Part shown: one piece after another, positions 1-64,000 of the stretch
Layout of the letters: each line of letters starts with the position of its first letter
Position numbering within the stretch: the first letter of the stretch is position 1
NCBI RefSeq assembly: GCF_019968905.1
Contig: NZ_CP079946.1
Coordinates: 8,529,356-8,593,355, forward strand
Length of the DNA stretch: 64,000 bases
Direction of reading: 5' to 3'
Source: Corallococcus sp. EGB
GTDB lineage: Bacteria; Myxococcota; Myxococcia; Myxococcales; Myxococcaceae
Program-made: the position numbers and the translations under genes
Notes under the pieces: generated by a model
Databases searched by the model: none
Told to the model about the DNA's origin: nothing
Seen by the model: the letters and a program-made list of their open reading frames with translations, nothing else

Positions 1-69
1 CGCGGCCAGACCGATGCCGGCCGTGGAGCCGGTGACGAGGGCAATCCTTCCAGTGAGTTCGATGCGCAT
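1..69 (-). CDS. Short-chain dehydrogenase/reductase, N-terminal fragment
   Basis: Only the first 23 codons are in the window; the rest lies beyond the left edge. The translation begins MRIELTGRIALVTGSTAGIG, the beta1-loop-alpha1 start of the Rossmann fold of the SDR family, with the TGxxxGIG cofactor-binding motif at residues 14-20. Members are NAD(P)H-dependent oxidoreductases; the substrate cannot be told from this fragment. The gene is divergent from the LysR-type regulator that starts at 180, the usual arrangement for a LysR protein and its target, so regulation by that neighbour is likely (inference). Confidence 0.85.
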   Translation of the reverse strand, partial: MRIELTGRIALVTGSTAGIGLAA

Positions 70-162
70 GGGGTGTCCCGGGGAAATGAGGAGAACGGCG
101 CTGGCCCGAGGGTATGCGGTCCGCGAGCCTCCGAAACAATGGCCACGCCGCGCAAACCAGCA

Positions 163-177
163 TTCGATATTTTCGAA
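163..177. promoter_or_regulatory. LysR-type palindrome in the divergent SDR/LysR region
   Basis: TTCGA-TATTT-TCGAA is an inverted repeat with 5-base arms and a 5-base spacer, fitting the T-N11-A rule for LysR operators. It lies in an AT-richer patch ending 3 bases before the chosen LysR start. Autoregulation and control of the divergent dehydrogenase are inferred. Confidence 0.45.
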
Positions 178-179
178 CA

Positions 180-1118
180 ATGGATCGCTTCGACGAGATG
201 GAGCTGTTCCTCGACATCGCCCGGCGCGGCAGCCTGTCCGCCGTCGCGCGAGCCCGGGGCGTGGCGCCCTCCACGGTGACGCTGGGGCTCCAGCGGCTGG
301 AGGCCCGGCTGGGGGTGCGGCTGCTCGCCCGCTCCACGCGCCGGCTGTCGCTGACGCCCGAGGGCGAGGGCTACCGCGCGGACTGCGTGCGCATCCTGGC
401 CGACCTGGCGGAGAGCGAGGCGACCGCGGGCGGGCGCGAGGGCCCCCTCACCGGCCTCCTGCGCGTCACCGCCACCAATGACTTCGGCCGCGCGCGGGTG
501 GCGCCGCTGGTGGACGCGTTCCTCCGGCTCCACCCGGGGGTGCGCGTGGAGCTGGTGCTGAGCGACGGGGTGCTGGACCTCATCGAGGAGGGCATCGACG
601 TGGCGCTGCGCTTCGGGCCGCTGGCGGACTCGCGGCTGACGGCGCGGCGCATCGTCTCCGGCCGGCGCGTGGTGTGCGCGGCGCCCGCGTACTGGGCCCG
701 CCACCCGCCGCCGCGCAGGCCCGCGGACCTCCCGCGCCACAACTGCCTGGTGCTCGCGCGGCCGGGCGCGCCGCAGACGAGCTGGGCGTTCCGCGACGAG
801 GACGGCCGCGTCTTCCACGTGCGCGTGTCCGGGGACCGCACCGCCAACGACGGCGGCGTGCTGAAGGACTGGGCCCTGGCGGGCGCGGGCGTCATCCTCA
901 AGTCCACCTGGGATGTGGAGTCCCTGCTCGCCTCCGGCCACCTGGTGTCCGCGCTGGACCGCTTCATGCTGCCGGACATCGACCTGCACGCGGTCCACAC
1001 CGCCGGCCGCGAACCGGGCCGCCGGCTCGCGGCCTTCCTCGCGTTCCTGACTGAACACCTGCCCCCGTCCTCCGGGCCCGCCGCTCCGGGCCGGCGGCGC
1101 GCGGGCCGGAGCCGCTGA
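180..1118 (+). CDS. LysR-family transcriptional regulator
   Basis: A 312-residue protein of normal LysR length. Residues 1-60 form the winged helix-turn-helix (start MDRFDEMELFLDIARRGSLS, then the conserved VARARGVAPSTVT recognition region and a wing around LLARSTRRLSLT). Residues 90-295 form the periplasmic-binding-like effector domain. The ATG at 180 was chosen because MDRFDEM is the standard N-terminus of this subgroup (CrgA/YafC-like); the frame is open upstream to 114, but that would add 22 unconserved residues. There is no clear Shine-Dalgarno. It is divergent from the SDR gene at 1-69, its probable target. The effector is unknown. Confidence 0.9.
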   Translation: MDRFDEMELFLDIARRGSLSAVARARGVAPSTVTLGLQRLEARLGVRLLARSTRRLSLTPEGEGYRADCVRILADLAESEATAGGREGPLTGLLRVTATNDFGRARVAPLVDAFLRLHPGVRVELVLSDGVLDLIEEGIDVALRFGPLADSRLTARRIVSGRRVVCAAPAYWARHPPPRRPADLPRHNCLVLARPGAPQTSWAFRDEDGRVFHVRVSGDRTANDGGVLKDWALAGAGVILKSTWDVESLLASGHLVSALDRFMLPDIDLHAVHTAGREPGRRLAAFLAFLTEHLPPSSGPAAPGRRRAGRSR

Positions 1119-1232
1119 AAGCCTTGCAATCCCTTTCTGTCCTGCCAGCAACGACAGACAGCGCTCCCGACCAGCGTCGCTTTCCCAGACAGGCCGCTAG
1201 CATCCGGCCGTTCGTGCGCTTGGGGGGACGTA

Positions 1233-2453
1233 ATGAAGATGGTCTGTGTTGGCGGGGGCCCTGCCGGGCTCTATTTCTCGATCCTGGCGAAGCTGTCCAA
1301 CCCGAAGCACGACATCACCGTCGTCGAGCGCAACCCTCCGGGCGTGACGTACGGGTGGGGCGTGGTCTTCTGGGATGACCTGCTGGACGACCTCTACCGG
1401 AACGACCCGGTGAGCGCGCGGCGCATCGCGGAGGCCGCGGCGCGCTGGGACACCCAGGAGATATACCTGCGCGGCCGGCACGCGACGCACATCGGTGGCT
1501 ATGGCTTCGCGCTGGGGCGCGACCGGCTGCTGGACATCCTCGTCCGGCGCGCGACGGGGCTGGGGGTGGACGTCCGCTTCGAGCAGGACGGCACGGACCT
1601 CTCCGCGCACATGGACGCGGACCTGGTCGTCGCCTGTGACGGCGTCAACAGCCGGCTCCGCCAGCGCCACGCGCAGCACTTCCAGACGCACGTGGAGGAG
1701 GGACGCAACAAGTACCTCTGGCTGGGCACCGACAAGGTGTTCGACGCCTTCACCTTCGCCTTCGAGGAGACGCCCGCGGGTTGGATCTGGTTCCACGGCT
1801 ACCGCTTCAACAACGCGACCAGCACCTGCATCGTGGAGTGCCAGGAGGCGACCTGGAAGAAGCTGGGCTTCGACACGCTGGGACCGGACGCCACCATCCG
1901 GAAGCTGGAGGGCATCTTCCACAGCCGGCTCCAGGGCAAATCCCTGCTCAATCAGTCGAAGGGCATGGGCCGTGCGTCCTGGCTCAACTTCAAGCGCGTC
2001 ACCAACGCGCGCTGGCACCACGACAACGTCGTGCTCATGGGCGACGCCGCGCACACCACGCACTTCTCCATCGGCTCCGGGACGAAGCTGGCCATGCAGG
2101 ACGCCATCGGGCTGGCGCGGCAGCTGCGGGCCCACCCGGTGAACCTGCCCGCCGCGCTGGAGGCCTACGACAAGGAGCGGCGCGAAGCCCTGATGGGCAT
2201 CCAGCTGGCCGCGCGCAGCAGCGCCGAGTGGTTCGAGAACGTCCCCGACCACGTGAACCAGGACGCGATGTCCTTCGCCCATTCCCTGCTGAGCCGCCGG
2301 GGCAGCCCCGTGTGGAGCTACCTGTTGCTCATGGCCAGCCAGCAGCCGTCGCTGCAGGGCGTGCTGCGCAAGCTCCACGCCTCCAAGCACTGGGTCCGCG
2401 AGCAGCGCCGGGGACGGAGCGCGGTGGCCCTCGACGCGCCGCCCCCGGCCTGA
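1233..2453 (+). CDS. FAD-dependent monooxygenase (salicylyl-CoA hydroxylase-like)
   Basis: A 406-residue flavoprotein hydroxylase. Visible motifs are the dinucleotide fingerprint GGGPAGL at residues 8-14, the 'DG' motif VACDGVNSRLR near 130, and the FAD-ribityl 'GD' motif VLMGDAAHTTHFSIGSGTK near 270. The N-terminal stretch ending VTYGWGVVFWDD resembles the flavin domain of salicylyl-CoA 5-hydroxylase and 2-aminobenzoyl-CoA monooxygenase, which hydroxylate aromatic CoA thioesters using NAD(P)H and O2. Those enzymes are often fused to a second oxidoreductase domain, which is absent here, so this may be a stand-alone aromatic or indole-type hydroxylase (VioD-like is the alternative). No other aromatic-degradation genes are adjacent. 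The substrate is not determinable. Confidence 0.8.
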   Translation: MKMVCVGGGPAGLYFSILAKLSNPKHDITVVERNPPGVTYGWGVVFWDDLLDDLYRNDPVSARRIAEAAARWDTQEIYLRGRHATHIGGYGFALGRDRLLDILVRRATGLGVDVRFEQDGTDLSAHMDADLVVACDGVNSRLRQRHAQHFQTHVEEGRNKYLWLGTDKVFDAFTFAFEETPAGWIWFHGYRFNNATSTCIVECQEATWKKLGFDTLGPDATIRKLEGIFHSRLQGKSLLNQSKGMGRASWLNFKRVTNARWHHDNVVLMGDAAHTTHFSIGSGTKLAMQDAIGLARQLRAHPVNLPAALEAYDKERREALMGIQLAARSSAEWFENVPDHVNQDAMSFAHSLLSRRGSPVWSYLLLMASQQPSLQGVLRKLHASKHWVREQRRGRSAVALDAPPPA

Positions 2454-2691
2454 GTCGCGGACCCGGAGTCACTGGAAACATTCCTGACGCAATCGAGTCT
2501 TTCTTGACCTATCCGCGACTCCTGAAGGCAAGGAGCGCACGCTCTCGAGCCTCGGCCCGTGTCGTTGATGCAAGGGATTGCTGCTGTGCTGGGCCGCACA
2601 GTTCTGCATCGCGGCATCCGCTCACACCTCGAACGCTCCTGCTCCAGCGCATGTATCCTCCAGCCGTCCCACCTGAACCCTGGAGGCATCC

Positions 2692-2964
2692 ATGTGGCGT
2701 TCCCTGTGTGTCGCGGCGCTCTGTGTTGTCGGTCTCACGGCTTGCGGCGGTAGCACCTCCGCCGACGAACTCCTCGGAGCCCAGGAGCAGGGGCTCGCGT
2801 GCGAGTCGGAGACCGGCGCATGCCCGGGCGACACCGTCTGTGCCTATACCTCTGGCAACGAAGGGCTCTGCCGCCCCGCGTGCGTCAACGGCGCGTGTTC
2901 CAACGGCAATATCTGCTGCACCCAGCGCAACGGCGCGCCGTACTGCAACAGCTCCTGCTTCTGA
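2692..2964 (+). CDS. Small cysteine-rich lipoprotein, unknown function
   Basis: A 90-residue protein starting at ATG 2692 after a GGAGGC-type Shine-Dalgarno. Residues 1-17 form a signal peptide ending in the lipobox LTAC, so Cys18 is the probable lipidation site. The mature part is short and disulfide-rich, with Cys in the patterns CESETGACPGDTVC, CRPACVNGACSNGNICC and YCNSSC. I do not recognise a family; it resembles the small Cys-knot-like secreted proteins frequent in myxobacteria. It is convergent with the M23-like gene across a strong terminator hairpin. The 240 bases upstream carry no gene. Confidence 0.7.
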   Translation: MWRSLCVAALCVVGLTACGGSTSADELLGAQEQGLACESETGACPGDTVCAYTSGNEGLCRPACVNGACSNGNICCTQRNGAPYCNSSCF

Positions 2965-2977
2965 TTCCCCAACTCCA

Positions 2978-3014
2978 CCGGAGGCGGAGCGCCCTCACGG
3001 CGCTCCGCCTCCGG
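2978..3014. terminator. Bidirectional terminator hairpin between convergent genes
   Basis: A perfect 16-base inverted repeat (2978-2993 with 2999-3014; core GGAGGCGGAGCGCC) with a 5-base loop, lying between the stop codons of two convergent genes. There is no T-tract, as is common for very GC-rich terminators. Confidence 0.75.
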
Positions 3015-3029
3015 CGGTCACCTCGAGAA

Positions 3030-3557
3030 CTACTCCAGCACGCCAACGGTCTCCGAGCGGTCCACCGCCTCACCCTTGGTGGTGTAGCCGGAGTACCAGC
3101 CGGTCAGGTTGCTGCCCGCCTTGTCATACTGCATATGGACGTGGGCACCCGTGGCGTTGCCCGTACCGCCCTCGTTGCCCACCTGGCAGCGGTTGCACGT
3201 GCGGTCATATGAATCCGACGTCTTGATGAAGTGCCACAGGCGGAACGTCTTGCCATTGGCGAACGCGTGCTTCGCCTCGTTCTGCGTGCCGCTGCCCGTG
3301 CCGTTGCAATAGACGCCCGACGTGCGGATGGTCACGTCCCAGGACAGCGACGCCATCACGCCCGTCTCCACGCCCCAGTAGTTGCAACGGCCGCTGGAGA
3401 TGTCCACCGCGCCGTGGAACGTGCCGCTGGAGTAGTACGTCGTCGCCGTCACCGTGCCCGGAAAGGGCGACTTCACCGTGTACGAGTACGCGGCCGCGAC
3501 CGAGGGAACCGCGAGGGCCAGGATGGCCGCGAAGGCCTTCTTCTTCATGTGACGCAT
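3030..3557 (-). CDS. Secreted M23-like peptidase domain protein
   Basis: A 175-residue protein with a signal peptide (KKKAFAAILALAVPSVAAA) and a small beta-rich domain. HGAVDIS (HxxxD) and, about 95 residues later, GAHVHMQ (HxH) match the zinc ligands of the M23/lysostaphin fold (H-D...H). M23 enzymes cleave peptidoglycan cross-bridges or, in bacterial predators, extracellular peptides. Several Cys residues (for example CNRCQ) suggest disulfides in the exported form. ATG 3557 is chosen because of AAAGGAA upstream; ATG 3548 (MKKKAF) is an equally good signal-peptide start. Monocistronic; convergent with the small lipoprotein. Confidence 0.75.
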   Translation of the reverse strand: MRHMKKKAFAAILALAVPSVAAAYSYTVKSPFPGTVTATTYYSSGTFHGAVDISSGRCNYWGVETGVMASLSWDVTIRTSGVYCNGTGSGTQNEAKHAFANGKTFRLWHFIKTSDSYDRTCNRCQVGNEGGTGNATGAHVHMQYDKAGSNLTGWYSGYTTKGEAVDRSETVGVLE

Positions 3558-3605
3558 CGGGGGTGTTCCTTTCGGGCCGGTGGGTCCAGCCCATGAGGGT
3601 GCCGC

Positions 3606-4595
3606 TCAATGGACCTGTTGCAGCCGCTGCTTCTCTCTCAGGAGCAGGTCCCACTCCTGAACGCCTGATTCCAGTGCGCGGATCCACGCGTCGATCTCCG
3701 GCGCCATCGCCGGGTCCACGCTCCGCAACCTGCGCAGCTCCGGCACGGCGCCCGCGAAGCCCAGCTCCGCGATGCCCTGCACCAGCGCCTTGCGCACCCC
3801 CGCGTCCCGTTCTCCCTGGTACATGCCCACCAAGGCCTCACGCGCGGGCCCCATCTGCGCCGCCGGAACCCCACCCATCGCGAGCGCCGCCGCACGCCGG
3901 ACGTCCGCGCTCTCGTGGCCCAGCATCCCGAGCAGCTTCTGCCCCGCCTCCGGCCCCAGCTTGCGCGTGTCCAGCGACTCCAGGATCTTCGCCGTCACCT
4001 GGGGGTCGCTGGACGCCATCGCCGCGTTCACCGCCAGGTCCGTGGCCGGGCCGTGGTGGCCCGAATAGACATACTGGTTGTCCTCGATGAGGTTCCGAGC
4101 CGCCTCCCTGCGGACCTCCGGCGAGTCGTCCCGCATGAGCCGCTCGTACATGTCCCCCGTCTTCTCCAGCGCGCCCGTGCGGCGCATGGCGCGGACGGTG
4201 GCGGCGCGGACGGACGGGTCGCGGTCCTCCAGCGCTCGGCGCGCCACGGCCTGGATGGCGTCCTTCTCCGCCTCGCGCTCGCTGCGCGCCACCAGCGCCG
4301 CGGCCAGCTGCTCCACCATCGCCGGGTCCGTCTCCCGGTCGAACGCCGCGTGCAGCTCGCCGGAGGGCAGCGACACGGCGGCCTCGCGCAGCACGGCGTT
4401 GAGATAGTCGCGGTAGGCCTTGGAGTTGGATTGCAGTCCCTCGCGGAGCTGATCCATCAGCCCCTGCACCGAACAGCTCTCGCCCCTCAGCGCGGGCTTC
4501 GCGGCGGAGGGCGCGGATTGGGCCATGACAGGCGGGGACGCGAGCATCAGCGCCAGGCCCCCGAACGCGCGAAGACCTTGGAGGAAGCGGGGCAT
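3606..4595 (-). CDS. Secreted HEAT-like repeat protein
   Basis: A 329-residue protein. The start at 4595 gives MPRFLQGLRAFGGLALMLAS, a signal peptide with an Ala-rich cleavage region ending VMAQ, and has TAGGAG upstream. From about residue 90 onwards it is built of roughly 30-residue alpha-helical repeats with the HEAT/PBS-lyase pattern, e.g. DPSVRAATVRAMRRTG, SPEVRREAARNLIED, SADVRRAAALAMGGV and DAGVRKALVQGIAELG. Such solenoids are protein-interaction scaffolds; no catalytic motif is seen. It starts 11 bases after the stop of a second HEAT-like gene, forming a two-gene operon divergent from the kinase-STAND operon. Exact role unknown. Confidence 0.75.
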   Translation of the reverse strand: MPRFLQGLRAFGGLALMLASPPVMAQSAPSAAKPALRGESCSVQGLMDQLREGLQSNSKAYRDYLNAVLREAAVSLPSGELHAAFDRETDPAMVEQLAAALVARSEREAEKDAIQAVARRALEDRDPSVRAATVRAMRRTGALEKTGDMYERLMRDDSPEVRREAARNLIEDNQYVYSGHHGPATDLAVNAAMASSDPQVTAKILESLDTRKLGPEAGQKLLGMLGHESADVRRAAALAMGGVPAAQMGPAREALVGMYQGERDAGVRKALVQGIAELGFAGAVPELRRLRSVDPAMAPEIDAWIRALESGVQEWDLLLREKQRLQQVH

Positions 4596-4606
4596 GCGGC
4601 GGGCTC

Positions 4607-5839
4607 CTACTGGTGGCGGTCCATGCAGCCGAAGGGGTTCTGGTCCGGCAGCTCGTTCCAGACGCGGATGAAGTCGACGTTGCCCTGGGCGTAGAGCGTC
4701 TCGAAGATTGCGTAGAGCGGCTGGAAGCGCGGATCCACCGCCGCCATGTTCGCCATCACCGGCAGGGCCTCCCGGCCCGCGACGCGCGCGGAGAAGCGGA
4801 ACAGCGCCCAGCGCACGCACACGGACTGCTCACGCGGGAAGGAGTCCGCGAACAGCTTCAGCACGCGCTCCTTGTCGTCGGACATGGCCAGCACCTGCGC
4901 CGCCGCGTCCCGGCCGTCCTCGTTGCCCTCGCTCTGGAGGATGCGCGCGAAGCGGTCCGTGGTCTTCGCGTCCAGCACCGGCGAGTTGTGCAGCGGCGCC
5001 GTCTGCGCCAGGTGGCGGATCTGCTCGTCCGGCGCGTCCGTGGCGATGGTGAGGAGCCGGTCGAGGTAGGGCGAAGCGTCGCCCAGGTTCTCCGACTCGC
5101 GCGCCATCACGCGGCCGAGCGTGCGCGTGGCGGCCCAGCCCGCCTCGGTGGACGCCGGGTCTCGCGCGAAGTCCGCCATCCGGTCCATCGCGTCCGGCGT
5201 CAGGTGCTTCTGCGTGTCGAGCGCGGAGAGCAGGCCCGCTCGCCGCTCGATGGGCAGCTTCGGGTCCATCCCCGCCTCCAAGAGGCGCGCGGCGACCTGG
5301 GGCTTCTGCACCGCGTCCGACTCCCGCAGGCCCGACAGCAGCACCTTGAACTCCGCGCCCTGCGCGTCCCGGGCCCAGTCCACCACCTGCCCCGCCCTCC
5401 CCGCGTCGTCGCCAATGAGCTCCGCGAGCTTCGACTTCAGGTAGTCGCGGACGAGCGCATCCTTCGACGCGAGCAGTGGCGCGGCCCAATCACGGAACGT
5501 CTCCAGCGTCACGCCGTCGTTGAAGCGCGCCAGCTCCGGGAAGCACGTCTGCTCCGAGAAGCGGCGCTCCGCGGCCTCCGCCTCCTCCACGCCGGACGCG
5601 GCCGCGCCCCCACCTCCACCGCCGCCATGCGCCCCCACGGAGTGTGTGGCTTTGACACGAGCCGCCACAGCGGACGGAGCCGGTGCGCCATCACCGCCAC
5701 GCCACAGCAACCCCACGGCCGCCACCACGGCCGCCAGGCCCGCACCCCCCAATGCCCAGGGAAACGCCCGGCCTCGCGAAGGACCAGGGGGAGACGTCCG
5801 CGGCGGAGTGGAAGGAACCATGGGACCCCCAGTAACCAT
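4607..5839 (-). CDS. Membrane-anchored HEAT-like repeat protein
   Basis: A 410-residue protein starting at ATG 5839, preceded by AAAGGGAATTC; a second ATG at 5821 is possible. Residues about 25-46 (WALGGAGLAAVVAAVGLLW) form one transmembrane helix after a Pro-rich cytoplasmic leader. A Gly/Ala linker follows, then about 300 residues of alpha-helical repeats related to those of the downstream gene (e.g. SKDALVRDYLKSKLAEL, PIERRAGLLSALDTQ). Topology predicts that the solenoid lies outside the inner membrane. The pair probably forms a complex, since both are exported, repeat-based and coupled by an 11-base gap. The AT-rich leader region upstream has two inverted repeats. No enzymatic motif is visible. 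Confidence 0.7.
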   Translation of the reverse strand: MVTGGPMVPSTPPRTSPPGPSRGRAFPWALGGAGLAAVVAAVGLLWRGGDGAPAPSAVAARVKATHSVGAHGGGGGGGAAASGVEEAEAAERRFSEQTCFPELARFNDGVTLETFRDWAAPLLASKDALVRDYLKSKLAELIGDDAGRAGQVVDWARDAQGAEFKVLLSGLRESDAVQKPQVAARLLEAGMDPKLPIERRAGLLSALDTQKHLTPDAMDRMADFARDPASTEAGWAATRTLGRVMARESENLGDASPYLDRLLTIATDAPDEQIRHLAQTAPLHNSPVLDAKTTDRFARILQSEGNEDGRDAAAQVLAMSDDKERVLKLFADSFPREQSVCVRWALFRFSARVAGREALPVMANMAAVDPRFQPLYAIFETLYAQGNVDFIRVWNELPDQNPFGCMDRHQ

Positions 5840-5852
5840 GAATTCCCTTTTT

Positions 5853-5876
5853 CAATCAAGAAAAACAGATTGATTG
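5853..5876. promoter_or_regulatory. AT-rich inverted repeat upstream of the HEAT operon
   Basis: CAATCAA (5853-5859) and TTGATTG (5870-5876) are perfect inverted arms with a 10-base spacer, 14 bases before ATG 5839 on the minus strand. A second pair, CTAGAG 5885-5890 / CTCTAG 5905-5910, follows. The stretch is strikingly AT-rich for this genome and probably holds the HEAT operon promoter or operator. Confidence 0.4.
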
Positions 5877-5974
5877 GATTTTTACTAGAGAGCGCCTTAT
5901 TTCACTCTAGCGGCGGCTCAACATGACGGAGCGCGTTACAATAACAGTCCACTCGATATGGAACGTGAGGGCGG

Positions 5975-5994
5975 CGTGACACACTTGTGTCACG
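5975..5994. promoter_or_regulatory. 20-base operator-like palindrome
   Basis: CGTGACACACTTGTGTCACG has perfect 9-base arms around a CT centre, 231 bases before the kinase start and 136 bases before the HEAT gene. This is typical of a dimeric regulator site. A related half-site TGTCACATGG occurs about 40 bases downstream. The binding protein is unknown. Confidence 0.5.
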
Positions 5995-6224
5995 GCGTTC
6001 CAATGGCTCGCTTCGCATGCGCGTGCGGGCGGATGTCACATGGCGTTGCACCGTCTGGCTGTCTGCCCTCCCGCTCCCACAAGGTCAAAACAGACACGCC
6101 TGTTTCAGGGGGCGGTGAACTGTTCGCGATTCAGTGTCCGTGTATGATTTCGGCTCGGGGTGGCAGGGCCGGGGGGCTGTAGCCAGCGCATGGATGCATC
6201 GGGCGGAGGCGCCCGGGTCGCGCC

Positions 6225-9316
<3,092 letters not shown>

Positions 9317-9320
<4 letters not shown>

Positions 9321-10615
9321 GAAGCATCTTGAACAGGGTGATGAGCAGGTCCGCGTTCGTGCTGTCGGTGCTGCTGGCGCTGGAGACGGTGCCCGCGTGG
9401 GCGCAGGAGCCGGCGCCGCGGACGAGCACCACCAGGACATCCCAGGGCACGAAGAAGACGGTCACGTCCAGGACGGCGGGGACCGCGAAGAAGTCCACCG
9501 CCGCGAAGACGACGGGCAGGACGAAGCTGTCCGGCACCGGCGCGAAGCGGCGGCGCAAGGGCCCCCCAGAGGAGGCCGCGCAGGCGCCCGCGGACGCGCC
9601 CCTCTCCCAGGCCGCGCCCCCCTCCCCGCCCGGAGCCGAGGAGGCTTCGAGGGAGCAGGCCAGCAGCGCGCTGGAGGGCTCGACGGCGGGTGCGCCCGAG
9701 GGCTCGGAGGAGCGCCCCTGGGCGAAGGGCATCCCCAAGGCGGACCAGGACGCGGCGCTCGCGCTGTTCGCCGAGGGCAACGTGCTCCTGAAGGAGTCCA
9801 TCTTCGTGCGGGCCGTGGAGAAGTACCGCCTGGCGCTGGCGCGATGGGACCACCCGGCCATCCACTACAACCTCGCGCTGGCGCTGATGAACCTGGACCA
9901 GCCCGTGGAGGTGCACGAGCACCTGGTGGCGGCCCTGCGCTTCGGGCCGGCGCCGCTGGAGAAGGAGAAGTTCGAGTACGCCCGCAACTACAAGACGCTG
10001 GTGGAGCGGCAGCTGGCGCGGGTGGACATCACCTGCGCCACGCCCGGCGCCACGGTGACGATGGACGGCCAGACGCTGTTCGTGGCCCCCGGCCGCTACG
10101 AGGGGCTGGTGCGCCCCGGCGCGCACAGCATCGTCGCGACGATGGCGGGCTTCGTGCCCAGCGACCAGAGCCGCACGCTCCTGCCCGGTGAGACGACGAC
10201 GCTGGACCTGAGGCTCTTCACCTCCGACGACCTGATTCGTTACAAGCGCCGCTGGTCCGCCGCGATGCCCTGGCTGGTGATGGGCGCGGGCGTGGCCGTG
10301 GCGGGCGGCAGCGCCTTCCTCCACAGCCAGTCCCGCGACCACTTCCGCGCCTTCGAGTCCGGCATCGCCGAGTGCGGAGGCTGCGTGCCGCCCACCGCCG
10401 TCGCCAACGAGCGCTCCCAGGGCAACCTGATGCAGTCCGGCGCCATCGCCGGGTACGCCGTGGGCGGCGCGGTCATCGTCACCGGCGCGGTCCTCGCGGT
10501 CCTCAATCAACCCAAGCCGTACCGCATCGACCCGGGCCAGGAGGCGGCGACCGTGCAGGTCACCCCGCTCCTCGGCGCGGGTTCAGGCGGTGCCGTCGCC
10601 ACGTTCCGTTTCTAG
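9317..10615 (+). CDS. PEGA-domain envelope protein with TPR-like region
   Basis: 432 residues from GTG 9317, which overlaps the kinase stop (GTGA); ATG 9341 is an alternative that starts directly at the signal peptide (SRSAFVLSVLLALETVPAWA). A long Lys/Thr/Ala-rich, basic disordered segment (to about residue 80) and an acidic Ala/Pro stretch follow. At 140-210 there is a TPR-like helical pair (ALFAEGNVLLKESIF, HPAIHYNLALALMNL). At 228-300 a PEGA domain (GATVTMDGQTLFVAPGRYEG ... GAHSIVATMAGF) is a surface beta module that often binds envelope components. Two C-terminal hydrophobic helices (WLVMGAGVAVAGGSAFL and IAGYAVGGAVIVTGAVLAVL) would anchor it in the membrane. It is likely the extracytoplasmic partner of the upstream kinase. 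Confidence 0.8.
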
Positions 10616-10627
10616 AGGCTCTCCCAC

Positions 10628-13582
10628 ATGACACGCGTCCCCACCTCCCCGCCCCCGGGCGGCTCCCTCCTGGTGCGCGCCCTGCTGCTCGTGGCCGCGC
10701 CGCTCCTGCTGCTCTCCTCCTGCTATCAGGCCACCACCGTGGACTGCCCCGCGGGGCTGGTGTGTCCGGACGGCATGAAGTGCGCCGCCAACCAGGCCAC
10801 GTGCATCTCCACGGACTGCGGCGACGGCGTCATCCAGGACCACGAACAATGTGACGACGGCAACGTCGTGGACGGCGACGGCTGTAGCCACGACTGCCAG
10901 TCCACCGAGACGTGTGGCAACGGCGTCGTGGACCGGGTCACCAACGAGAAGTGCGACGACGGCAACACGGAGGACGGCGACGGGTGCAGCGCGGACTGCA
11001 AGTCCAACGAGCTGTGCGGCAACGGCGTCACGGACACGGCCGTGGGCGAGAAGTGCGACGACGGCAACAACACCAGCGGCGACGGCTGCAGCGCGGACTG
11101 TCTGTCCAACGAGACGTGCGGCAACGGCTACACCGACCCCTCGAAGGGGGAGAAGTGCGACGACGGCAACACCGTCAGCGGCGACGGGTGCAGCGCGGAC
11201 TGCCTCTCCCAGGAGAGCTGCGGCAACGGCTACGTGGACGTGGCCAAGGGTGAGAAGTGCGACGACGGCAACAACATCAACGGCGACGGGTGCAGCTCCG
11301 ACTGCAAGTCCAACGAGACCTGCGGCAACGGCGTCCTCGACACCATCAAGGGTGAAATCTGCGACGACGGCAACAACGTCAGCGAGGACGGGTGCAGCGC
11401 GGACTGCCGCTCCGCGGAGGGCTGCGGCAACGGCGTGCGCGACGGCGAGGAGCAGTGCGACGACAAGGGCGAGTCCGCCACCTGCAACATCAACTGCACC
11501 GTGCGCGTCTGCGGCGACGGCATCGTCAACCGGACCGCGGGCGAGCAGTGTGACGACAAGGGCGAGTCCGCCTACTGCAACGCCAACTGCACGCTGCGCG
11601 CCTGCGGCGACGGCGTGGTGAACACGTCGGCCGGCGAGCAGTGCGACAACCCCGGCCCCGTCAACAGCCCCACCTGCGACGCGGACTGCACCATCGCCTT
11701 CTGCGGCGACGGCTTCACCAACGCCACGCGCGGCGAGCTGTGCGACACGGCTGGCAACTCCCGCACCTGCAACGCGGACTGCACGCCCGCGGCCTGCGGC
11801 GACCGGTTCCTCAACACCGCGGCGGGCGAGCAGTGCGACGACGGGCCCAACTCCCCCATCTGCGACGTGGACTGCACGCCCGTGGCCTGCGGCGACGGCG
11901 TCACCAACACGGCGGCGAAGGAGCAGTGCGACGACGGCAACACGCGCGACGACGACGACTGCCTGAGCACCTGCAAGCCGAACATCTGCGGCGACGGCGT
12001 GGTCAACGTCAACGGGCCGGACCGCCCGGAGTCCTGCGACGACGGCAACACCCGGACGGAGACCGCGTGCGACTACGGCACCGCCACCTGCGAGGCGTGC
12101 AGCAGCGACTGCAAGACGCGGCTGGAGCTGAAGGGCAACGTCTGCGGCGACAACGTCAAGGACGCCACCCACGAGGCCTGTGACGACGGCAACACCGAGA
12201 CCGAGGACGCCTGCCCCTACGGCACCGCCACCTGCAAGGTGTGCCGCTTCGACTGCAAGGAGGTCCTGTCGCGCACGGGCAACGTCTGCGGCGACAACGT
12301 CAAGGACGCGGACCACGAGGTCTGCGACGACGGCAACACCAAGACGGAGACCGCCTGCCCCTACGGCCAGGCCGACTGCCAGGCCTGCCGCAATGACTGC
12401 CAGGAGACCCTCACGCTCCACGGCAACGTCTGCGGCGACGGCGCCAAGGACCCGAACCCCGCCAACGAGGTCTGCGACGACGGCAACACCAAGACGGAGA
12501 CCGCCTGCCCCTACGGCACCGCCACCTGCCAGGTGTGCCGCGGCGACTGCAAGGAGATCCTGACGGTGAAGGGCAACGTCTGCGGCGACGGCGTGGCGGA
12601 CCTGGCCCACGAGACCTGCGACGACGGCAACCTCATCACGGAGACCGCCTGCCCCTACGGCCAGGCCAGTTGCAAGCGGTGCAGCAGCGACTGCCAGACG
12701 ATCCTCAACCTCCAGGGCAACGTCTGCGGCGACGGCGTGCAGGACGTCAGCTCCGCCAACGAGGTCTGCGACGACGGCAACACCGTCACGGAGTCCTCGT
12801 GCCCCTACGGTCAGGCGAGCTGCAAGGTGTGCCGCGGTGACTGCAAGGAGCTCATCCCCGCCACGGGCAACGTCTGCGGCGACGGCGTCCTGGACTCGGC
12901 CCATGAGACCTGTGACGACGGCAACCTCATCACGGAGACCGCCTGCCCCTACGGCCAGGCCAGCTGCAAGCGGTGCAGCAGCGACTGCCAGACGGTCCTC
13001 AACCTCCAGGGCAACGTCTGCGGCGACGGCGTCGTGGACTCGACCCGCGAGACCTGCGACGACGGCAACCCCACCTGCGGCTCGTGCAGCGCGGACTGCC
13101 AGCTGAAGACGCTCCGGGCGGCGACGGGCACCATCACGGCCTCCGCCAGCACGAACATGAATGACGGGGAGACGTTCACCATCAGCGACGGCCTCAACAC
13201 CCCCGTCACCTTCGAGGTGGACCGCGACAACAAGCTCAAGAACCCCGCCAATCAGCGGGTCGCCCTGTCCAACACGGGCACCACGCCCGCGACGCAGGTC
13301 GCGCTCATCATCCGGGACGCCATCAACGCGGTGACGGATCCCTTCGAAATCACGGCGACGGTCGGCACCAACAGCACCATCGTGAACCTGACCCACAACC
13401 TGAAGGGCACCATCGGCAACCAGGCGATGACCGAGAAGATCTCCAACGTCGACTTCAAGGTGAACGGGATGAACGGCGGCGCCGGCTACGACTGCACCGA
13501 GGGCAAGGCGTGCGTGGCGGACGAGGACTGCCAACACGACCTGGTGTGTGGGGCCAGCAAGACCTGCGTCCCCGCGCCCTGA
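10628..13582 (+). CDS. DUF4215 cysteine-rich repeat lipoprotein
   Basis: A 984-residue secreted protein, third in the operon (12-base gap). The signal peptide ends in lipobox LLSSC, so it is probably an outer-membrane lipoprotein. I count 20 tandem repeats of the Myxococcus Cys-rich (DUF4215) type, each starting CGNG/CGDG and containing EKCDDGN and C-x-x-DC. The first 13 are short (about 35 residues); the rest are longer and carry TETACPYG and CKVC segments. Repeats are likely disulfide-stapled and possibly calcium-binding (acidic CDDGN motifs). After residue 835 there is a non-repeat beta-rich domain ([20 protein letters not shown] ...) and a final Cys cluster. Stalk or adhesin role inferred. 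Two blocks are nearly identical in DNA (see repeat entry). Confidence 0.9.
12605..13032 (+). repeat. Near-identical intragenic duplication in the DUF4215 gene
   Basis: Positions 12605-12738 and 12899-13032 (134 bases each) differ at about four positions by eye and are offset by exactly 294 bases, i.e. 98 codons or two repeat units. This indicates a recent duplication or gene conversion within the array. Confidence 0.85.
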
Positions 13583-13599
13583 GCGCCGCTCCCATGCGG

Positions 13600-13627
13600 G
13601 GGCCTCCCTCGTGGAACAGGGAGGTCC
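13600..13627 (+). terminator. Possible terminator after the kinase operon
   Basis: A 10-base stem (13600-13609 with 13618-13627, one G-U pair; core CCTCCCT/AGGGAGG) with an 8-base loop lies 18 bases after the DUF4215 stop. No T-tract follows. The remaining bases to 13808 hold no gene. Confidence 0.4.
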
Positions 13628-13808
13628 CACGCGTTGACGCACCGGGCCATGTCTTGCGTTGCACGCGAGCGGGCCTGCGTGCATGGGTGGGGGGACGTGC
13701 GGTTGACTTCACTGTCGTGGGGGTGGTGAACCGGTGGCCCCGGGCAGTCGCGGGCCCGGTGGGCTTGCAGCGGTCGTGAACCCCGCTTGCCGCGTCTGGA
13801 GCCACAAC

Positions 13809-16244
13809 ATGCTGACCCCTCCCCGTCGTCACCGCCGGAGCCCCTGGCTCACGCGGTGGCATCCCCTCGTCGCCGTGGGCTTCGCCTCCGCGCTGGTCTC
13901 CTGCGCTTCCCCGGCAACGCCTGACGAAGCCCCCGCCCCCGCGGCCCCCGCCGTGGAGGACATCGCGCAGCGCGAGCAGGAGCTCACCTGGACGCTGGGC
14001 GCGAAGTACGACGCCACGCAGGCCAACATCGACTTCAACGTCTACTCGTCGCGCGCCACGCGCATCGAGGTGTGGATCTACAAGACGGCCCAGGGCGCTC
14101 AGGAGTCCGTGAGCTATGTGATGACGAAGAACGCGACGACCAATGTCTGGTCCAAGTCCGTCTCCGTCGCCACGCTGAAGAACACCTATGGCATTACCGG
14201 CACCGTCTATTACGGCTACCGCGCGTGGGGTCCCAACTGGACCTACAGCTCCACCTGGAGCAAGACGAACAACACGGTGGGCTTCGTCGCGGACGTGGAC
14301 GCCGCGGGCAACCGCTTCAACCCGAACAAGCTCTTGTGGGACCCGTACGCGCTGGAGCTGTCCCACGATCCGGTGAACCCGAACAACGCGGACGCCACGG
14401 TGTTCGCGTCCGGCCCGCTGCACCGCTACAAGGACAGCGGCCCGTACGCGCCCAAGGGCATCGTGCTGGCGCCGGACACCACGGCCACCGGCACCAAGCC
14501 CACGCGCGCCTTCAAGGACGACATCGTCTATGAGGTGCACCTGCGCGGCCTGACGAAGCAGGACACCGGCTCCGGGTTGGATGCCGCCTGTCTGGGCACC
14601 TACAAGACGGCGGGTCAGAAGGCGGCGCAGCTGGCGGCGCTGGGCGTGACGGCGGTGGAGTTCCTGCCGCTGCATGAGACGGACAACGGCAACAACGACA
14701 AGGTCGCGAGCACCACGGGCGACAACTACTGGGGCTACATGAGCCTCAGCTACTTCGCGCCGGACCGCCGCTACGCGTGCGACCAGACGCCGGGCGGCCC
14801 CACGCGCGAGTTCAAGACCATGGTGAAGGCGTTCCACGACGCCGGCATCAAGGTGCTGGTGGACGTGGTCTACAACCACACTGGCGAGGGCGGCGGGTGG
14901 ATCAACGGCGACCCGAGCACGTACAACGTCATGTCGTACCGGGGCCTGGACAACCCCACGTACTACAGCCTGACGAAGGACATGCAGTTCAACTGGGACA
15001 ACACGGGCGTGGGCGGCAACTTCAACACGTTCAACCCCGTGGCCCGGAACGTCATCCTGCATTCGCTGTCGTACTGGAAGGACACGCTGGGCGTGGACGG
15101 CTTCCGGTTCGACCTGGCGTCGGTGCTGGGCAACATCTACGAGCACGAGACGGCCACGCACAGCGGCTACGAGTACAACCGCGACAACCCGAACACGGCG
15201 CTCAATCAAATCACCACGCAGTTGGATCCACGTCCGGAAGCGGGCGGCGCGGGCACGGACTTCATCGCGGAGCCGTGGGCCATTGGCGGCAACTCCTACC
15301 AGGTGGGCAACTTCCCGGCGAAGTGGCGGGAGTGGAACGGCGCGTTCCGCGACGTCTTCCGCAAGGACCAGAACCAGCTGGGCGTGGAGCCCGTGCTGCC
15401 GTCGGACCTGGCCACGCGCTTCGCGGGCTCGTCGGACCTGTATGGGGATACGAATGACGGCCGCAAGCCGGCCGCGTCCGTGAACTTCATGGTGGCCCAC
15501 GACGGCTTCACCCTGAAGGACCTGTACTCGTGCAACAGCAAGAACAACGGCCAGGCGTGGCCCTACGGCCCGTCCGACGGCGGCGAGGACAGCAACCACA
15601 GCTGGGACCAGGGAGGCAACGCGCTGCTCCAGCGGCAGGCGGCGCGCAACGGCATCGCGTTCCTGATGCTGAGCGCGGGCGTGCCCATGATCACGGGCGG
15701 CGACGAGTTCCTGCGCACGCAGTACTGCAACAACAACGCGTACAACCTGGACTCGGACAAGAACTGGCTGAACTACACGTGGAACACGGACCAGACCAAC
15801 TTCCGCGCGTTCACGCAGAACCTCATCGCGTTCCGCAAGGCGCACCCGGCGCTGCGTCCGGCGGCGTTCTACGCCACGACGGACGGCAACGGGAACGTGA
15901 TGGAGCAGCACCGCTGGTTCAAGCCGGATGGCTTCATGCCGGACGCGCCGTACTTCAACGACCCGAGCAAGCACGCGCTGGCCTACCGCATCGACGCGAC
16001 GGAGTTCGGTGAGACGACGGTGAACGCCATCTACGTCGCGTACAACGGCTGGTCCGACTCCGTGAACTTCCTGCTGCCGTGGCCGGGCAATGGCAAGCAG
16101 TGGTACCGCGTGACGGACACCTGCTCGTGGGCCGAGGGCCCGAACCAGGTGGTGCTCAATCCGGGCAGCGCGCAGCTGATTGGCGGCGAGGCCGCGAACT
16201 ACGGCGTGTGCGGCCGCGGTCTGCTGGTGCTGGTGGCCAAGTAG
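13809..16244 (+). CDS. Secreted isoamylase-type glycogen debranching enzyme (GH13)
   Basis: An 811-residue protein. ATG 13809 is chosen because it puts a lipoprotein signal at the N-terminus (lipobox LVSC near residue 35). Domains in order: N-terminal CBM48-like beta sandwich (about 50-190), then the GH13 (beta/alpha)8 barrel with region I VLVDVVYNHT, nucleophile region GVDGFRFDLA, acid/base region DFIAEPWAIGG and region IV NFMVAHDGFT, then a C-terminal beta domain. The order and the large Asn-rich inserts match Pseudomonas-type isoamylase, which hydrolyses alpha-1,6 branches of glycogen and amylopectin. Export suggests use on external or prey glycogen rather than internal storage. A strong terminator follows. 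Monocistronic. Confidence 0.92.
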   Translation: MLTPPRRHRRSPWLTRWHPLVAVGFASALVSCASPATPDEAPAPAAPAVEDIAQREQELTWTLGAKYDATQANIDFNVYSSRATRIEVWIYKTAQGAQESVSYVMTKNATTNVWSKSVSVATLKNTYGITGTVYYGYRAWGPNWTYSSTWSKTNNTVGFVADVDAAGNRFNPNKLLWDPYALELSHDPVNPNNADATVFASGPLHRYKDSGPYAPKGIVLAPDTTATGTKPTRAFKDDIVYEVHLRGLTKQDTGSGLDAACLGTYKTAGQKAAQLAALGVTAVEFLPLHETDNGNNDKVASTTGDNYWGYMSLSYFAPDRRYACDQTPGGPTREFKTMVKAFHDAGIKVLVDVVYNHTGEGGGWINGDPSTYNVMSYRGLDNPTYYSLTKDMQFNWDNTGVGGNFNTFNPVARNVILHSLSYWKDTLGVDGFRFDLASVLGNIYEHETATHSGYEYNRDNPNTALNQITTQLDPRPEAGGAGTDFIAEPWAIGGNSYQVGNFPAKWREWNGAFRDVFRKDQNQLGVEPVLPSDLATRFAGSSDLYGDTNDGRKPAASVNFMVAHDGFTLKDLYSCNSKNNGQAWPYGPSDGGEDSNHSWDQGGNALLQRQAARNGIAFLMLSAGVPMITGGDEFLRTQYCNNNAYNLDSDKNWLNYTWNTDQTNFRAFTQNLIAFRKAHPALRPAAFYATTDGNGNVMEQHRWFKPDGFMPDAPYFNDPSKHALAYRIDATEFGETTVNAIYVAYNGWSDSVNFLLPWPGNGKQWYRVTDTCSWAEGPNQVVLNPGSAQLIGGEAANYGVCGRGLLVLVAK

Positions 16245-16258
16245 CGAGGAGGCCGTGG

Positions 16259-16292
16259 AGGGCCCGGCGCGCCGTCCTGGCGGCCGGGCCCT
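16259..16292 (+). terminator. Terminator hairpin after the isoamylase gene
   Basis: AGGGCCCGGC (16259-16268) pairs perfectly with GCCGGGCCCT (16283-16292) across a 14-base loop, 14 bases after the stop, followed by TTCGCGTTT. Confidence 0.65.
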
Positions 16293-16336
16293 TCGCGTTT
16301 GGAGCGGGCGTGACGGCGGGCCGGTATAAGGCCGGC

Positions 16337-16996
16337 ATGGCCCAGGACGACAGCGCGGTGGTGAAGCGGCTCCAGCAGGAGGACGCGTTCGAGAACGAGA
16401 CGTTCGAGGGGTTGGACCTCCAGAACGTGGACCTGGGCGACAAGGAGTTCTACCGGTGCACGTTCCTGAACTGTGAGTTGCAGGAGGGCCGGTGGAAGGA
16501 CGCGCTCCTGGAGGCGTGCGTGTTCCAGGGCTGCAACCTGACGCGCGCGAACTTCAACGCCATCCGGCTGCGGGGCGTGCGCTTCGAGGGCTCGAAGCTG
16601 ATGGGCATCGACTGGACGGGCGTGGCGCCGAACCCGGAGGTGGGCTTCGAGGAGTGCGGCATGCCCTACAGCTCGTTCGTGGGGCTGAGCCTGCGCCAGA
16701 CGTCCTTCGTGCGCTGCGTGGCGCGCGAGGCGAACTTCTTCGACATGGACCTGACGGACGCGGACTTCACCGGCGCGGACCTCACCGGGAGCAACTTCCG
16801 GGGCTGCACGCTCACCCGGACGGACTTCTCCGGGGCCACGGGCCTGGTGCTCATCCCCGCACAGAACCGGCTGAAGGACACGCGCATCCCGCAGGACACG
16901 GCGATGTCCGTGGTCCATGAGCTGGGGATGCTCGTGGAGGGCTACCACGCGAAGACGGGACGCGGAGGGGCGAAGAAGCCGGGAGCGAAGCGGTAA
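16337..16996 (+). CDS. Pentapeptide-repeat protein
   Basis: A 219-residue cytoplasmic protein from ATG 16337 (MAQDDSAVVKRLQQED). It has a run of A(D/N)LXX-like pentapeptides: FEGLDLQNVDLGDKEFYRC, CNLTRANFNAIRLRGVRFEG and, most clearly, ADFTGADLTGSNFRGCTLTR. These fold as a right-handed quadrilateral beta-helix. Members such as Qnr/MfpA mimic DNA and bind gyrase, but many have no known role, and nothing here indicates gyrase protection. The C-terminus ends in a basic tail (GRGGAKKPGAKR). It is convergent with modC, with 21 bases between stops and no evident terminator. Function unassigned. Confidence 0.85.
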   Translation: MAQDDSAVVKRLQQEDAFENETFEGLDLQNVDLGDKEFYRCTFLNCELQEGRWKDALLEACVFQGCNLTRANFNAIRLRGVRFEGSKLMGIDWTGVAPNPEVGFEECGMPYSSFVGLSLRQTSFVRCVAREANFFDMDLTDADFTGADLTGSNFRGCTLTRTDFSGATGLVLIPAQNRLKDTRIPQDTAMSVVHELGMLVEGYHAKTGRGGAKKPGAKR

Positions 16997-17017
16997 TGGA
17001 GGGCACGCCGTGAGACG

Positions 17018-18142
17018 TCAGGTCGCGGCTCGGCCGGGCATCGCGGGTGAGGCCGTGCTCGGCCTCCGGACATCCTGGAGCAGGCGGCGGCAGGAGGAGG
17101 ACTTCACCGCGAGGTACACGCGCAGCCCCGGCGCGACGCCCAGCTCGCGCACGGCGGAGCGCGTGAGGCGGACCACCCAGTGCACGCCCGCCACGTCCAC
17201 GTGGGCGGCGGACTCCCCTGCCCCCGCTTCCTCCAGCTTCGTCACCGCGCCCTCGAGCACGTTGCGCGCGGAGACGCCGGTCAGCGGACCGGTGGACAGC
17301 AGGATGTCCTCGGCGGGCACCGCGTATGCGGCGCGGGTGCCTGGGGGCAGCTCCGGCGCATCCGGCACCCAGAGCGACAGACCTTCCGTGACACGCAGCT
17401 GTGTCCCCCCGGACGCGGGATGCTCCAGCGTCCCTTCCAGGATGTTCTCCTCGGGCTCCCCCGTGAGCAGTCCTCGCGCCACCGTGCCCAGCACCGTGTC
17501 CGCCGGGCCCACGGCCTTCACCGCGCCGCCGTCCAGGAGCAGGGCCTCGCGGGCCAGGGCCCGGGCCTCACCGAGCTGGTGGGTGACGTAGAGCAGGGGC
17601 ACCCGGGCTTCATCGCGCACGCGCAGGAGGTACGGCAGCACGCGCTCCTTCAATGCGACGTCCAATGCGGCCAGCGGCTCATCCAGCAGCAGCAGTGCCG
17701 GATCCGTGGCGAGCGCCCGTGCCAGCGCGACCCGCTGCTTCTCCCCCCCGGACAGCGTCACCGGGTAGCGATGCAACAGCGGCTCCAGCTCCAGCAGGTG
17801 CACCGCTTCGTCCACGCGCGACGGACGTCCGGCGCGCACGCCGAAGCGCACGTTCTGTCCGGCGGTGAGGTGCGGGAAGAGCAACGCGTCCTGCGGCACG
17901 TAGCCCATGCGGCGCGCTTCGGGCGGCACGTCGACACGAGCGGCCGTGTCGAGGAGCACGCGCCCCTCCACCACGACACGCCCCGTGGCGCCGCGCCGCA
18001 GCCCCGCGAGCACCTCCAGCAGCGACGTCTTCCCGGAGCCCGAGCGCCCCAACACCGCCACCGACGCGGACGTGAAGCGCGCCTCGACCTCCAGCGCGAA
18101 GCGAGCCAGGGGCAGCCGCAGGGACAGCTCCAGCTGACTCAA
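17018..18142 (-). CDS. modC: Molybdate ABC transporter ATP-binding protein
   Basis: A 374-residue ATPase energising molybdate uptake. Walker A GRSGSGKTS at about 33-41, signature LSGGEKQR, Walker B LLLLDEP, and a switch His in YVTHQ are all present. After residue 230 there is a regulatory Mop/TOBE-type domain (VSARNVLEGAVTKLEEAGAG ...) typical of ModC, which binds oxyanion and trans-inhibits transport. The start is a TTG at 18142 that overlaps the modB stop (TTGA); this keeps the family N-terminus SQLELSLRLPLARFALEVEA. Third gene of modABC. The C-terminal 20 residues (LQDVRRPSTASPAMPG) look unconserved. Confidence 0.9.
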   Translation of the reverse strand: MSQLELSLRLPLARFALEVEARFTSASVAVLGRSGSGKTSLLEVLAGLRRGATGRVVVEGRVLLDTAARVDVPPEARRMGYVPQDALLFPHLTAGQNVRFGVRAGRPSRVDEAVHLLELEPLLHRYPVTLSGGEKQRVALARALATDPALLLLDEPLAALDVALKERVLPYLLRVRDEARVPLLYVTHQLGEARALAREALLLDGGAVKAVGPADTVLGTVARGLLTGEPEENILEGTLEHPASGGTQLRVTEGLSLWVPDAPELPPGTRAAYAVPAEDILLSTGPLTGVSARNVLEGAVTKLEEAGAGESAAHVDVAGVHWVVRLTRSAVRELGVAPGLRVYLAVKSSSCRRLLQDVRRPSTASPAMPGRAAT

Positions 18143-18816
18143 GCGAGCCCCCGGGCCCCGCGCCGGCGCGTCACCACTTCCGTCACGTACATGGCCCCGA
18201 ACGCGAGCACCACGGAGACGCCCGCGAGCTTCAGCGCCTCCGCGTCCTGCCCCACCTGCGTGCGCTGGAAGATGGCCAGGGACAGCGTCTGCGTGCTCCC
18301 GGGGATGTTGCCCGCCACCAGCACCGTCGCGCCGAACTCGCCCAGCGCCCGTGAGAACGCGAGCAGCGCGCCCGTGAGCACTCCGCGCCACGCCAGTGGC
18401 AGCGTCACCCGGAAGAAGGCCCGCGTCCGCGTGTCCCCCAGCGTGCGCGCCACCGCCACCAGCCGTGGATCCACCTCCTCGAAGCCCGCTCGCGCGGAGC
18501 GCACCAGCAGCGGGAACGCCATCACCGCGCTCGCCAGCACCACGGCCTTCGGCGTGAACACCACCTCCACGCCCAGCGCATCCAGCAGTCGCCCCAGCAC
18601 CGAGTCCCTCGCCAGCAGCTCCAGCAGCACCAGGCCCACCGCCGTCGGAGGCAGCACCAGCGGCAGGGCCAGCAATGTCTCCACCACTCCGCGCCCCGGC
18701 CCCTTCCAGCGAGCGAGCGCGTACGCCGCCGCCACGCCCGGGACCAGGATGAGCGCCGTGGAGAGGGCCGCCACCGCCACCGTGAACAGCACCAGCCCCA
18801 TCAGCCCTTCGTCCAT
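18139..18816 (-). CDS. modB: Molybdate ABC transporter permease
   Basis: A 225-residue inner-membrane protein with five or six transmembrane helices (first VLFTVAVAALSTALILVPGV; last around VSVVLAFGAMYVTE). The coupling-loop EAA motif is visible as ARTLGDTRTRAFFRVTLPLA, and the conserved LAFSRALGEFGATVLVAGN is diagnostic for ModB/CysT-type permeases. ATG 18816 overlaps the modA stop by one base (TGATG), and its stop overlaps the modC TTG start, so the three genes are translationally coupled. Confidence 0.93.
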   Translation of the reverse strand: MDEGLMGLVLFTVAVAALSTALILVPGVAAAYALARWKGPGRGVVETLLALPLVLPPTAVGLVLLELLARDSVLGRLLDALGVEVVFTPKAVVLASAVMAFPLLVRSARAGFEEVDPRLVAVARTLGDTRTRAFFRVTLPLAWRGVLTGALLAFSRALGEFGATVLVAGNIPGSTQTLSLAIFQRTQVGQDAEALKLAGVSVVLAFGAMYVTEVVTRRRGARGLA

Positions 18817-19709
18817 CACGGCGCGGGGCGCCCCTTGCCCGCGTCCGGAGCCCCGCCGCGAGTCCCGGCCGGTGCGCCCTCGAGCACGCCTGCGTCCAAC
18901 GCCGCCGCGCCGCCCGAAGCGCCAGACGCCGTGCCCGTCACGCCGGCGTCCGGCGCCGCCTTCGCCGCGCTCGCATCCAGGAAGCCCAGCCGTCGGAACT
19001 CCTTCCGCGCGTCCTCCGTCTGGAGGAAGCGCACGAACGCGAGCCCTCCCTTCGGCGACCGGCCCTGCGTCAGCGCCGCCGCCGGATACACGATGCGCGG
19101 CGCGTCTCCCTCCGGCACCGTGAACACCCCCCGCACCTTCCTGGAGCCCGCCGCGTCCGTCGCGTACACCACGCCCGCGTCCGCCCGCCCCGCCTCCACC
19201 GCCGCCAGCGCGGCCCGCACATCCACCGCCGGCACCACGCGCGGCGCCACGTCCGCCCATACGCCCGCCTTCGTCAGCCAGGCCTTCGCGTACACCCCCG
19301 CCGGCACCGCCGCCGGCTCCGCCAGCACCACCCGCTTGAGCCCCTTCAGGCCCGCCGGCCCCGAGACCTTCAGCGTCGACCCCGCCGGCACCACCACCAC
19401 CAGCCGGTTGGACAGCAGGTCCACCCGCGAGCCCGCCTGCACGAGCCCTGCCCGGTCGACCGAGTCCATCTTCGCCTCGTCCGCGGAGAGGAACGCATCC
19501 GCCGGCGCCCCCGCCACCACCTGGCGTGCCAGGTCGCTCGACGCCCCGAAGGCGAACCGCACCCGGTGCCCCGACGCCTGCTGGAACGCCGGTGCGAGCG
19601 CCTGGAGCGCGTCCGTCGTGCTCGCCGCCGCGAACACCAGCACCTCCTCCGCTCGCGCCGACGACACCGCCACCCACGCCAGCAACAGTCCCCACCATGC
19701 GTGTCGCAT
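18816..19709 (-). CDS. modA: Molybdate ABC transporter periplasmic-binding protein
   Basis: 297 residues from ATG 19709 (GGGAGGAACGGGTG upstream). Signal peptide MRHAWWGLLLAWVAVSSARA precedes EEVLVFAAASTTDALQALAP, the conserved ModA start in which the FAAAS(L/T) loop contacts the oxyanion. Type II periplasmic-binding fold follows, including SSDLARQV and the DVRAALAAVEAGRADAGVVY hinge region, ending with VRFLQTEDARKEFRRLGF. After the domain there is an extra tail of about 50 residues rich in Ala, Gly and DAG units, unusual for ModA and perhaps a cell-wall or partner tether. First gene of modABC, divergent from the MarR gene. Confidence 0.92.
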   Translation of the reverse strand: MRHAWWGLLLAWVAVSSARAEEVLVFAAASTTDALQALAPAFQQASGHRVRFAFGASSDLARQVVAGAPADAFLSADEAKMDSVDRAGLVQAGSRVDLLSNRLVVVVPAGSTLKVSGPAGLKGLKRVVLAEPAAVPAGVYAKAWLTKAGVWADVAPRVVPAVDVRAALAAVEAGRADAGVVYATDAAGSRKVRGVFTVPEGDAPRIVYPAAALTQGRSPKGGLAFVRFLQTEDARKEFRRLGFLDASAAKAAPDAGVTGTASGASGGAAALDAGVLEGAPAGTRGGAPDAGKGRPAP

Positions 19710-19799
19710 CACCCGTTCCTCCCGCGCCCCCGGTGCCCCCCGAGGCTCTTTGGAGCCTACAAGTTGACCGGCCCGCACCCCGCCGCTAATGAATACTCT

Positions 19800-20294
19800 G
19801 TGTCACGGAATATCCACAAAGAGGATGAAGCGCTCACGAAGGACATCGACCGGATGCACGAGTTGATGTTCTCGCTGGGCCGTCGCCGTTCCCTCCGTGA
19901 CCCCATCGCCAGCACCTGCGAGCAGTTCCAGTTCACGCCGCCCCAGGTGCACGCCCTGCTGTGGCTGGGCCTGGACGGCTCGCTCACCATGGGGGAGCTG
20001 GCCCGGCGACTGGGCGTCACCGAAAAGACCGTCACCGGCGTCATGGACCGCCTGGAGCGCGAAGGTCACATCGTCCGCGAGCGCGGTGAGAACGACCGGC
20101 GCATCGTGCGCTGCCGGCTCACCGACAAGGGCAAGCAGACCTTCTCCAAGCTCGACCGCTCCATGCACCGCGCGATGGGCGTGGTGATGGGCATGCTCGA
20201 CCCGGATGACCGCCAGGCCCTCTTCCGCGTCCTGGAGAAGGTGCTCCTCAAGCTGGACGCCGCCACGCCGGACCCCCCCGCGTCCGGAACCTGA
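19800..20294 (+). CDS. MarR-family transcriptional regulator
   Basis: 164 residues from a GTG at 19800; the start is uncertain. ATG 19854 (MHELMFSLGRRR) has AAGGAC upstream, but starting there would cut the first helix of the fold. The winged-helix core is clear: FTPPQVHALLWLGLDGSLTM, GELARRLGVTEKTVTGVMDR (recognition helix), then wing REGHIVRERGENDRRIVRCR and LTDKGKQTFSKL. MarR proteins are dimeric repressors relieved by small ligands. It diverges from modA with only 90 bases between starts, so it may also influence molybdate uptake, though no ModE-like site is seen. Ligand unknown. Confidence 0.85.
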   Translation: MSRNIHKEDEALTKDIDRMHELMFSLGRRRSLRDPIASTCEQFQFTPPQVHALLWLGLDGSLTMGELARRLGVTEKTVTGVMDRLEREGHIVRERGENDRRIVRCRLTDKGKQTFSKLDRSMHRAMGVVMGMLDPDDRQALFRVLEKVLLKLDAATPDPPASGT

Positions 20295-20501
20295 GCCCCT
20301 CAGCACCCACCCGCCGCCCCGGATACACCTTCAGTGCGGCACTGTGTCCGCGATGACAGGTTTCACCGTGCGCGGAGGACGAACAACCCAGCGAGTTGCC
20401 ACGGTGCGTATCGCCCGGGGAGGATGTCTCAAGACACAATGCGGAAGATGATCCGGCTGGGGTCCGCGACGAACACGGAGCGGCCGGTGGGAGGCATACG
20501 G

Positions 20502-21065
20502 ATGGATGTCAAAGGCGTCGCATTCCTCGCACGGCAGACCATGGCGGTGCAGGCCTTCGGCGAACCGGCGTGGAAGGCCTTCCTCTCGGAGCAGGCGAAG
20601 CGGGACCCCGTCTTCGGGCAGCTCATCATGCCCGTCTCGCGCATCCCGGCGGACGCCTTCCTGCGCCTCAACGAGGCCTTCACCCAGCGCTTCTACGCCG
20701 GTGACACCAAGGCCTACTGGCAATACGGCGTCAAATCCGCCGAGTACGCGCTGGGCCAGGGCCAGCTCAAGACGATGTTCGGCAAGGACGACTTCCGCCG
20801 CTTCGCCCTCTTCACCCCCGGCATCTGGAAGGGCTACTTCACCGAAGGCGAGCTCACCGCGCAGTTGCAGGGCGACACCGTGGAGCTGCGCATCACCGGC
20901 GTGCCCCGCCCGCACATCTACTTCGAGCTCGCGGTGATGGGCTTCGCCGCCGGCGGGCTCGCGTACCTGAGCGGCCGCAAGGACATCCACCACGAGGTGG
21001 TGAAGGGCTTCAGCAAAGGGGACCTGGAGGTCCTCTACCGCTTCACCCTGCCCACCCCGGGCTGA
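20502..21065 (+). CDS. Conserved hypothetical protein (DUF2378-like?)
   Basis: 187 residues from ATG 20502, set by GGGAGG seven bases upstream. Starts MDVKGVAFLARQTMAVQAFG. No signal peptide or transmembrane helix. The arrangement (helical N-half with FLRLNEAFTQRFYAGDTKAY and SAEYALGQGQL, then a short beta C-half with VELRITGVPRPHIYFELAVM) weakly recalls the myxobacterial paralogous family DUF2378 and V4R-like small-molecule domains, but I cannot confirm membership. Convergent with the phosphatase-like gene, with only four bases between stops. The 207 bases upstream hold no gene. Confidence 0.6.
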   Translation: MDVKGVAFLARQTMAVQAFGEPAWKAFLSEQAKRDPVFGQLIMPVSRIPADAFLRLNEAFTQRFYAGDTKAYWQYGVKSAEYALGQGQLKTMFGKDDFRRFALFTPGIWKGYFTEGELTAQLQGDTVELRITGVPRPHIYFELAVMGFAAGGLAYLSGRKDIHHEVVKGFSKGDLEVLYRFTLPTPG

Positions 21066-21069
21066 AGCC

Positions 21070-21972
21070 TCAGGGCAGCGCGGCCGCCGTGGCCGTACGG
21101 GCGGGAGCAGCGCCGGCCGGAGCCGCCACGGGAGTGGGCTCCGGCCGCAGCCGCAGGTCCGCCACCACCGGGTAGTGGTCGGACGCGCCCACGCGCAGCA
21201 CGCGCGTGGACACCGGGGTGAAGGCGCCGCACGCCATCACGTAGTCGATGCGCAGCGACTTCAGGAACAGCGGCATCGGGTAGGTGCCCGTCCGGTCCGA
21301 GCGGGTGACGCGCGCCACGTCCTGGAGCTGGCGGCGCAAGAGCCGCACCGGGCGCGAGTCCGGATCATCGTTCAGGTCCCCCATCAGGAGCAGCGGCCGC
21401 GAGTCCTTCTCGAGCAACCGGGAGATGAAGGCGCTCTGGCGCACGCGCGCCGCGCCGTTGAAGGGCCGGCGGATGAGGTGCGTGGCGTAGACGCTCACCT
21501 CGCGCCCGTCCACGTCCAGCACCGCGTGTGCCAGCGTGCGCGGCTCCGCGCCCTTCGGCGTGGGCAGCGGGTACTGCGCCAGCGACTCCAGCGGGTAGCG
21601 CGACAAGAGCGCGATGCCATACGCGCCGCCGTACAGCCGCGTGGTGCCGAAGTGCGCGCGGTACTTCAGGCCGGTGAGCGCGGACAGCCGCTCCACCTGA
21701 TCCTCGCCGTGCGCGCGCGTGGAGCCCACGTCCACCTCCTGTAGCGCGACGACGTCCGGGCCCTCCTGACGGATGACGTCCGCCACCTGCTCCAGCCCCC
21801 GCAGGCCGGACTGGATGTTGAACGTCATCACCCGCAGGGCGCCCGGCTCACGCTTCGGGGCCACGGCCACGGGCGTGGTGCCCGAGGACAGGGTGGGACG
21901 CACCGCGGGAGCGGAGGCACAGGCCAGCGATCCCGCGACGAACAGGGCGGTCAGGAGAGAGCGCGTTCGCAT
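21070..21972 (-). CDS. Secreted endonuclease/exonuclease/phosphatase-fold lipoprotein
   Basis: 300 residues from ATG 21972. Signal peptide with a lipobox-like LAC (SLLTALFVAGSLAC). The EEP/DNase I-like fold is shown by LRVMTFNIQSG (Asn ligand), VVALQEVD (catalytic Glu), the central His in VYATHL, LLLMGDLNDDPDS (Asp/Asn) and the terminal ASDHYPVVADL (Asp-His pair). All catalytic positions are kept. The subgroup resembles sphingomyelinase- or GDSL-independent phosphodiesterases of the YafD/MglEEP kind; substrate could be DNA, inositol phosphate or lipid. The tail is Ala/Pro-rich. Monocistronic, convergent with the 20502 gene. Confidence 0.85.
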   Translation of the reverse strand: MRTRSLLTALFVAGSLACASAPAVRPTLSSGTTPVAVAPKREPGALRVMTFNIQSGLRGLEQVADVIRQEGPDVVALQEVDVGSTRAHGEDQVERLSALTGLKYRAHFGTTRLYGGAYGIALLSRYPLESLAQYPLPTPKGAEPRTLAHAVLDVDGREVSVYATHLIRRPFNGAARVRQSAFISRLLEKDSRPLLLMGDLNDDPDSRPVRLLRRQLQDVARVTRSDRTGTYPMPLFLKSLRIDYVMACGAFTPVSTRVLRVGASDHYPVVADLRLRPEPTPVAAPAGAAPARTATAAALP

Positions 21973-22013
21973 CAAGGGGGGCGATGGTAGGCCGCCCGCC
22001 CTCGCGCTGTCGT

Positions 22014-22044
22014 CCTGCCTCCCGGCGCCAGGCCGGAGGGCAGG
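22014..22044 (-). terminator. Terminator after the MYXO-CTERM-like gene
   Basis: CCTGCC...GGC (22014-22026) pairs with GCC...GGCAGG (22032-22044) with two internal mismatches, just past the stop of the gene at 22062-22697. Confidence 0.4.
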
Positions 22045-22061
22045 CGGGCTGCGGCCCGGGC

Positions 22062-22697
22062 TCAGGCCTGGCCGGACTGACGGCGGCGGCGCGCGGCCAG
22101 CGCCACGAACACGGCGATGAGCGCCGCGGGCGCGCCGGTGGTGGCCACCGAGCAGCCGCCCCCGTCCTTCGAGTCGTCCGGATCCGGCTTGACGGGGTCC
22201 GTGCCGCCGGTGACCACGATGTCCAGCGTGGCGTTGGCGTGCGAGTCCCCCGTGGACTCGTTGTTGCCGTTCACGGAGTTGCCCGCCGCGTACACCTTGT
22301 AGGTGCCGTTGGTGGCCGGGGCCACCAGGGAGAAGTCAAAGCGCGCGGAGCCGTTGCTGAACGCCTTGGGCAGCGAGTGCGTGAGCTCACCGCTCATCAG
22401 CTTCGTGCCCGCGCCCGCGGTCAGCGTCGCGCCGTCCACGGCCACGTTCATGCCCGCCTTCACGCCGGGGCCGCCGGTGATGATCAACGAGTAGTTGCCC
22501 GTCTGGCCCGCGGTCAGCGCCGTGGGCCCCTCCAGCGTCACCGTGGGGGTGCTCGAACCGCCACCGTGGCAGCCGGACGCGGTGCAGGACACGCCCTGCT
22601 TGCCGCTGCGCCCGTTGATGCCCGTGGAGTTGGCGAACGCCGAGCCCGCGACAAGGCACACCGCGACCGCGCCCACCGACGAAAGAAAGGACCGCAT
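22062..22697 (-). CDS. Choice-of-anchor/Reeler-like protein with MYXO-CTERM-type tail
   Basis: A 211-residue exported protein. Signal peptide MRSFLSSVGAVAVCLVAGSA is followed by GINGRSGKQGVSCTASGCHGG, the start of the 'choice-of-anchor V'/Reeler-like beta-sandwich, in which CxxxxCHGG is characteristic. The domain continues to ATLDIVVTGG. A DPDDSKDGGGC stretch, a hydrophobic helix (PAALIAVFVALAA) and RRRR make up a C-terminal sorting signal of the MYXO-CTERM kind, which in M. xanthus directs proteins to the surface with cleavage and lipidation at the Cys. The Shine-Dalgarno AGGAGG is sequestered in a hairpin (see regulatory entry). Function unknown. Confidence 0.8.
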   Translation of the reverse strand: MRSFLSSVGAVAVCLVAGSAFANSTGINGRSGKQGVSCTASGCHGGGSSTPTVTLEGPTALTAGQTGNYSLIITGGPGVKAGMNVAVDGATLTAGAGTKLMSGELTHSLPKAFSNGSARFDFSLVAPATNGTYKVYAAGNSVNGNNESTGDSHANATLDIVVTGGTDPVKPDPDDSKDGGGCSVATTGAPAALIAVFVALAARRRRQSGQA

Positions 22698-22702
22698 GGA
22701 AC

Positions 22703-22738
22703 GACCTCCTGGGGGGAATCAGGAAAAACGAGGAGGTC
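22703..22738 (-). promoter_or_regulatory. mRNA hairpin sequestering the Shine-Dalgarno sequence
   Basis: On the minus strand, GACCTCCT (22738-22731) is a perfect 8-base complement of AGGAGGTC (22710-22703), with a 20-base loop containing TTTTT. AGGAGG lies 7 bases before ATG 22697 and so is the ribosome-binding site. The structure would block initiation until opened, as in thermometers or protein-controlled leaders; the regulator is unknown. Confidence 0.55.
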
Positions 22739-22808
22739 CCCTTCTAGCGCAGCGCGGCGAGGAGTGCAGCAGCCGACACTCCCCTGTGACTTGGGGGCAA
22801 GCCGCGCC

Positions 22809-23504
22809 CTACAGCCAGGAGAAGGCGTCGTGCAGCGCCTTCTGGCCGCCGCGCTCCAGCACCTGGCCGTGGCAGACGATGACCCGCTCCACGTCCCACT
22901 TCATCGCACGCTGGATGGAGGCCCGCGCGGCCTCCTTGTCCTGGGTCAGCAGGCGCAGGAAGCGCGGCGCGGCGAAGCGCCCCAGGACGCCGTCCAGCCA
23001 CAGGTACGCGCGCAGCTTCAGGCCTTCCGCGTGCGCGTAGTGGAAGGCCAGGTCGGTGACGAGGGCGGTGCGGGACGGTCGGTGGAAGAAGAGGAACTCG
23101 TTGAGCAGGGGCATGCCGCGCACGTTCATCTGCTCAATCACGGGGGCCCAGGCGGGGTCCGGGAGGTCCTCCAGCTCCAGGTCGATGCGGAGCGCCGGCT
23201 GCTTCGCGCGCAGGCCCCGCGGCGCCACCACGCGGGCGTCGGGGAAGGCCGCGGCCCAGTCCGGCAGGTGCAGGTGGTGGAAGAGGTTGGGGGCCACGAG
23301 GAAGCGCACGGGCCCCAGGGCCGCCACGGCGGCGCGCCGCTCCGGCGTGAAGGCGACAGGCGAGTGCACCCACAGCCCGCCGTCCGGCAGGCGGAGGACC
23401 GTCATGCGGCCCCCCACCGGCACGCCGAAGAGGGAGAAGGGGGCGTCGAACACGTGCACGTCTTCAGCGAGCTGCCGGGGCGCGGCGTCAGGGGGCGTGG
23501 GCAT
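22809..23504 (-). CDS. DUF4336 / metallo-beta-lactamase-like protein
   Basis: 231 residues from ATG 23504 (MPTPPDAAPRQLAEDVHVFD). It shows the DUF4336 pattern: an N-terminal beta hairpin with VPVGGRMTVLRLPDGGLWVH, FLVAPNLFHHLHLPDWAAAF (His-rich motif in place of the usual HxHxDH), an internal PLLNEFLFFHRPSRTALVTD and VERVIVCHGQVLERGG near the C-terminus. DUF4336 is related to the metallo-beta-lactamase fold but lacks the standard metal site, and its activity is unknown. The frame is open far upstream, antisense to proS, but family N-termini and codon use place the start here. Divergent from proS (126 bases). Confidence 0.8.
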   Translation of the reverse strand: MPTPPDAAPRQLAEDVHVFDAPFSLFGVPVGGRMTVLRLPDGGLWVHSPVAFTPERRAAVAALGPVRFLVAPNLFHHLHLPDWAAAFPDARVVAPRGLRAKQPALRIDLELEDLPDPAWAPVIEQMNVRGMPLLNEFLFFHRPSRTALVTDLAFHYAHAEGLKLRAYLWLDGVLGRFAAPRFLRLLTQDKEAARASIQRAMKWDVERVIVCHGQVLERGGQKALHDAFSWL

Positions 23505-23574
23505 GGCGGGTCGTCTTCCAAGCACGGCCGGGACCCACGGGAGGAGTCCGGCCTCGGTCCGGCGTTGATTTCCG

Positions 23575-23603
23575 GAACATCCCAGCGTAGGCAGCCTCCC
23601 ACT
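23575..23603 (+). promoter_or_regulatory. Candidate sigma70-type promoter of proS
   Basis: TTGATT (23575-23580), 17-base spacer, TAGGCA (23598-23603), 27 bases before the proS start. The -10 box is a weak match. Confidence 0.3.
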
Positions 23604-23630
23604 TTCCATTCCTAGCAAGGTGCCCAGCAC

Positions 23631-25064
23631 ATGGCCGAGAAGCTCACGCCCCGCGAGAAGGGCTTTTCCGAGTGGTACGTCGACCTGGTCCAGAAGGCGA
23701 AGCTCGCTGACTACTCGGACGTGAAGGGCTGCATGGTCATCCGCCCCAACGGCTACGCGCTGTGGGAGAACATCCAGCGGACGATGGACAGGATGTTCAA
23801 GGACACGGGCGTGAAGAACGCCTACTTCCCCCTGCTCATCCCGGAGAGCTTCCTCAAGAAGGAAGCCGAGCACGTGGAGGGCTTCAACCCGCAGCTGGCC
23901 GTCGTCACGCACGCGGGTGGCCAGAAGCTGGAGGAGCCGTACGTCATCCGGCCCACGTCCGAGACCATCATCAACCGCAGCTTCTCCAAGTGGATCCAGA
24001 GCTACCGCGACCTGCCCCTGCTGGTGAACCAGTGGGCCAACGTGATGCGCTGGGAGATGCGCACGCGCCTGTTCCTGCGCACCACGGAGTTCCTCTGGCA
24101 GGAGGGCCACACCTGCCATGAGACGGAAGCCGACGCGGAGGAGCGCACGCTGCAGATGCTGGAGGTCTACCGCACGTTCGCGGAGGACTACATGGCCATG
24201 CCCGTGCTGCCGGGGCGCAAGTCGGAGTCGGAGAAGTTCGCCGGCGCGCTGCGCACGTACAGCATCGAGGCCATGATGCAGGACAAGAAGGCGCTCCAGG
24301 CGGGCACCAGCCACAACCTGGGCCAGAACTTCGCCAAGGCCTTCGACACCACGTTCCAGGGCCGCGACGGCAAGATGCACCACGTGTGGCAGACGTCGTG
24401 GGGCTCCTCCACGCGCCTCATCGGCGGGCTCATCCTCACGCACTCGGATGACGCGGGCCTCGTGGTGCCGCCGCGCATCGCGGCCACGCACGTGGTCATC
24501 ATCCCCATCGCCGGCAAGGCGACGGACGCGGAGAAGACGCAGGTGATGGAGAAGTCCCACGCGCTGGCCGCGGACCTGCGCAAGGCGGGCCTGGGCGTGG
24601 TGGTGGACGACGACGAGACCAAGGGCCCGGGCTTCAAGTACAACGAGCACGAGCTCATCGGCACGTGTCTGCGCATCGAGCTGGGCCCCAAGGACCTGGC
24701 CAAGGGCTCGTGCGTGATGGTGCGCCGCGACCTGCGCCAGAAGGAGTTCGTGTCGCTGGACGAGGCCGTCGCCAAGGCCCAGGCCATGCTGGACCAGATG
24801 CAGAAGGACCTGTTCCAGAAGGCCAAGGACTTCCGCGACTCGCACACCTTCGAGGTCAACTCCTACGAGGAGATGAAGGCGCGCGCGGAGGACGGCTTCC
24901 TGCTGGCGCACTGGGACCTGGACCCGAAGACGGAGGCGCGCATCAAGGAGGAGACGGGCCTCACCACGCGCTGCCGCCCGTTCAGCCTCAAGCAGGAGCC
25001 GGGCAAGTGCGTGCTGACGGGCAACCCGTCGCCGGGCCGCATCGTGTTCTCCAAGGCGTACTGA
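23631..25064 (+). CDS. proS: Prolyl-tRNA synthetase
   Basis: 477 residues, the length of the short ProRS class (archaeal/eukaryote-like 'type 3') without the inserted editing domain. It charges tRNA-Pro with proline. Class II core motifs are visible: [11 protein letters not shown] and [11 protein letters not shown] (motif 1 region and substrate loop), then [19 protein letters not shown] (motif 2), and [10 protein letters not shown] with the C-terminal domain ending RIVFSKAY. The C-terminal TxxCxPF is where this class has its zinc or Tyr-ending module. Monocistronic with a strong terminator. An essential housekeeping gene. Confidence 0.97.
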
Positions 25065-25089
25065 ACCGCCAGCGTGTCCGCCGTACCCG

Positions 25090-25117
25090 CGGGGCTGGGA
25101 GGCGACTCCCGGCCCCG
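25090..25117. terminator. Terminator between proS and the adenylate cyclase
   Basis: CGGGGCTGGGAG (25090-25101) pairs with CTCCCGGCCCCG (25106-25117) over a GCGA tetraloop with one G-U pair, followed by TCGTGTTT. It serves proS and, in reverse, the convergent cyclase gene. Confidence 0.7.
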
Positions 25118-25124
25118 TCGTGTT

Positions 25125-26369
25125 TCAGCCGCCCGCGGCGAGCAGGGCGCGCTTGCGGGGCAGGAAGGTGGCCACGGGCTCCGGCTTGCCCGCGACGGGC
25201 AGCGGCGCGGCGGCCTCGAAGTCGAAGGTGCCCTGGCAGCGCTCGCGCGTGGCGCGGGAGACGAGCACCGGGGCGCCGACCTTCTTCGTCAGCCCCTCGA
25301 TGCGGCTGGCCAGGTTCACCGCGTCGCCAATGACGGTATACTCGCGGCGCTGCTCGCTGCCGACGGCGCCCACCACCACGCGGCCGGTGTGGATGCCCAC
25401 GCCGATGTCGAGCGTGAACTCGCCCCGGGCCTTGCGCTCCTGGTTGAGGGCCTCCAGCGCCTCCAGCATGGCCAGCCCGCACGCCACCGCGGCCTCCGGG
25501 TGGTCCGGCTGCTCCAGCGGCGCGCCGAAGTACGCGAGGATGCCGTCGCCGATGAACTTGTCCAGGGTGCCGCCGTGGCGGAACACCACCTCCACCATGC
25601 GCGTCAGGTACTCGTTGAGCAGCGCCACCACCTGGGGGCTCTCCATCCGGTCCGACAGCGAGGTGAAGCCGCGGATGTCGGAGAACAGCAGCGTCACCTC
25701 GCGGTGCTCACCGGCCTCGCCGTCGGTGCCGCGCTCGGAGATGCGCCGGGCGACCTCCGGGGAGAAGAAGCGCCCCAGCCGTTCACGCTGCATCTCCTCG
25801 CGCACCACGTCCGTCACCAGGCCCATCACCGTGCGGCTGATGAAGAAGGCCACCGAGGAGGCGAGCACCATCACCAGCACCATGCCGGGCAGGAACTGGG
25901 ACGGCTCCAGGCCCGCGCGGAAGGTGAGCAGGGCCACCGCGACGATGCCCAGCGCCGTGGCCCCCGCGACGATGAGCCGCGACAGCGTCACCATGGACAC
26001 GATGACCACCAGCACCAGGTACACGCCCATGGTGAGCAGCGCGGTGGGCACGCCGTTGGCGGTGGCCGGGATGGCCCGCGCCTGGAGGAAGTAGATGAGC
26101 GGCATGTCCAGCAGCGCCACGCCCAGCGCGGGCCGCCGCAGCAGGTCCGGCACCCGGCGCGCCGCCGCCCACAACACCGCCGCGAGCGCGATGTAGGCCG
26201 CCAGCACGCCGCGCGACACGCTCCAGCCATCCAGCAGGGCCAGCAGGAGCCACGCGGCGGTGGCGCCGACGCGCGTCATGTTGAGCCAGGAGCCGACGTC
26301 GGCCCGCCACTCCTCCAGGCGACGTTGCAGGGTGGCTTCGACACGGGCGCGTGAGAACAGGAACCGCAT
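25125..26369 (-). CDS. Membrane-bound class III adenylate/guanylate cyclase
   Basis: A 414-residue protein. About six transmembrane helices span residues 25-185 (e.g. [52 protein letters not shown]). A linker coiled coil leads into the cyclase catalytic domain (about 220-400), with the metal-binding motif [31 protein letters not shown] (second Asp) and the transition-state region [13 protein letters not shown]. Asp residues for metal and the Asn/Arg pair are retained, so it should be active and make cAMP. The membrane domain resembles CyaA-like sensors of osmotic or starvation signals in M. xanthus. Convergent with proS. Confidence 0.9.
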
Positions 26370-26438
26370 GTATCGATGGAGGCTACCCCACGCACGGGAC
26401 GCCCTCCAGGCGGGCCCCCTGCGTTAGGGTCCCCGCTC

Positions 26439-26987
26439 ATGGCGAGCATCGGGCACGTAGCGGTGGGCATGGCGCTGGGGCGCTTCGAGACGGGAGCGGG
26501 CGCGCCCTGGCGGCGGCGGGTGGCGGTGATGGCGTTCCTGTCGCTGCTCGCCCTCCTGCCGGACGCGGACGTGGTGGCGTTCGCGCTGCGCATCCCCTAT
26601 GCGGCGACGTGGGGACACCGGGGCGCGTCGCACTCGCTCGTCTTCGCGGCGGCGGTGGCGCTCGCGGTGGCGGCGCTGGCCCGGTGGAAGGGAGGGTCCG
26701 CCCGGCGCTGGGGCTTCCTGGCGCTCGCGGCGCTGGCCAGCCACGGCATCCTGGACACGCTCACGGACGGCGGGCTGGGCGCGGCCCTCTTCTGGCCCTT
26801 CTCCCCTGCGCGCATCTTCGCCCCGGTGCGGCCGCTGCCGGTGGCGCCCATTGGCGCGGGCATGCTGTCCGCGCGGGGGCTCTACGTGAGCGGCGTGGAG
26901 TTCCTCGTGTTCCTGCCCGCCTGGGTCTACGCCCTGTGGCCGCGGCCCCGGAAGGCGCGCGCGGCCGGCAGCGTCCAGGTTCCCTGA
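26439..26987 (+). CDS. YdjM-type membrane-bound metal-dependent hydrolase
   Basis: 182 residues from ATG 26439 (MASIGHVAVGMALGRFETGA). Four hydrophobic helices carry the YdjM/LexA-binding family motifs: GH near the N-terminus, LLALLPDADVVAF (Asp ligands), TWGHRGASHSLVFA (HRxxxHS) and ALASHGILDTLTDGG. These His/Asp residues form a membrane-facing metal site. Family members are linked to phospholipid or SOS-related hydrolysis, but substrates are not established. The thpR gene begins 31 bases after the stop, probably in the same transcript. An upstream extension of the frame (to 26376) is Pro-rich and not conserved. Confidence 0.85.
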   Translation: MASIGHVAVGMALGRFETGAGAPWRRRVAVMAFLSLLALLPDADVVAFALRIPYAATWGHRGASHSLVFAAAVALAVAALARWKGGSARRWGFLALAALASHGILDTLTDGGLGAALFWPFSPARIFAPVRPLPVAPIGAGMLSARGLYVSGVEFLVFLPAWVYALWPRPRKARAAGSVQVP

Positions 26988-27018
26988 AGCAGGAGCCGCC
27001 CCAAGGAGGGCACTCGCG

Positions 27019-27570
27019 ATGCGCCTGTTCACCGCCGTGACGCTGGGAGACGCCCTCACCGCCGAGGCCGGGCGGGGCATCGAGCGCCTGCGCCCCCTGG
27101 CGCCAGGCGCGAAGTGGGTGCGGCCGGAGGGCGTGCACCTGACGCTGCTCTTCCTGGGGGACGTGGATGACAGCCGCCTGCCGCAGCTGCGCGACGCGCT
27201 GGAGCCGGTGGGGCTGTACCACGCGCCCTTCGTGCTGTCGGTGGGGGGCGGCGGGACGTTCGGCTCGCCGTCACACCCGCGCGTGCTCTGGGCGGACGTG
27301 CGCGGGGACACCGCCGCGCTGAAGGCGCTCCAGGCGGACGTGGCCCGCGCGCTGGGGCCCCTGGGCTTCGTGTCCGAGCATGCCGAGTACACCGCGCACC
27401 TGACGCTGGCCCGGGCACGGCCGATGCGCGGAGACCCGGCGCTGGCGGCGTGCGCGCGCGAGCTGCAGGCCGCCTCCTGGGGCGAGGGGCGCGTGGACCG
27501 GCTGGTGCTCTTCGAGAGCACGCACGGCCACTACGTGCCCCGGCTGGAGGTGATGCTGGAGCGCGGCTAG
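27019..27570 (+). CDS. thpR: RNA 2',3'-cyclic phosphodiesterase
   Basis: 183 residues, start fixed by AAGGAGG ten bases upstream. The 2H phosphoesterase superfamily is identified by two HxT motifs: HLTLLFLG (His40) and HLTLARAR (His127), both complete, in the ThpR/LigT arrangement with RLFTAVTL at the N-terminus and FGSPSHPRVLWADV in the middle. The enzyme opens 2',3'-cyclic phosphates to 2'-phosphates and can ligate tRNA halves in vitro; its physiological role is unclear. Its TAG stop shares a CTAG tetranucleotide with the stop codon of the convergent histidine kinase. Confidence 0.93.
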   Translation: MRLFTAVTLGDALTAEAGRGIERLRPLAPGAKWVRPEGVHLTLLFLGDVDDSRLPQLRDALEPVGLYHAPFVLSVGGGGTFGSPSHPRVLWADVRGDTAALKALQADVARALGPLGFVSEHAEYTAHLTLARARPMRGDPALAACARELQAASWGEGRVDRLVLFESTHGHYVPRLEVMLERG

Positions 27571-29762
27571 CAGGCGCGCAGCGACTCGGCCACGGGCACG
27601 GCCGCCGGCAGCGTGACGGTGAGCAGCGTGCCCCGGCCCTCGCGGCTCTCCGCGCGCAGCGTGCCGCCCAGGCCGGTGACGATGGTGTGGCTCACGGACA
27701 GGCCCAGGCCGGTGCTGTTGGGGCGCGCGGTGGCGAACGGCTCGAAGATGTGCGCGAGCGCGTCCGGGGACAGGCCCTTGCCGGAGTCCTGCACCTCCAC
27801 CACCACCTCGCCGTCCTCGCTGGTGTAGGCCGCCACGCGCAGCACGTTGTTCGCGGCGTCCTGGGCGTCCATCTGCTGCAGGGCATTGAGCAGCAGGTTG
27901 AGGAAGAGCTGGGTGAGGCGCGCCTCGTCCGCGTCCACGGTGGGCATGTCGTGGAAGTCCCGCTCCAGCCTCGCGCGGTGCTGCAATTCGCCGCGCAAGA
28001 GCTTGAGCGCGTTCTCCAGCACCGGCTGCACGGCCACGCGGGCGCGGTGCTCGGGCGGCTTGCGCGACAGCGTGCGCAGGTCCTGCACGATGTGCTTGAG
28101 CCGGGTGGCGCCCTCCACCGTCTCGCTCAGCGCATCCAGCATGTCCGTCAGGTCCTCGCGGGGGACGGGCGTGCCCTCCAGCAGTGGCTGCTTCAGGCGG
28201 TCCATCTCCTCGCGGATGAACGACAGGTTCGCCAGCACGAAGGCCAGCGGGTTGTTCATCTCATGGCCCACCGCCGCCGCGAGCGAGCCCAGCGCGGACA
28301 GCCGGTCCGCCTGGAACAGCCGCGCCTCCAGCTGCTTGCGCAGCGTCACGTCGCGCGCGAACACGCGCAGGCCCGGCGGGTCCCACAGCTGCGCGACGGT
28401 GAGCTCCCAGTAGCGGCCGTCCAGATGCACCGTGGGCGGGGGCTCGCCCGGGGGAGCGCCCCGCCACGCCCAGGAGACCGCCGCGTGCACCAGCGGGTGC
28501 TCGGGGCCCCGCTCCACCAGGTCCTGGAAGGCCGCGTGGGTGGCGGGGTTCGCGTATCGCAGCTCCCCGTCCATGGCCAGCTCCAGCAGCGGCTCCGGGT
28601 GCAGGAGCGGGAACGACGCCAGCCGGTACAGCGGGTCCTCCAGCGCGCGCAGGCCGCTGACGTCGCGCACCAGCAGGCCCAGCCGCACGCCCGTGTCCCC
28701 CGGCGACGGCGCGCAGGGCGTGATCTCCGCCGCGTAGACGCGCTCGTCGCCGTTCACCTCGAGCCGGTACTCCAGCCGCCCGTCGGAGCCGCCCCGGAGC
28801 ACGGCCTGGACCAGGGACATGAGGGGCTTGCTCGCGGCGGTGCCCAGGACCTCCTCCAGCTTGCGCCCCTCCGCGCCGCGCATGTCCATGCCGAAGGCGC
28901 GGCCGGACGGGGACCACAGCCGCAGGCAGCGCCCTTCGGAGTCCAGCTCCCCGGCCAGGTACTCCGCGGCCCCCGAGGGGCGCGGGCTGGACACGGGCGC
29001 GCTCAGGCCGGGCGAGAGCACGAAGCCCTCCACCCGGAAGGGCCCCATGAGCATCTCCAGGCCCGCGCCGTCGGTGTTCATCCGGGTGAGGACGGAGATG
29101 AGCGCCTGGGCGTCCGCCTCCGGCAGCCGCTTCGTGAGGATGAGGCCGTCCGCGAGCGTGGAGATGGTGAAGAGGAACGGCGTGAGCCGCGCCGCTTCCG
29201 CGCCCAGGTACGTCATCAGCGTGGCGCGCATGGCGTGCGCGTCCGAGTGGTTGGAGAACATCGCGCACAGGTCCGACTCGCCGTGCAGCACGGCGTCCAG
29301 CGCCTTGCGGTAGGTGCCCAGGAAGCGCTGCTCGGAGAAGAGCGTGTCGGGGCGCAGGCCCAGCGACTCCAGGTGGCGCACCGGCAGCAGGTGCCCGCCG
29401 GTGGAGCGCGGCGCCACCCACGCCACGCGCTTGCCCGGCAGCGTCTCCAGCGTCAGCGGATGGTCCGCGCGGCAGATGAAGGCAGCGTGGTAGTGCCAGC
29501 TCCCGGAGCGCACCGCGCGCAGCACCGCGCGCGCCTGCGGCTCGAAGGCGTTGCACTGCTCGGCGGTGCCCCAGGCCATCTCCACGCGGCCCGCCGCGAG
29601 CTCCGCCTCCAGGTACTCGTAGGTGGGCGCCATGGACATCACCACCGGGCGGCCCATCCGCTCCGACAGCGCCCGCGCGAACAGCTCCACGCGCACGTGC
29701 TCCCGCACCTCGCCCAGTGACGGATACAGCAAGCAACGGATGGGCGAGCTCGGTGCGGTCAC
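27567..29762 (-). CDS. Histidine kinase with N-terminal PhnD-like sensor domain
   Basis: 731 residues from GTG 29762, chosen for the perfect GGAGG eight bases upstream; the frame is open to 29831. Residues 8-240 form a PhnD/phosphonate-type periplasmic-binding fold (IRCLLYPSLGEVREHVRVE ... ELAAGRVEMAWGTAEQC), yet there is no signal peptide or transmembrane helix, so it should sense ligand in the cytoplasm. PAS-like domains follow (e.g. LDGRYWELTVAQLWDPPG). HisKA comes next with phospho-acceptor His in AAAVGHEMNNPLAFVLAN, then HATPase_c with NLLLNALQQM (N box), VQDSGKGLSPD (G1) and GLGLSVSHTIV (G2). No receiver domain or adjacent regulator. Orphan hybrid-type sensor; ligand unknown (phosphonate, phosphate ester or sulfonate are guesses). 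Confidence 0.88.
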   Translation of the reverse strand: MTAPSSPIRCLLYPSLGEVREHVRVELFARALSERMGRPVVMSMAPTYEYLEAELAAGRVEMAWGTAEQCNAFEPQARAVLRAVRSGSWHYHAAFICRADHPLTLETLPGKRVAWVAPRSTGGHLLPVRHLESLGLRPDTLFSEQRFLGTYRKALDAVLHGESDLCAMFSNHSDAHAMRATLMTYLGAEAARLTPFLFTISTLADGLILTKRLPEADAQALISVLTRMNTDGAGLEMLMGPFRVEGFVLSPGLSAPVSSPRPSGAAEYLAGELDSEGRCLRLWSPSGRAFGMDMRGAEGRKLEEVLGTAASKPLMSLVQAVLRGGSDGRLEYRLEVNGDERVYAAEITPCAPSPGDTGVRLGLLVRDVSGLRALEDPLYRLASFPLLHPEPLLELAMDGELRYANPATHAAFQDLVERGPEHPLVHAAVSWAWRGAPPGEPPPTVHLDGRYWELTVAQLWDPPGLRVFARDVTLRKQLEARLFQADRLSALGSLAAAVGHEMNNPLAFVLANLSFIREEMDRLKQPLLEGTPVPREDLTDMLDALSETVEGATRLKHIVQDLRTLSRKPPEHRARVAVQPVLENALKLLRGELQHRARLERDFHDMPTVDADEARLTQLFLNLLLNALQQMDAQDAANNVLRVAAYTSEDGEVVVEVQDSGKGLSPDALAHIFEPFATARPNSTGLGLSVSHTIVTGLGGTLRAESREGRGTLLTVTLPAAVPVAESLRAC

Positions 29763-30002
29763 GACGAATTCCTCCGATGGATCCCCCCTCTTCCGGGCGC
29801 CCGGACAGCTGGCGCGCGGGGACTCCTTCACTACCCTGAAATTTACGGCAATGCCACACTATTCTTGAATCGCTGTAATAAGTAGTTTCCCCAGCTTTAC
29901 CACGCTCCGACCCGGGGTCGGAAGCGACCGGCCCCTAAAGTGTGGCACCGGGGCTGCACCAGGGGTGGGTGGATGGATGCAACCCCTGGAAGGGACTGGC
30001 GG
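29763..30002. other. Divergent promoter region of kinase and amidase genes
   Basis: 240 bases, with an AT-rich stretch around 29840-29900 that is likely to hold promoters of both divergent genes. No RNA or protein gene is evident. Confidence 0.4.
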
Positions 30003-30656
30003 ATGCGCTGGATGTTGAAGGGGCTGTGGCTCATGGCCCTCGTGCTGGTGGGCGCGGCGTGGCTGGTGGGCCGCGGGACGCAGGCGGCGCCGGGCGCGGT
30101 GGAGGACGTGGCGGCGCGGGTGCGGACGGGGGACGTGGTGTTCCAGACGTCGGGATCACGCCAGTCGAAGGCCATCCAGGTGGCCACGCACAGCCCGCTG
30201 TCGCACGTGGGGCTGGTGGAGGTGACACCGGAGGGGGTGTTCGTGGTGGAGGCCGTGCAGCCGGTGAAGCGCACGCCGTTCGCGCAGTGGCGCTCGCGCG
30301 GGGTGAGGGGGCGGCTCCTGGTGATGCGGCCGAGGGGGGTGGATGACGCGGCGAAGGCCCGGGCGGTGGCGGAGGCGAAGCGGCACCTGGGCAAGCCGTA
30401 TGACGCGCTCTTCGGGTGGGGCGACGAGGCGATGTATTGCTCGGAGCTGGTGCGCAAGGCGTACGCGGCGGGTGCGGGTGTGGCGTACGGAAGGATGGAG
30501 CGGCTGGGCGACCTGGATGTCGCGGGATTGAAACAGGAGATCGCCGAGCGCTACCGGGGGCCGGTTCCGCTGGACCTGGAGCTGGTGACGCCGGCGAGCC
30601 TGGCGGCGGATGACCGGCTGGCGGTGGTGTATTCGGATTTCGCACCGGTGCGCTGA
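30003..30656 (+). CDS. YiiX-family permuted papain-like amidase
   Basis: 217 residues from ATG 30003 (MRWMLKGLWLMALVLVGAAW; GAAGGGA upstream); an ATG at 29973 would add 10 residues. A signal anchor precedes the NlpC/P60-like circularly permuted fold: GDVVFQTSGSRQSKAIQVAT, then the catalytic His in SPLSHVGLVEV, and the catalytic Cys in DEAMYCSELVRKAY. The H-before-C order identifies the YiiX/permuted papain group, which hydrolyses amide bonds in peptidoglycan or lipids. Both catalytic residues are present. It faces the periplasm. Downstream lipoprotein gene starts 79 bases later. Confidence 0.85.
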   Translation: MRWMLKGLWLMALVLVGAAWLVGRGTQAAPGAVEDVAARVRTGDVVFQTSGSRQSKAIQVATHSPLSHVGLVEVTPEGVFVVEAVQPVKRTPFAQWRSRGVRGRLLVMRPRGVDDAAKARAVAEAKRHLGKPYDALFGWGDEAMYCSELVRKAYAAGAGVAYGRMERLGDLDVAGLKQEIAERYRGPVPLDLELVTPASLAADDRLAVVYSDFAPVR

Positions 30657-30735
30657 GACGGCGTCATCTCCTGAGGAATCAAGAGGGGCGGCAAGGACTC
30701 ACACGCGGGGAGAAGGGCCGGTAGAATGCGCGCCC

Positions 30736-32868
30736 ATGAAACGCCTCCTGCTGATGCTGCCGCTGCTGGCCCTCGCGGGCTGTAAGGACCCCCAGGACGG
30801 GGTGAAGGTCACGGTCACCTACGCGAACTTCGTTCCCGCCTGTATCCAGGTGAAGGTCCAGAACGGGGACAACGGCGATACGCGCTCCACGGACGTCCCG
30901 GTCCTCGGCACCGACAAGGCCTCCAAGGACCATGTGGTGGTGGGCATCCGGGTGCCGGACGGCTGGGGACCGCAGCTGAAGGTGACTGCCAATGGCCTGG
31001 AGCGCTCGCCGGACGGGGGCGCGTGCAGCGGGAAGCTGGTCGACACGCACACGCAGGGCCTCGTCATCAAGAAGGGGAGCGCGGACAAGGGGGACCTGCA
31101 GGAGATCGCCCTGGACCTGACGGCGAAGGACGCGGACGGAGACGGCTACGTCGACACGAAGGCGGGCGGCACGGACTGCAATGACGATGGTGTGGATGCG
31201 GCGAAGATCAATCCCGGCGCCACCGAGCTGTGCAACAACGTCGACAACAATTGCAACGGGACGCCAGGCGCGACCGAACTGCGGATCGGGCAGAGCTGCA
31301 CCGGCGAGAAGGGCTGCCGCGGGACGAACTCCTGCAACTCGGACCTCACCGTCAGCTGCGTGCTGCCGGACACCTACCGCTACTGGCGGGACCAGGATGG
31401 CGACGGCCATGGCTCGCCGGACGTCGAGGCCTCCATCTTCTGCCCCGAGGCGGCGCCAGTCCCCGCCGAAGGGTACGTCCAGGCCACTGCGACGAACCGG
31501 GACGACTGCGATGACAATGACAAGACCCGGCATCCCGGGGCCTTGGAGGTTTGCAACGGCAAGGACGAGAACTGCGTCGGCGGCCCGGATGACGGCTTCA
31601 ACGTCGGCAGCCCATGCACGGATCAGGCCTACAAGTGCACCAATAGCACCGTGCAGTGCAATCCCGCTGACGGCGGAACACTCTGCCAGCCTCCGCCCCT
31701 CGCCACGATCCCCACCTGGTACGTGGATGGCGATGGAGACAATCACGGTCGCGACGCGGACAGTGTGGTGTCGTGCGCCAATCCCAGCACCAACACCGTG
31801 ACATATGTCGCCAACGCCGGAGGGGATTGCAACGACGGCAATCCCTTCACCTATCCCTCGGCGACCGAGCTCTGTGACGGGGAGGACAACAACTGCAACA
31901 ACCTGGACGACACCGCGGATAACGCCTGTCCCGACGGAGGCCAGCCCACCTGGATCGCTCAGTCCATCAACAATGGTGGCCCCGCGCTGCGCAGCATCGC
32001 GCTTTATGGCGATGGAGGCGTATGGGTCGTGGGTAATGACTCGACTCGAGCCGTCAAGCAGCCCAACGCCTCCAGCTTCACGGTTCTTCCGGGCAAGTGC
32101 ACCGGGGGAGCCGGAGAACGGGTGCTCTACAGCGTGTGGGCGGACTCACGCACCGAGACCGCATACATTGGCGGTGATAACGACATCCTCTCCATCCAGG
32201 CACCCAATTCCAGCAGTTGTTCCCCGGTCAAGCCTCCCAAGGGGTCCGGCACCACTACGGGCCTGGTGGGTTTCCCCGTCACGGGTGGCGGCGTCCAACT
32301 CGTCGGCGTCGCGAACACCGGGGCCAACGGCGGAACCTTCGATTGGGATGGAGGTGCCAGTGTGACCGTCGCCGTCACGTCGCAGTCCGGCAAGCCCCTC
32401 TACGACGTTTCGGGCACGCTGACCGACAAGCTTTTCGCGGTGGGCGGTTCCTCCACCAGTCAGGGATACATCCTCCAGCGCAACTCAGGAGCAACCGCCT
32501 GGAATGATGTCACGCCTTCCGGCGCGCCTTTGTTGAACGGGGTTTACGTCGTCACCCCACGTCTGGCCTATGCGGTGGGTTTCGATGGAACGCTGCTCAA
32601 GTGGAAAGATGGCACCTGGACGAAGGAGGCAGGCCCTCCTAATATCAAGGAGATGTTCACCAGCGTGCTGGCCTTTGGTGAAGGCTCCATCTACCTCACG
32701 ACCGACCAGGGAAAAATCTTCCACTGGAACGGCACCACCTGGCGGCTGGCCAGGGACATCAACGTCAGCTTGTATGACATTGCAGGCAACAACCCCGGCG
32801 ACATCTGGGCGGTGGGCAACTTCGGCAACGTCGTGCACCTGATGTCCGCGCCGCCACAAACTCCGTGA
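30736..32868 (+). CDS. MopE-type metal-binding repeat lipoprotein with propeller-like C-half
   Basis: 710 residues from ATG 30736. Signal peptide ends in lipobox LAGC (residue 15). Residues 130-410 hold three or four MopE/copper-binding-type repeats, each with DADGDGYxD...DCNDxxxxxxPGATELCNxxDNNCNG; the Asp clusters resemble calcium or thrombospondin type 3 loops and the Cys pairs suggest disulfides. Residues about 420-710 contain short repeats such as GDGGVWVVGNDST and VYVVTPRLAYAVGFDGTLLK, like a beta-propeller. Codon use in the 32.0-32.8 kb part is noticeably less GC-rich at third positions than neighbours, so this half may be a more recent acquisition. Surface role inferred; ligand unknown. 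Confidence 0.8.
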   Translation: MKRLLLMLPLLALAGCKDPQDGVKVTVTYANFVPACIQVKVQNGDNGDTRSTDVPVLGTDKASKDHVVVGIRVPDGWGPQLKVTANGLERSPDGGACSGKLVDTHTQGLVIKKGSADKGDLQEIALDLTAKDADGDGYVDTKAGGTDCNDDGVDAAKINPGATELCNNVDNNCNGTPGATELRIGQSCTGEKGCRGTNSCNSDLTVSCVLPDTYRYWRDQDGDGHGSPDVEASIFCPEAAPVPAEGYVQATATNRDDCDDNDKTRHPGALEVCNGKDENCVGGPDDGFNVGSPCTDQAYKCTNSTVQCNPADGGTLCQPPPLATIPTWYVDGDGDNHGRDADSVVSCANPSTNTVTYVANAGGDCNDGNPFTYPSATELCDGEDNNCNNLDDTADNACPDGGQPTWIAQSINNGGPALRSIALYGDGGVWVVGNDSTRAVKQPNASSFTVLPGKCTGGAGERVLYSVWADSRTETAYIGGDNDILSIQAPNSSSCSPVKPPKGSGTTTGLVGFPVTGGGVQLVGVANTGANGGTFDWDGGASVTVAVTSQSGKPLYDVSGTLTDKLFAVGGSSTSQGYILQRNSGATAWNDVTPSGAPLLNGVYVVTPRLAYAVGFDGTLLKWKDGTWTKEAGPPNIKEMFTSVLAFGEGSIYLTTDQGKIFHWNGTTWRLARDINVSLYDIAGNNPGDIWAVGNFGNVVHLMSAPPQTP

Positions 32869-32875
32869 TGAGCCC

Positions 32876-32910
32876 GCATCACGGTGGGGCAGCGTGCCCC
32901 ACCGTGATGC
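32876..32910. terminator. Bidirectional terminator, 16-bp perfect stem
   Basis: GCATCACGGTGGGGCA (32876-32891) is exactly complementary to 32895-32910, with a 3-base loop, lying between convergent stops at 32868 and 32917. Confidence 0.85.
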
Positions 32911-32916
32911 CGCGTT

Positions 32917-35295
32917 TCAGCGCTTCACCCGCAGGACCTGGAACCCCTTCCCTCCGGATCCAAAGCCCTTCAGGTTCTCCGCCCGCACCACCAGGTCTCC
33001 GTTGGCCAGCACGCCCCAGACCTCCGCGCGGGCCAGGACGCCCGTCGTGGCCCGCTCGAACCTCCGGGCCTCCGTCCACGTCACGCCGTCCGCGCTGGTG
33101 AAGAGGCGCGCGTACACGTCCGACGCGGGCTGCACGTCCCCCACGTCCGCCCTCGCCGTTCCCAGCACGAAGCCGCCTCCCGCCAGCGCGCCCAGCGAGT
33201 ACGCCGGCCCCGGCAATGTCTTCAGCGCGTCCACCCGTCCGCTCGCGTACACGCGCAGCAGCTTCGGGTGCTCCGGCTCGTAGAGCGTGGACTGCCCCAA
33301 CAGCAGCTCCCCGCCCGACAACACCTTCCCCGTCACCGAGTTGGCCGCGTAGCCGCCCATCACCGTCGTCCAGGTGCGGCCCCCGTCCGTCGAGCGCATC
33401 ACCGCCGCCTGCGTGCTGCTGCTCCCGAACGTGGCCCACAGCACGCTCCGCGTCGCGTCCGCGTACAGCGCCGTGCCGTTCCGGCGGTCCTGGAGCGTGG
33501 CCCGGACCGTCCACGTCGCGCCGCCGTCCGCGCTCGCCCACAGCCGCAGCGGCGTGTTCCCGGAACTGAACGTCTGGTACTCCAGGAAGAACACCGTGCT
33601 GCCCAGCTGCGCGAAGCTCGCGGGGGACATGGCGCGGTAGTTCCCCAGCGAGACCACGTCCGCCCAGGTGCGCCCGCCGTCCGTCGAGCGCTCCAGGTGG
33701 TAGCTGCCACCGCGGCTCATCTGCGCCAGCAGCGTCCCGTCCCGGAGCACCGCCATCACCCAGAACGACGCGCCGCCCACGCCCTGCCCTCGCGCGCTGA
33801 ACGTGCGCCCGCCGTCCGTGCTCGCCCACAGCTTCGAGCGGCTCCCATCCAGCGCCAGCGCGTACACCGTGCCCGAGCCGTCCACCGCCAGCACTTCATG
33901 CGTCGCGTTCGTGAACACCGGCTCCAGCGTCACCGGCCCCTGCACCCCGCCATCCACCGGCGGCGTCCCCGCATCCACGCCGCCATCTGAGCCCGAGCCC
34001 GCGTCCGGGGTGCCGGAACCTCCATCGGAGCCGCCATCCGGAGCGCCCCCGCCATCCGGAGCGCCCCCGCCATCCGGCGTCCCGCCATCCTGCCCGGGAC
34101 CGCCGCCCCCGTCCGGCTGTCGCGCCAACGCCACGCGCATCACCCGGCCGCTGGAGTTCGCATCCACCGCGTCACCGTAGAAGCACGGCACCTCCGTGAC
34201 GCTGCCGGGCAGCACGTCCACCGCGTTCAGGTAGCCCTTGAAGCTCGTGCGCGAGTCCAGCGTCACCGGGTCGCTGAACACGCCGCCGCGCAGCACCCGC
34301 ACGCGGATTTCATAATCCGTCGCCGTCTGGAAGTGATTGTAGAAGACATACAGCGCGTCCCCGATGCGGGTCACCGCGGGCTGCAACGCCCAGTCCGGGG
34401 TCCCCTCCACCAGGACGCGCGAACCGAAGGACGTGCCGTCGAAGCGCCGGTAATACAGCCGCTCCGTCTCGTCCTTGTAGACCAGGTGGATGCCGCCCTT
34501 CCCGTCCTCCACCGCGCTCAGCGCCGCGCCATGGTAGATGCCGTCGGAGAACGCGTCCCGCTGCGGCCCCCACGTGTCCAGCGGATCCGCCGCGTCACGC
34601 ACCCGCATCCGCGTGGGCTCGTAGCCGTCGTGCATGGCCCAGAAGAAGATGAGCTTCGACCCCACGCTCAGCAGCCGCCCTCCGCCCCGGCGCTTCGTCC
34701 GCCCCAGGTCCGGTTGCCGCTGGAACGTGGCGCCGCCGTCCGAGGACACCGCCACCACCGCCGTGGAGCCCCCGTCCGACTCCAGCCGGAACGCCTGCAC
34801 CCACAGCCGCCCCTTCGAGTCCTGCGCCAGCAGCGCCCGCGAATACGCCGTCGAGCTGTCCGCGTCGAACACCCGCACCGCCGGCTTCGGCGCCCAGGTG
34901 TCCCGGGCCGCGTCGTAGCGCCACCACTGGAAGTACACGTCGTGCCGCGACGACGCCGCCAGCGACGGGTCCTCGTATCCGTAGACCATGGCCACATCCC
35001 GCCCCACCGCGACCAGCTCCGCCCGGTCGTGGTGCGACGCGTCTGGCTGGATCTCCGCCAGCTTGGAGAAGCTCCTGAACCCGTCCTCGGACCGGAACAG
35101 GTTCAGCCCCTCCCCTCCCGCTCCCTGCTGCTGGATGGCCAGGAGCCACGTGGGCGCCTGCCCATTGCCTGTCTCAACCCGCACCGCGTGCCGATGCGCC
35201 GGCAGCGTCAGGGCATTGCCCCCGCCCACCGGCACCATGGGCACCCCACCCGCCGCCACCACCGTGGTCAGCAGGGCCCCCACCCAGGACATCAT
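32917..35295 (-). CDS. Secreted BNR/Asp-box repeat (sialidase-like) protein
   Basis: 792 residues from ATG 35295 (ATG 35292 is adjacent and equally possible). N-terminal signal region MMSWVGALLTTVVAAGG. Two propeller-like halves carry Asp-box (S/T-x-D-x-G-x-x-W/F) repeats: VSSDGGATFQRQPDLG, WASTDGGRTFSARG, RSTDGGRTWADV, WASADGGATWTV, RSTDGGRTWTTV. The halves are joined by a flexible linker (residues about 430-490) of repeated DGG/DGGGAP/DAG units. Asp-box folds occur in sialidases and in many non-enzymatic extracellular binders. I do not see the Arg triad or FRIP motif of true sialidases, so enzymatic sialidase activity is not supported. Convergent with the MopE-repeat gene. Confidence 0.75.
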   Translation of the reverse strand: MMSWVGALLTTVVAAGGVPMVPVGGGNALTLPAHRHAVRVETGNGQAPTWLLAIQQQGAGGEGLNLFRSEDGFRSFSKLAEIQPDASHHDRAELVAVGRDVAMVYGYEDPSLAASSRHDVYFQWWRYDAARDTWAPKPAVRVFDADSSTAYSRALLAQDSKGRLWVQAFRLESDGGSTAVVAVSSDGGATFQRQPDLGRTKRRGGGRLLSVGSKLIFFWAMHDGYEPTRMRVRDAADPLDTWGPQRDAFSDGIYHGAALSAVEDGKGGIHLVYKDETERLYYRRFDGTSFGSRVLVEGTPDWALQPAVTRIGDALYVFYNHFQTATDYEIRVRVLRGGVFSDPVTLDSRTSFKGYLNAVDVLPGSVTEVPCFYGDAVDANSSGRVMRVALARQPDGGGGPGQDGGTPDGGGAPDGGGAPDGGSDGGSGTPDAGSGSDGGVDAGTPPVDGGVQGPVTLEPVFTNATHEVLAVDGSGTVYALALDGSRSKLWASTDGGRTFSARGQGVGGASFWVMAVLRDGTLLAQMSRGGSYHLERSTDGGRTWADVVSLGNYRAMSPASFAQLGSTVFFLEYQTFSSGNTPLRLWASADGGATWTVRATLQDRRNGTALYADATRSVLWATFGSSSTQAAVMRSTDGGRTWTTVMGGYAANSVTGKVLSGGELLLGQSTLYEPEHPKLLRVYASGRVDALKTLPGPAYSLGALAGGGFVLGTARADVGDVQPASDVYARLFTSADGVTWTEARRFERATTGVLARAEVWGVLANGDLVVRAENLKGFGSGGKGFQVLRVKR

Positions 35296-35419
35296 GTGAT
35301 TGCGCCCCCGTCGTATCCCCGCGCGAAAGGTAGGGACGTCAGACCCGGGTGCAATCCGGCGGAGGCGAACCCCAAGGGCCCGACATTCTCCGCGCGGACA
35401 GGTGAACACATCCACACCG

Positions 35420-35450
35420 CGCGACGCTCCCGGGCTTGGGGAGCGTCGCG
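35420..35450 (-). terminator. Terminator after the 35467-36228 lipoprotein gene
   Basis: CGCGACGCTCCC (35420-35431) pairs perfectly with GGGAGCGTCGCG (35439-35450), 7-base loop, 17 bases beyond the stop codon on the minus strand. Confidence 0.7.
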
Positions 35451-35466
35451 TCAGCGTGCCTTGCGT

Positions 35467-36228
35467 CTACTTCTTGCGGCGGCGCGCCGGGGCGGCGGTG
35501 CCCGCGTCGGTGGCGGTGCCCGCGTCCGCGGCCTCGACGGTGCCCGCGTCCGCGGTGCCGGCGTCCGGCGTGGCCGTGGTGACGGCCGGGGGCGGGTTCA
35601 CCAGCTTCAGCGAGGTGAGGAACTCATCCGCCGTGGTGTTGGGGTGGTTGGGGTTGTAGATGACCAGCAGCGTGTACAGGCGCGGGCCCACCAGGAAGTT
35701 GCGCGCCTTCACCTCACCCACCACCGGCGAGCTGACCGTGTAGGACTTGCCGGGGTAGCCATCCAGGGTGATGTCCGCCTCTTCCTTGATGGTGCCCTGG
35801 ACCTGCTTGACCAGGCCGTCCTTGCCCTCGTTCAGCAGGGCCTCCGGAGGACGGCTCGCCACCAGGCGCTCCGGGTAGTCCGCGGTGCTGACGGAGTAGA
35901 TGGTGCCGTCCTCGGTGCGCGAGGAGAACGCCGCGGTGTTCACCGTGTTGGCGCCCAGCGGGACCTGCTTGCGCTCCACCTGGGGCTCCGTCGGCATGGC
36001 GATGACGAAGCCTTCCGTCGCCTCGTAGGGCTTGAAGGCCGTGGCCGGAGCCGCGCCGCCGCCCTGCTCGGCCGGAGCGCCCTCGTTGGGCACGTCTTCG
36101 ATGGTGGAGGTGGCCTGGGGGCCGCCCGACGACGAGGAGCCGTCGGTCTTCTGCTGATTGGCGCACGCGCCGGCGATGAGCGCGAGCGTGGTAAGCGAGG
36201 CAAGGAGGAGGCGGGACAACGGGCGCAT
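35467..36228 (-). CDS. Secreted lipoprotein-like protein, unknown function
   Basis: 253 residues from ATG 36228. The signal peptide MRPLSRLLLASLTTLALIAG leads to Ala-Cys, a weak lipobox. A Ser/Gly-rich linker is followed by one beta-rich domain (residues about 65-215), including GFVIAMPTEPQVERKQVPLG and YPGKSYTVSSPVVGEVKARN, a pattern of small envelope proteins whose domain resembles PsbP/DUF1795-type folds (weak inference). The tail is a disordered run of DAGT repeats ending RRRKK. No catalytic motif is evident. A terminator follows. It is separated from the liv operon by a liv terminator, so it is transcribed alone. Confidence 0.7.
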   Translation of the reverse strand: MRPLSRLLLASLTTLALIAGACANQQKTDGSSSSGGPQATSTIEDVPNEGAPAEQGGGAAPATAFKPYEATEGFVIAMPTEPQVERKQVPLGANTVNTAAFSSRTEDGTIYSVSTADYPERLVASRPPEALLNEGKDGLVKQVQGTIKEEADITLDGYPGKSYTVSSPVVGEVKARNFLVGPRLYTLLVIYNPNHPNTTADEFLTSLKLVNPPPAVTTATPDAGTADAGTVEAADAGTATDAGTAAPARRRKK

Positions 36229-36348
36229 GGGCACGCTTCCTGAAAGGGAAGTGGAAGGGAACAGACTGTCTTTTCGGACGGTAGACGAAGTCCTCCGCCG
36301 CTGACTACCCGAGTTTCGACGCGGCGCGAGCAACTTGCCCCCGGGGTC

Positions 36349-36368
36349 CCCCCGGAAGCGTCCGGGGG
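36349..36368 (-). terminator. Terminator of the liv operon
   Basis: CCCCCGGA-AGCG-TCCGGGGG: a perfect 8-bp stem and tetraloop, about 40 bases downstream of the livF stop on the minus strand. Confidence 0.55.
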
Positions 36369-36409
36369 CGGACAACGCGCAACGGAGCCGGAAATTCGGC
36401 CCGGGAAGG

Positions 36410-37162
36410 CTATTCGCCCAGGTACGCGCGCCGTACCTCGGCGCTCTCCAGCAGCGCCTTGCCGGGGCCGGCCATCACCACCTCGCCCGTCTCCAGCACG
36501 TAGCCGTAGTGGGCGGCGTTGAGCGCCAGGTGCGCGTTCTGCTCCACCAGCAGCACGCTGACGCCGGTGGCGTTCACCTCGCGCAGCGTGCGGAAGATGG
36601 TCTCCGTCACCTGCGGCGCCAGGCCCAGGGACGGCTCGTCCAGGAGCAGGAGCTGCGGCTTGCTCAGGAGCGCACGGGCAATGGCCAGCATCTGCTGCTC
36701 ACCGCCGGACAACGTCCCCGCCAGCTGCTTCTGACGCTCCCGCAGCACCGGGAACAGGCCGAAGCCCTTGTCCATGTCCTGGCGCACCTGGACGGTGTCC
36801 TTGCGCAGGTACGCGCCCAGCTCCAGGTTCTCGTAGACGGTGAGGTTGGGGAAGATGCCCCGCCCCTCCGGCGCGTGCGCCATGCCGCGCGGCACCAGCT
36901 GGTGCGCCTTCAGGCCGGTGATGTCCTGCCCCGCCAGCGTGATGCGCCCCGCGGAGGGCTTGAGCATGCCGCTCACCGCGCGCAGGGTGCTCGTCTTGCC
37001 CGCGCCGTTGGCGCCGATGAGGGCCACCATCTCGCCCCGGCCCACCGTCAGGGACACGCCCCGCAGCGCCTGGATGGCGCCGTAGCGGACCTGGATGCCC
37101 TCCACCGACAGGAGCGGCTCGAACGCGCGCCGCTCGCCCAGCACCTTCACCGGCTCGCTCAC
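36410..37162 (-). CDS. livF: Branched-chain amino acid ABC transporter ATPase LivF
   Basis: 250 residues; last gene of livJHMGF. It couples ATP hydrolysis to uptake of Leu/Ile/Val. Walker A GANGAGKTS, Q-loop in HAPEGRGIFPNLTVYENL (the E-G-R-x-I-F-P-x-L-T-V-x-E-N-L signature is diagnostic for LivF), ABC signature LSGGEQQML, Walker B LLLLDEPSLGL, and switch VEQN. Its ATG overlaps the livG stop (ATGA). The N-terminus carries an extra 14 residues (SEPVKVLGERRAFE) before the domain. Confidence 0.96.
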   Translation of the reverse strand: MSEPVKVLGERRAFEPLLSVEGIQVRYGAIQALRGVSLTVGRGEMVALIGANGAGKTSTLRAVSGMLKPSAGRITLAGQDITGLKAHQLVPRGMAHAPEGRGIFPNLTVYENLELGAYLRKDTVQVRQDMDKGFGLFPVLRERQKQLAGTLSGGEQQMLAIARALLSKPQLLLLDEPSLGLAPQVTETIFRTLREVNATGVSVLLVEQNAHLALNAAHYGYVLETGEVVMAGPGKALLESAEVRRAYLGE

Positions 37163-38061
37163 GCCGCGCCTCCGTGGGACTCCAGGTAGCTGTCGCCCAG
37201 GTACGCCTCGATGACCTTGCGGTCGCTGCGCACCTCCGCCGGCGCGCCGCGGGCAATCGTCTCGCCGTGGTCCAGCACGGTGATGCGCTCGCAGATGCCC
37301 ATCACCAGCTTCATGTCGTGCTCGATGACCAGCACCCCCAGCGAGAACTCGTCGCGCAGCCGGCGGATGAGCACCATCAGGTCCGCCTTCTCGCGCGTGT
37401 TCATGCCCGCCGCGGGCTCATCCAACAGCAGCACCTTCGGGCGGGTGCCCAGCGCGCGGGCGATCTCCAGCCGGCGCTGCTCGCCGTAGGGGAGGTTCTT
37501 GGCCTCCTCGTCGCGGCGGTGCGACAGGCCCATGACCTCCAGCAGGTGCTCCGCCTGGCGCGTCAGCTCGCGCTCCTCGGCCTGGAAGCCGGGGGTGAGC
37601 AGCAGCGCGCGCCACCAGTCGCGGTAGTTGCGCAGCGCCGTGCCCGCCTTCGCGACGGGGCCCAGGCGCACCGGGTGCAGCGCGCCTTGAGCGCGGCAGG
37701 CCACCTTCACGTTGTCCAGGGCCGTGAGGGCGCGGAACAGGCGGATGTTCTGGAACGTGCGCGCGAGCCCCAGGTGATTGATTTGATGCGGCACCCAGCC
37801 ATTCACACGCTGGCCGGCCACGCGCACCTCGCCCTCGGTGGGCTGGTACACGCCGGTGAGCACGTTGAACGCGGTGGACTTGCCCGCGCCGTTGGGACCA
37901 ATCAGGCCCAGCAGGTCGCCCTGGCGCACGGTGAGGTTGAAGTCCGTGAGGGCCTTGAGGCCCCCGAAGCGGATGCTCACGCCGGACGCCTGCAGCAGCG
38001 CGTCGCCAGGGCCCGAGGGAGAGCCCGAAGGGATGGAGGAGGGCGTCACGGCGGCGCTCAT
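37159..38061 (-). CDS. livG: Branched-chain amino acid ABC transporter ATPase LivG
   Basis: 300 residues from ATG 38061, overlapping the livM stop by four bases (ATGA). Walker A GPNGAGKST, signature LPYGEQRRLEIARAL (in LivG the family has YGxQRRLEIA in place of LSGGQ), Walker B LLLDEPAAGMN, switch EHDMKLVM. The insertion between Walker A and the signature (VACRAQGALHPVRLGPVAKA...) and the NHLGLARTFQNIRLF motif are LivG features. The N-terminal 20 residues are a Ser/Pro/Gly-rich leader not found in E. coli LivG. Confidence 0.95.
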   Translation of the reverse strand: MSAAVTPSSIPSGSPSGPGDALLQASGVSIRFGGLKALTDFNLTVRQGDLLGLIGPNGAGKSTAFNVLTGVYQPTEGEVRVAGQRVNGWVPHQINHLGLARTFQNIRLFRALTALDNVKVACRAQGALHPVRLGPVAKAGTALRNYRDWWRALLLTPGFQAEERELTRQAEHLLEVMGLSHRRDEEAKNLPYGEQRRLEIARALGTRPKVLLLDEPAAGMNTREKADLMVLIRRLRDEFSLGVLVIEHDMKLVMGICERITVLDHGETIARGAPAEVRSDRKVIEAYLGDSYLESHGGAA

Positions 38062-39128
38062 GACATCCCCTTCTTCTTCCGGGGGAGCCACCGGGGCACC
38101 ACGTCCCAGAGCTCCTTCGTGCCGAACAGGCCCTGCGGCCGCGCCAGCATCAGCACCACCAGCAGCAGGCCGTACACGGGCATGCGGATCTGATCCACCT
38201 TCTGCGCCAGGCTGCCCTCCGCGCCCAGCGCGCCGAACAGCGAGCGCAGGCCCTCCGGCAGGAGCGTGAGGAAGATGGCCGCGATGATGGCGCCCGTGGT
38301 GGAGCCCAGGCCGCCCAGCACCACCATGACGACGATCTCCATGGACTTCACGAAGGTGAACGAGCCCGGGTTGATGATGGGCACGAAGTGCGCGAACAGG
38401 CCGCCGGCGATGCCCGCGAAGAACGACGAGATGACGAACGCGCGGACCTTGTAGCCGGTGGTGTCCACGCCCATGGCCTCCGCGGCCACCTCGTCCTCGC
38501 GGATGGCCCACAGGCTGCGGCCGTGGCTGGAGCCCGCGATGCGCCGGGCCACCAGCACCACCAGGAAGACCCAGAAGTACACCATGGCCACGCTGGAGTA
38601 CTGCGGGATGCCGGACAGGCCCAGCGCGCGGCCGAAGGCCTCCGTGTTCTGCACCACCACGCGGATGATCTCACCGAAGCCCAGCGTCACGATGGCCAGG
38701 TAGTCCCCGCGAAGCCGCAACGACGGCAGGCCCACCAGGAAGCCGCACAGCGCGGCGGCCACGCCCCCTGTGAGCAGCGCCACGGTGAAGAGCACCTGGT
38801 CGCTGGCGGCCACCGGCAGGAAGGACAGCGCCACCTCCTTGAGCGACAGCGACGTGACGCCCGCGATGTACGCGCCCACGGCCATGAAGCCCGCGTGGCC
38901 AATGGAGAACTGGCCCGTCATGCCGTTCACGATGTTGAGGCTCACCGCGAGGATGATGTTCACCCCCACCACGGACAGCAGGTACGTGGCGAAGGGCGAG
39001 GCGCCCAGCAGCACCTCCGCCAGCGCCAGCACCGGCGCCGCGATGAGCACGGGCAAGAGGCCGCGCAGGGCCGGGGGCACGCGGCCCACCGTTTCGTCGG
39101 ACAACGTCGTCGCGCCAGGGACGGCCAT
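38058..39128 (-). CDS. livM: Branched-chain amino acid ABC transporter permease LivM
   Basis: 356 residues with about 9-10 transmembrane helices. Conserved NGMTGQFSIGHAGFMAVGAY (N-terminal fingerprint of LivM), LRLRGDYLAIVTLGFGEIIR, and the coupling region SLWAIREDEVAAEAMGVDTT with VRAFVISSFFAGIAGGLFAH. It pairs with LivH to form the channel. ATG 39128 overlaps the livH stop by one base (TGATG) and its stop overlaps livG. Confidence 0.95.
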   Translation of the reverse strand: MAVPGATTLSDETVGRVPPALRGLLPVLIAAPVLALAEVLLGASPFATYLLSVVGVNIILAVSLNIVNGMTGQFSIGHAGFMAVGAYIAGVTSLSLKEVALSFLPVAASDQVLFTVALLTGGVAAALCGFLVGLPSLRLRGDYLAIVTLGFGEIIRVVVQNTEAFGRALGLSGIPQYSSVAMVYFWVFLVVLVARRIAGSSHGRSLWAIREDEVAAEAMGVDTTGYKVRAFVISSFFAGIAGGLFAHFVPIINPGSFTFVKSMEIVVMVVLGGLGSTTGAIIAAIFLTLLPEGLRSLFGALGAEGSLAQKVDQIRMPVYGLLLVVLMLARPQGLFGTKELWDVVPRWLPRKKKGMS

Positions 39129-40048
39129 CAGACCTTCTCCGCCGCGACGCGGCCGAACAGACCGCCCGGCTTCACCAGCAGCACCAGGATGAGGAAGCCG
39201 AAGGCCACCGCGTCACGCCAGGTGCTGGCCGCGTAGCCCACCACGAACTCCTCCACCAGCCCCAGCAGCAGCGCGCCCACCACGGCGCCCGGCACGTTGC
39301 CGATGCCGCCGATGACCGCCGCCACGAAGGCCTTGAGGCCCACGTACAAGCCCATGAGCGGGCTCACGGACGTGTCCTTGATGGCGTAGAGCAGGCCCGC
39401 GCCCGCCGCCAGCGCGCTGGAGAGCATGAACGTCAGCGCGATGATGCGGTCGGTGGGGATGCCCATCAGCGCCGCGGTGCGGTGGTCGAAGGACACCGCG
39501 CGCATCGCCTTGCCAAAGCGCGTGCGGTACACGAGGAACTGGAGCCCGGCCATCAGCCCCACGGCGATGAGGAAGCTGATGACCTGCCAGTTCCACACCA
39601 CCACGTCGCGGTCGCCCACGATGAACCACTCGCTGGGGGTGATGACCTCCGGGAAGGCGCGCGGGGACGCGCCCGGCAGGAAGCCGATGTCCAGCTGGAA
39701 GCCGTACGACAGCGCGAACGAGATGCCGATGGCGGTGATGAGCGCGGTGAGGCGCGGCTTCTCGCGCAGCGGGCGGTAGGCGAAGCGCTCGATGAGGAAG
39801 CCGAGCAGCGCGCACCCCACCATGGCCACCGCGAAGATGAGGACCACGCCCCACAGGGAGTGCTGCGCCTGGCGCCCGAGGGCGAAGGCGGTCGCGTAGC
39901 CCATGTAGACGCCGACCATCATCACGTCGCCGTGGGCGAAGTTGATGAGCTTGAGGACGCCGTACACCATCGTGTAGCCCAGCGCGACCAGGGCGTAGAT
40001 GGTGCCGGCGGCCAGACCGTTGATGAGGTGCTGGAGGAGCTGCGACAT
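39128..40048 (-). CDS. livH: Branched-chain amino acid ABC transporter permease LivH
   Basis: 306 residues, about eight transmembrane helices. Begins LLQHLINGLAAGTIYALVAL followed by GYTMVYGVLKLINFAHGDV, the LivH fingerprint. Coupling motif FGKAMRAVSFDHRTAALMGI and conserved KAFVAAVIGGIGNVPGAVVG are present. Second in the operon, 18 bases after livJ. Together with LivM it makes the transmembrane pathway. Confidence 0.96.
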   Translation of the reverse strand: MSQLLQHLINGLAAGTIYALVALGYTMVYGVLKLINFAHGDVMMVGVYMGYATAFALGRQAQHSLWGVVLIFAVAMVGCALLGFLIERFAYRPLREKPRLTALITAIGISFALSYGFQLDIGFLPGASPRAFPEVITPSEWFIVGDRDVVVWNWQVISFLIAVGLMAGLQFLVYRTRFGKAMRAVSFDHRTAALMGIPTDRIIALTFMLSSALAAGAGLLYAIKDTSVSPLMGLYVGLKAFVAAVIGGIGNVPGAVVGALLLGLVEEFVVGYAASTWRDAVAFGFLILVLLVKPGGLFGRVAAEKV

Positions 40049-40066
40049 GCCGGGTTGGGCCCTGGG

Positions 40067-41278
40067 TTACGGCGAGATGGTGGTGACGTACGTGGACTTG
40101 CCGTCCTGGACCTTCAGCACCACGGCGGACTTCACCGCGTTGCGCTTGGCGTCCAGCGTGATGTTGCCCGCCACGCCGGGGAAGTCCTTCGTCTGCGCGA
40201 TGGCCGCGCGCACCGCCGGGCCGCTGGTGTCCGGGGCGCGCTTGAGCGCTTCGATGGCGACGCGCGCGGCGTCGTAGCCCAGCGCCGCGAGCGCGTCCGG
40301 CACCGCGCCGTTGTTGTCCGCCTTGTAGTCCGCGATGAACTTCTTCACGCGCTCGTCCGGGTTGTCCGGCGAGTAGTGGTTGGAGAAGTAGCTGCCTTCA
40401 ATGGCGCTGCCGCCCAGCTCGAAGAGCTTCTCCGAGTCCCAGCCGTCGCCGCCCATCAGCGGCACCTTCAGGCCCAGCTCCCGCGCCTGGCGGGCGATGA
40501 TGCCCACCTCGCTGTAGTAGCCCGGCACGTAGATGCCCTCCGGCTGCGTCTTCTTGATGGCGGTCAGCTGCGCGCGGTAGTCCGTGTCGCCCTGGCTGTA
40601 GCTCTCCGTGGCGGTGATCTTGCCGCCCATCTCCGTGAACTTCTGGCGGAACACCTCCGTGAGGCCGATGGAGTAGGCGCTCTTGTTGTCCTGGAGCACC
40701 GCGACCTTGTTGAGCTTGAGGTTCTCCCGCGCGAACTTCGCCATCACGAAGCCCTGGAACGGGTCGATGAAGCAGACGCGGAAGATGTTGTCGCCCTTCT
40801 CCGTCACGGTGGGATTGGTGGACGACGGGGTGATCATGGGCACGCCGGCCGCCTGGGCCTTCTCCGCCATGGCCAGGGAGCTGGACGAGGCCACCTCGCC
40901 CAGGATGAGCACCACCTTGTCCTGGGTGATGAGGCGGGTGACCGCCTGCGCGGCCTCCTCGGGCTTGCTCTGGTCGTCGTACACGCGCACGACCAGCTTC
41001 TTGCCCTTCACGCCGCCGGCGGCGTTGGCCTCCTTCACCGCCAGCGCCACGCCGTTGCGGGTGGAGATGCCGAACGTCGCCTGACCGCCCGTCAGCGCGC
41101 CCACTTCACCCAGCACGATGACGTCATCACCCGCCGGGGGCGTACCGCCGCCCTGCGCGGTGGCCGGGGCCTGCGCCGCGGGCGCGCCTCCCGCCTCTCC
41201 CGTGGGCTGCGGCTTCTTCTCGCAGGCGGCCGCCAGGACGGCGAGCGCGGCGAGGAGCATCGGGGCAAGTCGTCGCAT
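40067..41278 (-). CDS. livJ: Branched-chain amino acid ABC substrate-binding lipoprotein
   Basis: 403 residues from ATG 41278 (GGAGGAAGCC upstream). Signal peptide with lipobox LAAAC, then a Gly/Ala/Pro linker and the type I periplasmic-binding fold: VIVLGEVGALTGGQATFGIS, the ligand-contacting loops ILGEVASSSSLAMAEKAQ and VPMITPSSTNPTVT, DNIFRVCFIDPFQG and the C-lobe LKVPLMGGDGWDSEKLFELG. The family binds Leu/Ile/Val but also other amino acids or amides, so exact ligand is unsure. First gene of the operon, with a TTGACC-17-TAGAAA promoter 43-71 bases upstream. Confidence 0.93.
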   Translation of the reverse strand: MRRLAPMLLAALAVLAAACEKKPQPTGEAGGAPAAQAPATAQGGGTPPAGDDVIVLGEVGALTGGQATFGISTRNGVALAVKEANAAGGVKGKKLVVRVYDDQSKPEEAAQAVTRLITQDKVVLILGEVASSSSLAMAEKAQAAGVPMITPSSTNPTVTEKGDNIFRVCFIDPFQGFVMAKFARENLKLNKVAVLQDNKSAYSIGLTEVFRQKFTEMGGKITATESYSQGDTDYRAQLTAIKKTQPEGIYVPGYYSEVGIIARQARELGLKVPLMGGDGWDSEKLFELGGSAIEGSYFSNHYSPDNPDERVKKFIADYKADNNGAVPDALAALGYDAARVAIEALKRAPDTSGPAVRAAIAQTKDFPGVAGNITLDAKRNAVKSAVVLKVQDGKSTYVTTISP

Positions 41279-41320
41279 GCGGGGGCTTCCTCCGGGGGAG
41301 ATGACGGTCAAAGCCCCGGT

Positions 41321-41349
41321 TTTCTAGGGGAGCCCTCCCCATGGGTCAA
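41321..41349 (-). promoter_or_regulatory. Sigma70-type promoter of the liv operon
   Basis: On the minus strand, TTGACC (41349-41344), 17-base spacer, TAGAAA (41326-41321). The predicted start near 41313 gives a leader of about 35 bases before livJ. Both boxes are close to consensus and the spacing is ideal. Confidence 0.55.
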
Positions 41350-41438
41350 GCGCACAGCTTGGCTCCGGAGTCCCGCCAACATCCAGGAACATCGCTGTCG
41401 CGAACCCATGCCTCACGGCGCGTACGCCCCCATGAGGC

Positions 41439-41777
41439 TCAGGGCTCCAGCCAGTAGTGCTCCCGCCCCGACGGCCCCCGGCGGATCCTCGGAGGGCCTC
41501 CTGGCCCCGCCCCCTCCAGTTCGTCGTCCTCCCACGGCGCCATGTCCTCGTGCGTCAGATCCTCCCTGGCGGAGGCCCCGGCCTCCTCCAGCGGCAGGGC
41601 GGACGGTGCCTCGGCCGCGGCGAGGGCCCAATCGACGGGCTCCAGGGCGGACACCGCCTCCGGGGCGGATTCCGTGTGGGCCGCGCCAGCGCGGCGGCGC
41701 AGGAACCGGCCCGTCACCAGCAGCCCCACCGCGCCGGCCATCCACCCGAGTCCCCGGTGTGGCTTCGTGGCTCGCAT
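41439..41777 (-). CDS. Small single-pass membrane protein, unknown
   Basis: 112 residues with an excellent ribosome site (AAGGAGCTTGCG before ATG 41777). Residues 8-26 (RGLGWMAGAVGLLVTGRFLR) could form a membrane helix followed by RRR (positive-inside). The rest is acidic, low complexity (ALEPVDWALAAAEAPSALPL) and ends GREHYWLEP. No recognised family. It sits between the liv promoter and a divergent stress-protein gene and is probably transcribed alone or reads into liv. Its reality is supported by the start signal and codon usage rather than by homology. Confidence 0.6.
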   Translation of the reverse strand: MRATKPHRGLGWMAGAVGLLVTGRFLRRRAGAAHTESAPEAVSALEPVDWALAAAEAPSALPLEEAGASAREDLTHEDMAPWEDDELEGAGPGGPPRIRRGPSGREHYWLEP

Positions 41778-42140
41778 CGCAAGCTCCTTCTTTCTTCACG
41801 CGGGCCGGGACATCCAGGCCCGCGCCCACACAGTGGGGTGCGGCGACGCGCACCGCCAGCGAGGGAACCGGGGATGTCGCCCCTGCACGCCTGCTCTCCC
41901 GACAGGAAGCGGAGAGGCATCCGGCGTCCTGTTGCCAATGGCGGGCGGCGTACCGAGCCCCCGGATCATCCAGCAGCAGGGGTTTTCTTGGGCGTCATTG
42001 AACCCACTTTTCGAATGTGGCCGTGGCGGACACCTCAACGTCCACTACCTCCCAGGCAACCCCTCTCCAGCGTGCTGGACGGCCTGGGGCTCCGCTTCCG
42101 GCCACACCGACCCGAGGTGAAGGCACAAGGAGTCACGTCA
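41778..42140. other. 363-base divergent intergenic region
   Basis: No credible gene. It separates the small membrane protein (minus) from the YsnF-like gene (plus). The part at 41985-42020, including TTGAACCCACTTTTCGAA, is AT-richer and may include the stress gene's promoter, but no convincing -10/-35 pair was found. Confidence 0.4.
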
Positions 42141-43058
42141 ATGATCAAGCGAAACGACATCAAGGAAGGGATGACGGTCCGCAGCAGCGACGGCGAGAAG
42201 CTGGGCAAGGTGTTCGCCGTGGGTGAGGGCGAATTCCATATCGAGAAGGGGATGTTCTTCCCGAAGGACTACCTGGTCCGTTACGCGGAGGTGAGCGACC
42301 TGCGCAACGGGGAGATCTTCCTCAACCACGGCCGCGAGGCGCTGCGCGGGCTGGCGGACACGGCGGACCTGGCCGCGGGCAGGGGCAGCGGGGTGGTGGG
42401 CGTGGGCACGCCCGCGTCGGAGACGACGACGGCGACCACGGGCACCGCGACCGGCATGGGCGCGGGGCTGAAGACGGGCCCCCAGCGGATGGGAGACGTT
42501 GCCCGGACCGGCGCGGAGAAGGTGGACCTCAAGGACCGCGAGCTGAGGAAGGACCGGGAGCTGCGCACCGACATGCAGGCCCGGGAGCGCATCGCGAACG
42601 CCAACGAGCGCATCGCGAACGAGGACGTCACGCTGCGCACGCACCATGAGGAGCTGGGCGTCACCAAGCGCCAGCGCTCCGCGGGCGAGGCGCAGGTACG
42701 CAAGGTCGTCGTGGAGGAGAAGAAGACGGTGGAGGTCCCGCTGCGCCACGAGGAGGTGGAGGTGGTACGCCGGGCGGTGAAGGACACCATCCCCGGCGAC
42801 GTGGCGACCTTCCAGGAGGAGACCATCCGCATCCCCCTGAGCGCGGAGGAGGCGGAGCTCACCAAGCGCTCGTACACGGACGAGGAGGTCACCATCCACA
42901 AGCGCCCCATCGAGGAGCGCCGCACCATGGAGGGCCGGGTCCGCCACGAGGAGCTGGAGGACGTGAAGGTGGTGCGCACCGAGCCCGTGGTGGACGAGGA
43001 GACTCGCCGCACCGGCTACAACGCGAACGCGGACATCGATCCGCTCAAGCGCTCGTAG
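42141..43058 (+). CDS. PRC-barrel/YsnF (DUF2382) stress-type protein
   Basis: 305 residues, ATG 42141 with AAGGAG upstream. Residues 1-65 form a PRC-barrel-like domain (IKEGMTVRSSDGEKLGKVFA ... KGMFFPKDYLVRYAEVSDL). A Thr/Ala linker follows, then a charged helix with internal repeats (KDRELRKDRELRTDM; ERIANANERIANED). Residues 165-290 hold DUF2382/YsnF-AvaK repeats: EELGVTKRQRSAGEAQVRKV, EEKKTVEVPLRHEEVEVVRR, ETIRIPLSAEEAELTKRSYT and KRPIEERRTMEGRVRHEELE. Homologues are induced by general stress in Bacillus and Deinococcus; biochemical role unknown. Confidence 0.85.
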   Translation: MIKRNDIKEGMTVRSSDGEKLGKVFAVGEGEFHIEKGMFFPKDYLVRYAEVSDLRNGEIFLNHGREALRGLADTADLAAGRGSGVVGVGTPASETTTATTGTATGMGAGLKTGPQRMGDVARTGAEKVDLKDRELRKDRELRTDMQARERIANANERIANEDVTLRTHHEELGVTKRQRSAGEAQVRKVVVEEKKTVEVPLRHEEVEVVRRAVKDTIPGDVATFQEETIRIPLSAEEAELTKRSYTDEEVTIHKRPIEERRTMEGRVRHEELEDVKVVRTEPVVDEETRRTGYNANADIDPLKRS

Positions 43059-43103
43059 GCGCTGTCAGGGCAGGAAGCCTCGCGGACCTTGTGCTTCACC
43101 CCC

Positions 43104-43131
43104 CATGCCGCGCCTACACGCGCGCGGCATG
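43104..43131. terminator. Terminator between the YsnF gene and the GAF kinase
   Basis: CATGCCGCGC (43104-43113) pairs with GCGCGGCATG (43122-43131), 8-base loop, between convergent stops. Confidence 0.5.
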
Positions 43132-43152
43132 CGGGGGCGCGGCGCTTCGGGG

Positions 43153-44631
43153 TCAGCGAGGCGCACGGATGGGCGGGGCGCGGGAGGGGGCCTCGCGCGC
43201 GCGGTCCACGGCGGTCTCCAGCCGCTGCGATTCGCGCAGCCGCTCCGGGAAGAGCCGGCCCGCCAGCGCCGCCAGCGCCGTGTCCCGCGCGGGGGGACAC
43301 GCGGCCACCAGCCGGTCCGCCATGGCGTGGGCGTTGTCGAAGCGGGCCTGGGGGTCCTTGGACAGCGCCACCGACAGCACGTTCCACAGGGGCGTGGACA
43401 CCTCCGGGGGCCGGGGCAGCTTCTCCTGGCAGATGGCCTTCATGGTGACCAGCTCGTCGTCGTGCTCGAAGGCGCGCCGCCCCGTGAGGGCCTGGTAGAG
43501 CACGAGCCCCATGGCGAACAGGTCGCTGCGCGCGTCCAGCCGCTGGCCCAGCGCCTGCTCCGGAGACATGTAGAGCGGCTTGCCCTTCACGATGCCCGGC
43601 AGCGTCACCGTGCGCTGCGCGCGCACCTTGGCCACGCCGAAGTCCAGCACCTTCACCTGGCCGTCGAAGCCCACCATCAGGTTGTGCGGAGACAGGTCGC
43701 GGTGCACCAGGTCCAGCGGCGCGCCGTCCTCGCCCTTGAGGGCGTGCGCGGAGTGCAGCCCCATCAGCGCCTGCGACACGATGGCGGACACCACCGCCGG
43801 CTCCAGCGGCCCCTTGTTGGCGCGCAGGAGCCGGTCCAGGTCCACGCCGTGCACCAGCTCCATGGCGATGTAGTAGGCGCCCTGCGCCTCGCCGAAGTCG
43901 TAGACGTGCACCAGGTTGGGGTGCGACAGCCGCAGGCCGATGCGCGCCTCGTCCAGGAACTGCTGCACCATCTCCGGCTGGGCCGTCAGGTGGGGCAGGA
44001 TGCGCTTGAGCGCCACCAGCCGCCCCAGCCCCTCCGGCCCGCGCGTGCGCGCGATGAGCACCTGCGCCATCCCGCCCGTGCCCAGCGGCCGCACGACCTC
44101 ATAGCGGCCAATGCGCCCGCGGTTGACGGGCGTGCCATCCACGTCCAGCTCGTCCAGCCGCTCCAGCGGCCCGCGCCCGTCCGTCAGCGCCAGGAAGGAC
44201 AGCACCGCCGAGTCCAGCTGCTCCCCAATCGCCTCCACCAGCCCCATCACCCGCTGGCCGCCGTCCTCGAAGTTCCCGTCCACCAGCAGGCCGAGTCCGC
44301 CCAGGTTCAGCCGCCCCAGGGTGAGCTGCTGGCAGAAGAGCATCCGGCCTTCGCGCAGGCGCCGGGGGCCGCTCCAGCGCGCCGCCTCGAAGACGTCCAC
44401 GCCCAGCTCGCCCAGCACGCGCGTCAGCACGGGGCCACGCGTACCCCTCAGCGACACGAAGCCCGCCTTCGCGTGCACCATCCGGGCGCACTGCGTGAGG
44501 AACACGTCCAGGCCGGTGTCGAGGTCCAGCCCCCGCTCCAGGCAGTCCTCGAGGATGTCGTCGGCCATCCGGTTCACGGCCGTCAGGCCGCGCAGGAAGG
44601 CCAGCTCTTCTTCCGGGGATTGGAACGCCAC
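43153..44631 (-). CDS. Ser/Thr protein kinase with N-terminal GAF-like domain
   Basis: 492 residues. Residues 25-155 resemble a GAF sensor (CARMVHAKAGFVSLRG ... LGGLGLLVDGNFEDGGQRVM). Residues 178-440 are the kinase: Gly loop GTGGMA, Lys in VALKRIL, HRDLSPHN in place of HRDLKPEN, DFG in KVLDFGVAKV, and GKPLYMSPEQALG. The Asp and DFG are intact, so it should be active; the Lys-to-Ser change in the catalytic loop recurs in a myxobacterial kinase clade. No transmembrane helix is seen, so it is cytoplasmic. It lies 55 bases downstream of a small membrane-protein gene and beyond dnaK, all on the minus strand. Tail is Arg/Pro/Ala-rich. Signal unknown. Confidence 0.9.
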   Translation of the reverse strand: MAFQSPEEELAFLRGLTAVNRMADDILEDCLERGLDLDTGLDVFLTQCARMVHAKAGFVSLRGTRGPVLTRVLGELGVDVFEAARWSGPRRLREGRMLFCQQLTLGRLNLGGLGLLVDGNFEDGGQRVMGLVEAIGEQLDSAVLSFLALTDGRGPLERLDELDVDGTPVNRGRIGRYEVVRPLGTGGMAQVLIARTRGPEGLGRLVALKRILPHLTAQPEMVQQFLDEARIGLRLSHPNLVHVYDFGEAQGAYYIAMELVHGVDLDRLLRANKGPLEPAVVSAIVSQALMGLHSAHALKGEDGAPLDLVHRDLSPHNLMVGFDGQVKVLDFGVAKVRAQRTVTLPGIVKGKPLYMSPEQALGQRLDARSDLFAMGLVLYQALTGRRAFEHDDELVTMKAICQEKLPRPPEVSTPLWNVLSVALSKDPQARFDNAHAMADRLVAACPPARDTALAALAGRLFPERLRESQRLETAVDRAREAPSRAPPIRAPR

Positions 44632-44686
44632 GCGCCCATCAATACCCGAAAATCCGGCGGGGAAGGAGCGCCCGTCGGGTGAGGTG

Positions 44687-44992
44687 TCAGACGCGCTCGC
44701 GCTCCACGCGCACCACCGGGGACAGGCCCTCCGGCAGCTCCGGGCTCACCGGACGGGTGAGGGTGTGCTCCAGCAGGCCGTGGCGGTCCAGCATGTGCTC
44801 CAGGTGCGCCACGCGCGCGCGCAGCCCCTCCAGGTCCCCGGCGGACACCTGCCCGCGGGCCTGGACCTCGCGCACCCGCAGCCACGTCTCAATCACGGGC
44901 TTGAGGGCGAAGCGCAGCGTGAGGCCGAGCAGGGGAATGCCGACGGTCATGCCGGTGACCATGATGATCATCACGGCTTCTGTGAGTTGCAT
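44687..44992 (-). CDS. Small membrane protein with C-terminal coiled coil
   Basis: 101 residues from ATG 44992 (GGAGCCTTCCTC upstream): MQLTEAVMIIMVTGMTVGIP. One strong membrane helix (residues 5-30) is followed by a basic turn (RFALKPVIETWLRVREV) and a coiled coil (LEGLRARVAHLEHMLDRHGL). The arrangement resembles PspB-type small membrane adaptors, but there are no other psp genes. It lies between dnaK and the GAF kinase and may be cotranscribed with either. Family not recognised. Confidence 0.65.
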   Translation of the reverse strand: MQLTEAVMIIMVTGMTVGIPLLGLTLRFALKPVIETWLRVREVQARGQVSAGDLEGLRARVAHLEHMLDRHGLLEHTLTRPVSPELPEGLSPVVRVERERV

Positions 44993-45019
44993 GAGGAAGG
45001 CTCCGGGGAGGAAAGAGGC

Positions 45020-45052
45020 GGCCCCCCCGGGCCTACGAACGGGGGGCCCGGG
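45020..45052 (-). terminator. Terminator of grpE-dnaK
   Basis: GGCCCCCC (45020-45027) can pair with GGGGGGCC (45041-45048); CCCGGGCC (45026-45033) with GGCCCGGG (45045-45052) is an alternative stem. Located about 40 bases past the dnaK stop on the minus strand. Confidence 0.45.
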
Positions 45053-45091
45053 CGATTGCTCCGCCCGGCCCACACGCCCCGGGGGGAGGCA

Positions 45092-46921
45092 TCAGCCGGA
45101 CTTGGCCTGGTCCGTGTAGATGGCGTCCGCGATGCGGTAGGCGCTGCCCTCCAGCCGCTGGAAGGCCTCCTTGAGGGCGCCGGCGTCGGAGGTGTTGAGC
45201 ACGGAGCGCAGGCGCTCCAGGTCCGCCTGGATTTCGCCGCGGTCCTTCTCCGACAGGAGGTTGGCGTACTCCTCCAGGCTCTTCTCCGTGGTGTAGATGA
45301 GCCCGTCCGCGTTGTTGCGCAGCTCCGCCAGCTCCTTCTTCTTCTTGTCGTCCGCGGAGTGCGACTGGGCGTCGTTGATCATCGCCTGGATTTCGGCTTC
45401 CGACAGGCCGGAGTTGCCCACCACGCGCACCTGCTGCTGCTTGCCGGTGCCCAGGTCGCGCGCGCTCACGTGCACGATGCCGTTCGCGTCGATGTCGAAG
45501 GACACCTCGATCTGCGGCACGCCGCGCGGCGCGGGCGGGATGCCCACCAGTTCGAAGCGCGCCAGCGTCTTGTTGTCCGCCGCCATCTCGCGCTCGCCCT
45601 GCAGGACGTGCACGGACACGAGCGGCTGGTTGTCCACCGCGGTGGAGAACACCTGGCCCTTCTTGCAGGGGATGGTGGTGTTCTTGTCGATGATCTTCGT
45701 GAAGACGCCGCCCGCGGTCTCCACGCCCAGGGACAGCGGCGTGACGTCCAGCAGGAGGACGTCCTTCACCTCGCCCTTGAGCACGCCGCCCTGGATGGCG
45801 GCGCCCACGGCGACGACTTCATCCGGGTTGATGCCCTTGTGGGGCTCCTTGCCGAAGAACTCCTTCACCTTCTGCTGCACGCGCGGCATGCGCGTCATGC
45901 CGCCCACCAGGAGGACCTGGTTGATGGCCTGCGCGGTGACGCCCGCGTCCTTGAGCGCGATGCGGCACGGCTCGATGGAGCGGTCGATGAGGTCCGCGAC
46001 CAGCGCCTCGAAGGTGGACCGGTCCACGGTCTCCGTGAGGTGCTTGGGGCCGGACGCGTCCGCGGTGATGAACGGGAGGTTGACCTCCGTCTCCGGGGCG
46101 CTGGAAAGCTCGTGCTTGGCGCGCTCGGCGGCCTCCTTCAGGCGCTGGAGCGCCATGCGGTCCTTGCGCAGGTCCAGGCCGTTGTTGGCTTCCGCGAAGC
46201 GCTTGGCCAGGTAGTCGATGAGGCGCTGGTCGAAGTCCTCGCCGCCCAGGAACGTGTCGCCGTTGGTGCTCTTCACCTCGAAGACGCCGGCGTTGAGCTC
46301 CAGGATGGAGATATCGAACGTGCCGCCGCCCAGGTCGTAGACGGCGATGCGCTCCGTGGTGGCGTCCTTCACCTTGTCCAGGCCGTACGCGAGCGCGGCG
46401 GCGGTGGGCTCGTTGATGATGCGCAGCACGTTGAGGCCGGCGATGCGGCCCGCGTCCTTGGTGGCCTGGCGCTGGCTGTCGTTGAAGTACGCGGGGACGG
46501 TGATGACCGCCTCGGTGACGGGCTCGCCCAGGTAGTCCTCCGCCGTCTGCTTCATCTTCATCAGCACGATGGCGCTGACTTCCGGCGGGCTGTAGCCCTT
46601 GCCGCGGATCTCCACCCAGGCGTCGCCGTTGGGGCTGGGCGCGACCTTGAAGGAGGAGACGCCAATGGCCTTCTTCGCCTCCGGCGAGTCGAACTTGCGG
46701 CCGATGAGCCGCTTGGCCGCGAAGACGGTGTTCTCCGGGTTGGTGATGGCCTGCCGCTTGGCAATCTGGCCCACCAGGCGCTCGCCGGAGTCGGTGAAGC
46801 CCACCATGGACGGCGTGGTGCGGCTGCCTTCGCTGTTGGGGATGACCACCGGCTCGCCGCCTTCCATCACGGCGACGCAGGAGTTGGTGGTGCCCAGGTC
46901 GATTCCAATCACCTTCGCCAT
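45092..46921 (-). CDS. dnaK: Hsp70 chaperone DnaK (SglK-like)
   Basis: 609 residues. ATPase domain starts [20 protein letters not shown] with phosphate-1 loop, then [19 protein letters not shown], the adenosine motif [20 protein letters not shown] and connect motifs [15 protein letters not shown]. Substrate-binding domain (e.g. [20 protein letters not shown]) and a helical lid follow. It ends [12 protein letters not shown] and lacks the disordered EEVD-like tail of the housekeeping DnaK. grpE lies immediately upstream (2-base gap) and no dnaJ is nearby. In M. xanthus the grpS-sglK pair has exactly this layout and is required for social motility and development; assignment to sglK is likely but inferred. 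Confidence 0.95.
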
Positions 46922-46923
46922 GG

Positions 46924-47778
46924 CTACTGACTCCCCCCGGAGGAACTGTCGGACGACGCGGACGGCTGGGTCGCGGCGCTGCTGCCTTCTTCAGAGGCCT
47001 TCGGTGCTTCCGCGCTGGCCGCGGGCGCGGCGGGCTCCGGAGGCGGGGCAGCGGCCTCCGGCGCGCGGGCGACGACGACCATGGCGGGGCGCGCCAGCCG
47101 GTCGTTGAGGTGGAAGCCGCGCGTCACCTCGTAGAGCACGTGGCCCGCCGGGACGTCCGCGGACTCCACCTGCTGGATGGCTTCGTGCAGGCGCGGGTCG
47201 AAGGGCTGCCCCTTGGCGGAGAAGCCCTTCACGCCATGGCGGGCGAGCGCGTCCTCGAAGGACTTGCGCGTCATGGCCACGCCCTTCTGGAAGCTGTCGA
47301 AGTCCGGGGACTTGCCGGCGGCATCGAGCGCGCGGTCCAGGTTGTCCACCACGGGGAGCAGGTCCTTGAGGAGCTTCTCCACGCCGAACCGCTGGACGTC
47401 CTCCTTCTCCTTCTGCGCGCGCTTCCGGTAGTTCTCCAGGTCCGCGGCGGAGCGGATGGCCCGGTCCTGGAAGTCCTTGGCGCGCTCGTGCGCTTCCTTG
47501 AGGCGCTCCAGCGTCTCGCGGGCCTTGGTCTGGCTGAAGTCCAGCTGCGCGCGCAGGGACTCCACCTCCTGGCGGAGCGCGGCCATGTCTTCAGTGGGGG
47601 AGGCGACCTCGGGGGTGGCGGCGTCCGCGTCGGCCGGGGCGGAGACGTCCAGCTCCACCTCCGTCTGCGCGCCGTCCGCGTCTCCATCCATCCGACGCTC
47701 GACGCTGCGAACCGCCTCGTCGATCACGTCCTGCCCGATGTCCGTCTGGATGCTGCCCTTGTCATTGGTACCCGACAC
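46924..47778 (-). CDS. grpE: GrpE nucleotide-exchange factor (GrpS-like)
   Basis: 284 residues from GTG 47778 ([20 protein letters not shown]). GTG is chosen because a TTGGAT-17-GATAGT promoter ends 7 bases upstream, so the message would be leaderless; an earlier TTG at 47814 lies inside the -35 box. The GrpE coiled coil is at about 75-145 ([20 protein letters not shown] ... [20 protein letters not shown]), followed by the beta-wing domain ([50 protein letters not shown]). Both termini carry long low-complexity extensions (Ala/Pro/Ser-rich C-tail). Works with the adjacent DnaK, releasing ADP. Confidence 0.93.
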
Positions 47779-47785
47779 GGCGCGC

Positions 47786-47814
47786 ACTATCTCACGCGAC
47801 GCGGAGCGATCCAA
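47786..47814 (-). promoter_or_regulatory. Leaderless sigma70-type promoter of grpE-dnaK
   Basis: On the minus strand, TTGGAT (47814-47809), 17-base spacer, GATAGT (47791-47786), then 7 bases to the GTG at 47778. Transcription would start at or next to the start codon. No heat-shock (CIRCE) element is present. Confidence 0.5.
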
Positions 47815-47879
47815 CAGGACCTGGGACCCGGCGCGTGCCCGGCATGCGGGCAGGCGCGGGCTTCATGGGCAACGGAACT

Positions 47880-48392
47880 TCACGTCCCGGGCGCGGGTTT
47901 CTTGCGGCCCAAGGTTTTCTTGGAAGCTGATTTCTTCGTGGCCCGGGCGCCCTTGGCGGCGGCGGGGGCGCCGGCGGTCTTCTTGCGCCCGATGGACTTG
48001 TTGGCGGACTTGGAGGTGCCGGCGCTCTTCGCGCGGGCCGGGCGGCTGGGGGCGGCCTCCGCCTCCGGGGCGGCCTGGGAGGCCTTCTCCCTGGCGGCGG
48101 AAGGCGGGGGGGTGGCGGCGTCGGAGCCGAAGCCGGGCTTGAAGGCCTCCTCGACGGAGGTCTCCACGCGGCGCACGGCGGTCTCGATCTTCTCCGCGGC
48201 CGTCTTGGTGGTGGCGGCGGCCCAGGTGCGCAGCTGCACGAGGCCCTCCTTCACCTTGGCCTGCTTCTCCGGGTCCTTCACTTCCTTGAGGAGGCGCTCG
48301 GCCTCGCCGCGGAGGTCGTCCGTGGTGCGCTTGAGGTCTTCGCCGGTGCGCTTGAGGAAGTCCATCAACTGCCTGTCCCACTTCTCGGCCAT
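47880..48392 (-). CDS. Phasin-like protein with basic histone H1-like tail
   Basis: 170 residues from ATG 48392 (GGAGGAGACGCGTC upstream). Residues 1-90 are amphipathic helix (DFLKRTGEDLKRTTDDLRGE ... AAATTKTAAEKIETAVRRVE), like phasins or membrane/nucleoid-associated helical proteins. Residues 120-170 are Ala/Lys/Ser-rich with KKSASKKTLGRKK, typical of histone H1-like DNA-binding tails. The combination suggests a nucleoid or granule-associated protein. It lies upstream of grpE in the same direction (101-base gap with its own grpE promoter). Not firmly assigned. Confidence 0.7.
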   Translation of the reverse strand: MAEKWDRQLMDFLKRTGEDLKRTTDDLRGEAERLLKEVKDPEKQAKVKEGLVQLRTWAAATTKTAAEKIETAVRRVETSVEEAFKPGFGSDAATPPPSAAREKASQAAPEAEAAPSRPARAKSAGTSKSANKSIGRKKTAGAPAAAKGARATKKSASKKTLGRKKPAPGT

Positions 48393-48637
48393 GACGCGTC
48401 TCCTCCGTCGTCTGCTCGAACCATCCAACTGCACGTGTGGACCGCGCGCAAAGCCTTCCGCGCTGTCCGTGTAGGACGGCGGAGCGCGCCAACGATTGCC
48501 CTGCGGCAGTGCGTCAGGCGCCCCGCCGCAGTGCAAGAGGGGGTGACTCGCGACAGTCGGATGCAAGACACGTTATGGTGCCAGCCCTCTTCCGGGAAAG
48601 CCGCGTTGGGGCGGCCCGGTGCTGGAGCGTTCTTTCT

Positions 48638-51013
48638 ATGTCGTCCCAGTCCCTCCGAGCGTTCGCGTCGCTCGTCGTCGTCACCTCCCTCGTCACGTTG
48701 GCGGCCTGTGGTGGCTCCGACGACCCCATGTCGGCGGGGCCGGTGCTGCCCCAGGTGACGCTGTCGGCGGCCACGGTGGGCGTGGCGTATGAGCAGGTGC
48801 TGACGGCGACGGGCGGCACGGCGCCGCTCACGTATTCGGTGGACCAGGTGCCGCCGGGCTTCTCCTTCTATGGGGACAGCGGGCGGCTGGTGGGGCCCGC
48901 GACGACGGCCGGCGAATGGACGCTGAAGGTGTCCGTGCGCGACGCGAAGGGCACCCAGAACACGCGGGGCTATGCGTTCAAGGTGTGGTCGGCGCCGGTC
49001 ATCACCACGGCGTCTCCGCTGCCGGCCGTGAAGGAAGGCAGCGCCTACACCTTCACCTTCAGCGCCACGGGCGGCGCGCAGCCCCTGACCTGGTCGCAGG
49101 CGGGCGGGGCGATTGCGAATGGCCTGACGCTGTCGGAGGACGGGGTGCTGTCCGGCACGCCGCGGGGTCCGGCGCTGTATGAGTTCATCCTGCGGGTGAA
49201 GGATGCCAACGGCGCCCTCGCGGACGCGGTCATCCAACTGCCCGTGCAGACGTCGTCCGGGGAGCTGCCCGACGGCGGCCCGGTGACGGACGGCGGGACG
49301 ACGGACGGTGGGACGAAGACGGACGGTGGCACCCCGACGGACGGCGGGACGAAGACGGACGGTGGCACCCCGACGGACGGCGGGACGGCGACCCTCAAGG
49401 TGGGCAACTGGAACATCGAGTGGTTCGGGGACCCGACGCCGGGCAACGGGCCCTCCGACGAGGCGCTGCAGCTGGCCAACGCGACAGCGGTCATCGCGGA
49501 CGCGGGGCCGGACGTGCTGGGGGTGGCGGAGATCGTCGGCGTGGACGCGTTCAACTCGCTGAAGAGCGGGCTGTCCGGGTACAGCGGCCTGCTCGCCAGC
49601 GGTTCCTACTATGGCGCGTCGACCCAGAAGGTGGGCCTGCTCTACAAGACGGACGCGGTGCAGGTGGTGAGCTCGAACGTCGTGTTGACGGAGTGCGCGC
49701 TGGACTTCGCGTACCGCCCGCCCCTGCGCGTGGACCTGAAGGTCACGCGGAGCGCCGCGCCGGTGGACCTGACGGTGATGGTGCTGCACATGAAGGCGTA
49801 CGCGGACTCGGATTCGTACGCGCGGCGCCAGGGCGCGGCGGCGTGCCTCAAGAACTACCTGGACACGTACCTGCCGACGCAGAACGTGATGGTGCTGGGC
49901 GACTGGAACGACGACGTGGACGCGTCCATCTACACGCCGTACGCGTCGCCCTACGAAGCCTTCGTGAAGGATCCCACGCACTACAAGTTCCTCACCCAGT
50001 CGCTGTCGGAGTCCGGGGCGCGCTCGACGGTGAGCAACAGCCAGTTCATCGACCATCAGCTGGTGACGAACGAGCTGGCGGCGTACCACGTGGCGAACTC
50101 CACGGAGGTGCTCAAGCCGGCCATCGCCAACTACAAGACCAGCACGTCGGACCACTACCCCATCTTCAGCAAGTTCAACTTCGGCACGGCCGCGGAGGCG
50201 CGCAGCGTGAGGCTCACCGCGCCCAACGGCGGCGAGACGCTGCAGGCGGGCAAGACGTTCAACATCACCTGGACGTCCAGCAACGTGACGCAGGTGGACC
50301 TCACGTACACGCTGGACGGGACCGTGTGGCGCCCGGTGGCGTCAGGCCTGACGGCGTCCACGGGCCGCTATGCGTGGACGGTGCCCAGCGAGTCCTCCAC
50401 CTCCGCGCGGGTGCGTGTGGCGGACTCCACGCGCTCGGACGTGGCGGACGTGAGCGACGGGGCCTTCACGATGACGCGGCCGGTGCCGCAGGTGTTCATC
50501 AACGAGTACCTGCCGCAGCCCAACCCGCCGGCCTCGGGCGGGACGACGCCGGACTACGACCAGCAGTTCGTGGAGATCTACAACTCCGGCTCGACGGCGG
50601 TGGACCTGAGTGGCTGGAAGATCCACGACGCGTCGTCGTACCAAGCCGGGACGCCCCGGCACACGTTCGTGGCCGGCACGGTGCTGCCGGCGGGCAAGGG
50701 GTACGTGGTGTATTCCGGAGCGTCGGCGGTGCCGGCGGGAATGCCCTACGCGACGTTCGCCAACAACAACGGCTACGGGCTGCGCCTCGACCGGGGCCGC
50801 AACCAGTGGAACGGTACTTCCTACGGCGCAGGTGACATCGTGTACCTGGTACGGCCGGATGGCACGGTGCAAGACAGCCACTCGTACCAAGAACCAGGCG
50901 TGGACGTGTACCAGGGCTACTCGTTTAACCGTACTCCGGACCTGAGCGCCACGGGCTATATGGACACCTACTTCCCGACCCCGGGCCGCCGGGCGGACGG
51001 CAGCGCGTTCTGA
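48638..51013 (+). CDS. Secreted EEP-family nuclease lipoprotein with lamin-tail domain
   Basis: 791 residues from ATG 48638. Signal peptide ends in lipobox LAAC. Domains in order: two Ig-like domains (He_PIG type; about 30-205, e.g. VGVAYEQVLTATGGTAPLTY and AVKEGSAYTFTFSATGGAQP); a DGGT-repeat linker (about 210-250); endonuclease/exonuclease/phosphatase domain (about 252-515) with LKVGNWNIEWFG, VMVLGDWNDDVDA and STSDHYPIFSKF; a fibronectin-like domain (VRLTAPNGGETLQAGKTFNI); and a C-terminal lamin-tail domain (VFINEYLPQPNPPAS ... VEIYNSGSTAVDLSGWKIHD). This matches large extracellular DNases (ExeM/NucH type) used to digest environmental or prey DNA. Catalytic residues are present. Confidence 0.9.
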   Translation: MSSQSLRAFASLVVVTSLVTLAACGGSDDPMSAGPVLPQVTLSAATVGVAYEQVLTATGGTAPLTYSVDQVPPGFSFYGDSGRLVGPATTAGEWTLKVSVRDAKGTQNTRGYAFKVWSAPVITTASPLPAVKEGSAYTFTFSATGGAQPLTWSQAGGAIANGLTLSEDGVLSGTPRGPALYEFILRVKDANGALADAVIQLPVQTSSGELPDGGPVTDGGTTDGGTKTDGGTPTDGGTKTDGGTPTDGGTATLKVGNWNIEWFGDPTPGNGPSDEALQLANATAVIADAGPDVLGVAEIVGVDAFNSLKSGLSGYSGLLASGSYYGASTQKVGLLYKTDAVQVVSSNVVLTECALDFAYRPPLRVDLKVTRSAAPVDLTVMVLHMKAYADSDSYARRQGAAACLKNYLDTYLPTQNVMVLGDWNDDVDASIYTPYASPYEAFVKDPTHYKFLTQSLSESGARSTVSNSQFIDHQLVTNELAAYHVANSTEVLKPAIANYKTSTSDHYPIFSKFNFGTAAEARSVRLTAPNGGETLQAGKTFNITWTSSNVTQVDLTYTLDGTVWRPVASGLTASTGRYAWTVPSESSTSARVRVADSTRSDVADVSDGAFTMTRPVPQVFINEYLPQPNPPASGGTTPDYDQQFVEIYNSGSTAVDLSGWKIHDASSYQAGTPRHTFVAGTVLPAGKGYVVYSGASAVPAGMPYATFANNNGYGLRLDRGRNQWNGTSYGAGDIVYLVRPDGTVQDSHSYQEPGVDVYQGYSFNRTPDLSATGYMDTYFPTPGRRADGSAF
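49280..49385 (+). repeat. DGGT/TDGGTP-encoding tandem repeats
   Basis: Tandem copies of a roughly 36-base unit containing ACGGACGGTGGCACCCCGAC encode TDGGTKTDGGTP in the linker before the nuclease domain. In-frame slippage is possible. Confidence 0.8.
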
Positions 51014-51036
51014 GCGGGCTTCCCGCAGACTGCCCC

Positions 51037-51060
51037 CACGCCTCCTTCGCCGGAGACGTG
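51037..51060. terminator. Possible terminator between nuclease and beta-barrel genes
   Basis: CACGCCTCC (51037-51045) and GGAGACGTG (51052-51060) pair with one central mismatch between convergent stops at 51013 and 51079. Confidence 0.35.
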
Positions 51061-51078
51061 AGGGCTTCGTGGCGGTGA

Positions 51079-51738
51079 CTACAGCCGGAACTGCACGCGC
51101 ACGCCCGGCTGGACCCAGACGTGGATGCGCTTCTCGTCGCTGGTGAGGTTGTCGCTGGTTTCAACGTCGCCCAGGCGGACCGCGCCCTCGCTGTACTGCC
51201 CCACGGACGCGGAGATGTAGGGCCCCACCGCGATGGAGCGGGTGAGGTGGAGGTCCAAGCCGAGGTGGGCGTGGGCCAGGTCATAACCCTCCAGCTTCAG
51301 CCACGTGTTCGAGGCGCCCCTGCCCGCCTCCAGCTTCCCGATTTCGTAGCCCACGCCCACGCCCACCCAGGGCCCGATGAAGCCATCCGGGAGGAAGTGG
51401 TAGTCCAGGTCGACGCCGACGCGCAGGACCGTGCTCGTGCAGGACGGGTTGTTCTCGCCGGAGCATGAGTCGTGCGGGCCCGACCCGATGCCGTACTGGA
51501 AGTAGCCGCCCAGCGAGAGCTGCCGGCTGAAGAACCAGGAGACGTCCACCTGCGGCGCCACGGTGGTGCCGAAGGTGTCGCGGAGCGAGGTGTCCCTGAA
51601 GGAGTCGCCCACGGGAATGCCAATGGCGCCGCGCACGCCCAGCGCGAGCCCGGACTTCTTGGGCTCCTGGGCCGCGGCCGGCAGGGCGCCCAGGAAGGAG
51701 GTCAGCGCCAGCGATGCGATGATGTGTCGAGCAGTCAT
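51079..51738 (-). CDS. Outer-membrane beta-barrel protein
   Basis: 219 residues with a signal peptide (MTARHIIASLALTSFLGALP, cleavage after AAAQ). The mature chain alternates hydrophobic and polar residues in roughly eight strands (e.g. SGLALGVRGAIGIPVG, LRVGVDLDYHFLPDGFIGPW, IAVGPYISASVGQYSEGAVR) and ends with the aromatic strand RIHVWVQPGVRVQFRL, as expected for Omp assembly. The Cys pair in HDSCSGENNPSCTS could cross-link a loop. Small OmpW/OmpX-like size. Function unknown; convergent with the nuclease gene. Confidence 0.8.
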   Translation of the reverse strand: MTARHIIASLALTSFLGALPAAAQEPKKSGLALGVRGAIGIPVGDSFRDTSLRDTFGTTVAPQVDVSWFFSRQLSLGGYFQYGIGSGPHDSCSGENNPSCTSTVLRVGVDLDYHFLPDGFIGPWVGVGVGYEIGKLEAGRGASNTWLKLEGYDLAHAHLGLDLHLTRSIAVGPYISASVGQYSEGAVRLGDVETSDNLTSDEKRIHVWVQPGVRVQFRL

Positions 51739-51945
51739 GTCGTCCAGGGAGTTGAGCCGTCATCCGACGGCGTTGGGTGTTGGCGGCGCAACGCTCTGCA
51801 AGCCCGCGGCCAGGACCTCCCTGACGCTGGCGCCCCGGACTCCGAGTGCACTGGAGCGCGTGAATGGCCCTCAAACGCGACAGGAATGTCAGGTTCCCTG
51901 CCCAGGCACCGGCAGCGCGCGCCATGCGAAGGTCGCGGCCCCACC

Positions 51946-52638
51946 ATGACCTCCGCCCTGCTGACCGAAGCGTCCGACGTCATCCGCTGGCTGCACGCCG
52001 AACGCGAGGCCCGTGGGCTGGCTCGCATTGAGCTGTCCGCGTCGTTGAAGCACCGGGGACAGGTCCTGGATGACACGTTGATCTTCACGGCGCCGGACGG
52101 AGCGCTGACGTTCGGTTCGCTGCCGGAGGCGCCGCGCGTCCAGGTGCAGGCGCTGATGCAGCGGCGTCACGCGTCCGCGCCGGAGCTGGGGGACATCGCG
52201 CTGTCCATCGTCTGTGACGCGCACGCGCCGCCGCGCATGCAGCTGACGGACGCGGCCACTCGGGAGCAGGACGCGAAGGAGCAGGCCCGGGCGGAGGCCC
52301 ACTTCGATTCACGTCATTACGGACGGGCGCTGGCGCAGCGGGTGGCGGAGCTGCTGGACGCGGGGGCGGACCTGTCCATCACCGTGGATCCGCGCGAAGG
52401 CGTGTCCCGCGCGCTGTGGCGGTCCGGGGATGCCACGTACGCGTACGGCTTCCGGTACATCCAGGGAGACTCCAAGCCGAAGCAGACCTTCGCGTCACGG
52501 GAGGAGCTCATCCGCTGGCTCGCGGACCAGAGCGATGAATCCCTGGCGAAGGAGGGGTTCCCGGACGACCCGCGCATGTGGGGGAGCGCGACGTTCAACC
52601 GCGCGTTCTTCGCGCGGAAGACGGGACGGCGGTCGTAG
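51946..52638 (+). CDS. Hypothetical protein
   Basis: 230 residues from ATG 51946 (MTSALLTEASDVIRWLHAER). No signal peptide or membrane helix. It looks like an alpha/beta cytoplasmic protein with two halves: one around RQVLDDTLIFTAPDGALTFG-like strands and the other around YGRALAQRVAELLDAGADLS and GDATYAYGFRYIQGDSKPKQ. The C-terminal piece REELIRWLADQSDESLAKEG is helical. I do not recognise a family; a role as an immunity-like or regulatory protein is only a guess. Flanked by a divergent beta-barrel gene and a gene-free region. Confidence 0.6.
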   Translation: MTSALLTEASDVIRWLHAEREARGLARIELSASLKHRGQVLDDTLIFTAPDGALTFGSLPEAPRVQVQALMQRRHASAPELGDIALSIVCDAHAPPRMQLTDAATREQDAKEQARAEAHFDSRHYGRALAQRVAELLDAGADLSITVDPREGVSRALWRSGDATYAYGFRYIQGDSKPKQTFASREELIRWLADQSDESLAKEGFPDDPRMWGSATFNRAFFARKTGRRS

Positions 52639-53055
52639 GGACTTGCGCAAGTGAACATCTCCCTGCGCAAGCCACGCATGCGCTCGGGGCTTGTCGCATC
52701 GGCTGGCGGATGCGTCCGGCACGAGCCGACATGGCAAGGAGAGGTGCGGTGTCTGCATGACATCGGAACAGGGACTTGATGTCGCCGTCTTCATGGGACC
52801 GGCTGCCGGCCTTTGTACGCGGTAGAGGTCCCCACTGACAGCCCTGCTCCGCACACCGAAGCGCGGACGCCATCGCCCCCCTCCTGAAGCGCCTCCAGCC
52901 GGGAAAACGAGTGTCGAGTAGGTATTCCTCTCAAGGACTCTTGAGGTAGGCTGGTTTTTCCTCTCTCCAGCCGCTGCATCCAGGCTTGCCAGGCCCGTGG
53001 ACTCTCTTGTGTGTCACCCCTATCTGTTAGGTTTGAAGGATGGAGGTGACCCGTG
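52639..53055. other. 417-base gene-free region
   Basis: No protein frame has convincing codon use or start signals, and long antisense frames here are GC-driven. It contains the palindrome ACTTGCGCAAGT at 52641-52652 with a repeated half-site TGCGCAAG at 52664-52671. The AT-richer stretch near 52900-53040 likely holds the promoter of the DUF2381-kinase pair. Confidence 0.45.
52641..52671. promoter_or_regulatory. Palindrome plus half-site after the 51946 gene
   Basis: ACTTGCGCAAGT is a perfect 12-base palindrome with TGCGCAAG repeated 12 bases later. This is typical of clustered regulator sites, here 404 bases before the DUF2381 gene. Confidence 0.35.
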
Positions 53056-53985
53056 ATGTCGCTGTCCGCTTCGGTCATTCCCCTGGTGCTGGCAGTCCTG
53101 CTGGGCACCACGGCGGTGGCGCAGTCCCGCACTCCCTTGGTCAGGGAGCGCAAGGCCCGGATGCTCACGCTGAGCGCGGAGGAACCGCCGGTGCTGCATC
53201 CCCTGCATGTCGCCGCCCATGAGGTGACCACCATCACCTTCGACGCGCCCATCGCTCCGGAGTCCGTGGACCGGCGCGTGCTCGCCCCCTTCTTCTCCCG
53301 AGTGGTGGTGCACGACGACGTGCTCGTCCTCAAGGCGTCCATGGATGTCCCCGCGGGCAGGGAGCCCGTGCTCACCGTGCGCTTCGCGGGGCCCGGTGCT
53401 CCCGTGCAGGTGGGGTTCGCGCTCACGACCGTGGAGGCGGAGGTGGATTCACAGGTGGAGGTGCTGCGGCAGGGGCGCACCGCGCAGGACCTGGGAAAGG
53501 AGCTCGCGGACCTGCGGGCCCGGTGCGCCGTCACCGAGGCGGGGCTCGCGACGCTGCGTGCGCAGTGCGCGCTCAGTGGACTGGGCGGCGCGGTGTTGAC
53601 GGGGGCGATCACCCGGGAGGGTGTCTCCGTGGAGTATCTGCCGGCGCTTCCCGTGAGCATGGGCATCGCCGCCATCGGCCCGCACGTGCTCTACCGCGCG
53701 GCGAACACCCGGGCCCTGTCGACCTCGCTGCTCAACCCCGAGGGTTCAGCCCCCTGGGTCCCTGGCTTCGCCCGGATGACCCCACGCGGGCCCAATGCCC
53801 CTGGCATCCCGGTCCGAGAGCTTCCCCTGCTCATGCAGGTGAAGCAGCTGGCCCCCGGAGAGCGAGCGGCCGTGGTGGTGGAATGGCGTGAGCTTCAGGA
53901 CCTGCCCGCGGGCACGGACTTCACCCTGGAGCTGCTCGACGCGAAGGGCGAGCGCGGCGTCCGCTGGGAACAGGTGGTGCCATGA
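53056..53985 (+). CDS. DUF2381-family exported protein
   Basis: 309 residues from ATG 53056, directly after a GTG at 53053; GGAGG lies upstream of both. Signal peptide SLSASVIPLVLAVLLGTTAVA is followed by conserved DUF2381 (TIGR02268) features: a Glu/Pro-rich strand region (LHVAAHEVTTITFDAPIAPE, VVVHDDVLVLKASMDVPAGR), a coiled-coil segment with DLGKELADLRARCAVTEAGL, and a beta-rich C-half. The family is a M. xanthus paralogous group normally found next to a Ser/Thr kinase, as here (4-base ATGA overlap). It probably acts as extracytoplasmic sensor or partner of the downstream kinase. Confidence 0.85.
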   Translation: MSLSASVIPLVLAVLLGTTAVAQSRTPLVRERKARMLTLSAEEPPVLHPLHVAAHEVTTITFDAPIAPESVDRRVLAPFFSRVVVHDDVLVLKASMDVPAGREPVLTVRFAGPGAPVQVGFALTTVEAEVDSQVEVLRQGRTAQDLGKELADLRARCAVTEAGLATLRAQCALSGLGGAVLTGAITREGVSVEYLPALPVSMGIAAIGPHVLYRAANTRALSTSLLNPEGSAPWVPGFARMTPRGPNAPGIPVRELPLLMQVKQLAPGERAAVVVEWRELQDLPAGTDFTLELLDAKGERGVRWEQVVP

Positions 53986-55919
53986 GCCCCCATGAGACAC
54001 CGCCCGGCGAGCACGCGGAGCTCACGCGTCACGCATCCACGAAACCCGTCCAGAAGGCTTTCAGCCCGGCCCATTCCTCCATGCGGCTGATGGTGGTGGA
54101 TGCGCTTCCAGCTGGCACTCTCATTGGCTCCTGGCACGTCGTCCAGCGATTGGCGGCAGGGGGATACGGTGCGGTCTACGTCGTGCACGCGAAGGGTCGT
54201 CCTCGCGGCAGGCGGTATGCGCTGAAGCTCGCGCGCCAACCGGACAGCCCCTGGTTCTCACGTGAAGCGGAGGTGCTGTCCCGCTTGCGGCATCCGGGGG
54301 TGCCTCGCATCGTGGCCTCGGGCGATTGGCAGCCTGGCTCCGAGAACCACCCGTTCCTGGTCATGGAGCACGTGGAGGGTGAGCCGCTTTATGCGTGGGC
54401 TCGCGCCCGCAATCCCACGGCTCGGGAGGCGGGCGCATTGTTCATGCAGGCCGCGGAGATCCTGGCCTTCGCGCACCAGCGCGGCGTCCTGCACCGCGAC
54501 TTCAAGGGAGACAACATCCTCGTCCAGCCCGCTGGACGCCTCACCTTGCTGGATTGGGGGGCGGGCTGGCATCCCGATGCGGCTCCCCTGACCGGAACAG
54601 GCCAGCTCCCTCCCGGCACGGCGCACTACGCCAGTCCACAACTCCACCCCTGGCGGATGGAAGCGCCTTCACGACAGGCCCAGGCATCGCCTCGCTACGG
54701 TGTGACGGATGAGCTGTACGCCGTGGGCGTCACCTTCCATCGCTTGCTGACGGATACCTATCCACCGCTCCCCCAGGCGGGAGAAAGGCCGGCACACGCA
54801 TGGCTCAATCCGCGCGTGCCGGAGGCGCTGGCATCGCTCGTCACGCGTCTGCTCGCGTTCTCGCCCGACGCGCGGCCACCGAGCGCAGCCGCGCTGGCCT
54901 CCGAACTGCATCAGGCCCTGGCGCATGCGGATGCATCCTGGGACCTGCCCCTGTTCGACTGGGCCACACCGCCCTCCTCTTCCACACGCACGACACAGGA
55001 GGTGCCCGGGATGGCGGGGCCGGTGGCTCCGGGACAGGAGGTTCCACTCCAGCACGCACGCCTCCAGCGCCTGGACCGGGTCCAGCGCTTCCGCGATGCG
55101 CGCGGACTGCGTCGCCGGGTCCCCGCGCACGTCGCCCGGAAGGAAGCCCAGGCCATCCTCGCCGCGAGCACGAGGCTCCACCGACAGGCGCGCAAGGCCC
55201 TCTGGCGCCGGGGCGCCATGGTCGTCGCGTGCGTGCTGGCCATGGTGTGGCTGGGCTGGAGTCAGGGAGTCTTCTCGAACACCGACGTCGATGCGCCAGC
55301 GAGCCCCGCGCCGCCTCCCGTGGCGCGAGTGCCCGGGCCCGACCAAGCTGCCGCGTCCGGAGCGGCCCCTTCCTTCCCTGCGCCGCTTCCGCTGGAGAAG
55401 GAAGCCATGAGCATTCCCTTGAAGCAGGACCGCCCGGTTCGCAGCCGCTCGCTGGCGCGCGACTGCGCGTTGGCCGTCGGCGCGGCCTCGACCCTCCTCG
55501 CTTGCGCGGGTGCGCAGGTGGTGCCCAAGCCCCAACGCTGCCCCACGGAGGCCCTGGATGCGATGAAGGCGCTGAAGCTGCGGCGGGATGGAAAGGCGGC
55601 CATCACGCTCGACGTCCGCTATCCCTTCCGTCCGGATGCCCTGCTGACCACCGTGGGCGACGGAGACGTCGTCAGCGTCCTGGAGGAACAACACGGCCGG
55701 CTTCCGCAAGGGACCCTGGTCTACGGACGGCTGTGGACGGGGGGAGAGGAGGTCGTGGGCCGCTACACACGCGTGGAGACGCCTGACGGCCGCAGCTACC
55801 CGGTTTGCTTCGTCCTCGGGAACAGTGACGGCCGGTGGCCGAAAGCTCCGGGCTCCAAGCCCGGCGCTCCGCTCCTCCCTCGAAACGTGGGCTACACCGT
55901 GGTGGACGCGTTTCCGTAG
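53982..55919 (+). CDS. Ser/Thr kinase fused to a lipoprotein-like domain
   Basis: 645 residues starting in the ATGA overlap with the DUF2381 gene. The kinase (residues 50-315) has Gly loop AAGGYG, Lys82 in YALKLA, HRDFKGDN, and DWG instead of DFG, with no canonical APE; the catalytic Asp is present. Transmembrane helix at about 411-429. After a Pro/Ala linker, residue 476 is an internal Met preceded by GGAGAAGGAAGCC, followed by a basic n-region, a hydrophobic segment and lipobox LLAC; the C-terminal 140 residues form a beta domain. This looks like a separate lipoprotein gene fused in frame, or a nested start. Partner of DUF2381. Confidence 0.85.
   Translation: MSPHETPPGEHAELTRHASTKPVQKAFSPAHSSMRLMVVDALPAGTLIGSWHVVQRLAAGGYGAVYVVHAKGRPRGRRYALKLARQPDSPWFSREAEVLSRLRHPGVPRIVASGDWQPGSENHPFLVMEHVEGEPLYAWARARNPTAREAGALFMQAAEILAFAHQRGVLHRDFKGDNILVQPAGRLTLLDWGAGWHPDAAPLTGTGQLPPGTAHYASPQLHPWRMEAPSRQAQASPRYGVTDELYAVGVTFHRLLTDTYPPLPQAGERPAHAWLNPRVPEALASLVTRLLAFSPDARPPSAAALASELHQALAHADASWDLPLFDWATPPSSSTRTTQEVPGMAGPVAPGQEVPLQHARLQRLDRVQRFRDARGLRRRVPAHVARKEAQAILAASTRLHRQARKALWRRGAMVVACVLAMVWLGWSQGVFSNTDVDAPASPAPPPVARVPGPDQAAASGAAPSFPAPLPLEKEAMSIPLKQDRPVRSRSLARDCALAVGAASTLLACAGAQVVPKPQRCPTEALDAMKALKLRRDGKAAITLDVRYPFRPDALLTTVGDGDVVSVLEEQHGRLPQGTLVYGRLWTGGEEVVGRYTRVETPDGRSYPVCFVLGNSDGRWPKAPGSKPGAPLLPRNVGYTVVDAFP
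55407..55919 (+). other. Possible nested in-frame lipoprotein start
   Basis: From ATG 55407 the frame encodes MSIPLKQDRPVRSRSL, a hydrophobic segment and lipobox TLLAC, then a soluble domain containing LRRDGKAAITLDVRYPFRPD and VLGNSDGRWPK. A strong Shine-Dalgarno (GGAGAAGGAAGCC) sits directly upstream, and there is no stop between it and the kinase. A 170-residue lipoprotein could be made independently of the kinase. Confidence 0.45.
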
Positions 55920-55949
55920 ACGCCATGCGCCTGCGGTAAGCCCCGGGGC

Positions 55950-56228
55950 ATGAGCCACTTCCCGGCGCACGAAGCGCTCCGCTCCGTCGCGCTCTACCAA
56001 CCCGGGCCCACCGAGGGCTGGCGCTACGCCGTCTCCACCCAGGCCGGCGGAACCCTGGACGGGAGGCTGCCCGGCAGCCTTCCCGCCACTTCGTTCGAGG
56101 AGGCCCGGGCCCGGATGGAACAGAAGCTGGCGGAGCCCTTCGGTCGCCCCGCCACGCTCCGTTGGAAGGAGACCTCGCCCGGGTGGTGGACGGGCGAAGC
56201 GATGGACGGGTCCGCCGGCCCAGCGTGA
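55950..56228 (+). CDS. Small hypothetical protein
   Basis: 92 residues from ATG 55950, 30 bases after the kinase stop: MSHFPAHEALRSVALYQPGP and then EGWRYAVSTQAGGTLDGRLP, SFEEARARMEQKLAEPFGRP, ending MDGSAGPA. A compact alpha/beta sequence with no signal. No family recognised and no clear ribosome site, so it could be cotranslated from the kinase message or not be real. Confidence 0.45.
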   Translation: MSHFPAHEALRSVALYQPGPTEGWRYAVSTQAGGTLDGRLPGSLPATSFEEARARMEQKLAEPFGRPATLRWKETSPGWWTGEAMDGSAGPA

Positions 56229-56274
56229 GTGCGGCCCGCGACGCTACGCAAGCAGGTCCAGCCGGGCCTTCACC

Positions 56275-56340
56275 GCGCAGGATTCGAACCCTCGGCCTTG
56301 GGCTCCGGAGGCCAACGCCCGGGTTCGCCCCCCCTGAGCC
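56275..56340 (-). other. Degenerate tRNA-Arg-like remnant
   Basis: On the minus strand GGGTTCGAATCC looks like a T arm, preceded by CTCCGGA in the position of an anticodon loop (CCG, Arg) and GGCTCAG like a D-arm start. But the acceptor arms do not pair, the D-to-anticodon spacing is about seven bases too long, and stems are imperfect. Probably a decayed tRNA or an integration-site relic. Confidence 0.3.
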
Positions 56341-56370
56341 GGGCTCAAGAAAACGCGCGCCGTGCGTGTG

Positions 56371-56401
56371 ACGAACGACCCGATTTTCGGGGTCATTTCG
56401 T
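56371..56401. promoter_or_regulatory. Interrupted palindrome upstream of the sigma operon
   Basis: ACGAA-C-GA-CCCGA-TTT-TCGGG-G-TC-AT-TTCGT: nested complementary arms (ACGAA/TTCGT, CCCGA/TCGGG) centred at TTT, 58 bases before the sigma start. Could be an operator or a leader hairpin controlling the sigma/anti-sigma/caspase operon. Confidence 0.4.
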
Positions 56402-56458
56402 ATCTCATTTCCAGAAGGGGCCCGGCCGGGCGCCTCCAGGAGACACGGAGCCTTCCGC

Positions 56459-57157
56459 GTGCTGCCAGGAACAGAACGGTCCGTCTTGGAGGCGTTCCGC
56501 CGGGGTGACACCGCCGTGCTCACCCAGGTCTACCGGACCTATTCGCCCGAGGTGCTGCGCTACCTGTCCCGGCGCTTCGCCGTGCATTCGGAGACCGGCA
56601 CGCGCTCCGTCGCGCTCACGCCCCTGGACCTGGACGCCGCGCACCAGGAGACCTTCGTGCGGGCCTTCCGCCCCCACATGCGCCAGGCCTACGACGGCGT
56701 GCGCCCCTACCTGGGCTTCCTGCTCAGCGTCGCCCGGTCCACCGCCATTGATTTGATGCGCGCCTCCGGCCGCGTGGCCCGGGAGGCCATCCCCCTGGAA
56801 GACGCGCCGGAGCTCACGCACGCCTCCACCGAGGGCAAGAGCCCGGAGGAAGAAGCGCTGGGCGCCGAGGTCCGCACCCTCGTGCGCCGCTTCCTGGAGG
56901 GCCTGCCCGACGAAGGGCGCGCGCTCGCGCAGCTGCGCTTCATGGACGGCCTGTCCCAGGAGTCCGCCGCCAACCAGCTGAAGCTCACCCGCGGCGAGCT
57001 GCGGGTGCGCGAACGCCGCCTGCGGTTGCAGTTCACCGAACACCTGAAGGACTCGGGGTGGTTGGACGGTGATGCCGTCCCGGGACGCCTCCAGCTGGGC
57101 GCCCTGCTGGCCACCCTGGCCCTGCTGTGCGCCATCCCATTCGGGAGCCTCCCATGA
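56459..57157 (+). CDS. RNA polymerase sigma factor (ECF-type) with C-terminal hydrophobic helix
   Basis: 232 residues from GTG 56459 (GGAG upstream). Region 2 spans about 18-100: VLTQVYRTYSPEVLRYLSRR, then DAAHQETFVRAFR (region 2.2-like) and GFLLSVARSTAIDLMRASGR (2.4-like). Region 4 at about 140-205 (FLEGLPDEGRALAQLRFMDG, LSQESAANQLKLTRGELRVR) carries the HTH for the -35 element. It differs from textbook ECF factors in a long insert between 2.1 and 2.2 and in ending with LQLGALLATLALLCAIPFGS, a probable transmembrane helix. Its stop overlaps the anti-sigma ATG (ATGA), indicating coupled regulation. Target promoters unknown. Confidence 0.88.
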   Translation: MLPGTERSVLEAFRRGDTAVLTQVYRTYSPEVLRYLSRRFAVHSETGTRSVALTPLDLDAAHQETFVRAFRPHMRQAYDGVRPYLGFLLSVARSTAIDLMRASGRVAREAIPLEDAPELTHASTEGKSPEEEALGAEVRTLVRRFLEGLPDEGRALAQLRFMDGLSQESAANQLKLTRGELRVRERRLRLQFTEHLKDSGWLDGDAVPGRLQLGALLATLALLCAIPFGSLP

Positions 57158-57936
57158 AGTGGTACGAACGCCATGTGGACGCGGGACTGACGCGCTGGTC
57201 GCTGGGAGAGCTGTCCGCCCCCGAATCCTCGCGGCTCCTGCGCCACGCCCACGCCTGCGCCCGCTGCGGCGCCCGCTACGACAAGTGGGCCCGCGCCCAC
57301 CGCGTCCTCGAGTCCGGCCAGACGGACACCCCCACCGCCACGGAGCTGGAGACGCTCACCGCCGCGGGCCTGGACGCCGCCCTCAACGCCGCCGCGCCCC
57401 CGGACGCCGCCCCGGCCCGGTGGCCCACGCTGGCGGTGCTCGGCGCGACGCTCGCGGCCCTCTTCCTGGTCGTGAGGGTGACGCCCACCTCCGTGGGCCC
57501 CACCGCTCCCTCCGAACCCGAGTGGAGCCCGCGGGGGGCCGTGCATGACCCGGCCCCGCCGCTGGCCCAGCCCGTCCTGCGCGTCTTCTGCGCGGCGCCG
57601 GGCCAATCGCTGTTCGAACTGCGCCCCGGGACGGCGTGCCCGCCGGGCGCCACGCTGGCCTTCGCGGCGGGGGCCCGTCCTCCCTACACCCACGTCGCGG
57701 TGCGCGTGCGCGCCGGCGGCCACGAGGAGATCAACGGCCCCTTCCCCTTGAGCGGCAAGGCCGGCGAGGAGCACCCCCTGGAGCTGACGGTCGCGCTGCC
57801 CGCGGGGGCCGATATGGCGGAGGTCACCGCCACGTTCTCCGAGCACCCGGACCCCACCCTGGCGGCCTTGCGCGGCGAGGCGGCAGGGGGGGTGGTGGTG
57901 CTCAGGCAGGAGGTCCGGGTAAAGGATGCTCCATGA
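57154..57936 (+). CDS. Zinc-type anti-sigma factor (ZAS)
   Basis: 260 residues from ATG 57154. The N-terminus has the ZAS zinc motif HAHACARC (HxxxCxxC; His about 42, Cys about 46 and 49) in an alpha-helical bundle (ESSRLLRHAHACARCGARYD) that would hold the adjacent sigma. A transmembrane helix (about 91-108, LAVLGATLAALFLVVRV) separates it from an extracytoplasmic domain of about 140 residues rich in Pro/Ala with strands such as AVRVRAGGHEEINGPFPLSG, likely a signal-sensing module. The caspase gene start overlaps its stop (ATGA). Release could be redox- or proteolysis-driven. Confidence 0.85.
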   Translation: MKWYERHVDAGLTRWSLGELSAPESSRLLRHAHACARCGARYDKWARAHRVLESGQTDTPTATELETLTAAGLDAALNAAAPPDAAPARWPTLAVLGATLAALFLVVRVTPTSVGPTAPSEPEWSPRGAVHDPAPPLAQPVLRVFCAAPGQSLFELRPGTACPPGATLAFAAGARPPYTHVAVRVRAGGHEEINGPFPLSGKAGEEHPLELTVALPAGADMAEVTATFSEHPDPTLAALRGEAAGGVVVLRQEVRVKDAP

Positions 57937-59663
57937 AGAAGCTGGAAGTCCTCCTGGGGGCGGCGCTGCTCTTCTCGGCGCCGGAGGCATTCGCGGACAC
58001 GGTCCGGCGCGCGCTCGTCATTGCCCACAACGGCAGTGACGCTCCCGCGCTCCCGCCGCTTCGCTACGCGGACGACGACGGCGTCCTGTGGGCGGAGACG
58101 CTCCAGCGGCTGGGCGTGGAGACGACGCTGCTGGTGGATCCGGACGAGCCCACGCGCAAGGCCGGCAGCCTCGTGCTGCGGTCCGCGCAGCCGCCCACGC
58201 GCGCCGCCGTGGAGCAGGCCGTGAAGCGGCTGCAAGCGGCGGCCCTCGCGGACCACGCGGCGGGACACCAGACGGACGTGCTGATCATCTACGTGGGCCA
58301 CGGCAACACGGACGACGCGGGCCGCGCCTACTTCACGCTCGCCGACGCGCGCCTCGACCGGACCAGCCTCTATTCGGAGGTCGTGGATCCGCTGGGCGCG
58401 GACTACGTGCACGTCATCGCGGACGCGTGCCGCGCCTCGGGGGTGGTGGGCAGCCGCGGCGGCACGCCGGACGCGGCGGTGCTGGCGGAGTTGCGCGGCG
58501 TCCTGGCGCGCGAACAGCTGGCGTCGCGCCCGAACGTGGGCGCCCTCTTCGCGGAGAGCGAGGACGGCGAGACGCACGAGTGGTCCCGCATCCGCGCGGG
58601 CGTCTTCAGCCACGTGGCCCGCTCCGGCCTGCTGGGTGGCGCGGACATCAACGGCGACGGGCAGGTGGAGTACAGCGAGCTGGCCGCGTTCGTGGCCGCC
58701 TCGCTGCACGGCGTGAAGGGCCTGCCCGCGCGCCTGTCCGTCAACGCCTTCGCGCCCACGGCCGCGCCTCGCCGCCCGCTGGTGGGACCCGCGCCGGAAG
58801 GGCCCCGGCTCACCTTCCCCGCCGGCTTCGAGTACGCGCGACTCTCCGTGGAGGACGCGGCCGGCCAGCGGCTGGTGGACCTGCGCCGGGCGCCGCAGCA
58901 GTGGACGCAGATCCTGCTGCCCCTGCGCGACGTGTACTGGGTGCGCGCGCCGGACGCGGAGGCGCGCGTGACGTTGGCGCAGCTGTCCAAGGGCATGCCC
59001 GAGCTGCGCCCGCGTGAGCTGCAGGAGCGCGGTCCCGCGGAGGAGGCGCTCCGCCGGGGCCTGTTCGCCGTGCCGCTGGACCGCTCCTTCTACGACGAGT
59101 ACGTCGCCGCCGCGAGGCTGGTTCCGGTGGACTTCAGCACGCCCTTCCAGCCGCCCGTCATCGGCGGGGCGCGCCCGGCGCTGGCCGCCGCTCCGCCGCC
59201 CCACTGGACGTCCCGGCTGGAGCTGGGCCTGGGCGCGGGGCGCTCGCCGCTGGGGCTGGCGAGGTTCGCCGCCGGGCCCAGCCTGTCGTGGCGCACGCCG
59301 TCCTCGCTGGACCTGCTCTACTACGGCGTGCGCGGGGCGTACGGCGTGACGCCGCTCGCGGCCCGGGACGGCATCCGGCTGCACCGCCTCACGGTGGAGG
59401 GGCTGGTGGGGTTGGAGCATCCCGCGAACACACCGCTGTTCGCGGAAGCCGGGTTGGGCTGGGGCCTGCTGGGGCTGACGGCGCCGGGCTTCCGGCAGGC
59501 GGACCCCGCGATGCTCACCGGACACGTGGCCGCGGGCGTGACGGGGCGGCTCGCGGGCATGCGATTGCGGCTGTCCGCCCAGGTGGGCATGGACCGCGTC
59601 ACCGCCAATGGCCGGACCGGCGTGGATCCGCAGTACGGCCTGGAAATCTCCCTGAGACGTTGA
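57933..59663 (+). CDS. Secreted caspase-like protease with EF-hand and C-terminal beta-barrel
   Basis: 576 residues. Signal peptide MKKLEVLLGAALLFSAPEAF-A is cleaved before DTVRRALVIAHN. The caspase (C14) domain has His123 in YVGHGN and Cys166 in ADACRASG, the expected order and spacing for a metacaspase/orthocaspase dyad. Residues 238-249 (DINGDGQVEYSE) are a consensus EF-hand loop with all calcium ligands. Residues 420-576 (e.g. RLELGLGAGRSPLG, SLDLLYYGVRGAYGVTPL) alternate in beta-strand fashion and end GLEISLRR, so a small beta-barrel or OMP-like domain is likely. Coupled to the sigma/anti-sigma pair. Substrates and activation unknown. Confidence 0.88.
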   Translation: MKKLEVLLGAALLFSAPEAFADTVRRALVIAHNGSDAPALPPLRYADDDGVLWAETLQRLGVETTLLVDPDEPTRKAGSLVLRSAQPPTRAAVEQAVKRLQAAALADHAAGHQTDVLIIYVGHGNTDDAGRAYFTLADARLDRTSLYSEVVDPLGADYVHVIADACRASGVVGSRGGTPDAAVLAELRGVLAREQLASRPNVGALFAESEDGETHEWSRIRAGVFSHVARSGLLGGADINGDGQVEYSELAAFVAASLHGVKGLPARLSVNAFAPTAAPRRPLVGPAPEGPRLTFPAGFEYARLSVEDAAGQRLVDLRRAPQQWTQILLPLRDVYWVRAPDAEARVTLAQLSKGMPELRPRELQERGPAEEALRRGLFAVPLDRSFYDEYVAAARLVPVDFSTPFQPPVIGGARPALAAAPPPHWTSRLELGLGAGRSPLGLARFAAGPSLSWRTPSSLDLLYYGVRGAYGVTPLAARDGIRLHRLTVEGLVGLEHPANTPLFAEAGLGWGLLGLTAPGFRQADPAMLTGHVAAGVTGRLAGMRLRLSAQVGMDRVTANGRTGVDPQYGLEISLRR

Positions 59664-59875
59664 CGGTCCTCCGCGTGTCCCGTTTCCTCCTCGCGCACAC
59701 CGCGCTGCCGAGCGCCACCGTGGCCGCCTTCATGCTGGCGGGCTGCGCCCCCCCTGCACGGATGGGATTTCCAAACCGGGGGGCCCGCGCGACGCGCGCC
59801 ACTGCCCGCGTTGAGCCCCGCGCGGGCAGCGGGCGGTTGCGGGGCACGGAAGCGGGCGCCTACAGTCGCCGCGCC

Positions 59876-61573
59876 TTGAGCGAGTCCGCCCCCTCCCCGA
59901 GTCCCCCGCTCCCCTCCACCTCCCACCGGGCCCTCGTCGTGGCGCGAGCGCTGGCGGTGCTCGGCGGGCTGGGCTGGTTCCTGTGGCTGGGCGGTGGGCC
60001 GGTGCTGCCGCCCACGCGCATCGACTGGATGATGCGCGAGGACTGGGCCGCGCACATCTTCGGCTGGCTCTTCTTCCGCAACGCGGACTGGGCGCTGCCC
60101 CTGGGCGCGGCGCCCAACCACTTCTATCCCTACGGCTCGTCGGTGGCGCTCACGGACGGCAACCCGTGGGTGGCGCTGCTGCTCAAGCCCCTCTCACCGC
60201 TGTTGCCCGTGGACTTCCAGTACACCGGGCCGTGGCTGGCCCTGTGCTACGCGCTGATGGGCTACTTCGGCGCGAGGCTGGTGGAGGTGGTGTCCCCGCG
60301 CCCGGTGCCCGTGGCGTTGGGCGGCGCGCTGCTGGCGCTGTCGCCGGTGATGGTGGCGCGGTTCGGCCACCCCACGCTGTGCGCGCACTGGCTGCTGCTG
60401 GCCCTGCTGTGGCTCAACCTGCGCGACCTCCCGGACGCGCGCGCCGCGACGCGGAGCCTGGGACTCGCCGCCCTCTTCAACGCCATCGCGTCGGGCACGC
60501 ATCCGTACTGGGTGGCCATGTTGATGCCGCTGACGCTGACGCTCGGGGTGCGGCTCGTCTGGAGCCGGAAACTCGGCCCCGGGCGCGTCGCGGCCCTGTG
60601 CGCGGGCATCGCCGCGCTGGACGTGGGGCTGTTCGCCCTCTTCGGCTACTTCGGCGGCAGCGGGCTGGGCGCGGAGGGCTTCGGAGAGTTCTCCGCGGAC
60701 CTGGCCACGCTGGTGAACCCCATGGGTTGGAGCCGCCTGTTGCCGGACCTGCCCGCCGCGCCCCGGCAGGGCGAGGGCTTCGGCTACCTGGGCGCGGGGG
60801 CGCTGCTGCTCGGGGTGGTGGCCGTGGTGAGCCTGTTCGTCCGCGGGCGCGAGGCGCGCGCGCTGGACTGGCGCCGGGTGCTCCCCGCGGCGGTGATGGT
60901 GCTGCTCATGGCGGTCTACGCGCTGTCGTCGCGCGTGACGTGGCTGGGCCAGCCGGTGGCGGACCTGGACGGGCTGTACGCGCCGCTGGTGAAGGCGACG
61001 AACGCGTTCCGCGCGTCCGGCCGCTTCGTCTGGCCGCTGCACTACCTGCTCTTCGCCGGCGCCGTGCTGGTGGTGGCGCGGCTGTGGCGCGGCGTGCCCG
61101 CGGTGGCCGTGGCCGCGCTCACGGTGGCGCTGGCGCTGCAGGTGTACGACGTGCGCGAGGAGAAGAGCGCCCTCTTCAAGCCCGTGCGCTTCCACCGCCT
61201 GACCTCCACGGACTGGGATGCGCTGAAAGGCCCCTACCAACACCTGGCCCTCTTCCCACCGCAGGTGCAGTGGGTGTGCCGCTATGACGAACCGCTGGTG
61301 AACGCGCTGGCGTATCAGGCATACCGGCTGAAGCTCACGTTCAACAGCGGCTACGCGTCGCGCACGCCTGCGGAGCTGGCCGCGGAGTGCAACGCATCGC
61401 TGCCCACGGGCGGACTGGACGCGAGCACCGCGTACGTGCTGCTGCCGCAGCATGTGCGCCCCTTCCTCGACGCGGGCGCACGCTGCGGTGTCGTGGAGGG
61501 CCTGCCGGTGTGCGTGGCGGGAGGCAACACGGATGCGTTCGCGCAGGGGCTCGCGCGTCAGCCCCTCCGCTGA
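59876..61573 (+). CDS. DUF6311-family polytopic membrane protein
   Basis: 565 residues from TTG 59876 (uncertain; the frame is open to 59288, and a GTG at 59675 is another choice). Roughly 10-12 transmembrane helices. The DUF6311 opening LGGLGWFLWLGGGPVLPPTR and the conserved MMREDWAAHIFGWLFFRN, WALPLGAAPNHFYPYGSSVA, and ATNAFRASGRFVWPLHYLLF are clear; this resembles the glycosyltransferase-C architecture (acidic residues DW/D in the first loop), so use of a polyprenyl-linked sugar in surface polysaccharide modification is plausible but unproven. A C-terminal soluble domain of about 130 residues ends VEGLPVCVAGG. Sits downstream of the caspase gene with a 212-base gap. Confidence 0.8.
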   Translation: MSESAPSPSPPLPSTSHRALVVARALAVLGGLGWFLWLGGGPVLPPTRIDWMMREDWAAHIFGWLFFRNADWALPLGAAPNHFYPYGSSVALTDGNPWVALLLKPLSPLLPVDFQYTGPWLALCYALMGYFGARLVEVVSPRPVPVALGGALLALSPVMVARFGHPTLCAHWLLLALLWLNLRDLPDARAATRSLGLAALFNAIASGTHPYWVAMLMPLTLTLGVRLVWSRKLGPGRVAALCAGIAALDVGLFALFGYFGGSGLGAEGFGEFSADLATLVNPMGWSRLLPDLPAAPRQGEGFGYLGAGALLLGVVAVVSLFVRGREARALDWRRVLPAAVMVLLMAVYALSSRVTWLGQPVADLDGLYAPLVKATNAFRASGRFVWPLHYLLFAGAVLVVARLWRGVPAVAVAALTVALALQVYDVREEKSALFKPVRFHRLTSTDWDALKGPYQHLALFPPQVQWVCRYDEPLVNALAYQAYRLKLTFNSGYASRTPAELAAECNASLPTGGLDASTAYVLLPQHVRPFLDAGARCGVVEGLPVCVAGGNTDAFAQGLARQPLR

Positions 61574-61584
61574 CGCGAAGCGAC

Positions 61585-61633
61585 ACTGAAAATCCTTTCA
61601 GTCCCCGCCGGATCCGCTGTTACCTTGCAGGTA
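61585..61633. promoter_or_regulatory. Inverted repeats upstream of the VOC gene
   Basis: ACTGAAA-ATCC-TTTCAGT (61585-61602) is a perfect 7-base inverted repeat, and TACCT-TGC-AGGTA (61621-61633) a second one. Both lie between the DUF6311 stop and the VOC start at 61672 and look like operator sites. Confidence 0.5.
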
Positions 61634-61671
61634 GCCCGGGTTCCTCCGGGCGCACTTCGAGGGGAGCGACG

Positions 61672-62448
61672 ATGCCTGCGATGACGGAGCACGCTGCGGG
61701 GACGGTGTCCTGGGTGGATCTGGCGGCCTGGGACCTGGAGAAGGCCCAGGACTTCTATGGGGCGCTGTTCGGCTGGACGTTCGACCCCAGCTCCAAGGAG
61801 AACGGCTACTACACGATGGCCCGCAAGAACGGCCAGCACGTGGCGGCGATGATGCCGCGCCCCAAGGACGCGCCGTTCCCTCCGGCGTGGAACACCTACT
61901 TCGCCGTGGAGAGCGTGGACCGCTCCGTCGCCCGGGTGAAGGAGCTGGGCGGTCAGGTGATGATGGAGCCCATGGACGTCATGGAGGCGGGACGCATGGC
62001 CTTCTGTACGGACACCACCGGCGCGGCCTTCGGCTTCTGGCAGCCGAACCTGTTCCCCGGCGCGGGGCTGGTGAACGAGCCCGGCGCCATGGCCTGGCAT
62101 GAGGCCAAGTCGCGCGACGGCGCCAAGGCCGTGGCCTTCTACAAGGACCTCTTCGGGATGACGGCGGACAAGATGCCGGACGACCGGATGCAGTACTGGG
62201 TCGTGAAGAAGGACGGCCGTGAGACGGCGGGCGTGATGCAGATGGATGCCTCGACGCCCGCGAACGTGCCGCCCCACTGGATGACCACCTTCTCCGTGGC
62301 CAACACCGACGAGGCCGCCGCCACTGTCACCGCCAAGGGCGGCCAGGTGCTCATGCAGCCGTTCGACTCTCCCTACGGCCGCATCGCCATCGTCGCCGAC
62401 CCGGGCGGCGCCACCTTCGGCATCATCACCCTGGCGCGGCCGGCGTAG
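61672..62448 (+). CDS. Two-domain VOC (glyoxalase-like) protein
   Basis: 258 residues from ATG 61672 (GAGGGGAGCGACG upstream). Two vicinal-oxygen-chelate halves of about 120 residues: first VSWVDLAAWDLEKAQDFYGA, LFGWTFDP and CTDTTGAAFGFWQPN; second AMAWHEAKSRDGAKAVAFYK, LFGMTADK and VADPGGATFGIITLARP. The COG3324 group (often called hydroxylase-like or antibiotic-resistance-like) acts on small ligands; metal-binding Glu/His positions are only partly conserved, and the substrate is unknown. Convergent with larC with 26 bases between stops and no terminator. Confidence 0.88.
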   Translation: MPAMTEHAAGTVSWVDLAAWDLEKAQDFYGALFGWTFDPSSKENGYYTMARKNGQHVAAMMPRPKDAPFPPAWNTYFAVESVDRSVARVKELGGQVMMEPMDVMEAGRMAFCTDTTGAAFGFWQPNLFPGAGLVNEPGAMAWHEAKSRDGAKAVAFYKDLFGMTADKMPDDRMQYWVVKKDGRETAGVMQMDASTPANVPPHWMTTFSVANTDEAAATVTAKGGQVLMQPFDSPYGRIAIVADPGGATFGIITLARPA

Positions 62449-62474
62449 TCGTCGTCCCGAGCTTCGGCCGAGCT

Positions 62475-63641
62475 TCAGGGCATGAGGGCCGCCATCGCGG
62501 CGGCCATCACCTGCTTCACCGGCACACCGGCCGCACGGGCCAGCCGGACGCAGTCGTCGAACTCCGGGTGCGCGTTGAGCACCCGGCCGTCGCGCAGGCC
62601 GCGCTTCACGCGGACCTGGCCCCACGGCGTCTCCACCTCCACGAAGTCGCGCTCCAGCGCGTGGCGCTCCACCCGGTGGTAGCGCACGCCCAGCGACGTG
62701 GACTCCTGCAACAGCGTGTCCACCACCGCCTCGCGCAGGCCGCCCTCCACCAGCGCGCCCAACAGGTGCGCGGGCCGGCCCTTCTTCATCACCACCGGGG
62801 ACACCCACGCGTCCTTCGCGCCCACCTCCAGGAGCCGCTCCACCAGGTGCGCCAGCAGCTGCGGCGTGGCGTCATCCAGGTTCGCCTCCACCACCCACAG
62901 CCCTTCGGTGGCCTGCGTCTCCACGCGGCCCAGCGACGCGCGCAGCACGTTGGGCCGGTCGCGGAAGTCCTTCGTCCCCACGCCGTAGCCCACCTTCTCC
63001 ACGATGAAGTCCGGCGGGTGGCCAATCTTCGTCAGCACCTTGAGCAGCGCCGCGCCCGTGGGCGTCGTCAGCTCGCCCACGCCCTCGAAGCGCACCGGCA
63101 CGTCGCGCAGGAGCTCCAGCGTCGCGGGCACGGGGATGGGCATCTGGCCGTGCGCCACGCGGATGGTGCCGCTGCCCAGCGGCGGCGGCGCGGCGTGCAC
63201 CTCCGGGTCGCCCAAGAGCTCCAGCACCACGGCGGCGCCGCAGATGTCCACGATGGAGTCCACCGCGCCCACTTCGTGGAAGTGGATTTCGTCGATGGAG
63301 ACGCCGTGCACCTTGGCCTCGGCCTCGCCGATGGCGCGGAACACCGCCAGGGCCCGCGCCTTCGCGCGCTCCGGCAGCGTGGGCGCCGCTTCAATCAGCT
63401 GGCGGATGTCCGCGTAGGCGCGGTGCGGGTGCGCCTCCTTCGCGTCCAGCACCACGTCCAGGTGCGTGCCGCTGATGGCGTGGCGCACCGCGCGCGACAC
63501 CGCCAGCTTCCAGCCCGGCACGTCGAGGCCGGACAGCGCCTGCGTCAGCGCGTCCGGCGACACGCCCAGGTCGATGCCCGCCGCCAGGAACATGTCCCCG
63601 GCGATGCCGCCCACCGGCTCCAGGTAGAGGATGCGTCGCAT
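62475..63641 (-). CDS. larC: Nickel-insertion protein LarC (nickel-pincer cofactor)
   Basis: 388 residues from ATG 63641. The family start [20 protein letters not shown] is exact, and conserved stretches include [50 protein letters not shown] and [20 protein letters not shown]. LarC inserts nickel into the P2TMN (pyridinium thiocarboxylic mononucleotide) cofactor of lactate racemase-type enzymes, using CTP. Seven bases downstream of larB on the minus strand, so the two form an operon; larA/larE are not in the window. Confidence 0.93.
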
Positions 63642-63648
63642 GGCTTCC

Positions 63649-64000
63649 TCAGCTCCGGCCCTTGGTGCGGGAGATGAGCGCCGCGTAGAAGCCGCCGCCA
63701 AACCCGTTGTCGATGTTCATCGTGGCCACGTTGGACGCGCACGAGTTCAGCATCGAGAGCAGCGCGGAGACGCCCTTCAGGTTCGCGCCGTAGCCCACCG
63801 ACGTGGGCACCGCCACCACCGGGATGCCCACGAGGCCGCCGAGCGCGCTCGCGAGCGCTCCCTCCATTCCCGCCACCGCCACCGCGACGTGGCACTCCTG
63901 GATCTCTTCACGCCGGCGCAGGAGCCGGTGGATGCCCGCCACGCCCACGTCGTAGACGCGCCGCACCTCCGCGCCCATGGCCTCCGCGGTGATGGCCGCC
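63649..64000 (-). CDS. larB: LarB, pyridinium biscarboxylate mononucleotide synthase (C-terminal part)
   Basis: At least 117 codons are in the window; the N-terminus lies past the right edge. Visible C-terminal features of the AIRC/PurE-like LarB fold are [80 protein letters not shown] and [18 protein letters not shown]. LarB carboxylates and hydrolyses nicotinic acid adenine dinucleotide to make the first cofactor precursor. It is the upstream partner of larC. Confidence 0.92.

Follow-up and report, generated by a model that had tools for sequence, protein, structure and literature searches.

Regulated proteolysis of anti-sigma factors is established for the DegS-RseA-RpoE system of E. coli and for RsiW of Bacillus, and among the proteases that make the first cut in such systems we know of none that is a caspase and none that is encoded in an overlapping operon with its target. 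Bacterial caspase homologues are usually discussed as cell-death enzymes, and to our knowledge their natural substrates and roles are mostly unknown. In the DegS-RseA-RpoE and RsiW systems the release of an ECF sigma factor starts with a first cut outside the membrane (cited in PMC10028731), a step that they share with the mechanism proposed below. The CRISPR type III-E system Csx29/Csx30/CASP-sigma employs a caspase-like protease that cuts a sigma inhibitor (PMC10028731), and proteases including CHAT enzymes have been proposed, from gene context, to participate in ECF sigma control in ECF54-type systems (PMC8999054). Apart from the true caspases, those C14 proteases that have been characterised cleave after Arg or Lys, and orthocaspases process themselves (PMC5756287). 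A section of Asplund-Samuelsson et al. 2012 (PMC3501461) places four of the five M. xanthus metacaspases in sigma factor operons and names sigma-70/metacaspase operons also in Anaeromyxobacter, Haliangium, Sorangium, Ralstonia and Fibrobacter; that section mentions no anti-sigma factor, mechanism or substrate.

The genome of Corallococcus sp. EGB comprises 9,431,171 bases in a single contig, of which a stretch of 64,000 nucleotides (the window) was analysed here. The locus under study (Table 1) has the same association of a sigma factor gene with a caspase-family gene as the operons in the section cited above, to which the present analysis adds the anti-sigma factor, the gene overlaps, a promoter footprint, a beta-barrel and an R/K-G motif shared by protease and anti-sigma factor. 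The reading favoured here, at a probability of about 0.55, is that the caspase-fold protease would process itself and cut the anti-sigma factor outside the inner membrane, freeing a sigma factor that would transcribe the operon again. As the preliminary description had stated, the three genes overlap at ATGA junctions (57154 between sigma and anti-sigma, 57933 between anti-sigma and caspase), each an overlap of four bases, and the open reading frames and junctions agree. A pattern scan 3' of the operon found no terminator.

Table 1. Coordinates, within the window, of the features of the sigma/anti-sigma/caspase locus
Feature	Position	Strand	Remarks
Putative autoregulated ECF promoter, CGACC-N18-CGTAT	56376..56403	+	83 bp upstream of sigma start codon
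ECF-type sigma factor gene	56459..57157	+	GTG start, 232 aa; kept in orthologues
Hydrophobic C-terminal tail of sigma, about 22 aa	57089..57154	+	Similar tail in most clade A sigmas tabulated
Membrane anti-sigma gene	57154..57936	+	ATG start, 260 aa; zinc motif and a single TM segment, then a disordered linker and an Ig-like domain in the periplasm
HxxxCxxC zinc ligands H31, C35, C38	57244..57267	+	Invariant in 23 sequences
R127-G128 of anti-sigma, predicted caspase cleavage site	57532..57537	+	Periplasmic linker; R127 invariant in 23 sequences
Secreted caspase-fold (C14) protease gene	57933..59663	+	ATG start, 576 aa; C-terminal outer-membrane-type barrel
Signal-peptide-like segment, caspase residues 1-21	57933..57995	+	From sequence; N termini of relatives similar
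Catalytic His123 (GHG)	58299..58301	+	Invariant
Catalytic Cys166 (DAC)	58428..58430	+	Invariant; D164 is the acidic residue expected in the P1 pocket
R175-G176, predicted self-processing site	58455..58460	+	Loop after catalytic Cys; invariant in 30 sequences
Canonical EF-hand loop DINGDGQVEYSE, residues 238-249	58644..58679	+	Conserved D-N-D-G-E; weak Pfam EF-hand
Eight-stranded outer-membrane beta-barrel, residues 428-575	59214..59657	+	Eight strands in model; Foldseek

Among the intact Myxococcaceae loci with a full set of sigma, anti-sigma and caspase genes (18 loci within L065-L083), 14 have the genes in this order and joined by -4/-4 overlaps, and the order with four-base overlaps was seen in Corallococcus, Citreicoccus, Myxococcus and Archangium, where the flanking genes differ. 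Because an upstream kinase gene and a downstream glycosyltransferase-like gene are common neighbours only inside the genus of the window, the trio itself is the conserved unit, and the linkage goes beyond chance, since order and overlaps recur although the other genera share no flanking genes. It was on this three-gene synteny that the preliminary description had beforehand staked its proposal, and the synteny recurs across genera. In three more diverged loci (L081-L083) the order is retained but the genes are separated by small gaps, and one locus (L084) is a decayed copy of the operon. These arrangements are those of clade A, to which the window belongs; in clade B, which includes a paralogue within the same EGB genome (L085), the sigma and anti-sigma genes are divergent from the caspase gene, usually with 87-239 bp between. 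A sigma gene lies near 19 of 20 more distant caspase loci of Myxococcota, and the same 19 have an anti-sigma-like gene, found by profile or by eye. Six caspase loci of the EGB genome were examined, and sigma and anti-sigma genes adjoin five of them (the window, L085, L100, L101 and L214; not L102). This count and the 2012 report (PMC3501461) do not bear out the earlier statement that such operons rarely include caspase-fold proteases.

The sigma protein matches Sigma70_ECF of Pfam (23.2 bits, cut-off 21.1) and the NCBIfam sigma70-ECF model TIGR02937 (56 bits, cut-off 42.9); the separate models of region 2 and region 4 match below cut-off, and the protein has the ECF layout of these two regions without region 3. 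The anti-sigma gene adjoins it, and a putative promoter-like pair is conserved upstream. The anti-sigma factor matches zf-HC2 weakly (14 bits versus a cut-off of 22.2; 17 of 23 relatives match at E<=1), yet its HxxxCxxC motif is plain, with a further N-terminal ligand position that is occupied by H7 in clade A and by Cys in clade B. In an AlphaFold2 model helices cover residues 2-80 and are followed by the transmembrane segment, as in zinc-binding anti-sigma (ZAS) proteins; the protein presumably binds and inhibits its sigma factor. The linker that follows (residues 108-134) has a pLDDT below 50, and the Ig-like periplasmic domain contains two invariant Cys residues, gives weak Foldseek matches to CARDB/FN3 beta-sandwiches and is weakly related to DUF4384 in some members of the family.

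The protease matches Peptidase_C14 of Pfam (31.2 bits, cut-off 21.4) and combines the caspase fold with the His-Cys dyad. The complete dyad claimed by the preliminary description is borne out: in 30 aligned caspases neither His123 nor Cys166 varies, and the Asp of DAC does not vary either. The N terminus (...LLFSAPEAFA|DT) resembles a signal peptide. A model built with 30 sequences (mean pLDDT 81, pTM 0.65) places the caspase domain first, followed by a beta region in the middle and, at the C terminus, by eight strands exactly; the loop at 174-193 has a pLDDT below 50. Foldseek matched the first part to MALT1, to caspases including caspase-9 and to the plant metacaspase AtMCA-IIf, and the last part to OmpA, OmpX, NspA and OmpW; a sequence search of the PDB returned, as a profile match, EF-hand calcium-binding proteins only and no caspase, although the fold search did find caspases. 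The barrel is missing from clade B caspases. A domain that lies N-terminal to a barrel with an even number of strands is expected on the periplasmic side; the placing of the caspase domain, and likewise of R127 of the anti-sigma factor, relative to the membranes is a prediction. The Asp of DAC, an acidic ADDDG motif and the invariant R175-G176 agree with Arg/Lys specificity and with self-processing.

Caspases process themselves in a loop that follows the catalytic Cys, and in the present family this loop has, about nine residues past the Cys, R-G, or K-G in a group of sequences of the K type, mostly as RxK-G. A matching motif is found in the anti-sigma linker, where R127 is the sole invariant residue of 23 sequences besides P111 at the membrane edge; the residue after it is G or S, or K in two Stigmatella-type sequences. 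At the same place the anti-sigma factors of distant loci have [FWL]xxR[GS], or RxKG beside K-carrying caspases. For counting, anti-sigma factors were clustered at 40% identity and the motif was scored 5-26 residues past the transmembrane segment, with 14 zinc anti-sigma clusters of the same family that lack caspase linkage as unlinked controls. Of 49 caspase-linked clusters, 41 have [RK]G, versus 0 of 14 unlinked (Fisher 8.6e-9), and 45 have [RK][GS], versus 4 of 14 (Fisher 5.9e-6), p-values that overstate independence and serve as guides only because all clusters are related by descent. Two of the linked clusters without [RK]G are wrong ORFs whose true neighbours carry the motif; the automatic choice of ORF was wrong for L139 and L153, where the anti-sigma gene was assigned by hand. 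The linked anti-sigma factor of L274 reads FTPRM. The motif was selected after the first sequences had been inspected; 80 named loci, read only once it was known, gave 16 new clusters, of which 14 match and another carries FSPRGG immediately beyond the stretch used for counting, whose exact limits were fixed when these 16 were scored. The choice of R or K agrees between caspase and anti-sigma factor in 42 of 48 clusters and disagrees in six (Fisher 2.4e-4, from a hand-entered table of clusters that are kin), and RxKG is present on both proteins in nine of ten K-type loci.

That the protease cleaves its anti-sigma factor as a positive feedback had been suggested in the preliminary description; the shared R/K-G motif and its co-variation speak for the suggestion, and the cleavage, which we infer, is judged slightly more probable than its absence. 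It is the best explanation of an exposed site at which the partner, encoded by the neighbouring gene, copies the processing motif of the protease. The zinc domain of the anti-sigma factor would hold the sigma factor at the inner membrane, while the exported caspase, anchored in clade A by its eight-stranded barrel in the outer membrane, would expose its catalytic domain to the periplasm. An envelope cue, for which calcium is plausible because the caspase has an EF-hand loop, would trigger the caspase to process itself after R175 and to cut the flexible linker, close to the outer face of the inner membrane, after R127. The sigma factor would subsequently be freed by general intramembrane proteases and may transcribe its own operon from CGACC-N18-CGTAT and so yield more protease.

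The promoter-like pair bears on this mechanism and also on an alternative. In 16 of 16 core clade A loci (window included) the sigma start codon is preceded, at a distance of 53-103 bp, by C[GA]ACC-N18-CGTA, within DNA that is otherwise unalignable between genera, and self-regulation is its natural reading. The exact sequence CGACC-N18-CGTAT has 10 matches in the 9.43 Mb genome versus two for a reversed control, but in this genome-wide scan only one of the 10 sites, apart from that of the window, precedes a plausible gene at short distance, and a regulon is therefore not proposed. In clade B the intergenic region of the divergent genes contains a different pair with strict spacing, TTG(T/C)(C/G)-N16-GGAT, read by eye in 11 of 13 loci. 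A conserved promoter-like pair, and a caspase gene that in every case either lies downstream of the sigma gene or diverges from it, would also suit a caspase that is an output only: another protease or a ligand would inactivate the anti-sigma factor, the induced caspase would act on other envelope or extracellular proteins, and the R/K-G of the linker would be structural or the site of another protease. Searches of six genomes and with zf-HC2 and DUF4384 found no DUF4384 anti-sigma factor without an adjacent caspase, and as the motif always accompanies a DUF4384-like periplasmic domain, its structural and cleavage roles are inseparable here. Because every DUF4384-type anti-sigma factor found adjoins a caspase, this main alternative keeps some probability, but it is considered unlikely, since R127 is in a low-confidence, presumably flexible linker and the R/K choice and flanks track the caspase's own loop.

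The resemblance of the linker motif to the self-processing loop, and the encoding of the two proteins together, could also indicate that the linker binds as a pseudo-substrate in the active site of the caspase; the anti-sigma factor would then restrain both sigma factor and protease and release them together. This is improbable, for a single flexible R-G looks like a substrate, and the 23 sequences have no additional conserved flank of the kind expected of an inhibitor. Still less probable is a caspase that takes no part in signalling but executes a sigma-triggered programme of lysis or death, such as one of development or predation, although a death role has been suggested for the M. xanthus metacaspase operons (PMC3501461): being exported and, in clade A, anchored by its barrel, the caspase would not reach cytoplasmic targets, and no toxin-like partner was seen. 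A chance neighbourhood without functional link, for which no supporting point was found, is scarcely credible, being contradicted by a synteny that is conserved across genera and phylum while the flanks change.

Cleavage of the anti-sigma factor by the caspase, the favoured reading, would resemble the Csx29/Csx30 system, in which likewise a caspase-family (CHAT) protease cuts an inhibitor and frees an ECF-like sigma factor. That system, however, is cytoplasmic and RNA-guided, whereas the window protease is predicted to be exported and has no RNA guide, and its inhibitor spans the membrane; Csx29 is a TPR-CHAT protein, and descriptions of Csx30 do not make it a ZAS protein of the membrane. Membership of the window locus in the CRISPR system was considered and rejected: its protease has a signal peptide, a C14 domain and a barrel instead of TPR-CHAT, and its inhibitor has a transmembrane segment. 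In ECF54-type systems the neighbours are CHAT or subtilase proteases, anti-sigma factors are lacking and proteolysis of the sigma factor itself has been proposed (PMC8999054), whereas the window has an anti-sigma factor.

The association of sigma factor and caspase is not itself new: known since 2012 and common in the phylum, it is evident from five of the six EGB caspase loci and from the M. xanthus operons reported in the cited section (PMC3501461). The preliminary description was not aware of a described circuit of this composition; a literature search for a circuit of caspase and anti-sigma factor in myxobacteria found no instance beyond the operon note of 2012 and the CRISPR system. The broader proposal, for which we regard the odds as even, is of a phylum-wide, previously unrecognised form of anti-sigma proteolysis in which an exported EF-hand caspase, encoded in the overlapping operon of its target, makes the first cut and the target copies the self-processing motif of the protease. 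If true, many Myxococcota caspase homologues would acquire one defined job, cutting a membrane anti-sigma factor to start transcription; bacterial orthocaspases would gain a natural substrate whose scissile bond is predicted exactly; and an ancestral signalling role of caspase-type proteases would become testable in Corallococcus or Myxococcus xanthus.

Missing from L078, L080 and clade B, the hydrophobic C-terminal tail of the sigma factor is present in 16 of the 18 tabulated clade A sigma genes and is a possible membrane contact.

The sigma factor of the window ends in a hydrophobic tail, which is present in 16 of the 18 tabulated sigma genes of clade A (sigma, anti-sigma and caspase in one order) and is missing in clade B (caspase gene divergent). 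A sigma factor in contact with the membrane would be unusual.

Besides the window's own promoter-like site, only that of L109 lies close upstream of a plausible gene, which encodes a small secreted cysteine-rich protein (MKHTKTLLAGAVGLFLL...) and is a possible second target of the window sigma factor.

A separate group of caspases (L101, L159, L162, L169, L205, L208, L211 and L213-L215) has K-G, mostly RxKG, instead of R-G in the loop, with its own sigma and anti-sigma partners, in which the anti-sigma linker reads RxKG (ELKG in L213). The caspase of L102 retains TRFKGG in the loop and is extended by a long C-terminal region; the surrounding genes look like an ExbB/TonB-type energy-transfer set. 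At L084, the caspase frame is interrupted by stop codons; the same genome additionally holds two intact copies of the trio.

The C-terminal part of the Ser/Thr kinase ORF contains a lipobox-like LACAG stretch and may represent another gene that is either fused to the kinase or read in the same frame.

Coordinates of the additional features
Feature	Locus	Position
Promoter-like site, 49 bp upstream of gene	L109 (G000:C1:4764571)	1501-1577
Ser/Thr kinase ORF	window	53982-55919
Hydrophobic C-terminal tail of sigma factor, ~22 aa	window	57089-57154
Caspase of the window's genome without adjoining sigma gene	L102	6388-8529
Decayed sigma/anti-sigma/caspase trio	L084	G049:C1:7109000-7122000
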